This document shows positions 1 to 64,000 of a stretch of DNA of 64,000 nucleotides, piece after piece; positions within the stretch are counted from its first letter, which is position 1; each line of letters begins with the position of its first letter. Source of the DNA: Chlorobaculum parvum NCIB 8327 (GTDB lineage: Bacteria > Bacteroidota > Chlorobiia > Chlorobiales > Chlorobiaceae); assembly GCF_000020505.1 (NCBI RefSeq), contig NC_011027.1:1844001-1908000 (forward strand). The letters run 5' to 3'. A model generated the notes under the pieces. It did no database searches. It had not been told where the DNA came from and saw only the letters and a list, made by a program, of their open reading frames with translations. Position numbers and translations under genes: made by a program.

Positions 1-2489
<2,489 letters not shown>

Positions 2490-3371
2490 TCACTTGGATG
2501 GATGACGGTCTTCGAGACCAACCCTTGTAGCAAGCTCTTTGTCATGAAGCACTTCATGTGCGAGCTTGATCATGGGGATGGTTGCGCCCATCGAACTGTA
2601 CCCTCCGTCATGGAACAGGTTCTGCATGGTTACCTTGCGCGTCAGGTCGCTCAAAAGCGTCATGGTGTATTCGGCGCACTCCTCAGCACTGGCATTGCCG
2701 AGCGGAGACATCAGATCGCTATACTCGTACATCTTCTCAAAACCAGGAATACCGCTGCCGGCCTTGGTGTAGGTCGGGCTCTGCGAGATGGTGTTGATCC
2801 TGATGCCGCGATTGGCCAGCCTGGGGCCAAAACTGCGGGCGATCGATTCGAGCAGCGACTTGGCGTCGCCCATATCGGAGTAAGTCCAGTAGTTACGCTG
2901 CGATGCGATATAAGAAAGCGCCAGAATACTGCCGCCGTCATTGATAGCATCGTTCTTCAGCGCATAGGCTACCAGCCTGTGGAACGAAATACCGGAAACA
3001 TCGAGGGTCCGCATGAACCACTCGTAATTCAGATCCTCGTAGGGGAGCTGCTTGCGAATGTTCTGGGACATGCCGATCGAATGCACGATGAAATCAACGG
3101 GCCCCATTTTCTCTTTGAGTTCCCTGAAGGTGTTGTCGACATCCTCGTTCTTGGAAGCATCGCAGATGAGAATCGGTGCATTGCCGCAGAGCTCAGCAAG
3201 CTCCTGGAGATTGCCGAAGCGAATGGCCGTTGCAACATTGGAAAGAGCGATCTGTGCACCTTCACGGTAAGCATGCTGCGCGATCTGCCAACCAATGCTG
3301 CTTTCATCGAGAGGGCCGAAAACAATGCCTTTTTTCCCTTTCAAAAGACCATAGTGCGCTTTCTCAGGCAT
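2490..3371 (-). CDS. fabI: Enoyl-[acyl-carrier-protein] reductase (NADH)
   Basis: Last reductive step of each fatty acid elongation cycle; cytoplasmic type II FAS. The 293 residues form a short-chain dehydrogenase fold. The N-terminal GPLDESSIGWQIA is the FabI version of the dinucleotide loop. The catalytic set is Tyr154, Tyr164 and Lys171 (YSDMGDAK), with the FabI spacing of 10 and 7. It is longer than E. coli FabI (262), with an insertion-bearing, Bacteroidetes-like sequence (INTISQSPTYTKAGSGIPGF). It stands alone between icd and the ArsA-like gene, all leftward. Whether it is sensitive to triclosan cannot be judged from the sequence alone. Confidence 0.95.
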   Translation of the reverse strand: MPEKAHYGLLKGKKGIVFGPLDESSIGWQIAQHAYREGAQIALSNVATAIRFGNLQELAELCGNAPILICDASKNEDVDNTFRELKEKMGPVDFIVHSIGMSQNIRKQLPYEDLNYEWFMRTLDVSGISFHRLVAYALKNDAINDGGSILALSYIASQRNYWTYSDMGDAKSLLESIARSFGPRLANRGIRINTISQSPTYTKAGSGIPGFEKMYEYSDLMSPLGNASAEECAEYTMTLLSDLTRKVTMQNLFHDGGYSSMGATIPMIKLAHEVLHDKELATRVGLEDRHPSK

Positions 3372-3593
3372 GGTAAAATCCGGTTCTTTTCAGAAAATTA
3401 GGGTAGTGGTTACCCCGTTGATGATTTATTCAAAGCTGTCAAGATACAAGTTTCCGGTGAATAGTTAAACACTTATCCGGTAAAATTTACATCCTGACCC
3501 AAAAGTACCCACTGAACGCCCTCGACCAGACGCAAAAAAAGCCGTCATGAACAGACCAGGAAAAAGGTGCAATAGTCTCCTTTTCAGGGCAAC

Positions 3594-4895
3594 TCAAATC
3601 TTGAGACGCCGCATGGAGCGGAGTTTGTTGAGCACATTCTTGTTGACGTTCAGCTCCATTTCTTCTTTATCGACCTTGACCTCCTTGAAGATCACCCTCA
3701 ACAGGTTGTCTTCTCTGACGAAGCGATCCATTTCAAGGCTGTACAGCGCTCTCGGCAAAGTGATGTTGCGCTGGGCGCGATCGACCGTAACGATGATGTC
3801 GGTGCCCATCCGCTCGACGGAGACATCTTCAGCATCCTTCAGGAACGGAATCTTGATACAGAGCACATCGCGATGATCGGAGGTTGCCTCGTTCTCCTTG
3901 CTCTCGATCCAGAAGTTCTTTCCGGAATAGAAGGTCTTGTCGGGCGCTTCGTTGCCGAAAACGATCTGGCTGATGTCGTAAAGCGCGTCGGGACCGATCG
4001 GCTCGGTGCGCTGCAAGTGGCAGCGGAAAACCGGAGTCGGGTAAAAGGAGTTGTCGATCTCCATCAGGTACTTGCTGTGCAGGTCTGCCCAGAACTCGAA
4101 ATACTCACCCACCGTGCGCGAGGTCGGCAGAATCTTGTTGATGACGATGCCGTCGATGTTGATGCCGTAAAGATGCACGAAAGTGTAGGCGCGCTTGGTT
4201 TCCAGAATCGAGAGTTTCTCCGGATTCAGCACCAGCCGGAAAGTAACCTCCGGGCTGAGGATAAAGTCGTTGATATCCTCCATCTGTTTGAGCAGCACGT
4301 TGACCTCGTTGAAGAAGTCCTCGTCGGGAATGTTGTTTCCGCTGAGCGGACGGGCCAGCGACGACATGCTCTTGTAAAGCTTGAAGAACTGCTTGCCCAT
4401 GTTGCCGCCGATGATGATTTCGGGGTAGGCGAGCAGGCGCAGCGTATTGCCTGTCGGCGAAGTGTCGAGCACCACGGCGTCCCACTTGCCGGACTGGGCT
4501 TCATCGACCAGGCGGGAAAGCGCGAAAATTTCGTCGAGACCGGGCTGTGTGGTCAATTCAGACGCCATGCCGCTGTCGAGCCCCTGATTTTTGTAGGACG
4601 AAGAGACGAACTTCTGGAAGCCCGACATATTCTTCTTCAGCTCGTAGATGGTATCAACTTCGAGACCATAGAGGTTATTCTCGATCTTCAGGGGCTCGTT
4701 ACGGCCAATCTGCACGCCGAACACATCGGAAAGCGAGTGGGCCGGGTCGGACGACATGATCAGCACCCGTTTACCCTGGCGGGCAAGGGCAACCGCCGTG
4801 GAGGAAGAAATGGTGGTTTTACCCGTTCCTCCCTTGCCGGAATAGATGATAACCCTCGGTTGAGATTGATTCTCGGTTAAATCCCTCGAAAGCAT
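3594..4895 (-). CDS. ArsA/Get3-family ATPase with C-terminal HSP20-like domain
   Basis: Soluble P-loop ATPase of the ArsA/Get3 (anion-transporting ATPase) family, 433 residues. Visible motifs are the deviant Walker A GKGGTGKT (20-27), switch I DPAHSLSD (50-57) and switch II DTSPTGNTLRLL (144-155), where Asn replaces the His usual in Get3. The last 80 or so residues look like the HSP20/alpha-crystallin-like domain found on many bacterial ArsA homologues. I chose the ATG at 4895 over one 16 codons upstream because AAAGGAG lies at ideal distance before it. No arsR, arsB or arsD is nearby, so arsenite export is unlikely. The substrate is unknown; a role in membrane-protein or chlorosome assembly would be speculation. 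Confidence 0.85.
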   Translation of the reverse strand: MLSRDLTENQSQPRVIIYSGKGGTGKTTISSSTAVALARQGKRVLIMSSDPAHSLSDVFGVQIGRNEPLKIENNLYGLEVDTIYELKKNMSGFQKFVSSSYKNQGLDSGMASELTTQPGLDEIFALSRLVDEAQSGKWDAVVLDTSPTGNTLRLLAYPEIIIGGNMGKQFFKLYKSMSSLARPLSGNNIPDEDFFNEVNVLLKQMEDINDFILSPEVTFRLVLNPEKLSILETKRAYTFVHLYGINIDGIVINKILPTSRTVGEYFEFWADLHSKYLMEIDNSFYPTPVFRCHLQRTEPIGPDALYDISQIVFGNEAPDKTFYSGKNFWIESKENEATSDHRDVLCIKIPFLKDAEDVSVERMGTDIIVTVDRAQRNITLPRALYSLEMDRFVREDNLLRVIFKEVKVDKEEMELNVNKNVLNKLRSMRRLKI

Positions 4896-5083
4896 GCGGT
4901 ACTCTCCTTTTGTGCGGCCTGAAAAATGAACCCGTTGGAACAAGAATGTGAAGTTAGCACTTTTCCCCGTTTCTTCTCAAGGGCATCGCTAAAAAGTGTA
5001 ATGAAGAGGCTGAGAGCAAGGCGGATAGGGCGCCGAAACCGAAGCATCGGAAGCTTTCAGACTGAGGAGTTCGAACAGCTTCG

Positions 5084-5668
5084 TCAGATGAAGAAAATCT
5101 TTTTGGCGAGCGCGTGTTCGAGTCGAAGCATGTACTCCTCGTGAGGAATTTCGATAGCGCCGAGGCTTTCGAGATGCGGATTCATGATCTGGGCGTCGAG
5201 CAGACTGAAGCCCTTTTTGCGCAGATAGCCCACCAGCCATGCGAACGCGACTTTTGAGGCATCGCGCTCGAAAAAGAACATCGACTCGCCGAAAAAAGCC
5301 CCACCCATCGACAGGCCGTAAAGCCCTCCGGCAAGCTCGCCATTCTGCCAACTCTCTACGCTGTGCGCCAGCCCGAGCCTGTGCAGTTTGAGGAAAACCT
5401 CGATGATCTCCTCCGAAATCCAGGTCTCCTTTTCGACAGCACGGGGCAAGGCGCAGGCGCGGATTACCTTTTCGAAAGCCGTATTCGTTTTAATGGTGAA
5501 CTGCCCCTCGTCGATGACGCGCCTGAGACTTCGTGAAGGGCGGAACGTATCGAGCGGCACAACGGCGCGCTGGTACGGCTGGCACCAGCTCACCGTGCCT
5601 TCGCGGGAGTCGGCCATGGGGAAAAAGCCGTGCCGGTAGGCGCGCAGAATATCCTCGACTTTAATCAT
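5084..5668 (-). CDS. aat: Leucyl/phenylalanyl-tRNA--protein transferase
   Basis: Transfers Leu or Phe from aminoacyl-tRNA to N-terminal Arg/Lys of proteins, making them N-degron substrates for ClpS/ClpAP. The 194 residues contain the family core GGLYGLSMGGAFFGESMF and the C-terminal DAQIMNPHLESLGAIEIP, typical of Aat. It is shorter than E. coli Aat (234), mainly at the N terminus, which begins directly at the YRHGFFPMAD motif. It is the last gene of a leftward group with the glycosyltransferase and nitroreductase; its start is 12 bases past the nitroreductase stop. Confidence 0.93.
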   Translation of the reverse strand: MIKVEDILRAYRHGFFPMADSREGTVSWCQPYQRAVVPLDTFRPSRSLRRVIDEGQFTIKTNTAFEKVIRACALPRAVEKETWISEEIIEVFLKLHRLGLAHSVESWQNGELAGGLYGLSMGGAFFGESMFFFERDASKVAFAWLVGYLRKKGFSLLDAQIMNPHLESLGAIEIPHEEYMLRLEHALAKKIFFI

Positions 5669-5680
5669 GCCACGAACTGC

Positions 5681-6277
5681 TTACCCGCGTTCCCGAAGCT
5701 GCGCTGCCGTCACCAGCAGCTCATCGACCTGCCGTTTGGGGACGTGATGAATGGCGTGCTGATCGCGCCAGTAGCGAATATCGCCGCCCGGCTCGATCTG
5801 GTCGATCACCACGGTCTCGACAGGCTTGCCAAGCGCGACCACCATGAGTACCGTCCATGAATCGGGAAGATCAAGTTCACGCATGAGCCGCTCGCGATCG
5901 ATGGCGGCCACGATGCAGCCGCCCAACCCATGCTCTGCCGCGCCAAGCAGGATGGTCTGCGCCGCGATGCCGCTGTCGCAGGCCGCGCCCGCAGTATCTT
6001 CGTTGCGACACAACACGACGAGTCCCGCTGGCGGACGCTCGCCCGGCTCCGGCCCAAGCCACTCTTCGAGGTAGCCGGCCCACTTCAGGCACGGGAACAC
6101 CCCGTCGAGCATCTCGCTGCCTGTGACCGGAAGGAAGCGCAACAGCTGTCGATTGGCCGCCGAAGGCACGTAGCAGGCCAGCTCCACCAGATCGCGAAGC
6201 GTCGAAGCGCTCACCTCAACACTTTCGTCAAACCGCCGGATACTGCGGCTCCGGGTCACCAGCTCCCTGAGTTTCAT
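5681..6277 (-). CDS. Nitroreductase-family flavoprotein
   Basis: 198-residue FMN-dependent oxidoreductase of the nitroreductase superfamily. The N-terminal SRSIRRFDESVEVS is the family's FMN-binding start. ACYVPSAANRQLLRF and the later GLGGCIVAAIDRERL match the central and C-terminal conserved blocks. The physiological substrate cannot be predicted. Its start overlaps the end of the upstream glycosyltransferase by 4 bases, implying translational coupling, and aat follows 12 bases later, so all three are probably cotranscribed. Confidence 0.85.
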   Translation of the reverse strand: MKLRELVTRSRSIRRFDESVEVSASTLRDLVELACYVPSAANRQLLRFLPVTGSEMLDGVFPCLKWAGYLEEWLGPEPGERPPAGLVVLCRNEDTAGAACDSGIAAQTILLGAAEHGLGGCIVAAIDRERLMRELDLPDSWTVLMVVALGKPVETVVIDQIEPGGDIRYWRDQHAIHHVPKRQVDELLVTAAQLRERG

Positions 6278-7323
6278 GGGCGTCCACCCTCACCGCGGGT
6301 ATCCCGCCACGCTGCATCGGTGAACATCTTCAGATCATCCCACCGGCCCGATGCGATCCACTCGGCGATATAATCGACCGTCCGCGAATAGTTGAGCGGA
6401 GTCCCCGGCGGCTGGGCAAGCCACTCCCTGAGCACATTGCCGTCGAGCTTGTGCATCGCCATACCATAGCCGAGCTGCACCATCGCAAGCGCGTTGGACT
6501 CCTGCTCGATCTGTCCGTCCAAGGGCCGCAAAAGCATTTTCTTGCCGAGATGCAGCGCCTCGCCCGGAAGCTCGAACCCCGCATTACACACCACGCCGCT
6601 GCACTCCATCAGGTCGCGCAGAAATCCTTCCCGGGAATAAGCTCTGAACGAAAGATGCCCATCGTCGCGATCTTCGCTCACCTTGCCATAAATGAAAAAG
6701 CGGAACGAGGGGAACGGTTCCAGAAACTCCTCGATGTCTTCGATCTCCTCGAACGGCAGATAGACCAGAATCTTCTTCGGATCTTCTTCAGGCCGAACAG
6801 CCTTGTACAGAGTTTCAGGGATGACCGGCGGAAAGATCGGCTGATTGAAATGGTCCCAGTGCAGGCCCGCATTGTATCGGGCAGGGGCGAAGTGAAGCAG
6901 GGTGTACTTTGCAAACAGGCTGCCCCGCGCTAACGGAACATGGTAGGGAAAAGCGTACTGGTGACCGAACCCCACGCTTGGCAGCCCCTTCATCCGGGCA
7001 GCCATCGAAGTAACCGGCTCGAAGTCGGTGATCACCAGATCGACCCCGGCCATATCGAGCGATAAAACATCAGACCAGTGCCTCACGAAATCGAGCTTGA
7101 ACATGGTCTCGACATAGTTCATCTTCCCTTTGCGGGTCACCAAGGTGAAGCCCTTGAGCACTTTGTAGGGAGCGAACACCTCGATCTCCCGCAGTTCCGA
7201 CTCCTCCCTGCCGCTGATGATCACCTCGACCTCGTGCCCATCCTCTTTGAGCTTTCTGACCAGTTCCCTGCTTCTGCTGATATGGCCGTTACCGGTTCCC
7301 TGAACACCGAAAAGGATCTTCAT
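6274..7323 (-). CDS. GT-B fold glycosyltransferase, MJ1255-like
   Basis: 349 residues with the N-terminal GVQGTGNGHISRSREL, the glycine-rich acceptor loop of the MurG/MGDG-synthase-like GT-B enzymes. A C-terminal donor-site block, SGVVCNAGFELPGEALHLGK, resembles the nucleotide-sugar binding region. It resembles the small family of archaeal/bacterial proteins typified by MJ1255. The acceptor is unknown; a lipid or cell-surface glycan is plausible. First gene of the leftward group with the nitroreductase (4-base overlap) and aat. Confidence 0.8.
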   Translation of the reverse strand: MKILFGVQGTGNGHISRSRELVRKLKEDGHEVEVIISGREESELREIEVFAPYKVLKGFTLVTRKGKMNYVETMFKLDFVRHWSDVLSLDMAGVDLVITDFEPVTSMAARMKGLPSVGFGHQYAFPYHVPLARGSLFAKYTLLHFAPARYNAGLHWDHFNQPIFPPVIPETLYKAVRPEEDPKKILVYLPFEEIEDIEEFLEPFPSFRFFIYGKVSEDRDDGHLSFRAYSREGFLRDLMECSGVVCNAGFELPGEALHLGKKMLLRPLDGQIEQESNALAMVQLGYGMAMHKLDGNVLREWLAQPPGTPLNYSRTVDYIAEWIASGRWDDLKMFTDAAWRDTRGEGGRP

Positions 7324-7677
7324 TCACTACGCTGTTTTATGCCTTTGCCGGCCGCAAAAGCCGGTCGTTCGATAGCCCTAAATTTACGGAAATCCCGATC
7401 ATAACGGCAAATACTGTCACGAGGTTGACACAGAAGAGTCGCGGGAATGGACGAAGTGGACGTTGTGAGCGCGGTGGACAGGAACCAACCAGCGCCGAAG
7501 CCGCTTCGGGGTTCACATTCAGTCGGGTTTTAACCCGACGGACACTCTCCCTCTTACATTTACATTGCCCCAGACTTTAGTCTGGGGATCGAGATAACAT
7601 AAAATTAATCAGGGCTTTAGCCCGATTTCTTGTTCTGGTGATTTTTGTGAGTGCCGCCGGAACAATAACCGCTCCCT
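7324..7677. other. Intergenic stretch with composite palindromic repeat
   Basis: 354 bases between the glycosyltransferase start and the helicase stop. The right half holds the palindromic module at 7522-7623. The left half presumably holds the promoter for the glycosyltransferase group. I see no coding content. Confidence 0.6.
7522..7623. repeat. Composite palindromic repeat, copy 1
   Basis: Three short palindromes in order: GTCGGGTTTTAACCCGAC (7522-7539), CCCCAGAC-TTTA-GTCTGGGG (7568-7587) and GGGCTTTAGCCC (7612-7623). The same three elements in the same order and similar spacing recur at 12619-12718, and a partial form at 33736-33806. Stem bases differ between copies while pairing is kept. 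Confidence 0.8.
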
Positions 7678-9923
7678 TCACCCCACCACTTTCAGATTGG
7701 CGTACTGCACCATCAGCGTCTTTTCTCCGGCGTTGCGGAAGTTGATTTTCACCTTCTGCTTCGCGCCGGTGCCCTGCACGTCGAGCACCGTGCCGGGGCC
7801 GAAGATGGCATGCTGTACCCTCGTACCGGGGCGGTATTCGCTTTTGGCCGCTCCAGTGGGGCGCGCCGATCCGGCGGGTTTGACGGTCGGCACCTTTCCA
7901 GACGGGCTGCCCGGCTGCGGCCTGAGCGACGAGCCGAAAACCGGGCGTCCGGCCATTGCCGTCGCGGCGACCTTTTTCGGGCTTTCGGAGAGCTTGCGCC
8001 CCCTTCGGTGACGATAATGTCGGGGTCGATTTCGTTGATGAAGGTCGAGCGCAGGCACATCTGCGGCTGGCCGTACATGTAGCGGCTCTGCGCCCACGAG
8101 AGGAAGAGCTTGGTCTGCGCGCGGGTGATCGCCACGTAGAAGAGCCGCCGCTCCTCCTCGAGCTCGCCCGGCTCGTAGCTGTTGAGCGGAAAGAGCCGCT
8201 CCTCCATGCCGGTGACGAACACCACCGGAAATTCGAGACCTTTCGCCGCGTGCACCGTCATGAGCGAGACGTAGTTGTCCGACTCCTGCGTTTCGTCGTA
8301 GTCCGACGCCAGCGAGATGGTCGCGAGGAAGTCGCCGAGTGTGGCCGCGTCGGGATTGTGGTCGGCGAAGTCGCGCGTCATCGAGAGCAGCTCTTGCAGG
8401 TTTTCGTGCCGGGCAAGCGACTCGGGCGTGTTCTCCTCCTTCAAGAGCGAAAGCAGACCGGTCGTTTCGTAGAGCATCGAGAGCACGTCATAGGCCGTGC
8501 CCGCTTCGGCCTGCTGGCGCATCGCCTCGATGAGGCTCGCGAACCCGGTAAGCGCATTCACCAGCCGGGCCTGAAATCCCCCCTCGCCCGCGTGAACGAC
8601 CGCCTCGTAGAGCGACATGTTCCGCTCCTCGGCGAACTCCTTGAGCTTGTTGATGCTCACGTCACCGATCTTGCGCGGCGGAAAGTTGATAACCCGCAGG
8701 AGCGACTCGCTGTCTCGCTCGTTCAGCACGAGCCGCATGTAGGCCACGGCGTCCTTGATCTCCTTGCGCTTGTAGAACGACACGCTGCCGAAAATCTTGT
8801 ACGGAATGCGGTTCTGCCGCATCATGTCCTCGATCACGCGCGACTGGGCGTTGGTGCGGTAGAAAACCGCGAACGACCGGTACTGCGCACCCTTCGAAAG
8901 CCGGATCGAGTTGATATGCTCAGCCACCTTCTCGGCCTCGCGCTTTTCGTTGAACGCCTCGATCAGCGTGATCGGCTCACCCATGCCTGCGTTCGCCACC
9001 AGCTCCTTCTTGATCTGGCGCGTGTTGCGGCTGATGACGCTGTTGGCCGCGTCGAGAATCGTTTTGGTGCTGCGGTAGTTATCGACCAGCTTGAAGAGCT
9101 GCGCGTCGCCGTAATCGTCGTTGAAGTTGAGCATGTTCGAGATGTCCGCCCCGCGCCACGAGTAGATCGACTGCGCATCGTCGCCCACGACGAAGATGTT
9201 CTGGTGCTTCTCGGCGATCATCTTCGCGACCAGGTACTGCACGCGGTTGGTGTCCTGGTACTCGTCGATGAGCAGATACTTGAAATACTCCTGCAACTGC
9301 GCCAGCACCTGCGGATGCTCGGTGAACAGCTCGATGGGCTTGATGAGCAGGTCGTCGAAATCGAGCGCGTTGTTTTCGCGTAGCTTGTGCACGTAGCGCT
9401 CATAGACCAGCGAAATCTTCTGCGACTGGTCGTCGATCGCCTTGCGATGAAACTCCGGCGGCAAGACAAAGCTGTTCTTGGCCTTGCTGATCGCCGAGTG
9501 CACGAGGTTCACCGGCAGCGTTTCGGGCGACAGGTTCAGCTCCTTCATGCACTGCTTGATGAGGCTCTTGCTGTCGTCAGCGTCGAAAATCGAGAAGTTA
9601 CGGTCGTAGCCAATCAGGTGGATGTAGCTGCGCAACAGCCGCGCGAACACCGAGTGGAACGTGCCGATCCAGAGGCTGGAGGCGCTGCCATATTCGAGGA
9701 TGCCGTCGATACGCTGGCGCATCTCTCCCGCCGCCTTGTTGGTGAAAGTCAGGGCGAGGATGTTCTGGGGCGAAACCCCGACGTTGCGAATCAGGTGCGC
9801 GATGCGGTAGGTGATGACGCGAGTCTTGCCCGACCCCGCGCCCGCCAGCACCATCACGGGGCCTTCGGTCGCAAGCACGGCCTCACGCTGAACGTCGTTG
9901 AGTCCCTGAAGAAAATCTGTCAA
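7678..9923 (-). CDS. UvrD/PcrA/Rep-type DNA helicase, apparent frameshift near 8000
   Basis: Superfamily 1A 3'-5' DNA helicase for repair and replication restart. From a TTG start at 9923 (TDFLQGLNDVQREAV) the frame shows Walker A AGAGSGKT, the DEYQDTNR box, QSIYSWRGAD and VSLMTVHAAKGLEFPVV. After DPDIIVTEGG the frame continues as low-complexity residues. The neighbouring frame, from the same point to a stop at 7678, encodes SPKKVAATAM and then the true PcrA C-terminal domain (YRPGTRVQHAIFGPGTV, KINFRNAGEKTLMVQYANL). The switch coincides with a run of five G (minus strand, 7999-8003); one extra G would restore a single frame of about 749 residues. This is a sequencing error, a real mutation or, less likely, recoding. 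Confidence 0.85.
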
Positions 9924-10050
9924 AGCTGCTGAAAATAAAAGGTTAGCGGCCTCAGCTTCCGGATGGGGAGTGGCAGGCCGTCACAAAGCTCAGAAGAATT
10001 TCGCACATCCAAGCTCGAATACCAACGCTGACATCAGAAAAAAACCGTCA

Positions 10051-10386
10051 TCAAACCAGCTTTTCGGTCTTCGTCGCCATGATGACGTCGTTCAGGTGGA
10101 TGCCTCCGATGGCGTGTGTCCACCACGAAACCGTCACTTTGCCCCATTCGGTCAAAAGTGCCGGATGATGCCCCTCGGATTCGGCGAGCTGGCCAACCCT
10201 GACGGTAAAGTCGAGCGCATCGTTGAAATCCTTGAACGTAAAAACCCTCACAAGCTTCGGAGTACCGGAATCATCGACAACGTTCCAGTCCGGAATGTGG
10301 GAGAGCTGGCGTTGAAGCTCTTCCGGAGCCATGGGAGCTTCCGTCCCTTCGCAGGGCACACAATGTTTCTTTTCAAGCTGTGTCAT
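10051..10386 (-). CDS. phhB: 4a-hydroxytetrahydrobiopterin dehydratase (pterin carbinolamine dehydratase)
   Basis: 111-residue PCD/DCoH family protein that dehydrates 4a-hydroxytetrahydropterin, regenerating the pterin cofactor. The active-site block is [25 protein letters not shown]-like: EGHHP, then [16 protein letters not shown], giving the family's His-His pair and third His. No aromatic amino acid hydroxylase lies in this window; many bacteria, including phototrophs, carry PCD without it, and a role in molybdopterin metabolism has been suggested for some. ATG at 10386; single leftward gene upstream of the helicase. Confidence 0.9.
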
Positions 10387-10635
10387 GATGTATTCTCCCG
10401 TCTTGAGTTCCGCAGATCAGCCCCTTCTGGCTTCATTGGAGACGTCACCGGAGTGCGGTTTTGACCTCCCCGTTATTCTCAACTGCACCATCCATTCCAG
10501 AGTTGCACGCAGGGCTTTTCCGGAAACCGGAAACCCGCCTATCCCCCCTCTTTCTTTTCTTTTTTCCTTGCTATATTAGGCATCAGAAATTTCCAGCCAC
10601 AACACTAGCCATCCTCCCCGCTCAACAGTTCAGGC

Positions 10636-12087
10636 ATGTTTCCTCTTGTTTACGAAATCAATACGCGCGTCTGGCTGAGAGAGCTTTCGATCAGGCATGG
10701 GCAGACAATCACGCTTGCCAATGTGCCCGACGAGGAGCTGGAGCTGCTTCGCTGCGGCCGTTTCACCTTTGTGTGGCTGATGGGAGTCTGGAAACGAAGC
10801 TGCTACAGCGCGGCAATCGCAGCTTCGCACAAGGGGCTCCGCTCGGAGCTGCTCGATTACCTCCAGGACTTGCAGCCTGAGGACATCGTCGCCTCGCCGT
10901 ATGCCGTTGCCGACTACAAGGTCAGCGAAATGCTCGGCGGCGAAGAGGGTTTGCTCGTCTTCCGCGAGCGGCTAAAAAGCATGAACATCAAGCTCATGCT
11001 CGATTTCGTGCCGAACCACATGGCGCTCGACAACCGCTGGCTGCCCGAGCATCCCGAACTGTTCGTTTCGATGACGGAGGACGATCCGGAAGATGCCTGT
11101 TTCGAGTTCACCAAAGGCCAATTCCTCGCTCACGGCAAGGATCCCTACTTCCCCCCGTGGAGCGACACCCTGCAGCTCAACTACGCCAATCCCGCCACAC
11201 ACGACATGATGATCCACAACCTGTTGCACGTCAGTGATCTGTGCGACGGCGTGCGGTGCGACATGGCGATGCTGCTGATCAAAGAGGTGTTCGACACTAC
11301 CTGGGGAAGCCAGTACGGCGAAATGCCCGGAGAGTTCTGGCCGACCGCGATCCGGCATATTCGCGAAAAGCATCCCGACTTCATCTTTCTGGCAGAAGCC
11401 TACTGGCACAAGGAGTGGGCGCTGCAGCAGATGGGGTTCGACTTCACGTACGACAAGAACTTTTATGACTTCCTCGGCAGCTTTCCGGTCAACATCCTGA
11501 AACTTCGGGATCACCTGCTGTGCGACCCGGAATACCAGGCGCGCCTGTGCCGCTTCATCGAAAACCACGACGAGGATCGTGCATCCGAATGGTTCGGCAA
11601 GAACCACGCGGTCGCAGCGCTGGTGCTGCTCACCTCGCCGGGCATGACGCTGATCCATCAGGGCCAGCTCGAAGGCCTGGTCAGGAAAATCCCGGTCCAG
11701 ATCATCAGAAGTGCTGAAGAGAAAGGGCATGAAAAGCTCCTGCCGCTCTACCTCAAACTCTTCGAACTCAGGCTCGATCCGGTTTTTCAGGAGAAGGGAC
11801 GCACCGAATGGCTCAACCTGAACGCGGCTGATCTCTCGCTCTGTTTCGGCTACTGCCGTTCGACTTCCGACTCGCACGCATTCGTGCTCGCCAACTTCTC
11901 AAGCCACGGAATCGATATCGAATTCACCCATCCGGCGCTGGATGGCCTCGACAAAAGCTCCATCACAGCCTACTCGACCCGCTTCCCGGAACCGCTCCAG
12001 GAGTGGCAACTGAACGACAACGCCACCGGCCTCCACCTCAAGCAGAACGAAGGCGTCCTGCTCATGGTGAAAAAGCCCGAGACCTGA
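10636..12087 (+). CDS. GH13 (alpha-amylase superfamily) protein, short form
   Basis: 483-residue (beta/alpha)8-barrel glycoside hydrolase/transglycosylase. Conserved regions: I DFVPNH (123-128), II GVRCDMA with nucleophile Asp209, III FLAEAYW with acid/base Glu254, IV ENHDEDRA with His311-Asp312. All catalytic positions are therefore present. There is no signal peptide, so it is probably cytoplasmic, acting on glycogen or a related alpha-glucan. Sequence runs such as VPDEELELL, VWLMGVWKRS and VPNH match the much longer protein at 53265-56753 (IPDEELDML, LWLIGLWERS, VPNH), so the two are homologues within this window. Substrate and reaction cannot be fixed from sequence. Confidence 0.85.
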   Translation: MFPLVYEINTRVWLRELSIRHGQTITLANVPDEELELLRCGRFTFVWLMGVWKRSCYSAAIAASHKGLRSELLDYLQDLQPEDIVASPYAVADYKVSEMLGGEEGLLVFRERLKSMNIKLMLDFVPNHMALDNRWLPEHPELFVSMTEDDPEDACFEFTKGQFLAHGKDPYFPPWSDTLQLNYANPATHDMMIHNLLHVSDLCDGVRCDMAMLLIKEVFDTTWGSQYGEMPGEFWPTAIRHIREKHPDFIFLAEAYWHKEWALQQMGFDFTYDKNFYDFLGSFPVNILKLRDHLLCDPEYQARLCRFIENHDEDRASEWFGKNHAVAALVLLTSPGMTLIHQGQLEGLVRKIPVQIIRSAEEKGHEKLLPLYLKLFELRLDPVFQEKGRTEWLNLNAADLSLCFGYCRSTSDSHAFVLANFSSHGIDIEFTHPALDGLDKSSITAYSTRFPEPLQEWQLNDNATGLHLKQNEGVLLMVKKPET

Positions 12088-12157
12088 TCCGTCTTCCGGC
12101 AACAAAGCATCATCCGGAACATCCATTTATCAACCATTCCGACACGCACTCACACCG

Positions 12158-12583
12158 ATGAACTTCCACCTTACCACCATCGCCTGCAAAACCGACCAGC
12201 CGATCGACATCATCGACATCACCGATGACGTGCGTGCGGCGCTCGAAGCCACTGGCCTGAAGCAGGGCACGGTCACGCTGCTCAGCCGCCACACCACCGC
12301 CTGCATCAACATCAACGAGCGCGAGGAGCAGCTCAAGCAGGACATGACCACCTTCCTGAAGCGCTTCATACCGAAGGATGGCGACTGGCTGCACAACCTC
12401 GACACGATTGACGGACGCGACAACGCCCACTCGCACCTGCTCGGGCTCTTCATGACCAGCTCCGAAACCGTGCCCTTCGCCGACGGCAACCTCCTGCTCG
12501 GCCAGTGGCAATCGATCTTCTTCATCGAACTCGACGGTCCGAGGGAGAAACGCGAAGTGCTGGTACACATCCAGGGCGAATAA
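12158..12583 (+). CDS. YjbQ family protein (UPF0047)
   Basis: 141-residue member of the YjbQ/UPF0047 family, a small beta-rich trimeric fold. Diagnostic segments are LLSRHTTACININE, NAHSHLLGLFMTSSE and LGQWQSIFFIELDGPR, with the three conserved His. E. coli YjbQ has weak thiamine phosphate synthase activity, but the true role is uncertain. It begins 70 bases after the GH13 stop on the same strand; no functional link is evident. Confidence 0.85.
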   Translation: MNFHLTTIACKTDQPIDIIDITDDVRAALEATGLKQGTVTLLSRHTTACININEREEQLKQDMTTFLKRFIPKDGDWLHNLDTIDGRDNAHSHLLGLFMTSSETVPFADGNLLLGQWQSIFFIELDGPREKREVLVHIQGE

Positions 12584-12618
12584 AGAGATCGGGATCTAAA
12601 ATCGCTCTTACATTCAGG

Positions 12619-12718
12619 CGGGTTTTAACCCGGCGGACATTCAGCCTCTTACATTCATGTTGCCCCGGTTTTTAAACCCCGGGGTCGATGGAATTCTTTT
12701 CTTTCAGGGCTTCAGCCC
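12619..12718. repeat. Composite palindromic repeat, copy 2
   Basis: CGGGTTTTAACCCG (12619-12632), a GC-rich palindrome starting CCCCGG and ending CCGGGG (12663-12684), and GGGCTTCAGCCC (12707-12718). Same order and spacing as the copy at 7522-7623, with the flanking CTCTTACATTCA-type spacer also similar. Confidence 0.8.
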
Positions 12719-12768
12719 AATATCTTGTGCAACCGATCATTTCGATCATGCAGCATATGGTCTGAGAT

Positions 12769-12797
12769 GTAGGGGCAACCCTTGCGGTTGCCCCTAC
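12769..12797. repeat. GTAGGGGCAACC-type palindromic repeat
   Basis: GTAGGGGCAACC, loop CTTGC, GGTTGCCCCTAC: a perfect 12-bp inverted repeat. Related elements lie at 14894-14918, 14961-14985, 23716-23740 and 50402-50426, all intergenic. Confidence 0.85.
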
Positions 12798-12874
12798 GAA
12801 AAAACCTCTTTATATCATCTCATTCCGATCCCGATTTCTGAAAAGAAAATCCTCCCCCCAATCGGAACCATAGA

Positions 12875-12923
12875 GGAGTTCGGGCGGTTGAAAAAACAAG
12901 TACTTTTCTTCCGCCTGAACTCC
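12875..12923 (+). promoter_or_regulatory. Leader hairpin immediately upstream of dxs
   Basis: GGAGTTCGGGCGG (12875-12887) pairs with CCGCCTGAACTCC (12911-12923), 13 pairs including one G-U, around a 23-nt loop. GGAA and TTCC outside it could extend the stem. The 3' arm ends 13 bases before the dxs ATG, in the region where a ribosome binding site would lie; no Shine-Dalgarno sequence is visible there. It could affect dxs translation, but this is inference. Confidence 0.45.
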
Positions 12924-12936
12924 AGATTCCGAACCT

Positions 12937-14865
12937 ATGACCGAGGCCCTCTCGTCACCTGTTTCGCAAGGCTATAGCCTGCTTTCGACAATCCATGATC
13001 CCGCCGACCTCAAGAAGCTGAGCATCAGCCAGCTTGAGCAGGTGGCCGCCGAGTGCCGCAGAAAAGTAATCGAGCTGGTGTCGCAGCATGGCGGCCATTT
13101 CGCTTCCAGCCTCGGCGTGGTCGAGCTGACCGTCGCGCTGCATCACGTCTATCAGAGTCCGACCGACCGGTTCATCTGGGATGTGGGCCATCAGGCTTAC
13201 GTGCACAAAATGCTGACCGGACGACTGGAACAGATGGACACCAACCGCCGCTACAACGGGCTGGCGGGCTTTCCGAAGCGCAGTGAAAGCGCGCACGACG
13301 CTTTCGACACTGGCCACGCCTCGACCTCGATCTCCGCAGCGGCAGGCATGGCCGTGGCGCGTGACCTGGCCGGGCGGTCGGAAAAGGTGGTTGCGATCAT
13401 CGGCGACGGCAGCCTGACCGGCGGCATGGCCTTCGAGGCGATGAATCACCTCGGCGACGTGAAGTCCGACGTGCTTGTCATCCTGAATGACAACCAGATG
13501 GCGATTTCGCCAAGCACCGGCGGACTGAACAACTACTTGGTAAACCTGCCGCTGAACAAGACCTACAACAAGCTCCGGAAGTTCGTCTGGGACAGCATTT
13601 CCCTGATGCACAACGATATCGGCGAAACGGCCAAAACCGCCGTGCATCGGCTTGAAGATGGCATCAAGGCGGCCTTCACACCCGGTGCGTACTTCGAAGC
13701 GCTCGGCTTCCGCTACTTCGGCCCGATCGACGGGCACAACATGGAGCAGCTCACCAAGGCGCTAAGCGAAATGCGTTCGCTGCCGCACCCAAAGCTGCTG
13801 CACGTCATCACCAAAAAGGGCAAAGGGTTCAAGCCCGCCGAGGAGAACCAGCCCAAGTGGCACGCCAGCGCAGGCGGCTTCGACATCGAGACCGGCGCGA
13901 ATCTGAAGGCTCCGGGCAAACCCGCGAAGCCGAAGTACCAAGAGGTGTTCGGTGAAGCGCTGGTCGAGCTGGCGCTGAAAGACCAGACCATCACCGCCAT
14001 CACCGCCGCCATGCCTAGCGGCACCTCGCTCGACCTGTTCCAGCAGGCGATCCCGTCGCGCTTTTTCGACGTCGGAATCGCCGAGCAGCACGCTGTCACC
14101 TTCTGCGCCGGTCTGGCTCTCGGCGGCTTCAAACCGGTCTGCGCGATCTACTCGACCTTTCTGCAACGCGGCTACGACCAGCTCATCCACGACGTGGCGC
14201 TGCAGAACCTGCACGTAGTCTTTGCCATCGACCGCGCAGGCCTCGTCGGCGAAGACGGCCCGACGCACCACGGCGCGTTCGACCTGTCGTACCTCAACGC
14301 CGTACCGAATCTGACGATCATGGCTCCGGGCGACGAGCAGGAGCTGCGCGACATGCTCTACACTGCGCTCTACGAAGTGAAAGGCCCGGTGGCCATCCGT
14401 TACCCGAGAGGCACCGGCACCGGCGCTACGCTGCACAAAGAGTTCACGCCGATTCCTGTCGGCAAGGGCCGCGTGCTGCGCGAAGGCGACACGGTCGCAC
14501 TGCTCGGCATCGGCTCAATGAGCCAGAGAGCACTCGAAACCGCCGAACTGCTCGAAAAAGCCGGGCTGAATCCGCTGGTCTGCGACATGCGTTTCCTCAA
14601 GCCGCTTGACACCGAGATGATCGACATGGCCGCAGCCAAATGCAAGCACATCGTCACCATCGAAGAAAACAGCATCATCGGCGGCTTCGGCAGCAGCGTG
14701 ACGAGCTACCTCAGCCACGCCCATCCCGGCATGAAGAGCATCAGCTTTGGCCTCCCGGACGACTTCGTCACGCACGGCAGCATGCAAGAGCTGTACAAGG
14801 AAGTGGGACTGGACGCGGAGACGCTGGCGGAGAAGATTCAGGAGTTCTGCAAGGTGGAGGCGTAG
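12937..14865 (+). CDS. dxs: 1-deoxy-D-xylulose-5-phosphate synthase
   Basis: Thiamine diphosphate enzyme condensing pyruvate and glyceraldehyde 3-phosphate, the entry to the MEP isoprenoid pathway that feeds carotenoids, chlorophyll tails and quinones. The 642 residues match the family length. Seen: WDVGHQAYVHK (81-91), the ThDP/Mg motif GDGSLTGG (156-163) with NDNQM (184-188), and the pyrimidine-domain GIAEQHAVTFCAGLA carrying the catalytic Glu. The C-terminal transketolase-like domain has TIEENSIIGGFGS. The gene is preceded by a hairpin that may influence translation and followed by an inverted pair of palindromic repeats. Confidence 0.97.
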   Translation: MTEALSSPVSQGYSLLSTIHDPADLKKLSISQLEQVAAECRRKVIELVSQHGGHFASSLGVVELTVALHHVYQSPTDRFIWDVGHQAYVHKMLTGRLEQMDTNRRYNGLAGFPKRSESAHDAFDTGHASTSISAAAGMAVARDLAGRSEKVVAIIGDGSLTGGMAFEAMNHLGDVKSDVLVILNDNQMAISPSTGGLNNYLVNLPLNKTYNKLRKFVWDSISLMHNDIGETAKTAVHRLEDGIKAAFTPGAYFEALGFRYFGPIDGHNMEQLTKALSEMRSLPHPKLLHVITKKGKGFKPAEENQPKWHASAGGFDIETGANLKAPGKPAKPKYQEVFGEALVELALKDQTITAITAAMPSGTSLDLFQQAIPSRFFDVGIAEQHAVTFCAGLALGGFKPVCAIYSTFLQRGYDQLIHDVALQNLHVVFAIDRAGLVGEDGPTHHGAFDLSYLNAVPNLTIMAPGDEQELRDMLYTALYEVKGPVAIRYPRGTGTGATLHKEFTPIPVGKGRVLREGDTVALLGIGSMSQRALETAELLEKAGLNPLVCDMRFLKPLDTEMIDMAAAKCKHIVTIEENSIIGGFGSSVTSYLSHAHPGMKSISFGLPDDFVTHGSMQELYKEVGLDAETLAEKIQEFCKVEA

Positions 14866-14893
14866 AGCGTTAAGGAAAAAATCGTGATTTTTG

Positions 14894-14918
14894 GTAGGGG
14901 CAACCCTTGCGGTTGCCC
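14894..14918. repeat. GTAGGGGCAACC-type repeat (left arm of an inverted pair)
   Basis: GTAGGGGCAACC-CTTGC-GGTTGCCC. Internally palindromic, and also the exact reverse complement over 25 bases of 14961-14985, so the two copies could pair with each other between the convergent dxs and pgpA genes. Confidence 0.85.
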
Positions 14919-14960
14919 TGATTTATCAGTTTGCACAGAGTTCCGAGTTCACCCACAAAA

Positions 14961-14985
14961 GGGCAACCGCAAGGGTTGCCCCTAC
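14961..14985. repeat. GTAGGGGCAACC-type repeat (right arm of an inverted pair)
   Basis: GGGCAACC-GCAAG-GGTTGCCCCTAC, the exact reverse complement of 14894-14918, 42 bases away. Lies 23 bases past the pgpA stop; may serve as a bidirectional transcription end. Confidence 0.85.
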
Positions 14986-15008
14986 ACTACATCACCGAAA
15001 TCACCCGT

Positions 15009-15485
15009 TCACACCATCCAATCGTAAGGCAGCATCGGCAGCACGACCATCATAATCCGCAACGTCACGTTGGCGAAAATCCCCGCCAGCACGTCATCGG
15101 CCATGATACCCCAGCCACCAGGAAGGTTTTGCAGGCTATCGACCGGGCCGGGTTTGAGGATGTCGAAGAGCCTGAAAAAGATGAATCCCAGCAGCACCAC
15201 AAACGGCGTGACCGGCAGGAACGCGAGCGCAAGCCATTGCCCGGCAACCTCGTCGATCACCGCCTGCGAGGGATCTTCGCCATACTCCTCCTCCATCACG
15301 CCGCTCGCCCAGACGCCGAGCGCAATCGTCGCCAAAATAATCGGCATCAGCACAAGCGGGTTATGCAAAACGGGAATGAAAAAATACGCAAGCGCCGCAC
15401 CCGCACTGCCGACGGTGCCCGGCGCAAACGACGCGTAACCGAGGCCGAACGCGCTGCCGGTGATCTTTGCCAGAATGGCGCGCAT
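15009..15485 (-). CDS. pgpA: Phosphatidylglycerophosphatase A
   Basis: 158-residue integral membrane phosphatase converting phosphatidylglycerol phosphate to phosphatidylglycerol. The start FGLGYASFAPGTVGSAGAAL-type block (GYASFAPGTVGS), the VIDEVAGQW segment and FRLFDILKPGPVDSL followed by GGWGIMADDVLAG are the PgpA signatures. It lies only 4 bases after pgsA, whose product supplies its substrate, so the pair forms a phosphatidylglycerol unit. Phosphatidylglycerol is a major membrane lipid in Chlorobi. Confidence 0.93.
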   Translation of the reverse strand: MRAILAKITGSAFGLGYASFAPGTVGSAGAALAYFFIPVLHNPLVLMPIILATIALGVWASGVMEEEYGEDPSQAVIDEVAGQWLALAFLPVTPFVVLLGFIFFRLFDILKPGPVDSLQNLPGGWGIMADDVLAGIFANVTLRIMMVVLPMLPYDWMV

Positions 15486-15489
15486 GGCG

Positions 15490-16086
15490 TCAGCGCCCCC
15501 CTTGCGGGTTCGGGAGAAAGAGGCTCCGGTTGCTGATGAGGTAGGAAATCCCCGTCCAGGCCGTGAAAAGGGTGATGGCGAGCATCACGTAATCAAGCCA
15601 GGGCGAATGGAGAATTTCATCCATGACAGCTCCGACCTTGCTGCCGAAAAAGGTCTTCTCCTTCAACAGGATAAAGAGCATGACGATGTAGGCGAACAGA
15701 TTCTGCGCGAAGGTTTTGTACTTGGCCTCCTTGCTGGTCACCACCGGATGATCGATGTGCTCGGCCCAAACGCGCAGCCCGGTGACAATGATGTCGCGAG
15801 CCGCCACCACCAGCACCATCCAGAGCGCCAGATAGCCCTGCCAGACGTAGAACAGAAATGCCGTAGTGATGAGCAGCTTGTCGGCCAGCGGATCGAGGAA
15901 CGCGCCGAGCCGGGTCACCTCGCCATACTTTCGGGCGTGGTAGCCGTCATAAATATCGGTGAGCGAAGCCGTTACGAAAACGATGACCCCCGTCAGCTTG
16001 TACCACGCGCTATCCTGCATGAGCAGCAGCACGAAAACCGGCACGAGAATGATTCTCAGGATGGTAAGCTGATTGGAGAAAGTCAT
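15490..16086 (-). CDS. pgsA: CDP-diacylglycerol--glycerol-3-phosphate 3-phosphatidyltransferase
   Basis: Makes phosphatidylglycerol phosphate from CDP-diacylglycerol. 198 residues with several membrane helices. The CDP-alcohol phosphotransferase motif D-x2-DG-x2-AR-x8-G-x3-D-x3-D is exact (DIYDGYHARK, then GAFLDPLAD). I chose the ATG at 16086 (MTFSNQLTILRI), where family homology begins; the frame is open 42 codons further but that extension is not family-like. No clear ribosome binding site precedes either. Followed 4 bases later by pgpA; mutS2 lies 112 bases upstream on the same strand. Confidence 0.93.
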   Translation of the reverse strand: MTFSNQLTILRIILVPVFVLLLMQDSAWYKLTGVIVFVTASLTDIYDGYHARKYGEVTRLGAFLDPLADKLLITTAFLFYVWQGYLALWMVLVVAARDIIVTGLRVWAEHIDHPVVTSKEAKYKTFAQNLFAYIVMLFILLKEKTFFGSKVGAVMDEILHSPWLDYVMLAITLFTAWTGISYLISNRSLFLPNPQGGR

Positions 16087-16198
16087 GTTGATGATGAAAT
16101 TGAAGTCGGTATCCCGCCGTCTGGAGGCTTGCACGGCGGAAAGATACGTCATCCTGCACTTTTTTTCAATGCCGCCCGCAGAGAGCGTGCCGAGAACA

Positions 16199-18610
16199 TC
16201 AGCGGATTTCAACCACCGTCACGCCTGCGCCGCCCTCCTGCAAGCTACCGAGCCGGAAGCTCTTGACGCGCGGATGTTGCTTGAGAAATTCAGCCGTGCG
16301 CAGCCGCAACGCGCCGGAGCCTTTGCCGTGAACAATGGTGCCAGACGGCATCCGGTGCATCGCCAGCGCGTCGATGAAGCGGCCGATCTCGGCGATCGCC
16401 TCGTCGCCGGTCAGGCCACGCAGGTCGAGCCGAGTCGATTCGAGCGTTGACGCTTTGACCGACCAGCTTTTGGATGAAGCCTGAGGAGTCGATCCCTCCT
16501 TTTGCAGCTTTTTGGCTCCAGCGCGGGAGATCTTTTCAAGTCCGCGCAAGGCGGTGGTGAGCCGGAAATTACCGCACTGCACCACGGCAGAATCGCCCTG
16601 GATCGACTCCACCTCGCCGGTAGTGTTGGTGTCGCCGATCCGCACCGTGTCGCCGGGGCGGATGCTCAGGTCGGCCTGCGGCGCAACTTCCCGCTCGACG
16701 GCCTCCTCTTTCGACGCGGCCTCCTGCTTCATCCCGGCCAGCCGTGTACGCGCCTTGTGCAGCGTGGGCTCGTCGCCGGGATGCTCCTTCACCTCGCGCA
16801 CGAGGTCGCGAATCTCCTTGCGCGCCTGTTCGAGCTGGCGGTTCAGGTCGCGGAATCCCTTGCTTTTCAGCTCCTGCATCTTTTTGCGCAGCTCGGCCCG
16901 CTGCAAGGTCAAGGTCGAGCGAATCGATTCGGCTTCGAGCCGTTCGCGCCTGAGTTCCGTTTCCAGCTCGCGGTTCTGCGCCGCAGAGTGCCGGAAATCC
17001 TCGATCATCTCCTCCAGCCCGGTGTGGCCGGTCGTGAGGAAGCCCGAAGCGCGGTTGACGATTTCGTCCGAAAAGCCCATGCGCCGCATCATCGCGAAGG
17101 CGAAGCTGTTGCCCGGCACGCCTTTGAGGAAGCGGAAGGTCGGCGCAAGGCCGTTGCGGTCGAACTCCATCGCGCCGTTCACGACGCCGTCGCGCCGGTG
17201 GGCATAGACTTTCAGCTCGCCGAGGTGGGTGGTGACGACCGTCTTCACATCCCGCGTAATCAGTTCCTCGATCACCGCGCGGGCGATGGCGCTCCCCTCC
17301 TCGACGTCGGTGCCGGAGCACAGCTCGTCGATCAGTACGAGGCTGCCCGGCACGGCGCGGTCGAGAATGTCGCGGATCGCCGCAAGGTGAGAGCTGAAGG
17401 TCGAAAGGTCGTTCTCGATGGACTGCTCGTCGCCGATCTCGATGAACAGCCCGGCGAAGTGCGGGAACTCCGAACTCTCGCTGCACGGGACGAGATAACC
17501 GTGCTGCAACATGCAGCAGAGCAGGCCGACGGTCTTCATCGCCACCGACTTGCCACCCGCGTTCGGCCCCGAAATCACCAGCGCCTGCTCGTTTTCGCTG
17601 AGCTCCATGTCGAGCGGCAGCACCTTCTCCTTCGAGAAACCGTGCGAGATGAAGAGCCACGGATGGTACCCTTTGACAATCTTCAGCCGCCGCCCCGCCG
17701 AGAGTTGCGGCAGCATCGAGCCGGTCTCGACGGCGAGCCGCGCCCGCGCGTAGAGCGAGTCGAAAGCGGCCATGATCCGCTCGTTGTGGCGTACGTTGTC
17801 GAGTTCCTGACGAACTCCGCTGGAAAGTGCCTTCAGGATGCGCTCGATCTCTCGCCGCTCGGCGATTTCGAGCTCCTGGATGCGGTTGCTGATTTCGAGC
17901 GTTTCGGCAGGTTCGACGAACACCGTCTGGCCGGTCTGCGAGTAGTCCTGGATGTAGCCGTGCAGCCGGTGTTTGTTCTCGACCCGGAGCGCCAGCACCT
18001 GCCGACCATGCCGGAAACCGACCGTCTCCTCCATCAGCCACCCCTCGTTCTGGCAGCGCCGCAGCAGCCGCTCCATCTTGCGACGCAATCCATCACGCGC
18101 CTCGCTGAGGCCGTTGCGGATGTCGAGCAGCGCGTCGCTGGCCGTATCGCGCACCATACCCCGCTCGTCGATGGCCAGCGCCACGGCGTACTGGATGCTC
18201 TTTTCCAGCCAAAGCGCGATGGTCAGATCGTTCAGTTCGGGATAGATGTCGCGGTTGGAAAACATGAACCGCCGAAGCTGCGCTGCACTTTGCAGCAACG
18301 CCGCGATGTCGAGCAGCTCCTCCGGATCGAGCCAGCTTTCGAGCACCTCCAGCTTGTCGAGCAGGCGGCGGGTATCGGGCAGTTGCGAAAACGGCAGCGG
18401 CGCGCCCTCGAAGAGAAAGTTCTTCAACTCCAGCACCCGCTTCAGCTCCCGCTCGGTCTCACCCGCCAGAGGAGCCTCCATCCGCTCCACGAGGTCGCGC
18501 CCCATCTCGGAAATACAGAACCCGGCAGCATACCGCGCCACCTTATCGAACTCAAGCTTTTTGAGAAGGGAGATTGACTCTGTTGTTGTCGATTCGTCCA
18601 TGTTCACCAT
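16199..18610 (-). CDS. mutS2: Endonuclease MutS2
   Basis: 803-residue MutS2: MutS-like core and clamp, ATPase, coiled coil and C-terminal Smr nuclease domain. Walker A is GPNAGGKS, followed by MKTVGLLC. The signature VLIDELCSGTDVEEGSA matches the Walker B/ABC region. Residues around 520-640 are a long charged coiled coil. The Smr domain shows LDLRG and IVHGKGSGALR. It suppresses homologous recombination or rescues collided ribosomes in other bacteria. ATG at 18610, with a second in-frame ATG three codons on; neither has a strong ribosome binding site. A 691-codon antisense frame here is a GC-rich shadow. Confidence 0.95.
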   Translation of the reverse strand: MVNMDESTTTESISLLKKLEFDKVARYAAGFCISEMGRDLVERMEAPLAGETERELKRVLELKNFLFEGAPLPFSQLPDTRRLLDKLEVLESWLDPEELLDIAALLQSAAQLRRFMFSNRDIYPELNDLTIALWLEKSIQYAVALAIDERGMVRDTASDALLDIRNGLSEARDGLRRKMERLLRRCQNEGWLMEETVGFRHGRQVLALRVENKHRLHGYIQDYSQTGQTVFVEPAETLEISNRIQELEIAERREIERILKALSSGVRQELDNVRHNERIMAAFDSLYARARLAVETGSMLPQLSAGRRLKIVKGYHPWLFISHGFSKEKVLPLDMELSENEQALVISGPNAGGKSVAMKTVGLLCCMLQHGYLVPCSESSEFPHFAGLFIEIGDEQSIENDLSTFSSHLAAIRDILDRAVPGSLVLIDELCSGTDVEEGSAIARAVIEELITRDVKTVVTTHLGELKVYAHRRDGVVNGAMEFDRNGLAPTFRFLKGVPGNSFAFAMMRRMGFSDEIVNRASGFLTTGHTGLEEMIEDFRHSAAQNRELETELRRERLEAESIRSTLTLQRAELRKKMQELKSKGFRDLNRQLEQARKEIRDLVREVKEHPGDEPTLHKARTRLAGMKQEAASKEEAVEREVAPQADLSIRPGDTVRIGDTNTTGEVESIQGDSAVVQCGNFRLTTALRGLEKISRAGAKKLQKEGSTPQASSKSWSVKASTLESTRLDLRGLTGDEAIAEIGRFIDALAMHRMPSGTIVHGKGSGALRLRTAEFLKQHPRVKSFRLGSLQEGGAGVTVVEIR

Positions 18611-18691
18611 ATCACCATTTCACTTCGTTCACGCTTCTGGCCGCCAAGATAAAAGATAATCCCGAAAAAGCTGAGGGCGAGGGATTTTGTT

Positions 18692-18707
18692 GGGGGGGGG
18701 GGGGGGG
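18692..18707. repeat. Homopolymer tract of 16 G
   Basis: Sixteen consecutive G, about 82 bases upstream of the mutS2 start. Such tracts are prone to slippage and to assembly error. It lies outside any supported coding frame, so any effect would be on expression. Confidence 0.9.
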
Positions 18708-18854
18708 AAACGGAGGACTTCGACGTGCCGAAAAAAATCTGTGGGCTGTGGTGCTCAGATTGACCGGAAAATGCGAGCTTTTTTCTGCTGAAACACTACA
18801 TTTATTGGAAGGAAACTTTTGCTGGATGGACGGGTGCCGCGATTGAGCACCGTA

Positions 18855-18894
18855 ATCAAGTGGTCTTATACTGATCCGCATAAGACCACTTGAT
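18855..18894. repeat. 15-bp perfect inverted repeat
   Basis: ATCAAGTGGTCTTAT (18855-18869), 10-base spacer ACTGATCCGC, ATAAGACCACTTGAT (18880-18894). The spacer and start of the right arm (CTGATCCGCATAAG, 18871-18884) recur in inverted orientation at 18999-19012. The layout of paired arms around a short spacer resembles a recombinase or regulator target; no protein for it is in the window. Confidence 0.8.
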
Positions 18895-18998
18895 AAATCG
18901 AGGAAAACGCGGTAAAATTTTAAAATTATGAGCGTTGCGAGATATTTTCGATACTGTCTGGATGCGTCTTATATGGGCTGAAAATCAAAAATCTGCCT

Positions 18999-19018
18999 CT
19001 TATGCGGATCAGCATAAA
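18999..19018. repeat. Inverted copy of CTGATCCGCATAAG with its own small palindrome
   Basis: CTTATGCGGATCAG (18999-19012) is the reverse complement of 18871-18884. With the following GCATAA it also forms TTATGC-GGATCA-GCATAA. It ends just left of the GTTAGCG that starts the nhaA unit. Confidence 0.75.
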
Positions 19019-19052
19019 CAATGTTAGCGCTTGACGATCGGAAAAACACTTT

Positions 19053-20402
19053 ATGATTACAGATCAGCAGGCAAACCCAGAAGCCACCCGATTACCAAAG
19101 GAATTTGTTGATCGGCTGACTAAACCTTTTGTGCGTTTCTTGCACATTCAGTCAGCTAGTGGGGCAATTCTTATATTGTTCACTGTTGCCGCTCTCGTTC
19201 TATCCAACTCACCGTGGGCCGACTCGTTTGAACATGCCTGGGAGACACAGGTTGGTCTTCAGCTTGGGACGTTCGAGTTTGCCCGTTCGCTGCGCGAATG
19301 GATCAACGATGGTCTGATGACGCTGTTTTTCTTTCTGGTCGCATTGGAGCTTAAGCGAGAGTTAATTCTCGGAGAGTTGAACAAGCCTCGCATGGCCGCG
19401 CTATCCATAGCAGCCGCCCTGGGCGGCATGATCGTCCCGGCTGCGATATATCTGGCGCTGCAATCAGGACAACCCGGCGAGCATGGATGGGGCACGGTCA
19501 TGGCAACTGACACGGCGTTTGTCATCGGTTGCTTGGCACTGCTTGGCTCGCGCATACCTCAAAGCTTACGCGTGTTCATGTTGTCTTTGGCGATCTTTGA
19601 CGATATCGGTGCCATTCTTGTCGTCGCCATCGGCTACAGTAGCAACATTGTCTGGGGTGCGTTGGCGCTGGCTACGCTTGGCCTGGTGATTATACGCGCC
19701 ACGGCAATGCTCGGCTTTCGCAGTTTTCCACTCTACTTCCTGGTGGGTGGGGTCATCTGGCTTGCAGTGGATGCGTCCGGCATCCACGCCACCATCACTG
19801 GCATGATACTTGGTTTGATGACTCCAGCCCGCCGATGGGTCAGCGATGAGCGCTTGTACGCGATATTGAGTCAGGTTATTGCGCATCCAGCCAGTGGCGA
19901 AAGCAGTGCGGATACGAAAGATCGGCAGACATTGCAGGTGGCCGAGATTGCCGCGCGTGAAACGCTGTCTCCAGTAGAGCGCCTGGAGATTGGCTTACAT
20001 CCCTGGGTGGGTTTTGTCATCATGCCGCTCTTCGCATTTGCCAACGCCGGGTTGCCACTTACTTTAAATGACCTTGGTAATTCAGTCACCGTGGCAATTT
20101 TCTCAGGTTTCGTGCTTGGTAAGCCTGTTGGTATTCTGTTATTTAGCTGGCTAGCTATACGTTTACACATTGCGATTCGACCCCCAGGACTCGATTGGCG
20201 GTTGCTCGCAGGCGGTAGCTTGCTTGCAGGAATTGGCTTCACCATGGCGCTATTCATTGCGAATTTGGCTTTCGGCAAGAACCTAATTGACAGTGCCAAG
20301 TTGGGAATCTTCCTCGCATCCATGTTTTCCGCAGTGGCAGGTCTCGCACTGTTGATGTGGTCGCCTACACGTGGAAGAACTCATGAAGTGGATCACGCAT
20401 GA
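19053..20402 (+). CDS. nhaA: Na+/H+ antiporter NhaA
   Basis: 449-residue inner-membrane antiporter that exports Na+ in exchange for about two H+. Roughly 12 hydrophobic segments are visible. NhaA signatures: FFLVALELKREL, ATDTAFVIGCLALLG, SLAIFDDIGAILVVA (containing the paired Asp of the ion site), GIHATITGMILGL and LHPWVGFVIMPLFAFANAG. The C-terminal half has GFTMALFIANLAFG. Its codon use is more AT-rich at third positions than in the flanking genes, in keeping with acquisition. It is the only gene of the cassette-like unit. No strong ribosome binding site is seen (CGGAAAAAC before the ATG). Confidence 0.95.
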   Translation: MITDQQANPEATRLPKEFVDRLTKPFVRFLHIQSASGAILILFTVAALVLSNSPWADSFEHAWETQVGLQLGTFEFARSLREWINDGLMTLFFFLVALELKRELILGELNKPRMAALSIAAALGGMIVPAAIYLALQSGQPGEHGWGTVMATDTAFVIGCLALLGSRIPQSLRVFMLSLAIFDDIGAILVVAIGYSSNIVWGALALATLGLVIIRATAMLGFRSFPLYFLVGGVIWLAVDASGIHATITGMILGLMTPARRWVSDERLYAILSQVIAHPASGESSADTKDRQTLQVAEIAARETLSPVERLEIGLHPWVGFVIMPLFAFANAGLPLTLNDLGNSVTVAIFSGFVLGKPVGILLFSWLAIRLHIAIRPPGLDWRLLAGGSLLAGIGFTMALFIANLAFGKNLIDSAKLGIFLASMFSAVAGLALLMWSPTRGRTHEVDHA

Positions 20403-20462
20403 AAAGCGATTCATAAGAGAATGGAGCAATGACAATGGGTGTGGCTCGTGCTGCCAAAACTG

Positions 20463-20536
20463 GCGCTAACAAGGCGCTGCACTCGGATAAATTACTCGCT
20501 GCGCTCGCAATTTACCGGTGAGCGCAAACGTTGGCA
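20463..20536 (+). repeat. attC-like recombination site behind nhaA
   Basis: R'' CGCTAAC (20464-20470) and R' GTTGGC (20530-20535). Inside, GCGCTGCAC pairs with GTGAGCGC if one G is left unpaired, as L''/L' of attC sites do with their extrahelical base. The centre CGGATAAATT pairs imperfectly with AATTTACCGG. Length (about 73) and opening TAACAAGGCGCTGCA resemble proteobacterial cassette sites. A 30-codon frame (20429-20521, ending ALAIYR) runs through it and is probably not a gene. Confidence 0.65.
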
Positions 20537-20600
20537 CAAATAATCGCCTGAGAGAAAAAAGTCTGACTCCCAACACCTCGCAGCATTTGCTCATCCACGA

Positions 20601-20984
20601 TCATCTCCTTCTTCCCCATCTCCGCAGAAACAGCACAACATCCATCTTTTCAACTTCACTTCTCGCAACACCGTAAACCATTTCAACGAGATCATCCTCC
20701 GGCGCTTCGAAATCGTAGCCGTTCAACGCGAGAAAAACGATGGCTGACACTGCGCCGACTCGCTTGTTTCCGTCGAGAAAAGGGTGATTCCTTACCAAGT
20801 GAAACAGATAGGCCGAAGCCATTTCGTGGATGTCGGTGTGCAGGAACTCACCTTTGAACGTTGCCGTCGGCATGGCAACTGCCGAGGTGAGCAGGCCCAT
20901 CTCCCGAACGCCGAGCGTTCCGCCGTAACGGGTGATCTGATCGCGGTGGATGTGCAGAACCTCGTGAAGCTCCAGAAATCTCAT
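20601..20984 (-). CDS. doc: Doc-type (Fic family) toxin
   Basis: 127-residue death-on-curing toxin. The motif HPFLDGNKRVGAVSA is the Doc form of the Fic core (HPFxDGNKR), the variant that phosphorylates EF-Tu and arrests translation in phage P1 Doc. The N-terminal LHEVLHIHRDQITRYGG and GLLTSAVAMP are also typical. It starts 3 bases after the stop of the upstream AbrB-like antitoxin, and the two are surely cotranscribed. It lies 64 bases from the nhaA cassette edge, pointing towards it. Confidence 0.92.
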   Translation of the reverse strand: MRFLELHEVLHIHRDQITRYGGTLGVREMGLLTSAVAMPTATFKGEFLHTDIHEMASAYLFHLVRNHPFLDGNKRVGAVSAIVFLALNGYDFEAPEDDLVEMVYGVARSEVEKMDVVLFLRRWGRRR

Positions 20985-20987
20985 CGC

Positions 20988-21215
20988 TTACTCGGCAAGT
21001 TTTTTCAACGCCTTTGCATAACGGGTGTTCACCTTCTCAAGCGCCGCACCGAACGCCGCGCTTCCTTCAGGATTTTTCAGCGGTGTGAGAATAAGCGCCT
21101 GCCCGTCCGTCGTGATTTCAAACGGAGTATCGGCATCGGCTCCGATCAGTTCAAGGATCGGTTTTTCGATCACCATCGCCATGCTGTTCCCGTGCTTTGT
21201 CAATTGCTTTATCAT
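20988..21215 (-). CDS. AbrB/MazE-like (SpoVT-AbrB fold) antitoxin
   Basis: 75 residues. The N-terminal MIKQLTKHGNSMAMVIEKPILE is the swapped-hairpin SpoVT/AbrB DNA-binding fold (KHGNSMAMVIEKPIL), and the C-terminal ALEKVNTRYAKALKKLAE is a helix suited to binding the toxin. Doc is classically paired with Phd; here the partner is an AbrB-type protein, a combination known in other genomes. It is expected to neutralise Doc and repress the operon at the palindromes at 21231-21260. Confidence 0.88.
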   Translation of the reverse strand: MIKQLTKHGNSMAMVIEKPILELIGADADTPFEITTDGQALILTPLKNPEGSAAFGAALEKVNTRYAKALKKLAE

Positions 21216-21230
21216 AGCCGCCTCAGTAAG

Positions 21231-21260
21231 GTTATAACTTTATCAGTACAAAGTTATAAC
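21231..21260. promoter_or_regulatory. Palindromic operator of the toxin-antitoxin operon (putative)
   Basis: GTTATAACTTT (21231-21241), spacer ATCAGTAC, AAAGTTATAAC (21250-21260): perfect 11-bp inverted repeat. Each arm contains the palindrome GTTATAAC, and the two palindromes are 22 bp apart centre to centre, about two helical turns. It lies 15 bases upstream of the antitoxin start, where an autoregulatory operator is expected. Confidence 0.65.
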
Positions 21261-21404
21261 ATCGGCATCTCACCGCCAAGTTCCCGGAAGCATCCGCCTG
21301 CTACCGCGTTGTAACATTTTGTATATTTGTTATTAATCGCTATTACCCGATCTTTGACTGACCCCGTGCCGGGGCCGCCTCAACTTGTGAAAGGAGCTAC
21401 GACC

Positions 21405-22118
21405 ATGAGACTCGCCGTTAACATCGACCATATCGCCACCCTGCGCAACGCTCGCAACGAAGGCCATCCCGATCCGGTGGAGGCCGCCATTCTCGCCGAA
21501 CAGAGCGGCGCGGCAGGCATCGTCTGCCACTTGCGCGAAGATCGCCGCCACATCAAGGACGACGACCTCGAACGGCTTCGTGAAGCCATCGACACCAAGC
21601 TCGATCTCGAAATGGCCATGACCAGCGAGATGCAGTCCATCGCGCTAAGGGTGAAACCCGAGCTGGTGACGCTTGTGCCTGAAAAGCGCGAGGAGCTGAC
21701 CACCGAGGGCGGCTTCGCGATCCACACGCACTTCAAGCGCCTCACAGAGTTCATCAAACCGCTGCGCGACCACGGCGTCGAAGTGAGCATTTTCATCGAG
21801 CCCGAGGACGACGCCATCGAGCTGGCCGCCGAGGCGGGCGCGAACCTCGTGGAGCTGCACACCGGCCCCTACTCGCTCGCCACCGGCGACAAACAGATAG
21901 CCTACGAGCTGGAGCGCATCCGCACTGCGGCTCGCATCGCGCGTGAAGCCGGACTCGCAGTCGTTGCCGGGCACGGCCTGAGCGTGCACAACATCGCGCC
22001 GTTCCGCGAGCTGCACGACATCGAGGAGGTCAGCATCGGTCACGCCCTCATAGCCCGTGCGGTGCTGGTCGGACTGCCGGTCGCCATTCAGGAACTCCTC
22101 GACCACATCTCACGGTGA
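21405..22118 (+). CDS. pdxJ: Pyridoxine 5'-phosphate synthase
   Basis: Condenses 1-deoxyxylulose 5-phosphate with aminoacetone phosphate to give pyridoxine 5'-phosphate (vitamin B6). 237 residues, TIM barrel. Start [17 protein letters not shown] and the segments [25 protein letters not shown] and [10 protein letters not shown] are standard PdxJ blocks. The ATG at 21405 is fixed by AAAGGAG at the right distance; the frame is open 26 codons further upstream without homology. The stop overlaps the GTG start of the rdgB-like gene. Confidence 0.96.
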
Positions 22119-22786
22119 GCACCGAAACCATCGACATCGTGCTGGCCACCGGCAACCGCGACAAGGTGCGCGAGCTGAAACCGGTGCTTGAAGGCATTCA
22201 TCCCGCGCTCCGGGTACGCGCGCTCTTCGAGCTGGGACTCGAAGCCGACGTCGAGGAGACCGAAACGACGCTCGAAGACAACGCGCGACTGAAAGCCGAC
22301 GCGATCTTCGAGCTGGTCAGATCGCAACTGAACCATTTCATCGCGCTCGCCGACGACACCGGCCTCGAAGTCGATGCGCTCAACGGCGAACCTGGCGTCT
22401 ATTCCGCACGGTTCGCCCCGATGCCGCCCGGCCAGTCGCCGACCTACGCGGACAACGTGCGCCACCTGCTCGACCGGATGACCGGAAAAACCGACCGCTC
22501 AGCGCGATTCAGGACGGTCATCGCCATGAAAGGGCTGTTGCCATCGGCGGCTGACAACGACGTAACGATTGAAGAAACGGTTGAGGGTAGCGTCGAGGGC
22601 GTCATTACCGAAACGACGATTGGCGAAGGTGGCTTCGGCTACGACCCGATCTTCATGCCCGCCGGGACAGGCAAAACCTTCGCCCAGCTCACCATCGACG
22701 AAAAAAACGCCATCAGCCACCGTGGACGAGCCGTGCAGGCCGCCGTGCGCCGAATCCGTCAACTTCTTGAGCAATGCGGACTTTAG
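22115..22786 (+). CDS. rdgB: Non-canonical purine NTP pyrophosphatase, RdgB/HAM1 family
   Basis: Hydrolyses (d)ITP and XTP to monophosphates, keeping deaminated purines out of DNA and RNA. 223 residues; the N-terminal [17 protein letters not shown], then [21 protein letters not shown] and [11 protein letters not shown] are the family motifs, and ISHRGRA is the conserved C-terminal loop. It starts with GTG at 22115, overlapping the pdxJ stop by 4 bases (GTGA), so it is translationally coupled. uppP follows after 24 bases. Confidence 0.95.
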
Positions 22787-22810
22787 CATAACCGAACCCC
22801 TACCCTTTTC

Positions 22811-23659
22811 ATGAACCTCTTTCAGGCCATCATCCTCGGCATCGTCCAGGGCCTCACCGAGTTCCTGCCCATCAGCAGCTCCGCGCACCTGCGCATCGTG
22901 CCCGCCCTCGCCGGATGGGACGACCCCGGCGCGGCCTTCACGGCCATCGTGCAGATCGGTACGCTCGCGGCGGTGCTGATCTACTTCATGAAGGACATTA
23001 TTTCCATCGTGGGCGCGGTGGTCTCCGACCTGCTCAAAGGCAAGCCGCTCGCCTCGGACGAATCGCGGACGGGCTGGATGATCGCCGCCGGAACGATACC
23101 GATCGTGGTGTTCGGCCTGGCGTTCAAGGATGACATCGAAACCACCCTTCGCTCACTCTACTGGGTTTCGGCGGCGCTGATCGCGCTGGCCCTCGTGCTG
23201 TCGATTGCCGAAAAACACACGAGCAACCGCGCCAGGCAGGGACGGCGGGGCAAGGCAATCAGCGAAATCACCTGGCTCGACGCGATGATTATCGGCTTCG
23301 CACAGGCGATGGCGCTCATCCCAGGATCGAGCCGCTCTGGCGTCACCATCACCGCCGGACTGTTCCGCAACCTCGACCGCGAAACCTCGGCGCGTTTCTC
23401 GTTCCTGCTCTCGCTCCCCTCGGTGTTCGCCGCAGGCATTTACCAGCTCTACAAAACCTGGGACGTCATCACCGCCTCGACCGACAACATGATCAACATC
23501 GCCGTCGCCACCGTGTTTGCCTTCATCTTCGGCTACCTCTCCATCGCCTTCCTGCTCACCTACCTCAAACGCCACAGCACCGGAATCTTCATCGGCTACC
23601 GCCTGCTACTCGGCATCAGCCTCATCATCATGATCGGCACCGGGCACCTGATGCCGTGA
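22811..23659 (+). CDS. uppP: Undecaprenyl-diphosphatase (UppP/BacA)
   Basis: Integral membrane phosphatase recycling undecaprenyl diphosphate to the monophosphate carrier used for peptidoglycan and O-antigen. 282 residues, about eight helices. Motifs: GIVQGLTEFLPISSSAHL at the N terminus and PGSSRSGVTITAGLF, the two active-site loops (Glu, Ser and Arg). Loss or excess of this activity alters bacitracin sensitivity in other bacteria. Third gene of the pdxJ-rdgB-uppP group. Confidence 0.96.
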   Translation: MNLFQAIILGIVQGLTEFLPISSSAHLRIVPALAGWDDPGAAFTAIVQIGTLAAVLIYFMKDIISIVGAVVSDLLKGKPLASDESRTGWMIAAGTIPIVVFGLAFKDDIETTLRSLYWVSAALIALALVLSIAEKHTSNRARQGRRGKAISEITWLDAMIIGFAQAMALIPGSSRSGVTITAGLFRNLDRETSARFSFLLSLPSVFAAGIYQLYKTWDVITASTDNMINIAVATVFAFIFGYLSIAFLLTYLKRHSTGIFIGYRLLLGISLIIMIGTGHLMP

Positions 23660-23715
23660 TTGTCGGGACGCATGACCTGCGCCCTGATTGCGGATATGCC
23701 TCGGTATTTTGGAAA

Positions 23716-23740
23716 GGGCAGGCGCAAGGCCTGCCCCTAC
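23716..23740. repeat. GTAGGGGCAACC-type repeat, covarying version
   Basis: GGGCAGGC-GCAAG-GCCTGCCCCTAC. Same frame as 14961-14985, but the stem bases CAACC/GGTTG are changed to CAGGC/GCCTG on both sides, keeping the pairs. Lies between uppP and the PHP gene. Confidence 0.8.
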
Positions 23741-23926
23741 AGATCGCCCCGCCTCTCGTCCCAACATTATCAATTATCCACTGTCAATTATCAATTCACG
23801 CCCCCTGCACCTTCCTACCGGAATGCAACTTTCTACCGCGAAAATTTATTCTATTCCTGTAAACAAGGCCGGAAATTTTGTTATATATGAGGATTAGAAT
23901 AAAAACATGAAAACCAAACTTTGGCC

Positions 23927-24793
23927 ATGCCATACAGCTCGTCAGGTGTAGGGCATAATGGCTTTGATAAAGCGGATTTACACATACACACCAAATGTTC
24001 GGACGGCCTGTTCACACCCGAAGAGATCGTTCGTAAGGCGGTTCATGGCGGATTGAAAGCCATCAGCATCACCGACCATGATACCGTTGCGGGTATAGAC
24101 AAAGCAAAGCCATTAGCACTCGAATTGGGGCTTGAGCTGATCCCTGGCGTAGAGATGAGCTCGGCCTACAAGGGGTATGACATCCATATCCTTGGGTATT
24201 TTTTTGACTATCAGCACTCAGAGCTGAAGCGTTATCTGGACAACTGCCGCCGCCTGCGCACGGAGCGGGCGGAGCGCATGGTGCAGAAACTCGGCAAAAT
24301 GGGCGTCAAGATCGAGATCGAACAGATCATCATGAAAGCCCAGAACGGCAGCGTGGGGCGTCCGCACATCGCGGCGGTGCTTCAGGACGGCGGGTTCGTC
24401 AAAAGTTTCAGCGAAGCATTCAGCAAATACCTCGGCTCGCACAGCCCGGCCTACGTCAAAAGCATCGAAACGCATCCGCAGGAGGTCATCCGGCTCATCA
24501 ACGAAGCCGGCGGGTTGTCGTTCCTGGCCCATCCGGCCCAGAACGTGCCCGATGAAATTCTGCGCCAGCTCATCTCCTTCGGGCTCGATGGGCTTGAAAT
24601 CATTCACCCTTCGCACGACACCTACCGCCAGAACTACTACCGGGAGATTGCCAACGAGTACTTCATGCTCTTCTCGGGCGGCTCGGACTATCACGGCTTG
24701 AAAGATCACGAAGACAATTTCGGCCAGATCTGGATACCGTACGAGTGGGTCACCAAAATGAAAAGCCGGCTGTATCCGGTGATGAAGGGTTGA
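23927..24793 (+). CDS. PHP-domain phosphoesterase, RNase AM (YciV/TrpH)-like
   Basis: 288-residue metal-dependent phosphoesterase. The PHP motifs are present: DLHIHTKCSDG with metal His, ITDHDT, PGVEMSS, GRPHIAAVL and GGSDYHG near the C terminus. The order and length match the YciV/TrpH group, of which E. coli YciV (RNase AM) trims 5' ends of small RNAs and pAp-type nucleotides. The ATG at 23927 is preceded by an in-frame TTG two codons up; no ribosome binding site helps choose. Stands alone between uppP and the Mla-type operon. Confidence 0.85.
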   Translation: MPYSSSGVGHNGFDKADLHIHTKCSDGLFTPEEIVRKAVHGGLKAISITDHDTVAGIDKAKPLALELGLELIPGVEMSSAYKGYDIHILGYFFDYQHSELKRYLDNCRRLRTERAERMVQKLGKMGVKIEIEQIIMKAQNGSVGRPHIAAVLQDGGFVKSFSEAFSKYLGSHSPAYVKSIETHPQEVIRLINEAGGLSFLAHPAQNVPDEILRQLISFGLDGLEIIHPSHDTYRQNYYREIANEYFMLFSGGSDYHGLKDHEDNFGQIWIPYEWVTKMKSRLYPVMKG

Positions 24794-24904
24794 GATTTTT
24801 TTTGGCCCGTTGATGAAGAAACCTGCAAGTTTGCTATACTTGCACCACATACAGAGCGCCGGAAGTCGAATGGGCGCGATTTATGATGAATTGATTTTGA
24901 TACT

Positions 24905-25702
24905 ATGCCCCTGACGCTCATCGGTAACTTCGTGGATAGCAAAGTGCTCCAGCTCAAGGAGCTGCTGCTGACCATGCAGGAATTTTTCTATTTCGCGCTC
25001 AGAGCCTTTTCCACCCTGCCAAAAGCCAAACGCTACTGGCGGGATGTGCTTGATCAGGCGCTCATCTGCGGGGTCGAGTCGATTCCGATCGTGCTCGTCA
25101 GCTCGATCTCCATCGGCGCGCTGATGTCAATGGAAGTGGGCAACCTGCTCGAAGAGTTCGGCGCCAAGACGATGCTCGGGCGCTCCACCTCGAACGCCGT
25201 ACTTCGCGAACTCGGCCCGCTCTTGATGGGCCTGATGCTTTCGGCGCGCTACGGATCGCGTAACGGCGCGGAACTCGGCGCGATGCAGATTTCCGAGCAG
25301 ATCGACGCCCTGCGCGCCTTCGGCACCGACCCCATCGCCAAGCTCGTCATGCCGAGGCTGCTGGCCGCGCTCATCATGTTCGTGCCGCTCATCGCCCTCT
25401 CCGACTTCGCCGGATTGCAGACCGCCGCTCTCGTCGCTCAGTTCTACCACAAGCTCGACCCCGGCATCTTCTGGAACTCGATCTACCCGAGGCTGCTGCC
25501 GAAGGACTTCGTCGTCAGCTTCCTCAAAGCTCCGGTGTTCGCGATTATCATCACGCTGGTCAGCAGCTTCAACGGCTTCTCGGCACACGGCGGTACGGCT
25601 GGCGTTGGCCGATCAACCATCAAGGGTATCGTCGCCTCGTCGGGCCTGGTGCTCGTGGCCAACTTCTACGTCTCGAAAATCGTGCTCGACATCATGCACT
25701 GA
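24905..25702 (+). CDS. mlaE: MlaE-type lipid ABC transporter permease
   Basis: 265-residue inner-membrane permease of the MlaE/Ttg2B/YrbE family, which works with an MCE protein to move phospholipids between the two membranes. Family core: VLVSSISIGALMSMEVGN, RELGPLLMGLMLSARYGSRNGAELGAM (split by the conserved Glu-rich loop) and EQIDALRAFGTDPI. Five or so hydrophobic segments. The ATPase gene starts 1 base after its stop, and the MCE gene follows, giving the order permease, ATPase, MCE. Periplasmic MlaC and outer-membrane MlaA are not seen here. Confidence 0.92.
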   Translation: MPLTLIGNFVDSKVLQLKELLLTMQEFFYFALRAFSTLPKAKRYWRDVLDQALICGVESIPIVLVSSISIGALMSMEVGNLLEEFGAKTMLGRSTSNAVLRELGPLLMGLMLSARYGSRNGAELGAMQISEQIDALRAFGTDPIAKLVMPRLLAALIMFVPLIALSDFAGLQTAALVAQFYHKLDPGIFWNSIYPRLLPKDFVVSFLKAPVFAIIITLVSSFNGFSAHGGTAGVGRSTIKGIVASSGLVLVANFYVSKIVLDIMH

Positions 25703-25703
25703 T

Positions 25704-26438
25704 ATGATTGAACTCCGGAACGTCACGCTGAAGTACGGCGAAAAGGTAATTCTCGACAAGGTTTCGCTGACCGTGCAGGACAACACCATCAAGGCGATAC
25801 TCGGCCCCAGCGGCGTCGGCAAAAGCACGATCATCAAGCTCATGCTCGGCCTCATCAAGCCAAACAGTGGGCAGGTCTTCGTCGATGGCGTCGATATTAC
25901 CCCGCTCAAGGAGGCCGATCTTTACCCGATCCGGCGCAAAATGGGCATCGTCTTCCAGGGCAATGCCCTGTTCGACTCGATGACTATCGCCCAGAACATG
26001 AGCTTTTTCCTGCGCGAAAACCTGAGGCTGCCTGAAGAGGAGATCAAACAGCGGGTCACCGAGCAGATCCGGTTCGCCGGGCTCGAAGGCTACGAGGAGC
26101 AGCTCCCCGAAAGCCTCAGTGGCGGCATGAAAAAGCGCGTTGCGATTGGCCGGGCGCTGATCTTCAACCCGAAGATGATTCTCTTCGACGAACCGACCGC
26201 CGGTCTCGACCCGGTCAGCTCGCGCAAGATTCTGAACCTGATCGCCTCGCTCAAAAAGAGCAACGACCTCGGCGCGGTGTTCGTCACGCACATCATCGAC
26301 GACGTGTTCGCCATCGCCGACGAAGTCTCCGTGCTGTACCAGAGCAAGATCATTTTCGACGGCCCGACCGAACAGTTGCACAATTCGGAGCACCCGTTCA
26401 TCAAGTCGATCCTGTCGGACAAAATCCTCGAACTTTAA
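25704..26438 (+). CDS. mlaF: MlaF-type lipid ABC transporter ATPase
   Basis: 244-residue ATP-binding subunit energising MlaE. Walker A GPSGVGKST, Q-loop MGIVFQGNALFDSMT, ABC signature LSGGMKKRVAIGRAL and Walker B MILFDEPTAGLDPV are present; the FQGNALFDSMT segment is typical of MlaF. The ATG at 25704 is chosen by homology (MIELRNVTLKYGEKV); an open extension upstream overlaps mlaE and is not family-like. The MCE gene starts 25 bases downstream. Confidence 0.95.
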   Translation: MIELRNVTLKYGEKVILDKVSLTVQDNTIKAILGPSGVGKSTIIKLMLGLIKPNSGQVFVDGVDITPLKEADLYPIRRKMGIVFQGNALFDSMTIAQNMSFFLRENLRLPEEEIKQRVTEQIRFAGLEGYEEQLPESLSGGMKKRVAIGRALIFNPKMILFDEPTAGLDPVSSRKILNLIASLKKSNDLGAVFVTHIIDDVFAIADEVSVLYQSKIIFDGPTEQLHNSEHPFIKSILSDKILEL

Positions 26439-26463
26439 TTTTTTCAAGTCCCCCTGTTATCGC

Positions 26464-27342
26464 ATGAGAAACCTGAAAGAACTGAAATGGAGCGACCTTA
26501 AAACCGGCATTTTCTTTCTGCTCGGCCTCGGGTTCGCTGCCTATCTCGGCCTGGTCATCGGCAGAAACACCAGTGTGTTCACCGGTGTAACGACCATCAA
26601 GATCATGACCGAAAACGTCAACGGTCTGGCTGAAAACAACTTCGTTGCCGTCGCTGGCAAGAAGATCGGTACCGTCTCAAGCCTCAACTTCGCCACGGAG
26701 AACGACTCGCTGTTCGTCGTGGCCAACCTGAAGTTGCAGAACGAGTACGCAAACCTTGTCACGAAGGACTCGAAGGCCTCAATTCGCTCTCTCGGCGTGT
26801 TGGGCGATAAGTATGTGGACATCAAGGCGGGAACCGGAAAGCCGGTCAAGGAGGGTGATTTCATCCAGCTCGTGCCCGAAGACGGACTTTCCGCATTGAC
26901 CGACAATGCCAAGAGCACCATCGAAAAGCTCAACACGCTGCTCGACAAGCTCAACAACGGCGACGGCCCTGCCGGACGGCTCATTTCAGACAAGCAGATG
27001 GGCGAAGACCTGCAAAAAACCGTGGCAAACCTGCGCAAGAGTTCAGAAGAGCTGAACAGTGTTGCCGGACAGATTTCAAACGGAAACGGGCTGCTGTCGA
27101 AGCTGCTGCATGACAAGTCGCTGGCAGAGGATACCGAACAGACCATTGCGAACCTTAAGAAAGCCTCCGCCGAAACCGAAACGCTCCTGAAGCAGCTCAA
27201 CGAAGGCAAAGGCTCGCTCGGCAAGCTCAACAACGATCCGGCGCTCTACGACAACCTCAGCGCCACCCTGGTTTCGCTCGACTCCCTGCTCACCGATCTG
27301 AAGAGGAAGCCCAACCGCTACGTACGCTTCACCCTCTTCTGA
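26464..27342 (+). CDS. MCE-domain protein, MlaD-like
   Basis: 292-residue lipid-binding partner of MlaEF. One N-terminal membrane anchor (about 14-31, GIFFLLGLGFAAYLGLVIG) is followed by a single MCE beta-barrel domain (about 38-125, TENVNGLAENNFVAVAGKKIG, split at the conserved loop). The C-terminal half (about 150-270) is a repeated alpha-helical region (NLRKSSEELNSVAGQIS and NLKKASAETETLLKQLN), as in longer MCE proteins that form a needle or tunnel. It begins MRNLKELKWSDLKTG. Confidence 0.9.
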   Translation: MRNLKELKWSDLKTGIFFLLGLGFAAYLGLVIGRNTSVFTGVTTIKIMTENVNGLAENNFVAVAGKKIGTVSSLNFATENDSLFVVANLKLQNEYANLVTKDSKASIRSLGVLGDKYVDIKAGTGKPVKEGDFIQLVPEDGLSALTDNAKSTIEKLNTLLDKLNNGDGPAGRLISDKQMGEDLQKTVANLRKSSEELNSVAGQISNGNGLLSKLLHDKSLAEDTEQTIANLKKASAETETLLKQLNEGKGSLGKLNNDPALYDNLSATLVSLDSLLTDLKRKPNRYVRFTLF

Positions 27343-27359
27343 CCGCATCCTGAAGGCTC

Positions 27360-28484
27360 ATGCGCCTGCTTCGGATACACCTTTTCGCCTGCCTGCTTGC
27401 GGTCGTTTCGCTGACGACCGCTACAGCAGGGCCGAATTTCAGAAGGCTCGATGCGGTGATGCAGGAAGCCGTCAACGACGGAGTCTTTCCCGGCGCAAGC
27501 CTTGCGGTGATCTACAAGGGCCAAACGGTCTATCACCAGGCCTTCGGCAGCCTGACCTACAACCTGAAAGACCCAGTCGCCGACACTACCACCATCTACG
27601 ACGCCGCCTCGCTGACCAAGCCGATCGTCACCACCAGCATCATCATGCAACTTGTGGAACGCGACTCCCTCGACCTGCACGCCCCCGTCGCAAAATACCT
27701 GCCCAACTTCGCTTGCAACGGCAAGGAAAAGATCACCATCGAACAGCTCATGCGCCACAACTCGGGACTCAGGGCACACACCTTTTTTGCCGAGACCTGT
27801 CGCACGCCCAATGAGGTATTCCAGGCCATCGAACAGGATTCGCTCGCCTACAAGCCGGGAACGGAGACCAAATACAGCGACCTCGGCTTCATCCTGCTCG
27901 GCCGGATTATTGAAAAGGTGACCGGTCAAAGCCTACCCGCCAACTTCCACGCCCGCTTTTCGGGGCCGCTCGGCATGAAATCGACAATGTTCAATCCTCC
28001 CCGCCAACTCCAGCCATACATCGCCCCGACCGCCCCCGACACCACCTGGACACTTCCCAGATCGCGACCGCTCGTCAACGACCAGAATGCCGCCCTCCTC
28101 GGAGGAGCCGCAGGACACGCCGGTCTGTTCACAACGACAGGTGATTTGATGAAAATGGTGAAAATGCTCATGGCTGGAGGCAAGTACAACGGACACCGAT
28201 ATATTCAGGCAAAGACGGTCCGGATGTTCCTGAAGAAAACCGACGCCCCGAGAGCGCTCGGCTGGGACATCATCACCCCCGGAAAATCATCGGCAGGCAG
28301 CCGCTTCTCAGAAAAATCCTGGGGGCACCTCGGCTACACCGGCACCAGCATCTGGGTCGATCCGAAGCGAGATCTGGCGGTGATTCTGCTGAGCAACAGA
28401 GTCTGGCCGACCGAGGAGAACAAGAAGATTCGCAAATTCCGGCCACTGTTGCACGACACGGTAGTGGAGTGCCTGAACGACTGA
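27360..28484 (+). CDS. Secreted serine hydrolase, class C beta-lactamase/penicillin-binding protein family
   Basis: 374 residues with a Sec signal peptide (hydrophobic 5-22, likely cleavage after TATA or TATAG). The SxxK motif is SLTK (Ser84, Lys87), the second motif is YSD at the YxN position, and HLGYTGTS stands for the KTG-type HTG box. This set suits an esterase or D-amino acid peptidase more than a true beta-lactamase. It follows the MCE gene by 17 bases and may be cotranscribed with the lipid transport genes, so an envelope role is plausible. Confidence 0.85.
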   Translation: MRLLRIHLFACLLAVVSLTTATAGPNFRRLDAVMQEAVNDGVFPGASLAVIYKGQTVYHQAFGSLTYNLKDPVADTTTIYDAASLTKPIVTTSIIMQLVERDSLDLHAPVAKYLPNFACNGKEKITIEQLMRHNSGLRAHTFFAETCRTPNEVFQAIEQDSLAYKPGTETKYSDLGFILLGRIIEKVTGQSLPANFHARFSGPLGMKSTMFNPPRQLQPYIAPTAPDTTWTLPRSRPLVNDQNAALLGGAAGHAGLFTTTGDLMKMVKMLMAGGKYNGHRYIQAKTVRMFLKKTDAPRALGWDIITPGKSSAGSRFSEKSWGHLGYTGTSIWVDPKRDLAVILLSNRVWPTEENKKIRKFRPLLHDTVVECLND

Positions 28485-28548
28485 ACCGGCCCCGTTACCA
28501 TTCAGAAGCCCCCGAAGCAAGATTATCAATAAAAAAGCAGGACAACGC

Positions 28549-30060
28549 ATGAGCAGCTCCAGAGGGAAATCATTAACAATAGTTACCGCTATTGGCTGGC
28601 TTATACTGGGCGTAGCATTGAGCATCGTCGCGTTGCAGCGGCCACTCTTCGAGGAGAATCAGAACACCAAGTTCCTGCACGCAGCTGCCGCAAATGGCTA
28701 CGGCTTCCTTTCCCATGACTGGATGGCCAATACCCTCGATCCACTCCCCGCCTTCACGCTGCTTATCGAGACCCTTTTCACGCTGCACAGCCTCCAGATA
28801 GTCTATGTGCTTTTTCCCATCCTGCTCGCCATTCTGCTCTGGTCGCTGGCAAGCATCTCGAATCGCCTGTTCGGCATCAAACACCATACCGCGGCGCTCG
28901 CCCTCTTCCTCGGCCTGCTTTTCGTCGAAGAAAAAAACATGCAGCTCGGCTTCGGAACCCAGTACCTCATCGGGCACTATTTCCAGCCCTGCGTTTTCGG
29001 CGTGCTCATCATTCTCGGCATCGAACGCTTTCTTGCAGGAGCCCGGATGTGGGCCTCGCTCGCCATTGCTGTAGGAGCTGCATTCCACCCGGCCTACATG
29101 CCCTCGGCCCTGCTCATTCAGGGAAGCTTCACGGCACTGACCATCTATCGCGAGAAAAAAATCAGCCGGGACGTCCTTCTCCCGCTCATGCTGTTCATCG
29201 GCCTGTCGGCACCACTGGTCATACGCTACAAACTGCTGTTTGCCTATACAACACCGGATATCGGACGGGAAGCGATGAGCATCCTCTCGACCCAGCGCAT
29301 TGCAACCCACACCAAAGTGAGTCACTGGCTCAACTATGAGGATTACATTTCCATGGCGATCATCGTGATTTCGATGGGCATAGTCCGCAAATCACCGCTC
29401 TTCTGGATCATGCTGCCGCTAGCGGCGGTTATTGCCATCACGGTGCCGCTGCTCTATTTCGTCTCATGGCCCTCACTCGAAGTGCTCACACCCTGGAGAA
29501 CATCGGTAATCCTGCTGCCGCTTGCCTACACGATTCTCGCCGGAAAGCTCTCCGCGAGTCTCATACCCTTGATGGAACGCAAACCGCTCGCCAGAAAGGT
29601 GCTGCTTCTGGTTGGCTGCATCGGCGTTATCGCGCCGGTCATGGCGCACCTTCCGGCACAGGCCTCCGCACTGTTCGCGACAAAAGAGAGCCCTGAAGAG
29701 AAAGTGATGAGCTTCGCCCGACATCACTCGACCGCCGATGACCTCTGGCTCATCCCGACGCGCAATGGTAAGTTCGATCCGTTTCGCCTTGAAACCGGCG
29801 CACCGATCTTCATCAACCTGAAAACCCACCCCTACAAAGACCGCGAGATCCTTGAATGGTATCACCGTAACAGAAAGGCTGAGGCATTCTACAAAAACGA
29901 AGCCACCTCGTCAGGACCGGCACTGCTCAGAGCCCTTCATACGAACTATGGAATCACGCACGCGGTCATCGACAGCAACGTGCCGGAATCGCTCTATACC
30001 GGTCTGCATATCTGCTGGAAAGACAAGCGCTATATGATCGTCGGTTTTCACAACAATTGA
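28549..30060 (+). CDS. Polytopic membrane protein of unknown function
   Basis: 503 residues with around ten hydrophobic segments up to about residue 350, then a soluble C-terminal domain of about 130 residues (HSTADDLWLIPT, NGKFDPFRLETGAPIFINL, THAVIDSNVPESLYTG). The layout, membrane helices followed by an extracytoplasmic domain mentioning dates with sugar-like ligands, recalls the DUF6798/GT-C-type membrane proteins, but I cannot assign a reaction. It follows the serine hydrolase by 64 bases on the same strand and converges on crtU, 38 bases away. Confidence 0.75.
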   Translation: MSSSRGKSLTIVTAIGWLILGVALSIVALQRPLFEENQNTKFLHAAAANGYGFLSHDWMANTLDPLPAFTLLIETLFTLHSLQIVYVLFPILLAILLWSLASISNRLFGIKHHTAALALFLGLLFVEEKNMQLGFGTQYLIGHYFQPCVFGVLIILGIERFLAGARMWASLAIAVGAAFHPAYMPSALLIQGSFTALTIYREKKISRDVLLPLMLFIGLSAPLVIRYKLLFAYTTPDIGREAMSILSTQRIATHTKVSHWLNYEDYISMAIIVISMGIVRKSPLFWIMLPLAAVIAITVPLLYFVSWPSLEVLTPWRTSVILLPLAYTILAGKLSASLIPLMERKPLARKVLLLVGCIGVIAPVMAHLPAQASALFATKESPEEKVMSFARHHSTADDLWLIPTRNGKFDPFRLETGAPIFINLKTHPYKDREILEWYHRNRKAEAFYKNEATSSGPALLRALHTNYGITHAVIDSNVPESLYTGLHICWKDKRYMIVGFHNN

Positions 30061-30098
30061 CCAACAAACCAAGAGAACTTTGCCCTGGACAAGCACCC

Positions 30099-32042
30099 CT
30101 ACGCGAATATCCCATCCATCGGCACAATCGGCAACGGCCTCTGCCGCAGCGACTCTTTTGCGGCGATCGCATTGGCGGCCTGCCTGCCGGTGAAGGCGGC
30201 AGCTTCCATGAGGAAAACCGGAGCGTTGGTGCGCACCCAGTCTCCAGCAAGAAAGAGATTAGGATAGGGAGTTTCAACGGCGGGTCGCTTGGCGTGGTCA
30301 CCAGGTGCCCAGCGGGTGAAGTTCGATTGCATCATGAAGAGTTCGTGCCGGATCGTTGCATTTTTCGATTCCGGGAACATGGCGTACAGCTCTTGCAGCA
30401 TCGCAGCGCGAATCTCCGGCTCGGGGCGAACGTCTTCCGGCGCAACGGCGTAGGCGTGCAGCTCGGCAACGCAGCCGCCGGTGCGCTTCGCCCAGTCGAT
30501 GAAGGGCTGCTGGAAGCTCGAATAGAAGGTAATCGAGTCGGTGTAAGTATAGCCCGACACGGTGTAGAACGGAAAGTCGGCGGACGAAAGCGGGCGGTCG
30601 AGCCAGACACGCCAGACGACGTAGGGATCGGCCTCGCCGAGATCGGCCACGCGGTTGGCGAAGTCGCGGTTGTCTGGCTGGCTGCTGGCAATCAACTCGC
30701 GAGTGCCGCGCACGTCCGAAGCCACTACGCAGTAGTCGCACGGAAGCTCTTCGGCGGCGACGACGGCGGGCGACGAGCTTGACGGCGCCTTTTCGATGAC
30801 GAGCATCTCCCCCGCCTCGCGAACGTCAAGTCGTGCAAGCGGCGCTTTCGGCGGGCCGCTGAAGGGCACCCCTTCGGCGTCGAACCGACCGGCGTGGCAG
30901 GGGCAGTACAGACCGTCCGAGCCCTCTTCGGAGCCGACCGGGCAACCCATGTGGGTGCAGCGCCCGTCGAGGGCGACCCACTCCGCTCCGCTCCGCGCCA
31001 CGAGCACGGGAATCCCCGCTTCGGAGGTGTGTTGCAGCCACCCCGTCACCGGCACCTCGCGCTTCGGAATCGAAGCCACCGCGCCGCTCGCGCCTCCCGC
31101 GCCATCGAGCCGCACCGCCGTGACGCGCCCGTTTTGCATGACGAGGTTCCGCGCCTTTTGCCCTTTCAGCACCCGCACGCCCATCGACGTTAGCTTCTTC
31201 TCCAGCGGGTCGATGAGGGCGCTCATGCAGTCCTTCGTGGTGATTTTGAAGGCCAGCCCCTCCGGACTTCCCATGAAGTAGAAGTGGAAGTAGCGCATCG
31301 CCTCGGCGGCGGAGAGCACCTCCATACGATTCATCGTAGCGTCCGAAAAGGGGTGCAGCACGGTGTCGATAAACGCCGGAAGCACCTCGCCACGCTGGCA
31401 GTAGGTCATAAAATCGATGCTGTCCCAATCATGGAAGGTGCGGTCGTACTGGTAACGGAACATGCTGATGACCGGCCACAGTCCGGGATAGTCCTTCAGG
31501 AACGACGCGATGTCGAGCCGTTTCGACTGCTGGACGACTGACAGAATGTTGAACGGAAACCACTTCGGCGTCTGACCGAACACCTCGACCTGCTGGTCGC
31601 TGAAGATGACCGGATAGCCGGGTGAGGCGGTGAACATTTCGCTGCCAATGCCTGCCGAGGCGAACATTTCGTTCAGGTTGTAGTACTGATCGAAAAAGCC
31701 GTGGAAGCCGTGCTCCACCGGAAACTGCTCGCCGAGCGCCTCGATGGGCCAGCCGGTCAGCTTGCCGCCGAGCGACGGCGAGGCCTCGACCAGCGTCACC
31801 TCGAAGTTCCGCCGCGCAAGCTCCAGCGCCGAGCTGATGCCTGCCAGCCCGCCGCCGATCACCACCGCCTTTTTCGGTGTCGTCAGCTTCTCGGGCAACT
31901 CGTCATTATTCTTGCCGGAGGCATCGTATACCTCCTTACGGGGTTGATAATAGCCGACAAGACCGGCGGTTGCGGCGGTGACTGCGCCCGCCCCGATACC
32001 GGCGCGTTTGAGGAAATGCTGGAAAAACTCGCGTCGCTGCAT
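30099..32042 (-). CDS. crtU: CrtU-type carotenoid desaturase/methyltransferase with inserted Rieske domain
   Basis: 647-residue FAD enzyme of the phytoene desaturase superfamily. The FAD-binding motif is VVIGGGLAGISSALELA (GGGLAG at 63-68). A Rieske [2Fe-2S] domain is inserted around 325-420: Cys362-x-His364, Cys380-x-x-His383, with Cys367 and Cys382 as the disulfide pair. This combination is that of CrtU, which converts a beta-ring to the aromatic phi-ring of chlorobactene and isorenieratene in green sulfur bacteria (established knowledge). The N terminus, MQRREFFQHFLKRAG then a hydrophobic stretch, looks like an uncleaved twin-arginine signal anchor. Assignment rests on family memory, not a search. 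Confidence 0.8.
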   Translation of the reverse strand: MQRREFFQHFLKRAGIGAGAVTAATAGLVGYYQPRKEVYDASGKNNDELPEKLTTPKKAVVIGGGLAGISSALELARRNFEVTLVEASPSLGGKLTGWPIEALGEQFPVEHGFHGFFDQYYNLNEMFASAGIGSEMFTASPGYPVIFSDQQVEVFGQTPKWFPFNILSVVQQSKRLDIASFLKDYPGLWPVISMFRYQYDRTFHDWDSIDFMTYCQRGEVLPAFIDTVLHPFSDATMNRMEVLSAAEAMRYFHFYFMGSPEGLAFKITTKDCMSALIDPLEKKLTSMGVRVLKGQKARNLVMQNGRVTAVRLDGAGGASGAVASIPKREVPVTGWLQHTSEAGIPVLVARSGAEWVALDGRCTHMGCPVGSEEGSDGLYCPCHAGRFDAEGVPFSGPPKAPLARLDVREAGEMLVIEKAPSSSSPAVVAAEELPCDYCVVASDVRGTRELIASSQPDNRDFANRVADLGEADPYVVWRVWLDRPLSSADFPFYTVSGYTYTDSITFYSSFQQPFIDWAKRTGGCVAELHAYAVAPEDVRPEPEIRAAMLQELYAMFPESKNATIRHELFMMQSNFTRWAPGDHAKRPAVETPYPNLFLAGDWVRTNAPVFLMEAAAFTGRQAANAIAAKESLRQRPLPIVPMDGIFA

Positions 32043-32144
32043 GAAGGAATTGGTGGCGGTTCGAAAGGTTGCGGAACAACTACGTGAAGTTGACTCGTAT
32101 ATTTAAGAAGAAATGCAGGTTATCGCAACCAATGGTGAATCGAT

Positions 32145-33080
32145 ATGTCTGAAAAGCGGCTGACAATGAAAGAAACAATCCGGCAAAAAACCCTCGACCT
32201 CGGTTTCTGCGCCGCCGGATTCGCCGCTGCCAACCCGCTGTCCGAAGCGATGGAGATGTACCGCGCGATGATCGACGAGAAGCGGCACGGCGAGATGGGT
32301 TACCTCGAAACGGGCATTGAAGCGCGCGCCAATCCGGAGCTGCTTTTGCCCGGCGTTAAGACCGTCCTCTCCGTCGCCCTGCCGTGGCCCGCGCCCACAA
32401 AGCCCGGCGCAATCTCCGGCTACGCCGTCATTTCAGACTACCACCGCGTCGTTGGCGAACTGCTGAAGGAGCTGCTCGACTTCATCCGGTCGATCTGCGA
32501 CCAGCCGGTCAACGGCAAGGTCTGCGTGGACAGCTCGCCGGTGCTCGAAAAAGAGTGGGCCGAAGCCGCCGGAATCGGACGCACCGGCAAGAACACGCTG
32601 CTCATCGTGCCCGGTTACGGCTCGCGAGTTTTCCTCGGAGAACTGCTGCTCGACCTCGACCTCGAACCAGACGCGCCACTCGACTGGGATCCCTGCGAAG
32701 GCTGCGCCGCCTGCCTCGACGCCTGCCCCACGGGAGCGCTCACCGCCTCCGGCAAGCTCGACGCCCGGCGCTGCATTTCATACCTGACGATAGAGCTGAA
32801 ACGCGACTTCACCGACGAGGAGGCTGCAATGACCGAAGGCTGGCTTTACGGCTGCGACCACTGCCTCGACGCCTGCCCGCACAACACCGTCGCAAAGCAC
32901 AAAGCCTATCCGGGTTTCGAGACGAAAAAAGAGCTGGCAGAACTGACCCCAGCCCATGCCCTCGAACTCACCAACTCGCAATTCCGCAAACTCTTCGCTG
33001 GAACCCCGGCAATGCGCCTCGGCCTACGCCGACTCAAGCGAAACGCACAGGCAGCGCTTGAAAGAACCAACAAACAATAA
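32145..33080 (+). CDS. queG: Epoxyqueuosine reductase
   Basis: Last step of queuosine synthesis on tRNA: reduces epoxyqueuosine, using cobalamin and two [4Fe-4S] clusters. 311 residues; the two clusters are visible as CEGCAACLDACP and CDHCLDACP. Also typical are VDSSPVLEKEWAEAAGIGRTGKN (split here: DSSPVLEKEWAE, GRTGKN) and RRCISYLTIE. Divergent from crtU, with 102 bases between the starts. queE, an earlier step of the same pathway, is 3 kb downstream. Confidence 0.95.
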   Translation: MSEKRLTMKETIRQKTLDLGFCAAGFAAANPLSEAMEMYRAMIDEKRHGEMGYLETGIEARANPELLLPGVKTVLSVALPWPAPTKPGAISGYAVISDYHRVVGELLKELLDFIRSICDQPVNGKVCVDSSPVLEKEWAEAAGIGRTGKNTLLIVPGYGSRVFLGELLLDLDLEPDAPLDWDPCEGCAACLDACPTGALTASGKLDARRCISYLTIELKRDFTDEEAAMTEGWLYGCDHCLDACPHNTVAKHKAYPGFETKKELAELTPAHALELTNSQFRKLFAGTPAMRLGLRRLKRNAQAALERTNKQ

Positions 33081-33144
33081 ATCTCATTATTGTCGTTGTA
33101 GTCCTTGTTATCCCTGAAGTCATTTTGAAAAGCAACCGTACATC

Positions 33145-33630
33145 ATGGAAACCTCCACCATCCTCTGGCTCGTCTCCGCGATCCTGCTCATCGCCGGATT
33201 CGCAGGCCTCCTGCTGCCCGCTCTGCCCGGCGTGCTGCTCATCTTCGCGGGACTCGTCTTAGCCGCATGGGCTGAAGGCTTTGCCTACGTCGGCTGGGGA
33301 ACGCTCACCATTCTCGGCGTGCTCACCGCGGCGGCCTACCTCATCGACTTCCTCGCTGGACTGCTCGGAGCCAAACGCTTCGGCGCGGGCAAATACGGCA
33401 TCATCGGCGCAGCAATCGGAACGGTGATTGGCCTTATCTTTGGTCTGCCGGGCATCATCATCGGGCCTTTCATCGGAGCCGTCCTCGGCGAACTCTACGC
33501 CAACAAAGACCTCCGCTCAGCCGGCACTGCCGGACTCGGAACCTGGCTCGGCATGGCTATCGGCATCGCCGTTCGCATCGCCGTAGCGTTCGTTATTGTT
33601 GGGGTGTTTCTGGTGGTGAGATTTTTGTGA
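33145..33630 (+). CDS. DUF456 family membrane protein
   Basis: 161 residues, nearly all hydrophobic, with four or five helices and many Gly-rich turns (GLLLPALPGVLLIFAG, IGLIFGLPGIIIGPFIGAVL, LGELYANKDL). The LPALPG and GLPGIIIGPFIGA motifs are those of DUF456 proteins. No function is known. It follows queG by 64 bases and ends before a terminator-like hairpin. Confidence 0.85.
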   Translation: METSTILWLVSAILLIAGFAGLLLPALPGVLLIFAGLVLAAWAEGFAYVGWGTLTILGVLTAAAYLIDFLAGLLGAKRFGAGKYGIIGAAIGTVIGLIFGLPGIIIGPFIGAVLGELYANKDLRSAGTAGLGTWLGMAIGIAVRIAVAFVIVGVFLVVRFL

Positions 33631-33670
33631 GGAGATACGGTCTGACTGGTATCATGAAGGAAACAAAAAA

Positions 33671-33715
33671 GGCAGCCGGAACATCGCTTATCGCTTTGTT
33701 CCTGCTGCCTTTGCA
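33671..33715 (+). terminator. Terminator-like hairpin after the DUF456 gene
   Basis: GGCAGCCGGAACA (33671-33683) pairs with TGTTCCTGCTGCC (33697-33709), one mismatch, 13-nt loop. A-run before and TTTGCAGTCTTTTT after it. About 40 bases past the stop. Confidence 0.6.
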
Positions 33716-33735
33716 GTCTTTTTCATTCTTACATC

Positions 33736-33806
33736 CAGCAGGGTTTGAACACTGCTGACATTATGATCTTACGCGCTCTTGTGTTGCCCCGGACTTCAGT
33801 CCGGGG
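33736..33806. repeat. Composite palindromic repeat, partial copy 3
   Basis: A diverged first palindrome CAGCAG..CTGCTG (33736-33757), then GTTGCCCC-type element CCCCGGAC-TTCA-GTCCGGGG (33787-33806), as in copies at 7522 and 12619. Ends 6 bases from the purH stop and may serve as its transcription end. Confidence 0.65.
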
Positions 33807-33812
33807 ATAAGA

Positions 33813-35384
33813 TCAGTGCTTGAAGTGCCGCATCCCCGTAAACACCATCGCGAGGTTGTTGGCGTCGGCGGCTTCGATGACTTCGTTGTCGCGGATCGAG
33901 CCTCCGGGCTGGATGACGGCGGTGACTCCGGCTTCGGCGGCGGCGAGCAGGCCGTCGGCGAAGGGGAAGAAGGCGTCCGAGGCGACGACCGAGCCTTTCA
34001 GGTCAAGGCCCACTTCCGAAGCTTTCCAGCGGGCGATTTTCGAGGAATCGACGCGCGACATCTGGCCTGCGCCGACGCCAAAGGTCTGGCGGTTCTTGAC
34101 GTAGAGAATCGTGTTGGACTTGATGTGACGGGCGATCTTCCAGGCGAACATCAGGTCGGCCAGCTCCTCTTCGGTCGGCTGGCGCTTCGTCACCACCTTC
34201 AGCTCTTCAGGAGCAACCATCTTGCTGTCGCGCTCCTGCACGAGCATTCCGAACGGCGTGGATTTGAACTCCCAGCCAGCTTTCGGCAGCGGCTGCTTCT
34301 GGAGCACGAGTCGGCGATCCTTCTTCTTCATGAGCAGATCGAGCACGCCCTCCTCGAAGGCCGGTGCGATGAGGATTTCGGTGAAGATTTCGTTGACCGC
34401 GTTTGCCGTCTCCATGTCGAGCGGGCGGTTGAAGGCGATGATTCCGCCGAACGGAGCCTGCGTGTCGGTCGAGAAGGCTTTGCGGTACGCCTCGCAGAGC
34501 GTCGGAGCCTGCGCGACGCCGCACGGGTTGGTGTGCTTGACGATCACCACCGACGGCTCCTCGCCGCGGAACTCTTCGATGATGCCAGTCGCGGCGGCGA
34601 TATCGAGCATGTTGTTGTACGACAGCTCCTTGCCGTGCAGCTTCTCAAAAATCGCGCCGAACGAGCGGGTGCCGTTGCCATCGTCCATCTTGTAGAGTCC
34701 GGCGCTCTGGTGCGGGTTCTCGCCGTAGCGCATCCCCAGCTCCTTTTCGAGCTTGACGGTCATCGTGTCGTTCGCGCCTTCGACTCCGGCAGCTTTCGCC
34801 ATGTAAGCCGCGATGGCCGTGTCGTAGCGCGAGGTGAGCGCATAGACCTTTGCCGCGAGCGTCAGGCGGGTTGTCCTCGTGGTCGCGCCGCCGTTTGACT
34901 TCATTTCGTCAAGCACGGTGGCGTAATCGGCGGCATCGGTGATGACCGTGACCGACTCGTTGTTCTTGGCCGCACTACGCAGCATCGACGGACCGCCGAT
35001 GTCGATATTCTCGATCGCCTCCTCGAAGCTCACGTCCGCTTTGGCAATCGTCGCCTCGAAAGGGTACAGGTTAACCGCCACGAGGTCGATGAATTCGATG
35101 CCGTTCTCGCGAGCCGCCTGCTGGTGCTCGGCGTTATCGCGCACAGCGAGCAGACCGCCGTGGATTTTCGGATGGAGCGTCTTGACCCTGCCGTCCATGA
35201 TTTCCGGAAAACCGGTGATGGTGGAGATGGATTCGGCTGCGATACCGGCATCCTGAAGCGCCTTAAGGGTACCACCGGTGGAGAAAATTTCGACACCCAT
35301 CGAGGCCAGTTCACGGCAGAAATCGACGATGCCGGTTTTGTCGGAAACAGACACGAGCGCCCGTTTGATGACAGGATCGGACAT
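33813..35384 (-). CDS. purH: Bifunctional AICAR transformylase/IMP cyclohydrolase
   Basis: Last two steps of IMP synthesis. 523 residues. The N-terminal IMP cyclohydrolase domain begins [21 protein letters not shown] and has the [21 protein letters not shown] and [11 protein letters not shown] blocks. The AICAR transformylase domain includes [23 protein letters not shown] and the catalytic [10 protein letters not shown]-terminal [11 protein letters not shown] and [16 protein letters not shown] complete it. I chose the ATG at 35384; an open 50-codon extension upstream has no homology. Divergent from purN. Confidence 0.96.
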
Positions 35385-35573
35385 GAGCAGAAAATTATTT
35401 TCGTTTAAATCGTAAAGTGAAACGGGGAATTTACAAAAATCCGCGATTTTACCGACCGGTGAACTAAACTCAGTTCCCGCCGGAGCCCGGCGCAGGAAAC
35501 CTTTCAGCTTGAAAAAAGCAACGTTAGGGTGCATATTAGAAGAACTTCACAAAATCCTTTGCTCTCGATCTGA

Positions 35574-36176
35574 ATGAGTGACAACAAAAAACGGCTGGCA
35601 GTCTTCTGCTCGGGAACGGGCTCCAATTTCAAAGCGCTGTTCCATGCGATCATCGAACGCGAGCTGCCCGCCGAGATCGTGCTATGCCTATCGAACCGCG
35701 CGGAATGCGGCGCGATGGATTTTGCGAAAGAGTATGGTATCGAGGCAATTCACTTGTCGGAATCGCAGTTCGATTCGCATGACGAGTTTGCCAGCGCTAT
35801 GCTGGAGGCGCTCCGGAATCGGCAGATCGACATGATCCTGCTTGCCGGGTATCTGCGCAAGATCCCGGACGCGGTGATCGCCGCTTATCCGGAAAAGATC
35901 GTAAACATCCATCCGTCGCTTTTGCCGGAGTTCGGCGGCCACGGCATGTACGGAATTCGTGTGCACGAAGCGGTCATCGCATCGGGCGAAACCCGGAGCG
36001 GCGCGACGGTGCATTTCGTGAACGAGGAGTACGACAAGGGGCGCATCATCAAGCAGAACCATGTGCCGGTGCTGCCGGAGGACACGCCCGAATCGCTTGC
36101 CGAACGGGTGCTCCGCTGCGAACACCGCCTTTACCCCGATGCGCTCGAACAACTGCTTGACGAGCAGATGCCATGA
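35574..36176 (+). CDS. purN: Phosphoribosylglycinamide formyltransferase
   Basis: Third step of purine synthesis, formylating GAR with 10-formyl-THF. 200 residues. Seen: LAVFCSGTGSNFKAL (phosphate loop), LAGYLRKIPDAV and KIVNIHPSLLPEFGG, with the conserved Asn-x-His, then VHFVNEEYDKGRII with the catalytic Asp. It overlaps queE by 4 bases (ATGA). The divergent neighbour purH suggests shared purine control from the 189-base gap between their starts; no operator sequence is obvious. Confidence 0.95.
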   Translation: MSDNKKRLAVFCSGTGSNFKALFHAIIERELPAEIVLCLSNRAECGAMDFAKEYGIEAIHLSESQFDSHDEFASAMLEALRNRQIDMILLAGYLRKIPDAVIAAYPEKIVNIHPSLLPEFGGHGMYGIRVHEAVIASGETRSGATVHFVNEEYDKGRIIKQNHVPVLPEDTPESLAERVLRCEHRLYPDALEQLLDEQMP

Positions 36177-36832
36177 CAACGGCGACCATCAGCATCAGCG
36201 AAATCTTCCACTCCATTCAGGGCGAATCATCGTTCGCGGGATGGCCGTGCGCCTTCGTGCGCCTCGCCGGATGCGGCCACGGCTGCAACTACTGCGACAC
36301 GACCTATGCCGAGGAAGCGGGCACGGCGATGACGATTGACGAAGTCGTCCGTCGCGCACTAACGTTCGATGCGCCAATCGTTGAAGTCACCGGCGGCGAG
36401 CCGCTGCTTCAGCCGGAGGTCTATCCGCTGCTCTCCGCACTCTGCGACAAAGGCGCGAAGGTGCTGCTCGAAACCGGCGGCTTCCTGCCGGTGAACCGCG
36501 TCGATCCGCGCGTGCATACGATCATCGATATCAAAACTCCGTCATCGGGAGTCGCCGAGCAGAACTGCATGGATAACATCCCGCTGGCACTCGCATCACC
36601 CAAACGCTTCGAGTTCAAGATCGTCGTAGCCTCGGAGGAAGACTACCTGTGGGCGCGCGATTTCATCACGAAACAAGGCCTGCTCGGCAAGTGCACGCTC
36701 ATCTTCGGCACGGTGTTCGGCCAGCTCGAACCGCGCCTGCTGGCGGAGTGGATTCTGCGCGACCGGCTGCCGGTTCGGATGCAGCTTCAGCTGCACAAGT
36801 ACATCTGGAACCCCGAAACGCGGGGGGTGTAG
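36173..36832 (+). CDS. queE: 7-carboxy-7-deazaguanine synthase
   Basis: Radical SAM enzyme making the deazaguanine ring of queuosine. 219 residues. The cluster motif is CGHGCNYC (C-x3-C-x2-C), followed by DTTYA; EIFHSIQGESSFAG is the family's N-terminal block and VEVTGGEPLLQPE the SAM-binding strand. It is followed without a gap by the glycosyltransferase ATG. Together with queG, 3 kb away, it shows a queuosine pathway. Confidence 0.93.
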   Translation: MTTATISISEIFHSIQGESSFAGWPCAFVRLAGCGHGCNYCDTTYAEEAGTAMTIDEVVRRALTFDAPIVEVTGGEPLLQPEVYPLLSALCDKGAKVLLETGGFLPVNRVDPRVHTIIDIKTPSSGVAEQNCMDNIPLALASPKRFEFKIVVASEEDYLWARDFITKQGLLGKCTLIFGTVFGQLEPRLLAEWILRDRLPVRMQLQLHKYIWNPETRGV

Positions 36833-37819
36833 ATGACGAGCCTCTCCGTCATCGTGCCGCTCTATAACGAGCGGGAGTCGCTCCCCGAGCTGTGCGCCCA
36901 ACTGTTCGCAGCGCTGAACAGTCCCGATCTGGCGCGATGCTTCGATGCGCCGTTCAGCTTCGAGGTAATCATGGTCGATGACGGTTCAACCGATGGTTCC
37001 GACAAGGTGATCGGGGAGTTGATGACTGGCAGGCCAGAGCTAAAATTGATCTCGTTCCGCCGGAATTATGGTAAAACCGAAGCGCTTTCAGCAGGGCTGC
37101 GCGTGGCATCAGGCGAGGTGGTGGTAACGATGGACGCCGATTTGCAGGACGATCCACAGGAGATCGCGGCGCTCGTCATGAAACTGAATGAAGGCTTCGA
37201 TCTGGTGAGCGGCTGGAAGCGCGAGCGCAACGACCCGCTGAGCAAAACGATGCCATCGAAGCTTTTCAACCTGACGACGCGCATCTTCAGCGGCATTCAA
37301 CTGCACGACTTCAATTGCGGCCTGAAAGCCTTCAACCGGGAACTGGCCGATTCGCTCGACCTGCACGGCGAGATGCACCGCTACATTCCGGTGCTCGCCA
37401 AGTGGAAAGGCTTCCGCGTCACTGAAATTCCGGTCAGGCACCACGCCCGCAAATTCGGCACCAGCAAGTTCGGCGTGTCGCGGTTCCTACCCGGCCTGTT
37501 CGATTTCCTCTCGGTGATGTTCATCACGCGCTACCTGAGACGCCCCATGCACTTCTTCGGCATGATGGGACTCGGCAGCTTCCTCGCTGGCCTGAGCATC
37601 GGCCTGTATGTCACCATCGAAAAGTACTTTTTCAACCAACCGGCAGGCAACCGGCCGATTCTCTTTCTTGGCATACTGCTCATCATCCTCGGTGTGCAGT
37701 TCTTCTCGACCGGTCTGCTCGGCGAGATGCTCTCAAGCCGGCAGTCGCAGCACGGCGGCTGGTCGATCCGCAAAACCGCAAACCTGCCTGACACCATCAT
37801 CGACAAACTGAACGAGTGA
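36833..37819 (+). CDS. Family 2 glycosyltransferase with C-terminal membrane helices (DPM1/ArnC-like)
   Basis: 328 residues. GT-A domain: SVIVPLYNERESLPEL, MVDDGSTDGS, FRRNYGKTEALSAGL and TMDADLQDDPQE (DxD). The last 100 residues hold two membrane helices (about 240-262 and 278-300), as in polyprenyl-phosphate sugar transferases such as ArnC and GtrB. It probably loads a sugar onto a lipid carrier at the inner membrane. Starts one base after the queE stop; the close coupling is likely operonic convenience. Confidence 0.9.
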   Translation: MTSLSVIVPLYNERESLPELCAQLFAALNSPDLARCFDAPFSFEVIMVDDGSTDGSDKVIGELMTGRPELKLISFRRNYGKTEALSAGLRVASGEVVVTMDADLQDDPQEIAALVMKLNEGFDLVSGWKRERNDPLSKTMPSKLFNLTTRIFSGIQLHDFNCGLKAFNRELADSLDLHGEMHRYIPVLAKWKGFRVTEIPVRHHARKFGTSKFGVSRFLPGLFDFLSVMFITRYLRRPMHFFGMMGLGSFLAGLSIGLYVTIEKYFFNQPAGNRPILFLGILLIILGVQFFSTGLLGEMLSSRQSQHGGWSIRKTANLPDTIIDKLNE

Positions 37820-37885
37820 ACTTCCGGCAGCAGATCGCCGTTACGGTATGCTCGATTCACGAAAACATCCAAACCAGACGATAGT

Positions 37886-38731
37886 ATGAAACGGGTCGGC
37901 GCCCATGTCAGTATTGCCGGAGGCGTCGAAAACGCCCCGCTGAACGCACAGAAAATCGGCGCGAAAGCGTTCGCCATGTTCACTCGGAACCAACGCCAGT
38001 GGCACTCCGCACCGCTTTCGACGGCTTCGATCGAGGCATTCCGGCGGAACTGCGAGGAGGCGGGATTCCTGCCCCAGCACATTTTGCCGCACGACAGCTA
38101 CCTCATCAACCTCGGCGCTCCCGAAGTTGAAAAGCTCGAAAAGTCGCGCAAGGCGTTCACCACCGAAATGCAGCGCGCCGAAGCGCTCGGCCTCACGATG
38201 CTGAACTTCCACCCCGGCAGCCATCTCAATCTCGTCAGTGAGAATGAGTGCCTCGCCACCATCGCCGAGTCGGTGAACCTGTCGCTCAACGCGACGGCGG
38301 GCGTAACGGCGGTGATCGAAAACACGGCAGGACAAGGCAGTAATCTCGGCTGGCGCTTCGAGCATCTTGCGCGAATCATCGAGCTGGTCGAAGACAAATC
38401 GCGGGTCGGCGTCTGCCTCGACACCTGCCACCTGTTCGCCAGCGGCTACGACCTGCGTACGCCCGAAGCGTTCGACGCCACGCTGGCGGAGTTCGACCGC
38501 GTGGTGGGCTTATCGTACCTGAGGGGAATGCATCTGAACGATGCAAAACAGAAGCTTGGCAGCCGGGTTGACCGGCACGCCTGCATCGGAGAGGGAATGA
38601 TCGGGCGCGAGGCGTTCGTGCATCTCATGCAGCACCCGGCGATGGAGGAGATTCCGCTGATTCTCGAAACTCCGAACTCCGAAAGCTGGGCAGAGGAGAT
38701 CGAGATGCTTTACAGCTTCGAGAAAGAGTAA
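37886..38731 (+). CDS. nfo: Endonuclease IV (AP endonuclease)
   Basis: Cuts DNA 5' of abasic sites in base excision repair; TIM barrel with three Zn. 281 residues. Motifs: [53 protein letters not shown] and [22 protein letters not shown], giving the metal His, Glu and Asp set. It ends exactly one base before the stop of the convergent ftsX, so the two transcripts must overlap or end within one another. Confidence 0.96.
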
Positions 38732-39604
38732 TTACGTCCGCCGCAGAAAGCGCGCCACCGAAAAGATGCTGCCAAAAACTCCGAGCACGAGGCCAAGCAG
38801 GGCCATCGCGGGATAGACGTAGAGCGTGGAAGGATGCAGAATCTGGTAGATGGCCGGCTCGAAGCGCAGCAAGGCCTGATCGAACGCGAGCCAGAGGCCG
38901 AGCGCGGCCAGTCCGCCTGAAATCAGTCCGAGCACTGCACCCTCGATAAGAAATGGCGCGCTGATGAAGCGGCGGGTGGCCCCGACCAGCCTCATGGTTT
39001 TGATGCGGTCACGCCGGGCGTACATGGCAAGCCGTACCGTAAAAGCGTTCATAACGATGGTGGCCAGCGCAATCACGCCACCGGCGACAGCCGTAATCAG
39101 CGTAAAAAGCCGCGCGTTCTTCTCGATGCCTGTCAGATACTCCTGATTGTACCGGATGTCGAGCCCCTGTTGCAAGGCTTCAAGCTTCTTTCTGATAACG
39201 GCGATACTGTCCGGAAGAGCGTAGCGCTGATCGATATTCAGCGTCACCGAGCGAGGGAGGGGATTCATGCCCAGAATGGTCACGACATCCTCTCCAAAAT
39301 CACGCCTGAACCTCGATGCAGCTTCATCCCGGGAGATATAGTGCGTTTCAGCCACTCCGGGAATCGCCTGCATCTTTTCTCCGAGCGAGCGCGCCTGACC
39401 GTCGTTGACGGTTTCATCAAAGAAAACCTCCAGTTCAACGCGAGAGCGCACCTCCTGAATCACCTGATAAAAGCTGAGAGAGACCGTGCCGAACAAGCCC
39501 AGCAACAGTAGTGAGAAAAAGCCGACAGCTATGGTCACAAAAGCAGGAAGTTTGGCCCGGCCAATCCCTGAAAAACCCTCTTTCATACTGTACAGCAGCC
39601 CCAT
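38732..39604 (-). CDS. ftsX: Cell division protein FtsX
   Basis: 290-residue permease-like protein that with FtsE links septation to peptidoglycan hydrolysis. Four helices: one near 24-45 (FVTIAVGFFSLLLLGLFG), then three in the C-terminal half (about 168-190, 215-240, 260-285). The large extracytoplasmic domain between (about 50-160) holds VELEVFFDETVNDGQA and the IPGVAETHYIS block. ftsE is not adjacent. The 3' end abuts nfo. Confidence 0.92.
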   Translation of the reverse strand: MGLLYSMKEGFSGIGRAKLPAFVTIAVGFFSLLLLGLFGTVSLSFYQVIQEVRSRVELEVFFDETVNDGQARSLGEKMQAIPGVAETHYISRDEAASRFRRDFGEDVVTILGMNPLPRSVTLNIDQRYALPDSIAVIRKKLEALQQGLDIRYNQEYLTGIEKNARLFTLITAVAGGVIALATIVMNAFTVRLAMYARRDRIKTMRLVGATRRFISAPFLIEGAVLGLISGGLAALGLWLAFDQALLRFEPAIYQILHPSTLYVYPAMALLGLVLGVFGSIFSVARFLRRT

Positions 39605-39703
39605 AGTGTCATTTTTTTTCAGCTTTTAAAACTTTCACCCCCAAGATTCAAAAAAAGCTGTTGGAAATGCAAATTTTTTTTCTGATAATTAAGCCTTCTC
39701 GAT

Positions 39704-39776
39704 GGGGCTATAGCTCAGTTGGTAGAGCATTTGCATGGCATGCAAAGGGTCAGGAGTTCGAGTCTCCTTAGCTCCA
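39704..39776 (+). tRNA. tRNA-Ala (GGC)
   Basis: Cloverleaf: acceptor GGGGCTA/TAGCTCC with the alanine identity pair G3-U70, D arm GCTCAGTTGGTAGAGC, anticodon stem TTTGC/GCAAA with loop ATGGCAT (anticodon GGC) and T arm AGGAG/CTCCT around TTCGAGT. Discriminator A at 39776. The CCA end is not encoded (next bases CGA). Confidence 0.95.
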
Positions 39777-39790
39777 CGAAAAATACAGGA

Positions 39791-39817
39791 AAAGCGCAGG
39801 TTACCCTGCGCTTTTTT
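39791..39817 (+). terminator. Terminator after tRNA-Ala
   Basis: AAAGCGCAGG, loop TTAC, CCTGCGCTTT followed by TTTT. Starts 14 bases past the tRNA. Confidence 0.9.
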
Positions 39818-39839
39818 TATGCCCTTTCCGCCGAACGCT

Positions 39840-40367
39840 TCACGCCTTCGAACCTCCTTTTGCAACGCCAAACACCAGAAAAATCATCCCGACAAACAGC
39901 GATGCTGCAAGTCCAAACACGATGTTAAGCCCTGCGGCAACCAGCACGGTCTTCACGCTGAAACTGACAGCTGTTCCGATAACCGGCGCGGCGACCATGT
40001 GAGCAGCAGCCGTCAACAAAGTGAAAAGAGAGCTCGTGGCAATGCTGGCCGCAAACGAAACAAAAAGCTGTTCACGCTTTCCTGCCCGAACCGCTTTTTC
40101 GCGCTCTCTCTGCTTTTGCCAGTCCGGGTCGAGTCGGCTTTGTATCACCATGGCCGAGAGCGCAACAACCAACAGCGCAGGAACATACATTGCATAGACG
40201 CGCAGCGCTTCGGCGCGATCGGGACTGAATGCGCCGCCGTCAAACCAGCCGGAAACAATGCCGAGAATCCAGGTAGAGGTAGCGAAGAAAACGCTTCCCC
40301 ACAAAAGGGTAATAACAATCCATGTCCAGACCGATTGTGACGGAGTTTTTTTCGTGGATGAGTTCAT
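39840..40367 (-). CDS. Hypothetical membrane protein, four predicted helices
   Basis: 175 residues with hydrophobic stretches at about 14-36, 60-80, 100-125 and 135-165, a charged linker between the second and third (RLDPDWQKQREREKAVRAGKRE, shown here as KQREREKAVRAGK) and a Gly/Ala-rich end. No family recognised. Leftward, between the tRNA terminator and purF. Confidence 0.6.
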   Translation of the reverse strand: MNSSTKKTPSQSVWTWIVITLLWGSVFFATSTWILGIVSGWFDGGAFSPDRAEALRVYAMYVPALLVVALSAMVIQSRLDPDWQKQREREKAVRAGKREQLFVSFAASIATSSLFTLLTAAAHMVAAPVIGTAVSFSVKTVLVAAGLNIVFGLAASLFVGMIFLVFGVAKGGSKA

Positions 40368-40650
40368 TGATGATCAGTTGAGTGAATGAAGATGTGCTGA
40401 CTACTGTCTGCTAACAACGGCTGAACCGCTTATTCCATTCCAGCCAAAGCAGTTCAGAGGTCACAACAGAGCTAATTCTCCATTGAACTATTCGGAAAGC
40501 CGGAGTGAACGACAGATGACAAAATGACCTGTTTGGCGTGTTATGCAAACCCCTTTTTCTCTTTCATGGTTTTTATGTTTCCCCTTGATATATTAGCTTC
40601 ACTTGCCGCTGGACGGTAAAGATTTTACACAATCTCAAGATTTGATCGAT

Positions 40651-42144
40651 ATGTGCGGAGTTTTCGGCATTTTCAACTCAAAAACTCCCGCCGAAGATAC
40701 CTTTTACGGCCTCTACTCGCTACAACACCGGGGACAGGAAGCAGCAGGTATCGTAGTTGCCGAATACAACAAGGCCAAGAAAAAGACCCTGTTCAAGCAG
40801 CATAAAGGGCCGGGACTGGTATCCGAAGTTTTCAGGGACGAACAGATTTTCGAGAACCTGAGCGGATACGCAGCAATCGGCCATAACCGCTACTCCACCA
40901 CCGGCGCCTCCAAATCGAACAACAACATCCAGCCTTTCTCCCTCACCTACCGCTCCGGCAGCCTCGCCATCGCCCACAACGGAAACCTGACCAATTCGAG
41001 AGTTTTGCGCAAGGAGCTGACCGAAGAGGGCGTGATTTTCCAGGCCTCATCGGATACCGAAATCATCCCGCACCTTGCTGCGCGCAGCAAGGAAAAAGAG
41101 CCACTGCACCAGATTTACGATGCATTGCGGCAGGTAGAAGGAGCTTTTTCGATCGTGATTCTGGCCAACAACCAGATGATTGCGGCGCGAGACCCTTACG
41201 GCGTGCGCCCCTTGGCTCTCGGCAAGAAAATCGATCCCGCAACCGGTGAGCTGGCCTACGTGGTAGCAAGCGAAACCTGTGCTTTCGACATCATCAAGGC
41301 TGAGTACATCCGCGACATCGCACCGGGAGAGATTCTCTTGATCGACCACCTCTCAATAGAAAACGAAAAGCCGATCTCGCTGTTCCTGCCGCCGGTCGAG
41401 CGCAAGGCTCGCTGCATCTTCGAGTATGTCTATTTCGCCCGCCCGGACAGCTTCATCTTTCGGCACTCGGTTGACAAGGTGCGCAGAAACCTCGGCAAGA
41501 ACCTGGCCAGGGAATCAACGATCGAACGAGACCCCAACGACAAGGAGCTGGCCGTAGTCAGCGTGCCGGACTCATCGAACACGGCTGCGCTCGGCTTCGT
41601 CAGAGAAAGCAACAAACTCGGCAAGCCTGCGCGCTTCGAGCACGGCCTGATCCGCAACCACTATGTTGGCCGCACCTTTATTCAGCCGGGCATTCAAAGC
41701 CGTGAAATCAAGGTTCGCTCGAAATACAATATCGTGCGCGGCGTCATGCAGGGCCGTCCGATCATCCTCGTCGACGACTCGATCGTGCGCGGCACGACAG
41801 CCAAGATGCTCATCAAGCTCGTTCGCGAAGCCAATCCGAAAGAGATTCATCTGCACATCAGCTCGCCACCGATCACCAATCCCTGCTTTTACGGCATGGA
41901 CTTCCCCTCCAAGCGACAGTTGCTGACCCACATGCTTGCCGACGCGGAGGACGAGCTGGGAAATATTGAAAAAATCAGGGACTACATCGGTGTGGATTCA
42001 CTCCGCTACCTGACCATGCAGGGGCTTCTGAACAGCGTGCCGGAATTCGAGGGCGAAAAGTGCAGCTACTGCACTGCCTGCTTCAGCGGCGACTACCCTA
42101 TCCCGATTACCGACGCCACGACCGACAAAGAGGAGAACGACTGA
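40651..42144 (+). CDS. purF: Amidophosphoribosyltransferase
   Basis: First committed step of purine synthesis. 497 residues from the ATG that precedes catalytic Cys (MCGVFGIFNSK). Glutaminase domain: HRGQEAAGI, IGHNRYSTTG; phosphoribosyltransferase motif IILVDDSIVRGTT (PRPP loop). It has the B. subtilis-type Fe-S cysteines (ARCIFEYVYF, NPCFYG, CSYCTACFSGDYP). Fe-S PurFs usually have a short propeptide; here the frame runs 16 codons upstream to a TTG (40603), so a propeptide start is possible. I prefer the ATG as it needs no unusual start. Followed by a strong terminator. Confidence 0.95.
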   Translation: MCGVFGIFNSKTPAEDTFYGLYSLQHRGQEAAGIVVAEYNKAKKKTLFKQHKGPGLVSEVFRDEQIFENLSGYAAIGHNRYSTTGASKSNNNIQPFSLTYRSGSLAIAHNGNLTNSRVLRKELTEEGVIFQASSDTEIIPHLAARSKEKEPLHQIYDALRQVEGAFSIVILANNQMIAARDPYGVRPLALGKKIDPATGELAYVVASETCAFDIIKAEYIRDIAPGEILLIDHLSIENEKPISLFLPPVERKARCIFEYVYFARPDSFIFRHSVDKVRRNLGKNLARESTIERDPNDKELAVVSVPDSSNTAALGFVRESNKLGKPARFEHGLIRNHYVGRTFIQPGIQSREIKVRSKYNIVRGVMQGRPIILVDDSIVRGTTAKMLIKLVREANPKEIHLHISSPPITNPCFYGMDFPSKRQLLTHMLADAEDELGNIEKIRDYIGVDSLRYLTMQGLLNSVPEFEGEKCSYCTACFSGDYPIPITDATTDKEEND

Positions 42145-42180
42145 TCACCTCCCCGGCAAAGCGCCACCTGAATTCAGCAG

Positions 42181-42220
42181 AAAAGCCGGTCGAATCCCAA
42201 AAGATTCGACCGGCTTTTTC
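42181..42220. terminator. Bidirectional terminator between purF and ugd
   Basis: AAAAGCCGGTCGAATC, loop CCAAAA, GATTCGACCGGCTTTT then TT: 16-bp perfect stem with A and T tracts on both sides, between the convergent genes. Confidence 0.92.
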
Positions 42221-42270
42221 CATTCTTTAACGATCACCATCAGCGCCAAGAGCATTGGCAAAAAAAGCGA

Positions 42271-43440
42271 TCAGGCATCGTGACCGAACAAATCGCGGGT
42301 ATACACCTTGTCAGTAACATCTTCAAGATCGGAAGTCATACGATTGGCAATAATGACATCCGACTCCTGCTTGAACGCCTCCAGATCATTGAGCACGCGT
42401 GAGTGGTAAAACTCGGTTTCCTCCATCACCGGTTCGTAAATGATCACCTCGATGCCTTTGGCCTTGATGCGCTTCATGATACCCTGAATACTCGAAGCGC
42501 GGAAATTGTCCGAGCCCGCCTTCATGATGAGGCGATAGACACCGACCACCTTCGGGTTCCGCTGGATAATGCTGTCGGCAATGAAATCCTTGCGCGTGGT
42601 ATTGGACTCGACGATGGCATGAATCAGATTCTGCGGCACATCCCGATAATTAGCCAGCAGCTGCTTGGTGTCTTTCGGGAGGCAGTAGCCGCCATAACCG
42701 AACGAAGGGTTGTTGTAGTGCGACCCGATGCGCGGATCAAGCCCAACGCCTTCGATGATGTGTCGCGTATCCAGGCCATGCGTCGCGGCGTAGGTGTCCA
42801 GCTCGTTGAAATAGGCCACACGCATCGCCAGGTAGGTATTGGAAAAAAGCTTGACCGCTTCGGCCTCCGTGCTGTCGGTGAACAACACCGGAATATCCTC
42901 CTTGAGCGCCCCTTCGCGCAGAAGATTGGCAAACGTCTCCGCCCGCTCCGAACGCTCGCCGACGATGATGCGCGACGGATAGAGGTTGTCGTGCAGTGCC
43001 TTGCCTTCGCGCAGGAACTCCGGTGAAAAGAGCAGATTGTCACACCCCATCTCTTGCCGGGTCTTGGCCGTATAGCCAACTGGAATGGTTGATTTGATAA
43101 CCATCACCGCCTTCGGATTGATCGCCATAACATCACGAATCACCGATTCGACCGAGCGGGTATTGAAATAGTTGCTCTCGGGATCGTAATCGGTCGGCGT
43201 GGCAATCACCACAAAATCCGCACCGGAATAAGCGTCCTCCTTATCCAGCGTCGCCCTGAGGTTCAGCTCTTTGTTCGCGAGAAAATCCTCGATCTCCGAA
43301 TCGACAATCGGTGACTTGCGATTATTGATCAGCTCGACCTTCTCGGGAACGATGTCCAGAGCAACAACTTCATGATGCTGGGCCAGAAGGCAGGCGATGG
43401 ACAAACCGACGTAACCGGTTCCGGCAATGGCAATTTTCAT
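42271..43440 (-). CDS. ugd: UDP-glucose 6-dehydrogenase
   Basis: NAD-dependent oxidation of UDP-glucose to UDP-glucuronate for envelope polysaccharide. 389 residues, the length of E. coli Ugd. N-terminal [19 protein letters not shown] (Rossmann), then [17 protein letters not shown], the [20 protein letters not shown] block and [19 protein letters not shown] with the catalytic Cys. ATG at 43440 chosen by homology. It lies 4.4 kb from the rml operon, separated by ileS. Confidence 0.93.
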
Positions 43441-43608
43441 AGTAAACAAGCGGATAAATATTGTACTTCCGTGGCAATTTCCAGCCTGGCAACTTTAACA
43501 GTCTGCCGCCTCAGGCTCTTCTGCTTCAGAACTCAACAACACAAAGGGCCGCCTTTCGAGGCAGCCCTTGAATACGTTGTCGATGCTCCGGCAAGATAGC
43601 CTTTCACG

Positions 43609-44052
43609 TTATTTCTTGGTCTGCTTGAACTCGATCCTGACCGAGGTGTGCGGCACGGCCTCAAGACGCTTCTTGGGAATCGGCTTGCCCGATTTGGTGC
43701 AGATACCGTAGGTCTTGTTGCGGATGCGATCGAGAGCCTGGTCGATGTAGTGCAGATATTTTTCGTCACGGGCGATGAACATGAAGCGCTGTTCGCGATC
43801 CATGGTTTCGGTGCCGTGATCGGCCATGTGCATCGAGTAATTCGAGTTGATCGAGTCCTCGACACTCTCCTCGGACAGTGAGGAGCGAAGGATATCGAGG
43901 TCACGCAGAACCTCTTCACGCCGTTTCAGCAGAATCTGCCTGAAGTGTTCGAGTTCCTCGTCAGTCAGGTAGGTTCTGATCACTCTCGTCGGCTCCGAAG
44001 GCTCGGCGGCGCCTGCCTTGGCGGTGCTGGTTTTCTTCGACATGCTGGTCAT
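43609..44052 (-). CDS. DksA/TraR-related protein with degenerate zinc finger
   Basis: 147 residues. A coiled-coil part (about 35-95, ELEHFRQILLKRREEVLRDL) is followed by DQALDRIRNKTYGICTKSGKPIPKKRLEAVPHTSV, given here as RIRNKTYGICTKSGKPI and KKRLEAVPHTSV. In DksA the latter carries four Cys; only one remains (YGICTKSG, AVPHTSV). Some redox-insensitive DksA2-type proteins lack Zn ligands and still bind RNA polymerase. It lies 54 bases past ileS; the ileS-DksA-like pairing is common in Bacteroidetes and Chlorobi. A second ATG is three codons in. Confidence 0.8.
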   Translation of the reverse strand: MTSMSKKTSTAKAGAAEPSEPTRVIRTYLTDEELEHFRQILLKRREEVLRDLDILRSSLSEESVEDSINSNYSMHMADHGTETMDREQRFMFIARDEKYLHYIDQALDRIRNKTYGICTKSGKPIPKKRLEAVPHTSVRIEFKQTKK

Positions 44053-44106
44053 GGGTTAGAGGTTCCAACGGTAAACCGTAAAAAAACTGAGATATAGATT
44101 ATAACA

Positions 44107-47100
44107 TCATAATCCGGATTTTTCAAGTACCAGCTCACACTCAAGCTCGTTGATCGCGTAGGGCACACCGGGCTTCGATGACGGGCAGTTCAGCTCGACG
44201 GCCAGCGTCTCTTCCATAATGTAGGTCTCGTACTGACGAATGGCATCGGCCAGCTTGCCGGATGCGTTGAGATGCAGCACGATCCGGTCGGTGATTTCGA
44301 GCCCGCTCTCCTTGCGGACGGTCTGAATCCTGCTGACCAGCTCGCGGGCCAGACCCATCAGCTCCAGCTCTTCGGTAATCTCCGTGTCGAGCGCCACCAT
44401 GATGCGGTGCGCGTCGTCGGCTGCCACGAGCCACCCCTCGATGTCCTCATGCACGATATCGACGTCCGTCCGCTCAATTTTGAAGAGGCGTCCGTCGAGG
44501 TCAATCTCGATCTCACCCTCCTGTTCGAGCCGCGCGATCTGCTTGTGGCTCATGATCCGGATCTCTTCGGCCAGCGCTTTCATGTCTTTGCCGAAGCGTG
44601 GGCCGAGGGTCTTGAAGTTTGGCTTGGCCTTTTTGCTGATGACCGAGCCCTCTTCGTCCTCGACGTACTCGATCTTCTGGACGTTGACCTCTTCCTTGAT
44701 GATGTCGGAGACCAGCTCGTAGGAAGCCCGAGAACCGGGTTCGGCAGCGGCGAGCAGGATGCGCTTCAACGGCTGACGCACCTTGATGGAAGCCTTTTCG
44801 CGCATGGTGCGCACCAGTGACGTAATGATCTGCGCCTTCTTCATCCGCTCTTCGAGCGCCTCGTCGATGCAGCTTTCATCAGCTACCGGCCAGTCGGCCA
44901 GGTGTACCGATTCGGCCTTCGCAGTTCCGCCGACGCTCTTCAGATCCAGCCAGATTTTTTCAGCGATGAAGGGGGCGAACGGAGCCATCAGCTTCGAGAG
45001 CGTTTCGAGCACCGTGGCGAGGGTCTGGTAAGCCGAGAGCTTGTCCGGCCCCATCTCGCCCTTCCAGAAGCGTTTGCGCGAGCGGCGGATATACCAGTTC
45101 GACAGGTCGTCAACCGTAAAGTCGCCAATGAGTCGGCTCGCGCCGGTCAGGTCGTAACTCTCCATGCGGCGCGTCACTTCGGCAACGAGCGTGTTGAGGC
45201 TGGAGAGCACCCAGCGGTCGAGCTCCGAACGCTCGGCGAACGGAATGGTGGCCTCTTCGTTGCGGAAGCCATCGACGTTGGCGTAGAGCACGAAGAAGTT
45301 GTAGCTGTTGATGAAGGCGCGGAAGAACTTGCGCTGCTCCTCCTCGATTTCGGCAACGTTGAAAAGCTTGGGACGCCACGGCGGGCTGGTAATCATCAGG
45401 TACCAGCGGATGGCGTCCGCGCCGTACTGCTCCATTGACTCGAACGGATCGACCACATTGCCCTTCGACTTGGACATTTTCTGCCCTTTTTTGTCGAGGA
45501 TGTGGCCGTTGACGACCAGGTTCCGGTAGGCCGGGCGGTCGAAGATGAGCGTCGCGATGGCGTGCAGCGTGTAGAACCAGCCGCGCGTCTGATCGACGCC
45601 CTCGGCGATAAAGTCCGCCGGGAAGGTCTTGTCGAACAGCTCTTTGTTCTCGAACGGGTAGTGGAGCTGGGCGAAGGGCATCGAGCCGCTGTCGAACCAG
45701 ACGTCGATCAGCTCCGGCGTACGATTGAAGCGCTTGCCGTCGCGGACAAACCAGATGCGATCAACGAAAGGCTTGTGCAGGTCGAGTTCAACGAGGCCCT
45801 TGTCGAGCGCGTCGCCGAGATTCATCTGCTGGCCGTCGATGTCGATGAAGCCCTCGCGCAGCTCCGCGACCGAGCCGACCGCGAAAAGCTTGCCGGAGTC
45901 GGGGCCGTCGCCAATGGCGAAATCCTCGGCGACCCATACCGGCAGTGGCGTTCCCCAGAAGCGTTCGCGGGAGAGCGCCCAGTCCTTGTTTTCTTCGAGC
46001 CAGTTGCCGAAGCGTCCCGCGCCGATCTCGGAAGGATTCCAGTTGATCGTCTTGTTCAGCTCCACCATGCGCGGCGCGATATCGGTGGTGCGGATGTACC
46101 ACGACTCGCGAGCATAATAGATCACCGGCACGTCGTAACGCCACGAGAAGGGGTAGGTGTGCTGGATCGTTTCGCGGCGGTAGAGCTTACCCTCCTCCTT
46201 GAGCCGCTGCATGATCGGCTTGTCGGCCTCCTTGAAGAACATACCCTCGTAATCGGGCACCTCGGCGGTGAAGCAGCCGTTACGCGCCACTGGCTGAAGC
46301 ATCGGAAGCTGGTACTGCTTCGACAGCTCGTAGTCATCCGCGCCGAACGCCGGAGCGATATGCACGATGCCCGTGCCGTCGCCGGTCGAAACGAAGTCGC
46401 CGCACGCCACGTACCAGGCACGGCGCTCGGGCGAGAAGTAGTTGAAGAGCGGCTCGTAGTCGCGCCCTTCGAGGTCGCTGCCCGTCATGCGATCGATGAT
46501 CTCCCACGCCGACTCGTCGCCGATTTTGTCAGTCAGCACCGACAGGCGCGACTCGGCCAGAATCAGCACCTCACCGGTTTCGCGATGCTTGACGCGCACA
46601 TAGTCGATGTCGCGGCCGACGGCGAGGGCGACGTTCGAGATGAGCGTCCACGGCGTGGTCGTCCAGACGAGAATGCTTTCGTCCGAATCCTTCAGGCGGA
46701 ACTTGACATAGACGCTCGGATCCTGCACCTCCTTGTAACCCAGCGCCAGCTCGTGTGAACTGAGCACGGTCTCGGACTTCGGATCCTGCGGAACGATCTT
46801 GTAATCCTTGTAAATCAGCCCTTTGTCGAAAATGGTTTTCAGCGCCCACCAGACCGACTCGATATAATTATTATCGCAAGTGATATACGGGCTGTCCATA
46901 TCGACCCAGTAGCCCATCCGCTCGGTGAGCTTGCCCCACCCCTCACGGTTGTCGTCGATGTGGTGGTAAACCAGCGAACGCGCTTCGCGGTTGAACTCGC
47001 CAACGCCATACTCCTCGACATGCGACTTGTTCTTCAGGCCAAGCTTCTTCTCGACCGAGATTTCGACCGGCAGACCGTGCGTGTCCCATCCCGCCTTGCG

Positions 47101-47349
47101 TGGCACCTGATAGCCCTGCATGGCATGGTAGCGGCAGACCACATCCTTGATAGTGCGGCTGAACAGGTGGTGCACGCCGGGCTTGCCATTCACCGTTGGC
47201 GGGCCTTCATAGAAGGAGTAGATGCCCTTCGGCGCATCCTTTTCAAGGCTCTTCCTGAAAATATTCCGTTCGATCCAGAACTCGCGGATTTGCGCTTCCA
47301 TGGCGCTGTAGGAAAGGCTGGACGGGTATTCGGGATAGGTGTCGGGCAT
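44107..47349 (-). CDS. ileS: Isoleucyl-tRNA synthetase (type 2, Bacteroidetes/Chlorobi-like)
   Basis: Charges tRNA-Ile; class I enzyme of 1080 residues with an editing domain. The HIGH motif is replaced by GVHH ([17 protein letters not shown]), as in Bacteroidetes enzymes, and KMSKSKGN is intact. It belongs to the longer eukaryote/archaea-like type that is generally less sensitive to mupirocin (family knowledge). The CP1 editing domain includes [14 protein letters not shown] at 47349 ([11 protein letters not shown]) by homology; the frame is open 53 codons upstream with no family content. The C-terminal zinc-binding domain of type 1 enzymes is absent. Confidence 0.96.
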
Positions 47350-47530
47350 GGTCGCTGGGAATGTCAAACTGGAAATATCATAAGCGGGAAACGGGGCGAG
47401 CAACCCCTCTCCGCAGAAAAGTCTGAATATACGAGAATCGGCTGGAAAAGAGAAAGGCAGGCCATTTCCACTGAAAAGACCTGCCTCCCGAAGTATCATG
47501 CGCCTCAACTATGCGGACGCTGCGAAAAGC

Positions 47531-47752
47531 TTACTGCTGCTTGTTGTTGTCGCCGAGCGTCGTGCTGATGCCGTCGAGGATCTGGTGCGCCACGACCGTC
47601 ATCGAATCGAGCGCAGAAGCCACGACCTTGCTCAGAGGCGTCAGAGCGCCATCAAGCATCGTGCCGAGACCGACAAGAATGGTTGCGAAATCACCTTTGA
47701 CCACATCGCCAACCGGCTGTCCCGGGTTGGGAGATTTCATTTCTTCAGACAT
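47531..47752 (-). CDS. Small amphipathic protein, possible chlorosome envelope protein (CsmB/CsmF-like)
   Basis: 73 residues, acidic start (MSEEMKSPNPGQPVGDVV) then a hydrophobic, Ala/Val/Leu/Ser-rich stretch (LVGLGTMLDGALTPLSKVVA, then LDSMTVVAHQILDGISTTLG) and a polar tail (GDNNKQQ). Size, acidic head and single long amphipathic region resemble the CsmB/CsmF chlorosome envelope proteins, but I am matching by appearance and cannot confirm it. It is a leftward gene between manC and ileS, with 181 bases to the ileS start. The reading frame is clean and codon use matches its neighbours. Confidence 0.6.
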   Translation of the reverse strand: MSEEMKSPNPGQPVGDVVKGDFATILVGLGTMLDGALTPLSKVVASALDSMTVVAHQILDGISTTLGDNNKQQ

Positions 47753-47875
47753 ATGCTACCGGAATTTTGATTGATTCGTAACTACTGTTGTCGTAATACT
47801 CTTGACAAAGTAATGTATGACAATATTCAGAGCTATCAAAACGGTGGACGCGCGGAAACGTAGATCAGGACGCGA

Positions 47876-49279
47876 TTACAGACGCCCATAGTTATCCTCG
47901 AAGCGTTCGATGTCGTCCTCGCCGAGGTACCGGCCGGACTGTACCTCGATCAGTTCGAGCGGCTCTTTTCCACGATTTTCAAGGCGATGACGAGCCTCGA
48001 CAGGAATGTAGATCGACTCGTTCTCGACAAGCTCCACCTGCCGGTCATCAACAGTGACCACAGCAGTACCCTTGACGACGATCCAGTGCTCGGCCCGCTT
48101 GTGATGCAGTTGCAGCGAAAGCGATGCGCCCGGCTTGACCGTGATGCGCTTGACCTTGAAGCGCTCTCCCTCATCGACAGTTTCGTAGGAGCCCCAGGGC
48201 CGGTAAACCCGCCGGTGAATCAGCGGCTCCTCACGCGCCTCCAAGTGGAGCTGCTCGACGATGGCCTTGACCTCCTGTACCCGATCTTTTGAGGCCACCA
48301 GCACCGCGTCGCAGGTTTCGACGACGATATGGTTTTCGAGGCCGACCGCCGCAACCAGGCGGCTGGTAGAGTGCAGGTAGCTGTTCTGGACATCGTGCGC
48401 CAGCACATCGCCGCGCATGACATTGCCTTGCGGATCGCGCTCCTGCACCTCCCAAAGCGACGACCATGCGCCGACATCGTTCCACCCGGCATCCATCGGC
48501 ACCACCATCGCCTTGGTGGTCTTCTCCATGACGGCGTAGTCGATCGAATCGGAAGGACATGCCTTGAACGCTTCGAGATCGAGACGCAGAAAGTCGAGAT
48601 CGATCCGTGCCTTTTCAACCGCTGCCCGGCAAGCGGCAAGCATCTCCGGCGCGTTCACTTCAAGCTCGGCCAGATAGACTTCGGGCCGAAAGAGGAACAT
48701 GCCGCTGTTCCAGAAATAGTCCCCCGACGCCAGGTAGCTTTCCGCCCGTTCCCGGGAAGGCTTCTCGACAAATTCCGCCACAGGCCGGGCGGCTTTCTCA
48801 GAACCGGCAACCGATCTGATGTAGCCGTACCCCGTCTCCGGCTCGTTCGGCACAATGCCAAAGGTCACCAAATTTCCATCCTCGGCAGCCTGGCGCCCCG
48901 ACTCGATTGCTTCGGCAAAGGCCTGCCGGTCGAGAATGACATGGTCGGCAGGCATGACAAGCATCAGCGAACCGGGATGCTTGTCGGCAAGCATCAGCGC
49001 GGCGACCGCAGCGGCCGGAGCCGTGTTGCGACCGACCGGCTCCAGAATGATCGCCTCTTCGTCCGCACCAATCTGCCGGAGCTGCTCGGCGACAAGAAAC
49101 CGGTGTTCGTCGTTGCAAACGCAGGTCACCGGCCCCACACCGTCGATGGTCTCGACCCGGAGCACCGTATCCTGAAGCATGGTCTTGTCGCCGAACAGCG
49201 GCAAAAGCTGTTTCGGATACAAAGCTCTCGACAGAGGCCAAAGCCTTGTTCCGGAACCGCCGCTCAAAATCACAGGCAT
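47876..49279 (-). CDS. manC: Mannose-1-phosphate guanylyltransferase/mannose-6-phosphate isomerase
   Basis: Bifunctional enzyme of GDP-mannose synthesis. 467 residues. The nucleotidyltransferase half begins MPVILSGGSGTRLWPLSR and has KPSRERAESYLASGDYFWNSGMF (shown as AESYLASGDYFWNSGMF). The C-terminal cupin half has RPWGSYE, KRITVKPGASLSLQLHHKRAEH (given as VKPGASLSLQLHHKRAEH) and the metal-site His. ATG at 49279. Last gene of the leftward rml group, 54 bases after rmlB. Confidence 0.93.
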   Translation of the reverse strand: MPVILSGGSGTRLWPLSRALYPKQLLPLFGDKTMLQDTVLRVETIDGVGPVTCVCNDEHRFLVAEQLRQIGADEEAIILEPVGRNTAPAAAVAALMLADKHPGSLMLVMPADHVILDRQAFAEAIESGRQAAEDGNLVTFGIVPNEPETGYGYIRSVAGSEKAARPVAEFVEKPSRERAESYLASGDYFWNSGMFLFRPEVYLAELEVNAPEMLAACRAAVEKARIDLDFLRLDLEAFKACPSDSIDYAVMEKTTKAMVVPMDAGWNDVGAWSSLWEVQERDPQGNVMRGDVLAHDVQNSYLHSTSRLVAAVGLENHIVVETCDAVLVASKDRVQEVKAIVEQLHLEAREEPLIHRRVYRPWGSYETVDEGERFKVKRITVKPGASLSLQLHHKRAEHWIVVKGTAVVTVDDRQVELVENESIYIPVEARHRLENRGKEPLELIEVQSGRYLGEDDIERFEDNYGRL

Positions 49280-49333
49280 AATCATAAGCACAGTGTCAAT
49301 GCAATGGTCAAGTCCGAATATCCCGATCCGTTC

Positions 49334-50383
49334 TCAGCGGCTGGCATACATCGTTTCATAGTAGTGTTGATAAGCTCCGGAAGTTACCTCGTCGAGCCAG
49401 TCCTGGTTGTCGAGATACCAGTCGACCGTCTTTTCGAGCCCCTCTTCAAAGGTGACCGAGGGCACCCAGCCAAGTTCGCGTTGCAGCTTCGAGGCGTCGA
49501 TGGCGTAACGCAAGTCATGGCCCGCGCGGTCGGTCACGTAGGTGATGAGCGTCTCGGAGCTCCCATCATCACGGCCAAGCTTGCGATCCATGATGCGGCA
49601 GAGCAGGCGGATGAGGTCGATGTTCGTCCATTCGTTGTGCCCGCCGATGTTGTAGGTCTCGCCGACTGTCCCTCGATGGAAGATTTCATCGATAGCCCGC
49701 GCGTGATCGACGACCCAAAGCCAGTCGCGAACGTTGAGCCCCGCGCCGTACACCGGCAGCGGCTTCTCCAGGCGGATATTGTTGATGAAGAGCGGAATCA
49801 GCTTTTCAGGGAACTGGTGCGAGCCGTAGTTGTTCGAACAGTTGCTGATGACCACGGGCAGACCGTAGGTGTCGTGAAAAGCTCGGACGAAGTGATCGGA
49901 AGAGGCCTTCGAGGCCGAATAGGGGCTGTGAGGATCGTAGGGCGTGGTTTCGGAAAACATCCCCCCGCTGCCGAGCGAGCCGTACACCTCGTCGGTCGAA
50001 ACGTGGTAGAAAAGCTTGCCATCGAACTTGCCGCCCCACGTGGCGCGCGCCGCATTAAGCAGGTTGACCGTGCCAAGCACGTTGGCAATCACGAACTCGA
50101 CCGGACTTTCGATCGAGCGATCAACATGCGACTCGGCAGCGAGATGAACCACCGCATCAAACCGCTGCTCGTTGAACAGATCGAGCAAAAACGGGCCGTC
50201 GGCAATGTCACCCTTCACGAAACGGTAGTTCGGATTCGATTCGACATCTTTCAGATTGGCCAGATTGCCGGCGTAGGTAAGCTTGTCGAGATTGGTAACC
50301 GTGTAGTCGGGATAACGGTTCAGGAAATGCCTGACGACATGCGATCCGATAAACCCCGCCCCGCCCGTGATAAGAATATGCAT
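49334..50383 (-). CDS. rmlB: dTDP-glucose 4,6-dehydratase
   Basis: Second step of dTDP-L-rhamnose synthesis. 349 residues, SDR fold. GGAGFIGSHVVRHFL at the N terminus (NAD), HLAAESHVDRSI, STDEVYGSLG and the catalytic YSASKASSDH, with the extended YxxxK. The NNYGSHQFPEKLIP and VYGAGLNVRDW blocks are RmlB-specific. Fourth gene of the rmlA-rmlC-rmlD-rmlB order; 84 bases, with a GTAGGGGCAACC repeat, separate it from rmlD. Confidence 0.97.
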   Translation of the reverse strand: MHILITGGAGFIGSHVVRHFLNRYPDYTVTNLDKLTYAGNLANLKDVESNPNYRFVKGDIADGPFLLDLFNEQRFDAVVHLAAESHVDRSIESPVEFVIANVLGTVNLLNAARATWGGKFDGKLFYHVSTDEVYGSLGSGGMFSETTPYDPHSPYSASKASSDHFVRAFHDTYGLPVVISNCSNNYGSHQFPEKLIPLFINNIRLEKPLPVYGAGLNVRDWLWVVDHARAIDEIFHRGTVGETYNIGGHNEWTNIDLIRLLCRIMDRKLGRDDGSSETLITYVTDRAGHDLRYAIDASKLQRELGWVPSVTFEEGLEKTVDWYLDNQDWLDEVTSGAYQHYYETMYASR

Positions 50384-50401
50384 AGTTTATAAGAGAACGT
50401 T

Positions 50402-50426
50402 GTAGGGGCAACCCTGGCGGTTGCCC
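50402..50426. repeat. GTAGGGGCAACC-type repeat inside the rml operon
   Basis: GTAGGGGCAACC-CTGGC-GGTTGCCC, in the 84-base gap between rmlD and rmlB. May alter relative expression of the downstream genes. Confidence 0.8.
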
Positions 50427-50467
50427 TGCCACAAATTATTGCGCAATGCCTTGTAAAATCGATCCGC

Positions 50468-51343
50468 TCACGCCTGACCACCTTCCCGCAGCTCTTCGAG
50501 CATCTTTAGCAAACTGTCGTGCCAATGCGGAATTTCAATGCCGAGGAACTCCCGGATTTTTCTCTTGTTCAGCACACTGAAATGAGGCCTTGCGGCTGGC
50601 GTCGGAAATTCCCAGCTCTCGATCGGCGAGACCTTGCACGAAAGCCCTTCGGCATCCATGATCGCCTTGGCGAAGTCGTACCATGAGCACACGCCCTCGT
50701 TCGAGTAATGAAACGATTCGGCATACTGGCTGGCTGGATCAAGCTGCTCAAGCATCAAAACGATCGTTCCGGCCAGATCCGCTGCCCAGGTCGGTGTACC
50801 AACCTGATCGAACACCACGCCGATCTGCTCCCGCTCGTCTCCAAGACGCAGCATGGTTTTCACGAAATTCTGCCCATGAGCCGAGTAGAGCCACGAGGTG
50901 CGGATAATCACATGGGAGCATCCGCTCGCGCGAATCGCCTCTTCCCCCTCCAGCTTGGAGCGGCCGTACACGCCACATGGCGCGACAGGATCATCCTCGC
51001 GATAGGGGCGGTGATTGGATCCGTCGAAGACATAGTCGGTCGAGACATGCACCAGATGCGCACCGACCGCCTTTGCCGTCGCCGCGAGTGATGCCGCGCC
51101 GTCACGATTCACCCGGAACGCCGCATCGGGTTCGCTCTCGGCTTTGTCGACCGCGGTGTAAGCCGCGCAGTTGACGATCGCGCCGATCTCGTGGTCTCGA
51201 CAGAAAACCTCGACCTTGTCGGCATCAGTGATATTGAGTTCTGGGAAGTCGCAGAAATGCCAAGTGTGATCGCTCGCAGCATTTTGCAAAGCTTGCAGCT
51301 CCGAGCCGAGCTGGCCGCGACTTCCGGTAACGAGAAGATTCAT
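50468..51343 (-). CDS. rmlD: dTDP-4-dehydrorhamnose reductase
   Basis: Last step of dTDP-L-rhamnose synthesis. 291 residues. Begins MNLLVTGSRGQLGSELQAL (nucleotide loop), then IVNCAAYTAVDKAESEPD, HVSTDYVFDGSN and the active-site VYGRSKLEGEEAI. ATG at 51343; ten codons of open frame upstream start with TTG and lack family content. Third in the rml group, 34 bases after rmlC. Confidence 0.95.
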   Translation of the reverse strand: MNLLVTGSRGQLGSELQALQNAASDHTWHFCDFPELNITDADKVEVFCRDHEIGAIVNCAAYTAVDKAESEPDAAFRVNRDGAASLAATAKAVGAHLVHVSTDYVFDGSNHRPYREDDPVAPCGVYGRSKLEGEEAIRASGCSHVIIRTSWLYSAHGQNFVKTMLRLGDEREQIGVVFDQVGTPTWAADLAGTIVLMLEQLDPASQYAESFHYSNEGVCSWYDFAKAIMDAEGLSCKVSPIESWEFPTPAARPHFSVLNKRKIREFLGIEIPHWHDSLLKMLEELREGGQA

Positions 51344-51377
51344 CGAAGGGTTCACGATACATTCATAATGCAACAGG

Positions 51378-51935
51378 CTACGACGTCAGCTCAAGAGGCT
51401 CGATCTCGTGCAGCAGCGGCTGGCGAAGATCTTTGTCCGACAAACTGATTTCCTGTTCTGACAATCGCCAGTCAATACCGATGGCCGGATCATTCCACCG
51501 GATGCCGGCATCATGCGTCGGGGCGTAATAGCCAGTGCATTTGTAGCTGAACACCGCCGAGTCGCTCAGCACGGCAAAGCCATGCGCAAAGCCGGGAGGC
51601 AGCCACATCATACGGCGATTGTTCTCGCTGAGCAGCTGTGCGGTATGCTGGCCGAAAGTCGGCGAGCCTTTCCGGATATCGACCGCCACATCGAGCACTT
51701 CACCACGGCTGGCCCGGACAAGCTTGCCCTGAGTATACGGCGGCTTTTGGTAATGCAGACCACGAACGACACCGTGCCGTGAAAATGACTCGTTATCCTG
51801 CACAAAACGATGGCTTCCGGCATGCTGTTCGAACATATCCTGCCGGAAAGACTCGAAAAACCAGCCTCGATCGTCTCCAAAAACCTGGGGCTCAAATACA
51901 AGGACTCCCGGCAGTGATGTTTCAATGATACGCAT
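51378..51935 (-). CDS. rmlC: dTDP-4-dehydrorhamnose 3,5-epimerase
   Basis: 185-residue cupin epimerase. Seen: GVLVFEPQVFGDDRGWFFESF, split as VFEPQVFGDDRGWFFESF, then QDNESFSRHGVVRGLHYQ with the catalytic His, KLVRASRGEVLDVAVDIRKGS (shown as LVRASRGEVLDVAVDIRKGS) and PPGFAHGFAVLSD. ATG at 51935. Second gene of the group, 86 bases after rmlA. Confidence 0.96.
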   Translation of the reverse strand: MRIIETSLPGVLVFEPQVFGDDRGWFFESFRQDMFEQHAGSHRFVQDNESFSRHGVVRGLHYQKPPYTQGKLVRASRGEVLDVAVDIRKGSPTFGQHTAQLLSENNRRMMWLPPGFAHGFAVLSDSAVFSYKCTGYYAPTHDAGIRWNDPAIGIDWRLSEQEISLSDKDLRQPLLHEIEPLELTS

Positions 51936-52021
51936 ACCAACCAATGCTATAGTAATGATAAGACCTCAACCACAAATGCAACAATCCAAGGTTCAGAACT
52001 GCCTGTTGACGAGGCGAAAAA

Positions 52022-52903
52022 TCAGCCCTTCTTCTGCAGAAGATTCCAGAGATACTCTCCGTACTGATTTTTGAGCAGCGGACGGGCCAAGGCTTCAAGC
52101 CCAGCATCATCGATCCATTTATTCCGCCAGGCAATCTCTTCGAGACAGGCAACTTTAAGCCCCTGCCGTTTTTCAATGGTTTCGATAAAGTTTCCCGCTT
52201 CCTGAAAAGAGTCGTGCGTGCCGGTATCGAGCCAGGCAAATCCACGACCCATGACCGAACAGAACAGATCCCCACGTTCGAGATAAGCCTGATTAACCGA
52301 GGTAATCTCCAGCTCACCTCTGTCCGAAGGCTTGACGCCCGCAGCAATAGCAACCACATCATTCGGATAGAAATAGAGGCCGACAACCGCATAGTTCGAC
52401 TTCGGACGTTCAGGCTTTTCGACGATTGACAGCGCCTGGCCGCTTGCATCAAGCTCCACAACACCATACCGCTCCGGATCGCTTACATAGTAACCGAACA
52501 CCACAGCCTTGTTCCGCTGCTCGACGTGACGAACCGCCTCTTCGAGCATACCGCTGAAGCCATAACCAAAAAAGATATTGTCACCGAGCACGAGACACAC
52601 ATCGTCGTCGCCGATAAAATCGCGGCCGAGAATGAATGCCTGCGCCAAGCCGTCGGGCGAGGGCTGAACCGTGTACGAGAGATTGATGCCCCAGTCGCTG
52701 CCATCACCGAGAAGCTTGACGAATGAGGGTTGATCTTCAGGCGTGGTGATAACCAGAATATCCCTGATACCTGCGAGCATCAGCGTGGAAAGCGGATAGT
52801 AGATCATCGGCTTGTCGTACACCGGCAAAAGCTGTTTTGACACGCCTCTGGTCACCGGATAGAGGCGGGTTCCGGAGCCGCCTGCAAGAATGATTCCTTT
52901 CAT
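52022..52903 (-). CDS. rmlA: Glucose-1-phosphate thymidylyltransferase
   Basis: First step of dTDP-L-rhamnose synthesis. 293 residues. [20 protein letters not shown] (nucleotide loop), [30 protein letters not shown] and the C-terminal [21 protein letters not shown] block. ATG at 52903 chosen by homology over an open 20-codon extension. First gene of the leftward group. Confidence 0.97.
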
Positions 52904-53264
52904 AGTATCTGGTAAGTTATCACCGAACGTGATCAAGGGAAATACGCCAGAGTCCACCCTCATGCTTTAGACATAAACAGATAAACATACAAAAAAAATC
53001 AGCTTTGATTACTTCGTCCCGCTCACCCAGCAATTCGTAACGGAGCTTTTCAAAAGTGGGAGAAAACGGCCGGCGTGCATGCTTTACAGACAACAACCAC
53101 CCCCTATTGAACCGCCGCAAAGCATTGACGAAACAACAACGTCCAGAAGCTTAACACTTAGCAACAAATACAGAGAGCAGCCTGATAGCCCGATATAATA
53201 TTCATGCAATTGCGTACCTTACTCCAATACCATTGAAACATCCCGAGCCTGACTGAGCCGTCAT
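52904..53264. other. Intergenic stretch between rmlA and the long GH13 gene
   Basis: 361 bases between divergent genes, so both promoters should lie here. I see no repeat family, hairpin with a U-tract or coding content. Confidence 0.5.
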
Positions 53265-56200
53265 ATGAGCACCGACATCCCTACTTCTATAAAAGAGCAC
53301 TTCTATATCAGCAAAGCGGCGCGAAACCGCTACCGTCTCGACGATCCCGCGCTGCTGCGATTGCCTCAAGACCGGCAAGAAGCGATGAAGCAATCCGAGC
53401 GGCAGACCGAAGCGATCAACCACCAGCTGAGCCTTGTTGAAGGCGACAAGGCTAAAAAGCTGCTGCCCGCGCAGTTTCACGGCATGAAGCTGCTGCATGA
53501 ACTGCAACACCATGTGATCGACAAGGTCTCTGGCCTGCACAATCAGGCATTGGCGGTGCTCGACAGGGAGGCCTCGAACTGGAACTCGGTCGAGTATCTC
53601 GGCAAGTTCGTCGAACGCTTTCCGACCGGGGATATCTACCGCTCGAAAACCGCTCCCGAGACCTGGCTGAAAAGCGCGGCGAACCGCGCCAACGCTCTTG
53701 AGGAAGCCTATCTGGTCTGGCTGAACAACCGCAATCCGGCGCTCAAGCAGTTCGCTGCGCTGATTTCCGACCGTGAGCTGCACGATGACCGGGCCTATCC
53801 GCAGCTCGTCAAAGCTATGCAGCACGCCGTGCAGAGCGTGGGGCCGGTCGGCGACCGCGAGGAGGATCTGGAGGAGCTGCTCACTCGCCCGTTCCGGCAC
53901 GCGCCCGACTCGCTGCTCGATCAGCTCCGCTTCATCAAACTGCACTGGAGCGATCTGTTGGCTGGCTCGCCTTGGCTGGAACTGCTTGACGAAACAATCG
54001 TGCTGATCGAGGATGAAGACCGCTATCTGTTCTTCGAAAACCTCTCGCACGAGAACGCCGTGCATGGCGGCATGTTCGGCGAACAGGAGGTGCATTCACC
54101 CTCCTACGACGACCTCGGCGACGCTCCGGCCCGCTACTCGCACGACTCTTCGTGGATGCCCGAAGTGGTGATGATCGCCAAGAGCACCTACGTCTGGCTC
54201 GACCAGCTCTCGCGCCAGTACGGACGGCACATCGCGCGGCTTCAGGATATTCCGGACGAGGAGCTCGACATGCTCGCCGACCGCGGCTTCACCGCCCTCT
54301 GGCTGATCGGCTTGTGGGAACGCAGCTATGCATCTCGCAAGATCAAGCAGCTTCAGGGCAATCCGGAAGCCAAGGCCTCGGCTTATGCGCTCGAAAGCTA
54401 CGAGATCGCACACGAGCTTGGCGGCTACGACGGCTACGTCAACCTCCGGAACCGCGCCATGCAGCGCGGCATCCGGCTGGCCAGCGACATGGTGCCGAAC
54501 CACACCGGCATCGACTCGGAGCTGGTGCGCAACCGTCCCGACTGGTTCCTCTCGACCGGCCAGCCGCCTTATCCGAACTACACCTACAACGGCCCGAACC
54601 TGAGCGAGGACAGCCGCTACGGCATCCACATCGAGGATGGCTACTGGAACCGCTCCGACGCCGCGGTCACCTTCAAGCGAGTCGATCACATGACCGGCGA
54701 CACGCGCTACATCTACCACGGCAACGACGGTACCACCATGCCGTGGAACGACACGGCGCAGCTCAACTTCCTCGATCCGGAGGTGCGCGAAGGGGTGATC
54801 CAGCAGATTCTGCACGTGGCCCGAATGTTCCCGGTGATCCGCTTCGACGCGGCGATGGTGCTGGCCAAAATGCACATCCAGCGCCTCTGGTTCCCGCTGC
54901 ACGGCCACGCGCCGGGCATTCCGTCACGCGGTGCCTGGTCGATGAGCATGGCCGAATTCGAGGCCGCCATGCCGCAGGAGTTCTGGCGCGAAGTGGTTGA
55001 CCGCGTCGCCCAGGAGGTGCCCGACACGCTGCTGCTCGCCGAAGCGTTCTGGATGCTCGAAGGCTACTTCGTGCGTACGCTCGGGATGCACCGTGTCTAC
55101 AACAGCGCCTTCATGCACATGCTCAAAAAGGAGGACAACGCTGGCTACCGCGGACTGATCAAAAAGACGCTGGAGTTCGACGCGGAAATTCTGAAGCGCT
55201 ACGTCAACTTCATGAACAACCCCGACGAAGACACGGCCATCGCGCAATTCGGACGGGGCGACAAGTATTTCGGCGTCTGCATGATGATGCTCACCATGCC
55301 GGGACTGCCGATGATAGGCCACGGACAGGTGGAAGGCTTTACCGAGAAGTACGGAATGGAGTACGCCAAGGCTTATTATGACGAGCGCCCCGATGAGGAG
55401 CTGGTCGGACGCCACTACCGCGAAATCTTCCCGGTCATGAAGCAGCGCTCGCTGTTCGCCGAGGTTGCGCACTTCCAGCTGTTCGACCTCTACGCGCCGG
55501 ACGGACAGGTGAACGAAAACGTTTTCGCCTACTCAAACCAACACAACGGCAAGCACTCACTCTTCATTTACAACAACCGCTACGAAGCATCGGAGGGATG
55601 GATACGGATTTCTGCCGGACGGCTCGACAACGGCTCGATGCGCCAGACCTCGCTCGGCGACGCCCTCAGCCTGCCCGGAGAGCACCACAGTTTCGTCATC
55701 TTCCGCGACCAACGCAGCGGGCTGGAGTTCATCCGCTCCTGCGCGCTGGTGCGCGAACAGGGGCTGTTCGTCGCACTCGGCGGCTACCAGTACAATCTGT
55801 TCATGGAGTTCCGCGTTGTCCGACCATCGAAGCTCAAGCCGTACGACCAGGTCTGCGAGGAGCTGAACGGACGGGGCGTTGCGTCGATCGAAATCGAAGC
55901 GCTCTCCATAAGCCTCAGGCCGATACACCAGATCGTTGAAGCGGCGATCGAGGGCTTCATCGAAAAAGCGGATGCGAAATCTGCCAAACCCGAAAAGCTC
56001 GCCGCAGCGTTCGGCAAGGCATGCCAAACGCTGCTCGATGCCGTGGCGGAACGCTTTGCGGAGATCATGGAAAAACAGTTGACGCCGCCCAACGACATCG
56101 CCGAAAAAGCTGCGGAGAGCTACCTCAGCGCTCTCGGCTACGAATCGCTGCTCGAAAAAGCGGAGAATATCAAGCGCGTGCAAGTGTCGCTCGGACTCGA

Positions 56201-56753
56201 CGAAAAAACGGACAAAGCGTTCTGCTCGCTGGCAAAACCCCTGATCGCCCTCAACTGCATTCAGGAGATGGTACGCGACAACGGGCTGCTCGAAAAGCAG
56301 GTCATCGACCAGTGGTTGCTCGGTAACACACTGGAAAAGGTCTTCGCTGGCAAGTCCGGCGACTGGCCGGTCAACAGCTCCGAAGCGGTCGATCTCATCT
56401 CCTGCCTGCTTGCCCGACGAACAGCACCCGGCAGCGATGAAACTCCGGATGAACAGCTCATGGCTTCGATCAGAACCCTGCACGAATCGGGCGACAAACA
56501 CTTCAAAGCGTTCATGCAGGTGCAGTACCTGCACGGCAAAGAGTGGTTCCGCGAGCGCCAGCTCAGCCTGCTCGCCTCATGGATTATGGTGCAGGAACTG
56601 ATTTGGAGAAGTGAGAATATCAAAAAAGCCAAACAAGTTGCGTCAGAGGAAGCAAGCGTGCTGACCGCCTGGCTCGACGCCATCGACAAGCTCGAAATGG
56701 CCGCCTTCGTCAGCGGCTACGAACTCGGCTCGCTACTGAAAAAAGGCAATTGA
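53265..56753 (+). CDS. Large GH13-related protein, 1162 residues, altered region IV
   Basis: Three parts: an N-terminal helical region (1-290), a GH13 barrel (about 300-720) and a long C-terminal region (to 1162), mostly helical, that I do not recognise. Barrel motifs: region I DMVPNH (408-413), II VIRFDAA with nucleophile Asp528, III LLAEAFW with Glu593. Region IV reads NNPDEDTA, so Pro653 replaces the His of the HD pair that the short homologue at 10636 retains. The Asp is kept. No signal peptide. The usual GH13 fold is clear, but reaction and substrate are not; a glycogen-related transferase is plausible. Preceded by a 361-base gap with no other gene. Confidence 0.85.
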   Translation: MSTDIPTSIKEHFYISKAARNRYRLDDPALLRLPQDRQEAMKQSERQTEAINHQLSLVEGDKAKKLLPAQFHGMKLLHELQHHVIDKVSGLHNQALAVLDREASNWNSVEYLGKFVERFPTGDIYRSKTAPETWLKSAANRANALEEAYLVWLNNRNPALKQFAALISDRELHDDRAYPQLVKAMQHAVQSVGPVGDREEDLEELLTRPFRHAPDSLLDQLRFIKLHWSDLLAGSPWLELLDETIVLIEDEDRYLFFENLSHENAVHGGMFGEQEVHSPSYDDLGDAPARYSHDSSWMPEVVMIAKSTYVWLDQLSRQYGRHIARLQDIPDEELDMLADRGFTALWLIGLWERSYASRKIKQLQGNPEAKASAYALESYEIAHELGGYDGYVNLRNRAMQRGIRLASDMVPNHTGIDSELVRNRPDWFLSTGQPPYPNYTYNGPNLSEDSRYGIHIEDGYWNRSDAAVTFKRVDHMTGDTRYIYHGNDGTTMPWNDTAQLNFLDPEVREGVIQQILHVARMFPVIRFDAAMVLAKMHIQRLWFPLHGHAPGIPSRGAWSMSMAEFEAAMPQEFWREVVDRVAQEVPDTLLLAEAFWMLEGYFVRTLGMHRVYNSAFMHMLKKEDNAGYRGLIKKTLEFDAEILKRYVNFMNNPDEDTAIAQFGRGDKYFGVCMMMLTMPGLPMIGHGQVEGFTEKYGMEYAKAYYDERPDEELVGRHYREIFPVMKQRSLFAEVAHFQLFDLYAPDGQVNENVFAYSNQHNGKHSLFIYNNRYEASEGWIRISAGRLDNGSMRQTSLGDALSLPGEHHSFVIFRDQRSGLEFIRSCALVREQGLFVALGGYQYNLFMEFRVVRPSKLKPYDQVCEELNGRGVASIEIEALSISLRPIHQIVEAAIEGFIEKADAKSAKPEKLAAAFGKACQTLLDAVAERFAEIMEKQLTPPNDIAEKAAESYLSALGYESLLEKAENIKRVQVSLGLDEKTDKAFCSLAKPLIALNCIQEMVRDNGLLEKQVIDQWLLGNTLEKVFAGKSGDWPVNSSEAVDLISCLLARRTAPGSDETPDEQLMASIRTLHESGDKHFKAFMQVQYLHGKEWFRERQLSLLASWIMVQELIWRSENIKKAKQVASEEASVLTAWLDAIDKLEMAAFVSGYELGSLLKKGN

Positions 56754-56768
56754 TCTTTGTCTTCTTAT

Positions 56769-56810
56769 CCTATAGGTCGTATAAGACCTATAGGACTTAT
56801 ACGACCTATA
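56769..56810. repeat. 18-bp period CCTATAGG repeat forming a long palindrome
   Basis: Two 18-base units (56769-56786, 56787-56804), both CCTATAGG-x-C-x-TATA-x-GA, plus the start of a third (CCTATA). Overlaid on it is a perfect inverted repeat, TATAGGTCGTATAAG (56771-56785) with CTTATACGACCTATA (56796-56810), whose spacer holds CCTATAGG. Lies 16 bases past the large GH13 gene. Confidence 0.85.
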
Positions 56811-56826
56811 AATCTTCCCCAAAAAG

Positions 56827-56853
56827 AAAAAGCCCGGAAATTCCGGGCTTTTT
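56827..56853. terminator. Bidirectional terminator between the large GH13 gene and petB
   Basis: AAAAAGCCCGGAA, one A, TTCCGGGCTTTTT: 13-bp perfect palindrome with A and T tracts, between convergent genes. Confidence 0.92.
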
Positions 56854-56876
56854 CATGGCACTGTAAAACAGACTTC

Positions 56877-58157
56877 TTACTTGAGCATCGAGTACTCTGC
56901 GTAGACCCTGTAGGTGTTGATCAGCAGGAAGGCAAGCACCAGAATACCAAAGATGGTGAAGATCGGGCTTTTCTTCTCCTGCGAAGCCTGACGGTCGATG
57001 AAAGGCACCAACAGCCACACAACGCCACCGATGGTGAACAGAATGATGGCCATAAGTTCACCGCCCTCGAACTTGAAGTCTTTGAGCAGCTGGAACTGAG
57101 CCCAGAAGTACCACTCCGGCTTGATGCCAAGCGGAGCTGAAGCAAGCGGATCAGCCTTCACGCCGATCTCCCAGGGGAACATCACGGCCAGATAGATGAG
57201 CAGTGCGAAACCGATCAGCCAGCCGATACCGTCCTTGGCAAGGAAGGTCGGGAAGAACTTCTCGTAGCCTTTGATGAGACCAGCCTCTTTGTAGCCGATC
57301 GGAGCTGAGGTGCCGAGAATCTGCACCATCGTCAGGTGAGCGGCAAGCACCAGCATCACCAGACCGGGAAGCAGCACGACGTGCAGCGAGAACATGCGGG
57401 TAAGGGTCTCGCCGCTGACCTCGGGGCCACCGCGGAGAATCTCGACCATGAACGCACCGCCCGGAGCCACTTTCGGAACTTCGGTACCGACCTGGGTAGC
57501 AAAGAAGGCCAGCTCGTTCCACGGCAGCAGGTAGCCGGTGAAACCAAAGCCGAGGCTGAGGACAAGCAGAATGAAGCCGCTCACCCACATGAGCTCACGC
57601 GGCTTGCGGTAGGACTTCATGAAGAAGGTGCTGAACATGTGGATGAACAGCATGAGAATCATCAGGTTGGCGCTCCAGGCATGCACCTGGCGAAGCAGCC
57701 AGCCGAAAGGAACTTCACCCTGAATGAACAGGAACGAAGCAAACGCATCGGCTTCGGTCGGCTTGTAGTACTGAAGCAAAAGCAGACCGGTGATGATCTG
57801 GATAATAAAGAAGAACAGACCGAGACCACCGAAATAGTACCAGAAAGAGAGGCGATGCTTCGGCACCTCTTTTTTCTTCAGGTAATCGAGGATCGGCATG
57901 ATGACGTAGAAACGCTCCTGGAACCATGCGCCAAGAGCGCTGGTTTTCGAATCCTTGAACGGGTTGGGATCCGGACGGTCTACCGGGGGTTTGTACACGC
58001 CCGACGAGGGTGCAGCAGCGGCGGCCTTCGGAGCTCCAGCTTTCGGAGCTGCGCCCGGCGCAGCAGCCTTTGCCGCGGGTTTAGCCGCTCCAGGGGCTGC
58101 CGGTTTCGGCTTGGCAGGTGCATTACCTGCGGCCGGCTTGGGTGTATTTTCAGCCAT
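56877..58157 (-). CDS. petB: Cytochrome b of the Rieske/cytochrome b complex, with Ala/Pro-rich N-terminal extension
   Basis: Membrane quinol-oxidising subunit of the photosynthetic electron transport chain. 426 residues. The first 50 are a low-complexity Ala/Pro/Lys stretch ([20 protein letters not shown]-like), unlike other cytochromes b, a feature of green sulfur bacteria. Haem ligands: His159, His173, His259 and His274, with 13 and 14 residues between pairs, and PEWYFWAQF as the Qo-site motif. Eight helices follow, so b6 and subunit IV are fused. petC lies directly upstream (35 bases). No cytochrome c1 or f gene is present. Confidence 0.97.
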
Positions 58158-58192
58158 ATGTTTTGACTCCCTTGATTTTCAGGTATTGATGC

Positions 58193-58738
58193 TTAAGCCT
58201 TTGAGATGATGATGTCGCCACCCTCGATCCTTGCGCTATACTGCTTGAGCGGCAGAGGCTGGGGGCCGGAAATGATTTCGCCATTTCTGGTGTACTTTGC
58301 ACCGTGGCAGGGGCAGAAGTACTGATTGTCGGCATCAACCCAGTTAACCAGGCAGCCGAGGTGGGTGCAGACTGCGCTGGTAGCAGTAAGGGTGCCTCCA
58401 CTGTTAACCACGATCACCTTGTCTTCGTTGAACTGGAAGATCTTGCCCTTGCCGGCAGGCACTTCCGATGCCTTACCCACATTCAGCTCGTTGACGATCT
58501 TGATTTTCTTGGCCGGCGGAATGATGTACTTGACGATCGGATAGATGGTACTGACCGCCACGATAGCGCCGACACCACCCACAACCTTGTGCAGAAAGCC
58601 CCTGCGCTCGAAATCGACTCCCTTGAGTCCATCCTCGCGAGGTTTACCGCCGGTAACCGCTCCGGCTGCAGAGAGTTCGGCTCCCTGACCCAGCGAAGTC
58701 ATTCTTGCCGGGCTTTTGAAATTACCAGTTTGCGCCAT
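58193..58738 (-). CDS. petC: Rieske iron-sulfur protein
   Basis: 181 residues. The [2Fe-2S] motifs are CTHLGC (Cys124, His126, Cys129) and CPCH (Cys142, Cys144, His145). A twin-arginine signal anchor (FERRGFLHKVVGGVGAIV, about 44-61) is preceded by a 43-residue polar extension. It donates to the bc-type complex with petB, 35 bases downstream. crtC follows upstream on the same strand after 154 bases, so these three are close neighbours. Confidence 0.97.
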   Translation of the reverse strand: MAQTGNFKSPARMTSLGQGAELSAAGAVTGGKPREDGLKGVDFERRGFLHKVVGGVGAIVAVSTIYPIVKYIIPPAKKIKIVNELNVGKASEVPAGKGKIFQFNEDKVIVVNSGGTLTATSAVCTHLGCLVNWVDADNQYFCPCHGAKYTRNGEIISGPQPLPLKQYSARIEGGDIIISKA

Positions 58739-58892
58739 TATGAACTATCTCCTTTTAATGACTTGAGTTGTATAAATCAAGAAGGCATCCGCCGCCTGAA
58801 CGCGTCTCATAGAGAAGTCACCGGAACCTTAATTTTTTCCGTAAAATGGCCGTTCCGGGAACTATTACAGTATGTACAGACTGATTTATAAT

Positions 58893-60032
58893 TTAAAATT
58901 TTTTCCTGGTAAACCAATCGATTTGGTGCTTGAAAAAATTGTAGAGGGTGTACATCACCGACCTCTGTCCATCTCGCCAGACACGGCTTGCCGTAAAAAA
59001 CCGCATCACTCCTGACTTCAGGGCTTCCGGATTCAAAAACTCGGAGATACCTCGCACATCTTCCAACCGATCATCTCCGATTGCCATGGAGAAACGGGAA
59101 CCATACCGGAGATAAAACGGGCCGGTATCGAGCACCTCATGATGCCGGATATCCACACTGACAGTCCCATCCTCAAGCCGAAGGCTGCTGGCGTGAACCG
59201 GCGCAAAAAGCCCTCTCCGAAAATCGTTCTCACGAACGCGCACCGAATCGAACACTGACTGCTCTCCACTCTCGTGATCAAGAAGCATCATGACTGCTTG
59301 AGGAGAGGAGGCTCGGCCGCGCAGAAATACCACGTAGTAAATCAGATCGTATCGATCCGAAAAAAAACGCCCCCAATACCAGCGATCGATCGATTCGTAC
59401 ATCGGAACCGTGCCGAGATTGTGGTCGTGGTATCCCCGTCCACGAAAGTGCAAAACCTGCCGTTCATCCGAGGAAAGCGATGTAATGTCGAGCACGCCGA
59501 GCACCTCGGCTTTCGGTACGCTCAGCACCCAATGGTGTCGAAAATCGACACTCTCATGCAAAGCGTTGTCGAGATGATAGTCGAAACGGTGAAGCGGCCG
59601 GAAGGTAAATGAAGCGTGAACCGAGCGGTCTCGCGCCGGAAATGAAAAGTCTATACTGAGGCGGTATTCATTACGGAGAGGGTCATAGACAAAGCGGTTG
59701 CCTTCGAACCGCACGCCAATTCCGCCATCTTCGGAAGCAAACAGTTCACGCCCACCCTCTTTAATGAAATTGATGACCTCGCGACCGTTCCGGTAAAGCT
59801 GGAAACTGAATCCAGCATAATCGACCGGATTGGGTTGGTCGCTGCGGCGGCGGGCCTTCCACTCTTCGTAATGGCCGAGGTAGTAGGGAGAAAAAGCAAA
59901 ACCGGCAAACCAGATAAAGACTACGGAGATTCCCTGAGCTTCATCTTCAGCATCGAAATACCACCATTCATAGGAACCTGGCTCTTCGAGCCGGTGCCAT
60001 GCTTCCTGAAGGGAATCAGTTGTGATATTCAT
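58893..60032 (-). CDS. crtC: Carotenoid 1',2'-hydratase
   Basis: Adds water across the 1',2' double bond of carotenoid psi-ends, giving the hydroxyl that is glycosylated in chlorobactene derivatives. 379 residues. The start, GSYEWWYFDAEDEAQGISVVFIWF (shown as GSYEWWYFDAEDEAQG), and the GRGYHDHNLGTVPM and WYWGRFFSDRYDL blocks match CrtC/AttH-like hydratases. The residue pattern HDHN is the active-site signature. Its place next to petC-petB matches green sulfur bacteria. Confidence 0.9.
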   Translation of the reverse strand: MNITTDSLQEAWHRLEEPGSYEWWYFDAEDEAQGISVVFIWFAGFAFSPYYLGHYEEWKARRRSDQPNPVDYAGFSFQLYRNGREVINFIKEGGRELFASEDGGIGVRFEGNRFVYDPLRNEYRLSIDFSFPARDRSVHASFTFRPLHRFDYHLDNALHESVDFRHHWVLSVPKAEVLGVLDITSLSSDERQVLHFRGRGYHDHNLGTVPMYESIDRWYWGRFFSDRYDLIYYVVFLRGRASSPQAVMMLLDHESGEQSVFDSVRVRENDFRRGLFAPVHASSLRLEDGTVSVDIRHHEVLDTGPFYLRYGSRFSMAIGDDRLEDVRGISEFLNPEALKSGVMRFFTASRVWRDGQRSVMYTLYNFFKHQIDWFTRKKF

Positions 60033-60202
60033 GCCGGAAAGTTGTAATAGTCGAGCGGTCTGGGATGAGCGGAAAAGTAGACCAGAACAACCCGCCAGGC
60101 AACTGGCTTGCGTTACGGTTTGATACTCTCAAGTGATAAAAACCGGGAAAAGAAGAGGACTCTGTCGTTCCGGGGAGGCTTCGCAGCAGGAAGCCAGGGA
60201 AC

Positions 60203-60278
60203 TGGTGGACAGAGAGGGAATCGAACCCCCGACACAAGGATTTTCAGTCCTTTGCTCTACCAACTGAGCTATCTGTCC
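60203..60278 (-). tRNA. tRNA-Phe (GAA)
   Basis: Read leftward: acceptor GGACAGA/TCTGTCC, D arm GCTCAGTTGGTAGAGC, anticodon loop CTGAAAA with GAA, T loop TTCGATT. Discriminator A and an encoded CCA (60203-60205). Confidence 0.95.
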
Positions 60279-60378
60279 AATTGAGGTGAGGAGAATATAG
60301 TGATTCGTCCTGTAATACCAAACAAAAAATTGTTCATTTCGTTTGCGGGCCGCGCCGTGCAGCCCGCAAACGGAACAC

Positions 60379-61890
60379 TCAGGCCTCGGGGATGCTGATA
60401 CGCTCGATGCCGCGGGCGATCCTGCGCAGCACCGTCTCCTTGCCGAGCACTTCGAGCATGTGGTACAGACTCGGACCGAAGCTGACTCCCGATACGACAA
60501 GACGAAGCGGATGGATAATAACAGCAGGCTTCAGCCCCTTCGGAGCCACGAAAGCCTTAAGCTCGGCCTCGATATTTTCAGCCGTGAAGTCGTCGTTGGC
60601 TTCGAGCAGCTTGCTGAATTCGCCGAGCAGCTCGGGCATGTCAGGACGCCAGCGTTTTGCAACAGCATCCTCTTCGTAGCTTTCCGGCTCGAAGAAGAAG
60701 TAGCTGCTAAAGGTCACGAACTCATGCTCGAAGTTGACGCGCTCCCGCATCAGGTCGACCACTTTGGCCAAATAGTCATCAGAGGTAATCCACTCAACGG
60801 ACATTTCAGGTGAGCGCTGCGCGAGTGCTTCGTTCAGCACAGGCTTGATGCCTTCGACGATCACGTCAACCGGACGCGTTTTGATGTACTGCTTTTCAAG
60901 CCAGGAGAGCTTGTCAACGTTGAACACCGCGCCAGCCTTACCGACACGTTCGAGCGAGAATTTCTCGATCAGCTCGTCCATGCTGAAGACCTCCTGCTCA
61001 CTGCCCTCGCCCTCGTTCCAGCCAAGCAGCGCAACGAAATTGACAATCGCTTCGCTGCTGTAGCCTTTGCGGACATAATCCTCGACGGCCACGTCGCCCT
61101 GGCGCTTGCTGAGTTTGGAGCGGTCGGGGTTGAGCAGAAGTGGCAGGTGCGCGAACTTCGGTGGTTCCCAGCCGAAGAATTCGTAGAGCAGCAGATGCTT
61201 CGGCATAGACGGCAGCCACTCCTCACCACGGATGATATGGGTAAACTCCATCAGGTGGTCGTCGATCACGCTGGCAAAGTGGTAGGTCGGAAAGCCGTCA
61301 GACTTCATCAGTACCTGATCATCGATGGTTGCCGAATCGAACTCGATCGGCCCGCGAATCACATCCTCGAACCAGACCGACACATAGTCGGGCACCTTCA
61401 TCCTCACCACGTAAGGCACCCCCTCATCGAGCTTCTTTTTGATCTCTGATTGAGGCATACTGCCGCCCATATCCTCGGGCAGCCATTTGCGATTGTATTT
61501 GGGCTGGAGGCCCTGCTTGAGCTGAAGTTGACGATTTTCCTCAAGCTCTTCCGAAGTCGAAAAGCAGTAGTAGGCGTTTTTGTCGTCAAGCAGTTGCTGG
61601 CAGTACTTCTTGTAAATATCAAGACGCTGCGACTGGACGTAAGGCCCGTAATTGCCGCCATGCATCGGGCTTTCGTCGGCGATAATGCCCGCCCACTCAA
61701 GCGTGCTGATAAGATTTTTTTCCGCATCCTCGACCTTGCGGCTCTGGTCGGTATCCTCGATCCTGATGACAAACTCCCCATTCATTCGTTTGGCGAACAG
61801 ATAGTTGTACAGCGCGGTGCGAAGACCGCCGACATGAAGATAACCCGTAGGAGATGGAGCGAATCGCGTTCTAACCCTTTGACCGGCCAT
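60379..61890 (-). CDS. gltX: Glutamyl-tRNA synthetase
   Basis: Class Ib synthetase charging tRNA-Glu; glutamyl-tRNA is also the substrate for 5-aminolevulinate (C5 pathway) that feeds chlorophyll synthesis. 503 residues. Begins [22 protein letters not shown] (HIGH-type signature), has RIEDTDQSR and the KLSKR motif ([17 protein letters not shown]). ATG at 61890 by homology. Upstream of tRNA-Phe on the same strand, so tRNA-Phe may follow it in the transcript. Confidence 0.96.
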
Positions 61891-62122
61891 AGCAAGAAAG
61901 ATCAGTTTAAAGATTGCGGCAAACAATTCCATTGGATGCGCCTTGTGAAAAAACCGAAACTATAAGAGAACGGTCTGGCGCCCCGTCAAAAGCAATGAAT
62001 TTAAAAAAAACTCGCTGCATTTGGTAACGGCAACTCGAAAAGATCAACCCTGCGCGCCCACCGCCCTTGTCGCCAGCTGTAAAAAGAAATAAGAACAGAA
62101 AATAACGTCTCTGGAGGCGAAC
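61891..62122. other. Intergenic stretch between gltX and the small ORF before ftsH
   Basis: 232 bases between divergent genes; with the small ORF and the ftsH start this makes 320 bases without a long gene. Expected to hold both promoters. I see no repeat or hairpin. Confidence 0.5.
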
Positions 62123-62236
62123 ATGATAAACTTTTTGGTTTCCCCGATGGTTTTACTTTTAATTACTTATAAAGCCGTAACTTATCTTGCATCATCCGAA
62201 CAACCTGCCGATGCGGCCGAACAAAAAAAACGATAA
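62123..62236 (+). CDS. 37-residue hydrophobic ORF overlapping the ftsH start
   Basis: ATG at 62123 has GGAGG five bases before it, the clearest ribosome binding site in this part of the window. The product has a hydrophobic stretch ([19 protein letters not shown]) and a polar tail ending in KKR. The stop lies 26 bases inside ftsH, which has no ribosome binding site of its own at 62211. It could be a leader peptide or small membrane protein coupled to ftsH; too short to test by codon use. Confidence 0.4.
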
Positions 62237-64000
62237 GGCTTCAAAAGAACGGCCCGACAACCGTTTCATGCCGCCGGACAAGAGCCGGGACACTGACGAA
62301 CGCTTTGCTGTAAAAGAGGGCGGTGAAGGCGGATTCCCGAAGTTCATCCTTTTGCTGATGCTGGCGCTGCTGGGCATTTTTGTGTTCCAACGCTTTTTCT
62401 CGCAGGATGTCGCCCCGGAAGTCACGTACAATGAGTACCGTACGCTCCTGCAGGAACAGGCGCTGCTGGAAGCTACAGTCAAAACCGGCCCCGACCGCTC
62501 CGCCCTGCTGACCGGCAAGCTCAAGACGAAACGCACTCTCCATCTGATCAATAACACGACCATCAGTGCCGACCGGTTCATGGTTCGCATTCCTGAATTT
62601 GACCGCTCGCAGGCTGATAGCCTCAGTGACAGCGGCGTGCAGGTCAAAATCGTCCAGAGCACCGACGAGTTTTCCAATCTGCTCTTGCTCTTTTTGCCGT
62701 GGGTGCTGTTCGGTGTGATTTACTTTGTCATTTTCAGGCGCATGTCGGCGCAGAATGGCGCGTCGAAAAACATCTTCAGCTTCGGCAAGAGCCGCGCCAA
62801 GCTCATCAGCGAGTTCGATGTCAAGGTGACCTTCAAGGATGTGGCCGGGGTAAACGAAGCGGTCGAAGAGCTACAGGAGACCGTCGAGTTTCTGATGAAT
62901 CCCGAGAAGTTCGAGAAAATAGGCGGCAAGATACCGAAAGGCGTGCTGCTGCTCGGCCCTCCCGGAACCGGCAAAACGTTGCTTGCCAAGGCGATCGCCG
63001 GAGAAGCCAAGGTCCCGTTTTTCTCGATTTCGGGCGCTGATTTCGTGGAGATGTTCGTCGGCGTCGGCGCGGCCCGTGTGCGCGATCTGTTCGAGACCGC
63101 CAAAAAGAATTCGCCCTGCATCGTCTTCATCGATGAGATCGACGCGGTTGGCAGAAGCCGCGGCGCTGGCCTCGGCGGCGGGCACGACGAGCGCGAGCAG
63201 ACGCTGAACCAGTTGCTGGTCGAGATGGACGGCTTCACCGCCAGGGACAACGTGATCCTGATTGCTGCGACCAACCGCCCGGATGTGCTCGACAGTGCGC
63301 TGTTGCGACCCGGCAGGTTCGACCGGCAGATCACCATCGACAAGCCCGACATTCGCGGACGCAAAGCAATTCTGGAAATTCACACAAGGAAAACGCCGCT
63401 CGACAGTTCGGTCGATCTGGAGACGATTGCCAAGAGCACCCCGGGTTTCTCGGGAGCCGATCTGGCCAATCTGGTCAATGAAGCGGCCTTGCTCGCATCG
63501 CGATACAACCAGACCGAAATCACCGCCGACAATTTCGAAGAGGCGCGCGACAAGGTTTTGATGGGCCCCGAACGCCGGAGCATGTACATCTCCGAGGAGC
63601 AGAAAAAGCTGACCGCCTATCATGAGGCGGGCCATGTGATCGTCTCGAAATTCACCAGCGGTTCGGATCCGATCCACAAAGTGACCATCATACCGCGCGG
63701 CCGAAGCCTCGGCCAGACCGCCTACCTCCCGCTTGAAGACCGCTTCACGCAGAACAAGGAGTACCTGATGGCGATGATCACCTATGCACTCGGCGGACGT
63801 GCAGCAGAGGAGCTGGTGTTCAACGAAATCAGTAACGGTGCGGCCAACGATATTGAAAAGGCGACCGAAATCGCCAGAAAGATGGTGCGCAACTGGGGCA
63901 TGAGTGACAAGCTCGGCCCGATCAATTACGGAAACGGCCACAAAGAGGTCTTTCTCGGCAAAGACTACTCCCACGTCAGGGAGTACAGCGAACAGACCGC
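62211..64000 (+). CDS. ftsH: ATP-dependent zinc metalloprotease FtsH (3' end cut by window edge)
   Basis: Membrane-anchored AAA+ protease that degrades misassembled membrane and regulatory proteins. 596 codons lie in the window. A basic, polar N-terminal tail ([17 protein letters not shown]) is followed by helix 1 ([19 protein letters not shown]), a periplasmic domain and helix 2 ([14 protein letters not shown]). The AAA module has [11 protein letters not shown] (Walker A), FIDEIDAVG (Walker B) and the [11 protein letters not shown]. The zinc site is HEAGH. The start at 62211 has no ribosome binding site; the small ORF ahead overlaps it. A TTG lies eight codons upstream. Confidence 0.95.

Follow-up and report, generated by a model that had tools for sequence, protein, structure and literature searches.

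The window analysed here, the whole 64-kb stretch of the NCIB 8327 chromosome, holds a single gene cassette between two minus-strand genes. On the left side of this conserved locus lies a mutS2-like gene (16199..18610), a name given from sequence reading alone, and on the right side a gene of the Fic/DOC family (20601..20984, PF02661), which is kept in relatives, as is the DNA upstream on the mutS2-like side. Between them, on the plus strand, are a putative attI region with no intI attached (18857..19029), an integrated cassette of 1507 bp that runs from the TT of its left junction to the G of its right junction (19024..20530), and an attC site (20464..20536) with R'' CGCTAAC at 20464-20470 and R' GTTGGCA at 20530-20536. 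The cassette carries nhaA (19053..20402), which encodes a Na+/H+ antiporter of 449 aa (PF06965, 449 bits). The attI region opens with a perfect 13-bp inverted repeat around a 10-base loop, seen by folding (18857..18892), and contains a 61-bp core (18963..19023, ending ...GCATAAACAATG|TT); the recipient right half-site TTGGCACAAATAATCGCC follows the cassette (20531..20548). Taken together, the stretch 18857-20536 is very probably a solo, or orphan, attI carrying one integron cassette.

The sequence-only reading of this DNA had proposed an attC-like site behind nhaA, and the site is real. The covariance search that it had suggested returned 20464-20536 as the only attC match on both strands of the 64 kb (40.3 bits, E 2.7e-6) and as the top match of the whole 2.29 Mb genome. 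The model (R2) comprised 15 attC sites from other Chlorobiaceae and Marinobacter, with the window excluded; one of its 15 rows is a partial attC behind the Marinobacter nhaA, which differs from the attC of the window. In the free-cassette form, with R' rebuilt from the first bases of the cassette, the bottom strand folds at -17.3 kcal/mol, against a mean of -7.7 for 500 shuffles, none of which was as good, and this fold consists of a 7-bp R''/R' stem and an L''/L' stem with extrahelical bases. Moreover, an independent search of plasmid records matched the site to the attC of the catB2 cassette (86% over 59 nt, E 1e-10). An RYYYAAC/GTTRRRY-like R''/R' pair, an L''/L' stem and extrahelical bases are thus all present, with R'' CGCTAAC off at position 1. 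As had been noted from the letters, GTTAGCG (19023-19029) is the exact reverse complement of CGCTAAC (20464-20470), so that the first bases of the cassette complement its own R'' at 7/7 positions and the pair brackets nhaA. Two details of the first description needed revision. The L''/L' stem stands, with three extrahelical bases on the top strand instead of one extrahelical G, and the R''/R' pair stands as well, with R' GTTGGCA (20530-20536) now assigned to the recipient flank and not to the cassette, as expected for an inserted cassette. Because R' derives from the recipient flank, the attC at 20464-20536 was not picked up by a scanner for R''/R'/L patterns; an Rfam search of the region gave nothing relevant.

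The gene itself appears to have come from elsewhere. Its closest relative is found in Marinobacter halodurans (89% identity), and a tree of 85 proteins joins the two (support 99/93) within a clade of marine gammaproteobacteria. In M. halodurans, too, nhaA is a cassette, part of a multi-attC array (four strong and two weak attC matches in the contig). The two cassettes share an identical 5' start, GTTAGCGCTTG, and have 3' UTRs that are homologous as far as R'', beyond which their attC sites differ. In the other 85 Chlorobiaceae genomes no nhaA was found, except for relatives of 31-36% identity in four of them. The GC3 of nhaA is 0.57 vs 0.75-0.83 in its neighbours, in agreement with the unlike codon bias that had been pointed out. 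Given this scarcity in Chlorobiaceae, the tree, the cassette in Marinobacter and the GC3, the proposal that nhaA is a horizontally acquired integron cassette is well supported, and its gene is, by these comparisons, of marine gammaproteobacterial kinship. Plasmid nhaA genes reached at most ~62% identity among the matches listed, and no plasmid source was found. A sigma-70 scan upstream of nhaA returned two promoter-like sites, no more than in shuffles, and no promoter is claimed.

The left flank can be identified, by comparison among genomes, as the attI of a Chlorobiaceae integron family, followed by cassettes, because it is homologous to intI-linked sites, has a core like that of a known attI, shows a drop of conservation at the junction and precedes cassettes with complementary ends. 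Indeed, 18857-19029 is homologous to the ~165 bp that separate the intI stop from the first cassette in other Chlorobiaceae, and scores 66.4 bits (E 4e-19) in the R1 attI model, whose 24 rows include the window's own copy; a plain BLAST of the window against the intI-linked copies also matches. In the intI-positive Chlorobiaceae with sufficiently long contigs, intI is oriented toward attI and the cassettes, its stop is followed by a similar palindrome, and the same core precedes G|TT. The core of the window, AAACAATG|TTRRRY, resembles that published for attI1, AAACAAAG|TTRRRY (PMC12901181), and its exact left edge is common to several unrelated sites of the same genome. Over 35 attI-like sites, strong conservation reaches to GTTRRRY and is gone right after; since the last 20 positions served site selection, all that can be learned from this is how far conservation extends upstream and that it is lost downstream. 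At 23 of the 35, the reverse complement of the first 7 cassette bases occurs 150-3000 bp downstream, against a mean of 4.6 and a maximum of 12 in 2000 permutations. The exact 7-mer match is absent at the remaining 12, as expected from decay or from cassettes that end differently.

Some features of the region are worth recording in their own right. The central 18 bp of the inverted repeat at 18857-18892 recur imperfectly at 19000-19017, and the palindrome CTTATRCTGATCCGCATAAG at the left edge, with its imperfect copy just before the junction, might serve IntI as accessory sites, comparable to the direct repeats of attI1. In intI-positive genomes (e.g. at L164, L161 and L166), attI contains, before the junction, a TTGAAA-18 bp-TATAAT motif that may be a cassette promoter; the copy in the window lacks the TATAAT. 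A long G homopolymer at ~18691-18707, upstream of the attI region, varies in length among relatives.

The same locus was compared among sister genomes. In two genomes of the same genus, G014 and G001, the conserved flanks enclose other cassettes, with the left junction again at ...ACAATG|TT and the right one again at G|TTGGCACAAATAATCGCC: two cassettes in G014 and one in G001, encoding a GNAT acetyltransferase. The junctions of the nhaA cassette are identical to theirs, and both genomes have the same attI left edge and no intI. Another cassette stands behind a shortened attI copy in G020, only remnants of the left element persist in G017, G004 and G019, and the element is absent from the locus in G003 and G015. 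The right half-site TTGGCA, which had been predicted from the window, is kept in four genomes, whose cassette contents are all different. An empty site reading AATGTTGGCA had also been anticipated in relatives; it was looked for and none was found, nor did the flank pattern TTGGCACAAATAATCG reveal an empty attI site in relatives. Two one-mismatch matches to TTGGCACAAATAATCG outside the genus were set aside as chance. Since different cassettes occupy the same junctions in sister genomes, the left flank is, on this comparison, a landing site used repeatedly rather than a random GTT. As expected of an attI, it adjoins intI in relatives, ends at a G|TT junction and takes different cassettes at the same base.

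These observations bear directly on the first explanation given for the locus, in which the nhaA cassette entered at a chance secondary (attG-type) GTT. Insertions of this kind are known (PMC12901181), no intI lies in cis, and a two-cassette array elsewhere in the genome (1222650-1224424), with no attI by the model, may be such a case. The target of an attG insertion should be unrelated to attI, whereas here the 61-165 bp left of the junction are homologous to intI-linked attI, at the 66.4 bits given above, and other cassettes fill the same junction in sister species. Insertion at a secondary GTT is thus very unlikely, and the target is better described as an attI homologous to the region beside intI in other Chlorobiaceae. 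No more credit can be given to the repeat being a MITE-like element of another recombinase that stands before cassettes by accident; it would account for the palindromic left edge and the short repeats of the region, but in relatives this repeat comes immediately after intI, and wherever its end was inspected it coincided with the cassette junction. That the inverted 7-mers and the stem arose by chance around an ordinary vertical nhaA, as the modest thermodynamic z-scores of the wider 121-nt region (-1.5 and -1.9) could suggest, is excluded for practical purposes by the attC model, the shuffled folds, the catB2 match, the scarcity of nhaA and the Marinobacter cassette.

For a cassette in a solo attI, the whereabouts of the integrase is the next point. 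The absence of an integrase nearby, already remarked from the sequence, extends to the 64-kb window, where no intI was found, and to the genome, which has none intact (no TIGR02249 match over cut-off). The top two tyrosine recombinases of the genome are XerD, which passes its cut-off at 376.6 bits, and a XerC-like protein, which at 308.7 bits narrowly misses that of XerC; neither comes near the intI cut-off. The genome-wide search for intI returned only a relic at ~923282-923555 (L258, G000:C1:922500-924500), with 37-42% identity to IntI and in-frame stops. The locus is not a complete integron, as no functional intI stands beside attI. Because no intI of this genome passes the cut-off and only a decayed relic is left, the attI of the window is, as far as the genome can tell, solo, either because an adjacent intI was lost or because there never was one. 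The remark that green sulfur bacteria are an unusual home for cassettes has to be withdrawn. They are known integron hosts (PMC2426708, PMC9024848), and intI exceeds the NCBIfam cut-off in 15 of 86 Chlorobiaceae genomes.

Sites of this type are widespread in the family. A model of the 64-bp core gave 362 matches in 71 of the 86 genomes, with 1-16 per genome, and 259 of these sites belong to 56 genomes with attI-like sites but no intI. When genomes were drawn from across the phylum, matches outside the family came from only 2 of ~154, so false matches to the core model should be rare. Genomes with intI have a mean of 6.9 copies vs 3.6 in those without (Mann-Whitney p 0.012, ignoring relatedness). 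The chromosome of NCIB 8327 contains at least six attI-like sites, the nhaA site and five more, each with an ORF close behind. At 571 kb it is a small ORF, without an R'' match; at position 611096 (L205, minus strand, G000:C1:604000-613000) a class D beta-lactamase, with an exact R'' match; at 702 kb (L252) a DUF1883-TIR protein, without an R'' match; at 1.55 Mb a 231-aa protein without Pfam family, with a 6-base R'' match; and at 1.77 Mb (L250) a split AAA ATPase (AAA_15), with an exact R'' match. The attC covariance model gave no score at any of the five, and their putative cassette status rests on the attI junction, the close ORF and the R'' match where present. The nhaA cassette is therefore single at its locus, as had been stated, and not unique in its genome, given these five sites and the two-cassette array at ~1.223 Mb. 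This array (G000:C1:1222650-1224424; L257, 1220000-1227000) has two attC sites and a DUF4145 protein as its first gene; the attI model found no attI there, and it might be an attG-type insertion or have a decayed attI.

The beta-lactamase at 611 kb belongs to the OXA-198 family (NF040806, 538 bits vs a cut-off of 515), and its gene has 81% DNA identity to blaOXA-198 on plasmids of P. aeruginosa and Citrobacter. By this resemblance, the green sulfur bacterium carries an environmental relative of a carbapenemase gene known from the clinic. The DUF1883-TIR protein and the split AAA_15 ATPase are of kinds common in phage defence.

How attI came to stand alone was approached by an intI survey of the 1.8 kb upstream of 36 attI-like sites. 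A full intI is present at 8 and a 3' intI fragment at 4, while 24 have no intI within 1.8 kb, one of these with a marginal match (E 0.14). The sites that keep the 3' end of intI are, judging from these fragments, truncated integrons. The copies found in unrelated contexts share left limits at ~-61, -163 to -193 and -335; a ~170-bp module, with the common left limit at ~-335, precedes the solo sites L205, L250, L154, L033, L030, L209, L210 and L211. We give about even chances to bare attI copies having spread as units over the chromosomes and then captured cassettes. The 1-16 copies per genome, the common left edges in unrelated contexts and the higher copy number in genomes with intI (with relatedness ignored, as above) speak for such a spread; no target duplication and no mobilising enzyme were found for the copies, and their left edges vary, which is also consistent with truncation. 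A smaller but substantial share of belief goes to the solo attI being the leftover of a complete integron at the same locus, with intI deleted in situ. The sites with full intI or a 3' fragment, and the intI relic surviving elsewhere in the genome, are consistent with such a loss, against which no intI trace is present in the 250 bp that separate the window attI from the flanking gene, and G014 and G001 have the same left edge without intI. A mixture of integron decay and dispersal of bare units is the favoured origin.

In integrons generally, IntI binds attI together with the folded bottom strand of attC, and the crossover takes place at G|TT. At the nhaA locus, IntI would have bound the window attI and the folded bottom strand of the attC of a circular nhaA cassette, and joining at G|TT would have placed TTAGCG on the left and the recipient TTGGCA on the right. 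The IntI might have acted before its loss from the genome, or in trans from another element. The same attI has received different cassettes in sister species. In this scheme, the identity of the attI comes from homology to intI-linked copies, and we infer its function as a solo site, without IntI in cis. By extension, Chlorobiaceae may possess a distributed integron, with many solo attI sites that hold one or few cassettes each and are loaded in trans by transient IntI; we offer this only tentatively and would sooner bet against it.

The usual picture of cassette capture is one attI beside one intI. The docking site described here is multi-copy, outlives its integrase and, at one and the same position, differs in cassette content from one sister species to another. 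The nhaA locus also shows that marine gammaproteobacteria and green sulfur bacteria exchange cassettes, and at the 611-kb site a gene closely related to a clinical carbapenemase gene stands at a solo attI. Three questions can now be put to the test: the way in which attI spreads, the possible action of IntI in trans on remote attI sites, and the number of lone cassettes that have gone unnoticed. By default, IntegronFinder 2.0 requires two attC and detects attI only for class 1 (PMC9024848), and a solo attI with a single cassette would be overlooked because of these settings.

Chlorobi integrons, the inverted layout, intI loss and lone cassettes are each already known (PMC2426708, PMC3607928, PMC9024848, PMC12901181). 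Our literature search met no report of dispersed, cassette-loaded, multi-copy solo attI in Chlorobi, which is weak evidence, as most subscription papers were outside its scope. The locus is like a sedentary chromosomal integron of inverted layout (Treponema type; Chlorobi) in that attC cassettes are joined to attI at G|TT. In Treponema integrons, intI is transcribed toward attI and the cassettes (PMC3607928); unlike in such inverted-layout integrons, the window attI has no intI beside it and several attI copies lie on the chromosome. The locus shares with a CALIN (PMC9024848) attC cassettes without intI, but has a recognisable attI with a single cassette after it; at least two attC without intI, as in a CALIN, occur at G000:C1:1222650-1224424 and not at the nhaA locus. 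It is similar to an attG insertion in being a lone cassette in a chromosome without intI beside the cassette, and differs in that its target is homologous to a true attI and reused by other cassettes. As in Treponema phagedenis, cassettes remain after intI loss, although that report concerns attC sites only, with no dispersed attI copies (PMC3607928). Finally, the delta-attI cassettes of class 1 and 2 integrons (PMC12901181) are also attI pieces out of their usual place, with the similar core compared above; delta-attI replaces attC at the 3' end of its cassette, whereas the attI of the window stands at the 5' side, as the recipient.

Follow-up and report, generated by a model that had tools for sequence, protein, structure and literature searches.

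N73, a small conserved relative of CsmH and probable chlorosome envelope protein of the Chlorobiaceae

Chlorosomes, which the Chlorobiaceae carry, rank with the largest and most efficient of light-harvesting antennae. Within a 64,000-nucleotide stretch of the Chlorobaculum parvum NCIB 8327 genome (the window; the genome is a single contig of 2,289,249 bases), an earlier note had picked out a 73-residue protein that resembled chlorosome envelope proteins and was thought to fit CsmB and CsmF. The locus raises the questions of whether a gene is present here, to which envelope proteins its product is related and whether that product belongs to the chlorosome coat. The protein is given the working name N73, and the features of the locus are as follows.

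47531..47752, minus strand: N73 coding sequence, with a polar N-terminus (residues 1-15), a predicted long amphipathic helix (about residues 16-71) and a polar tail
47876..49291, minus strand: ManC-like mannose-1-phosphate guanylyltransferase ORF, upstream of N73, where an rfb-type sugar cluster ends
44107..47349, minus strand: ileS, downstream of N73, its start taken at an ATG
47812..47839, minus strand: promoter-like site, TTGATA - 16 nt - TACATT, upstream of N73
47753..47811, minus strand: 5' leader of N73, with no obvious Shine-Dalgarno sequence
47444..47489, minus strand: likely intrinsic terminator, an AGGCAGG...CCTGCCT hairpin with a T-rich tail, downstream of N73

The N73 reading frame opens with an ATG at 47752 and runs on the minus strand for 73 codons and a stop (full translation MSEEMKSPNPGQPVGDVVKGDFATILVGLGTMLDGALTPLSKVVASALDSMTVVAHQILDGISTTLGDNNKQQ). 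Its N-terminus reads MSEEMKSPNPGQ, followed by a long Ala/Val/Leu/Ser/Thr/Gly stretch and the polar tail DNNKQQ; the calculated pI is 4.4. The composition described earlier, an acidic head, a long Ala/Val/Leu/Ser stretch and a short polar tail, is thereby borne out. The calculated mass is 7.3-7.5 kDa; the copy in the C. tepidum-like genome G102 comes to 7.28 kDa without Met, and its predicted tryptic peptides, as read from the sequence, include SPNQNQPVGDVVK and GDFATILVGLGTMLDGALTPLSK. Members of the family end in DNNKQQ, LGDKK, LGGKK and similar sequences, and 15 residues (M1, E3, G20, D21, G30, D34, P39, K42, L48, D49, S50, V54, A55, L59 and G61) are invariant in all 48 sequences of the N73 profile, termed A2, which was used for whole-genome searches at E 0.1.

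The A2 profile matched all 86 Chlorobiaceae genomes, and N73 itself is counted in 83 of them, because the match in three genomes of 81-88% completeness (G288, G323 and G350) coincides with CsmH. All 65 good-quality genomes of the family (at least 90% complete, at most 5% contaminated) contain N73, and A2 at E 0.1 matched nothing in the order's 12 remaining genomes. A scan of genome contigs returned 30 loci, every one with a title naming Chlorobaculum, Chlorobium, Pelodictyon, Chlorobiaceae or Chlorobiales. Of the named relatives, contigs of Chlorobaculum parvum carry the closest copies, at 97-99% identity. When the single N73 sequence was searched against other families of the phylum, 15 genomes gave chance-level matches (E 0.0099-0.09), and the overall single-sequence tally of 99 of 394 genomes mixes in CsmH-only and chance matches, which makes it unsuitable as a count of N73. 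Among the Chlorobiales genomes searched by profile, the protein is confined to a chlorosome-bearing lineage. Comparison with one relative, the G102 copy, over a 46-codon core revealed 2, 1 and 19 differences at first, second and third codon positions (dN 0.035, dS 0.83), and the gene is under purifying selection. Retention in 83 of 86 genomes under such selection confirms that a real gene encodes the 73-residue protein. Two near-identical copies were observed on two short contigs (L001 and L002) of G378, a genome with 9% contamination; these probably represent two strains and no duplication.

The gene sits apart from other photosynthesis genes, between a sugar cluster and ileS, as had been noted earlier from the sequence; the neighbouring end of the cluster is ManC-like, and both neighbour names are our assignment from the sequences. 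The upstream neighbour and ileS each occur in 80 of the 83 N73 loci, a redundant set in which manC-like and galE-like ORFs fall together in the upstream cluster. Among the loci listed, N73 lies between manC and ileS wherever the flanks are long enough, save in one genome; the exceptions among them are the contig ends L001, L010, L033 and L046, together with L164. In this last locus, from G354, N73 is found off the manC-ileS site, 2.6 kb from csmH, with ORFs between them that we take to be mobB-like, bshB1-like and dut-like. On one contig of G256 (C194), 3.2 kb separate the N73 match from the CsmH match. Long ORFs also run antisense to the neighbours of the gene in the window, at 45502-46758 (plus strand, 418 aa) opposite ileS and at 48329-50392 (plus strand, 687 aa) opposite manC and rfb genes, and are likely artefacts of GC-rich codon bias.

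Signs in the flanking sequence suggest that N73 forms its own transcription unit, in most loci with its own promoter-like site and terminator. Of 60 distinct loci, 52 have the pattern TTTGA-N17..21-TAnnnT ahead of the gene, against a mean of 2 and a maximum of 7 in mononucleotide shuffles. The loci without it are L003, L007, L008, L023, L024, L025, L043 and L164; the last of these has a promoter-like variant, TTGA...TACCTT, and a different hairpin after the gene. When the stem must be at least 7, 60 of 61 distinct loci have a hairpin and a T-rich tail beyond the stop codon (maximum of 16 in 10 shuffles), and when it must be at least 9, 59 of 61 do (shuffle maximum 3); L018 has neither class, and L019 is without the longer one only. 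In many relatives the stem is CAGGCAAGC...GCTTGCCTG with pairing kept, and the shift between groups from AGGCAGG/CCTGCCT to AGGCAAG/CTTGCCT preserves the pairing. Within the window, the hairpin folds moderately better than shuffled sequences (z -2.1; 7 of 200 as good), an automatic terminator scan that accepted only loops of 3-8 passed it over, and Rfam gave no match over 47200-48000 at gathering thresholds. An RNA element or attenuator between N73 and ileS was considered and set aside in favor of a plain terminator, which fits better because the hairpin follows the stop in 60 of 61 loci and changes in the stem keep pairing. The idea that a leader without a Shine-Dalgarno sequence is a common signal of csmB, csmF, csmH and N73 was likewise dropped; such a leader is not distinctive, because an SD-like match precedes only 13 of the 35 window ORFs scored, a rough count given that starts are uncertain.

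Among the envelope proteins with which N73 was compared, CsmH is recognized in these genomes: NCBIfam TIGR03058 (rpt_csmH, 'chlorosome envelope protein H') identifies the frame L062:4180-4809 at 4.3e-27, CsmH of the window's genome (G000) scores 93.6 bits against a cut-off of 60, and CsmH of G102, without its Met, is calculated at 21.65 kDa, versus the published 21.6 kDa (PMC3175400). A profile-profile comparison with hhalign aligned N73 and CsmH from the first residues of both over 66 columns (96.5%, E 9.8e-10, score 58.7), whereas 40 control comparisons against CsmH (1 reversed, 39 column-shuffled) reached a score of 21.7 at most. In G000, N73 and CsmH were the sole A2 matches, CsmH at E 3.3e-6, and 77 of the 86 family genomes gave at least two A2 matches. 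The second matches, among those listed, lie in frames of 105-295 codons with E values of about 1e-5 to 7e-9, and are confirmed as CsmH only where CsmH was searched or its sequence inspected. Conversely, the CsmH profile found N73 in G071 (E 4.4e-6) and did not find it in G000 or G102 at E 0.1; against 4862 ORFs of the collected loci, the best 22 non-CsmH matches listed were all N73. The single N73 sequence reached CsmH at the edge only (E 0.09).

The alignment covers N73 almost entirely and corresponds to CsmH residues of about 2-77, that is, the N-terminus and the first repeat. Both proteins have the MaEE start, the motif GD....G.G.LiDst and a helix ending in QileGvn.t (Q-I-L-x-G-[VI]-[NS]), with a variable linker. 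They differ in size, 73 aa in N73 against 192 to about 265 aa in CsmH, and N73, encoded by a separate gene, is without the CsmH repeats, C-terminal part and Pro/Ala-rich tail; no NCBIfam family, the 27-residue csmH repeat of TIGR03058 included, matched it at E 10. The range of CsmH lengths across genomes (L062-L069, L164) arises largely from the number of 27-residue repeats. CsmH was found in all six family genomes tried. The order's other 12 genomes gave no convincing CsmH, a partial match in G386 (E 0.055, profile residues 37-68) being taken as chance, so that within the genomes tested the two proteins share one range. Because both profile-profile and whole-genome profile matches connect them, common descent of N73 with CsmH is well supported, and N73 is best filed as a CsmH-related small protein outside TIGR03058. 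The earlier suggestion of a chlorosome-envelope-type protein therefore stands at the level of homology, through CsmH and its 96.5% match, while the specific fit to CsmB/CsmF proved weaker, at 92.6% and with no genome-wide match.

For that comparison CsmB and CsmF had to be located first, as Pfam and NCBIfam do not name them. Both were picked by a composition screen and then checked by mass; the stretches screened were chosen by locus number, and the names are our assignment, presumed and not taken from records. In G102 the calculated masses without Met are 7.48 kDa for CsmB and 7.61 kDa for CsmF, and PMC3175400 gives fitting masses of 7.5 and 7.6 kDa. The joint CsmB/F profile aligned with N73 at 92.6% and a score of 37.2 (maximum of 40 controls, 21.8), and with CsmH at 21%. 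In searches of G000, G102 and G071 at E 0.1, this profile (A3) found CsmB and CsmF and did not find N73, a result that goes against the CsmB/CsmF fit that such a search had been proposed to check. Within the 4862-ORF set, the best N73 member, the duplicated form from G307, was matched at 3.2e-6 and the other listed members at about 3e-4 to 5e-3. N73 and CsmB/F are alike in size, acidic pI and helical periodicity, and align in segments such as PLSKVVA...VAHQILDGIS and PLGKTAT...VATQVLQNVS. The alignment nevertheless requires a 14-residue gap in N73, which is also without the APKK/APKQ-type C-terminal ending of CsmB and CsmF. CsmB-like matches, moreover, extend to a second family of the order (f2) and were found in two of the 12 Chlorobiales genomes outside the Chlorobiaceae (G005 and G083, best E 4e-8 and 1e-7), whereas N73 does not extend so far. 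A link of N73 to CsmB/CsmF is likely on these comparisons but not settled.

Genes of the CsmB/CsmF type are expanded in some Chlorobium-type genomes, including G090, G241, G225, G370 and others; G090 has up to 7 CsmB and 9 CsmF matches (overlapping sets, E 0.01), versus 2 in G000. A further observation concerns a 148-aa Ala/Ser/Val-rich ORF with a Shine-Dalgarno sequence about 230 bases downstream of csmE (L078:460-906, plus strand, equivalent to G000:C1:2136360-2136806). Similar ORFs occur in G052 and G102 (81% and 76% over about 105 residues), and matches elsewhere are weak, with 6 of 15 genomes reached at E 0.01. Although it looks unrelated to N73, the CsmB/F profile matches it weakly (E 6.5e-4), level with most listed N73 members, and it is possibly another chlorosome protein.

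AlphaFold placed residues 16-71 of N73 in one helix with low confidence (mean pLDDT 67, pTM 0.28), and predicted two helices for CsmB, again with low confidence (pLDDT 65). Hydrophobicity in N73 is strongest at a period of 98 degrees per residue, a value that 69 of 5000 shuffles reach, and the sequence shows moderate amphipathic periodicity. The corresponding periods are 99 degrees for CsmB/F (0 of 5000 shuffles) and 94 degrees for CsmH (11 of 5000), the latter with little power at 100. With periods of 98 and 99 against 94 degrees, N73 is helically closer to CsmB/F than to whole CsmH. Differences in length include the 14-residue gap between N73 and CsmB/F, the 27-residue CsmH repeat and an 18-residue in-frame tandem duplication within the 89-aa N73 of G307 (L149:3913-4182), which equals five helical turns and keeps the helical register.

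Public libraries did not name N73. Pfam gave nothing above cut-off, the best sub-threshold entry being HAMP_2 at E 0.0094 (5.5e-4 with the L153 orthologue), and a HAMP identity was rejected as it lies below cut-off and covers half of the helix. NCBIfam returned no family at E 10, and no PDB chain matched better than E 0.34. Pfam has a name for CsmC (PF11098) and NCBIfam one for CsmH (TIGR03058), but the CsmB and CsmF found here had no named match in Pfam or NCBIfam, CsmB reaching Phasin_2 at E 0.013, below cut-off. Silence of these libraries on N73 is uninformative for that reason; relatives of CsmB and CsmF go unnamed, and profiles of our own were built. CsmA/CsmE and CsmC were found in the genome of N73 by PF02043 and PF11098, and N73 differs from them in having no Pfam match to either model at E 10.

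The reading we prefer, with reasonable though incomplete confidence, is that N73 is a small, separately transcribed relative of CsmH and, most likely, regularly present in the chlorosome envelope of Chlorobiaceae; because it is conserved, helical and related to CsmH, it is probably one more coat protein. CsmB/F- and CsmC/D-type proteins reportedly influence chlorosome size, shape and composition (a finding attributed to Li and Bryant, 2009). N73 would amount to the N-terminal segment of CsmH plus one repeat, produced as a stand-alone protein. Its long amphipathic helix may sit within the lipid monolayer that encloses the bacteriochlorophyll aggregates, with the hydrophobic face turned inward and with CsmH and CsmB/CsmF as neighbours; PMC4992139 and PMC12214013 describe the chlorosome as bounded by such a monolayer. 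There, N73 could help to set the curvature, size or stability of the envelope and, by analogy, would add coat density or curvature in partial redundancy with CsmH. The sequences establish a conserved gene, kept across the family, with homology to CsmH, moderate amphipathic periodicity and signs of a transcription unit of its own, whereas location in the chlorosome, monolayer binding and an effect on size or shape are inferred. In profile searches, N73 and CsmH were both absent from G005; if this genome is Chloroherpeton, a chlorosome bearer, as we presume it may be, neither protein would be needed for chlorosomes in general.

Homology indicates descent and not place, and a protein of CsmH ancestry could work elsewhere, for example where chlorosomes attach to the cytoplasmic membrane, on its inner face, or on some other body that is hydrophobic or bounded by lipid. 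The gene's position between manC and ileS would suit such a role, as would the missing CsmH repeats and Pro/Ala-rich tail. However, the part of N73 that is conserved is the very segment held in common with CsmH, and the two proteins occupy the same range as far as tested, which leaves a role outside the coat unlikely. Convergence is a second alternative, in which an unrelated phasin-like or coiled-coil amphipathic helix mimics Csm proteins through its A/V/L/S/T/G composition. The sub-threshold cross-matches (HAMP_2 with N73, Phasin_2 with CsmB) and the csmE-adjacent Ala/Ser-rich ORF, to which the CsmB/F profile gives about the same score as to most of the N73 members listed, are compatible with this idea. 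Yet scores fall far below this for controls of equal composition, the alignment with CsmH begins with the first residues of each protein and preserves MaEE..GD....G.G.LiDst, and A2 finds nothing at E 0.1 in 12 related genomes; convergence appears quite improbable.

A third alternative would place N73 with the reaction centre or the FMO complex, as an accessory subunit. A precedent exists for late-found small photosynthetic proteins in Chlorobaculum, since PMC9529944 reports that PscE and PscF were recognised in 2022 as accessory subunits of the reaction centre/FMO complex, and small photosynthetic proteins of green sulfur bacteria have been identified recently by cryo-EM and mass spectrometry. 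In that same account PscE is a charged-residue-rich helix-turn-helix and PscF consists of four membrane helices, architectures that differ from that of N73, and with the best PDB match at E 0.34 no sequence match to either was found there; we regard this role as very improbable. Finally, that N73 is no gene at all and merely a chance ORF in the manC-ileS spacer might be argued from its shortness and the overlapping ORFs on the opposite strand, but this is refuted by conservation, the frame being kept in 83 of 86 genomes, changing mainly at third codon positions and recurring at another site in L164, and it retains practically no probability.

On the reading of N73 as an envelope constituent, its place among the known chlorosome proteins has to be considered. 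In C. tepidum, a naturally transformable species (PMC12214013), the inventory comprises ten envelope proteins, according to PMC3175400, and these leave no place for N73, as the 7.5 and 7.6 kDa species fit CsmB and CsmF and N73 has a calculated mass of 7.28 kDa in G102. Our literature search found no paper naming N73; key chlorosome papers were outside its scope, and absence from print is not established by it. The accessible parts of PMC10849945, PMC3415949, PMC1887533, PMC12285230, PMC3175400, PMC12214013, PMC9529944 and PMC4992139 contain no recognisable mention, a core proteome table includes CsmB and CsmC and has no entry between CT0254 and CT0351 in the portion available (PMC12285230), and queries with guessed N73 tags, CT0345-CT0350, gave nothing relevant. 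On balance, we lean towards N73 being an eleventh chlorosome envelope protein of the Chlorobiaceae that the ten-protein inventory missed, a one-unit form of CsmH and its minimal building block. It could have escaped notice as a 7.3 kDa protein hidden beside CsmB and CsmF on gels, with no family model and a gene away from the photosynthesis genes.

If this is correct, a further envelope protein present in all 65 good-quality Chlorobiaceae genomes would change the ten-protein inventory. The one-unit N73 would serve as a reference with which to compare the repeats of CsmH and perhaps the CsmB/CsmF helix, and helix length, in steps of 14, 18 and 27 residues, might act as a ruler for the coat of the lipid monolayer. 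Chlorosomes persist when several Csm proteins are lost, and N73 would bear on the redundancy among them. It would also provide a small model of a monolayer-binding amphipathic helix.
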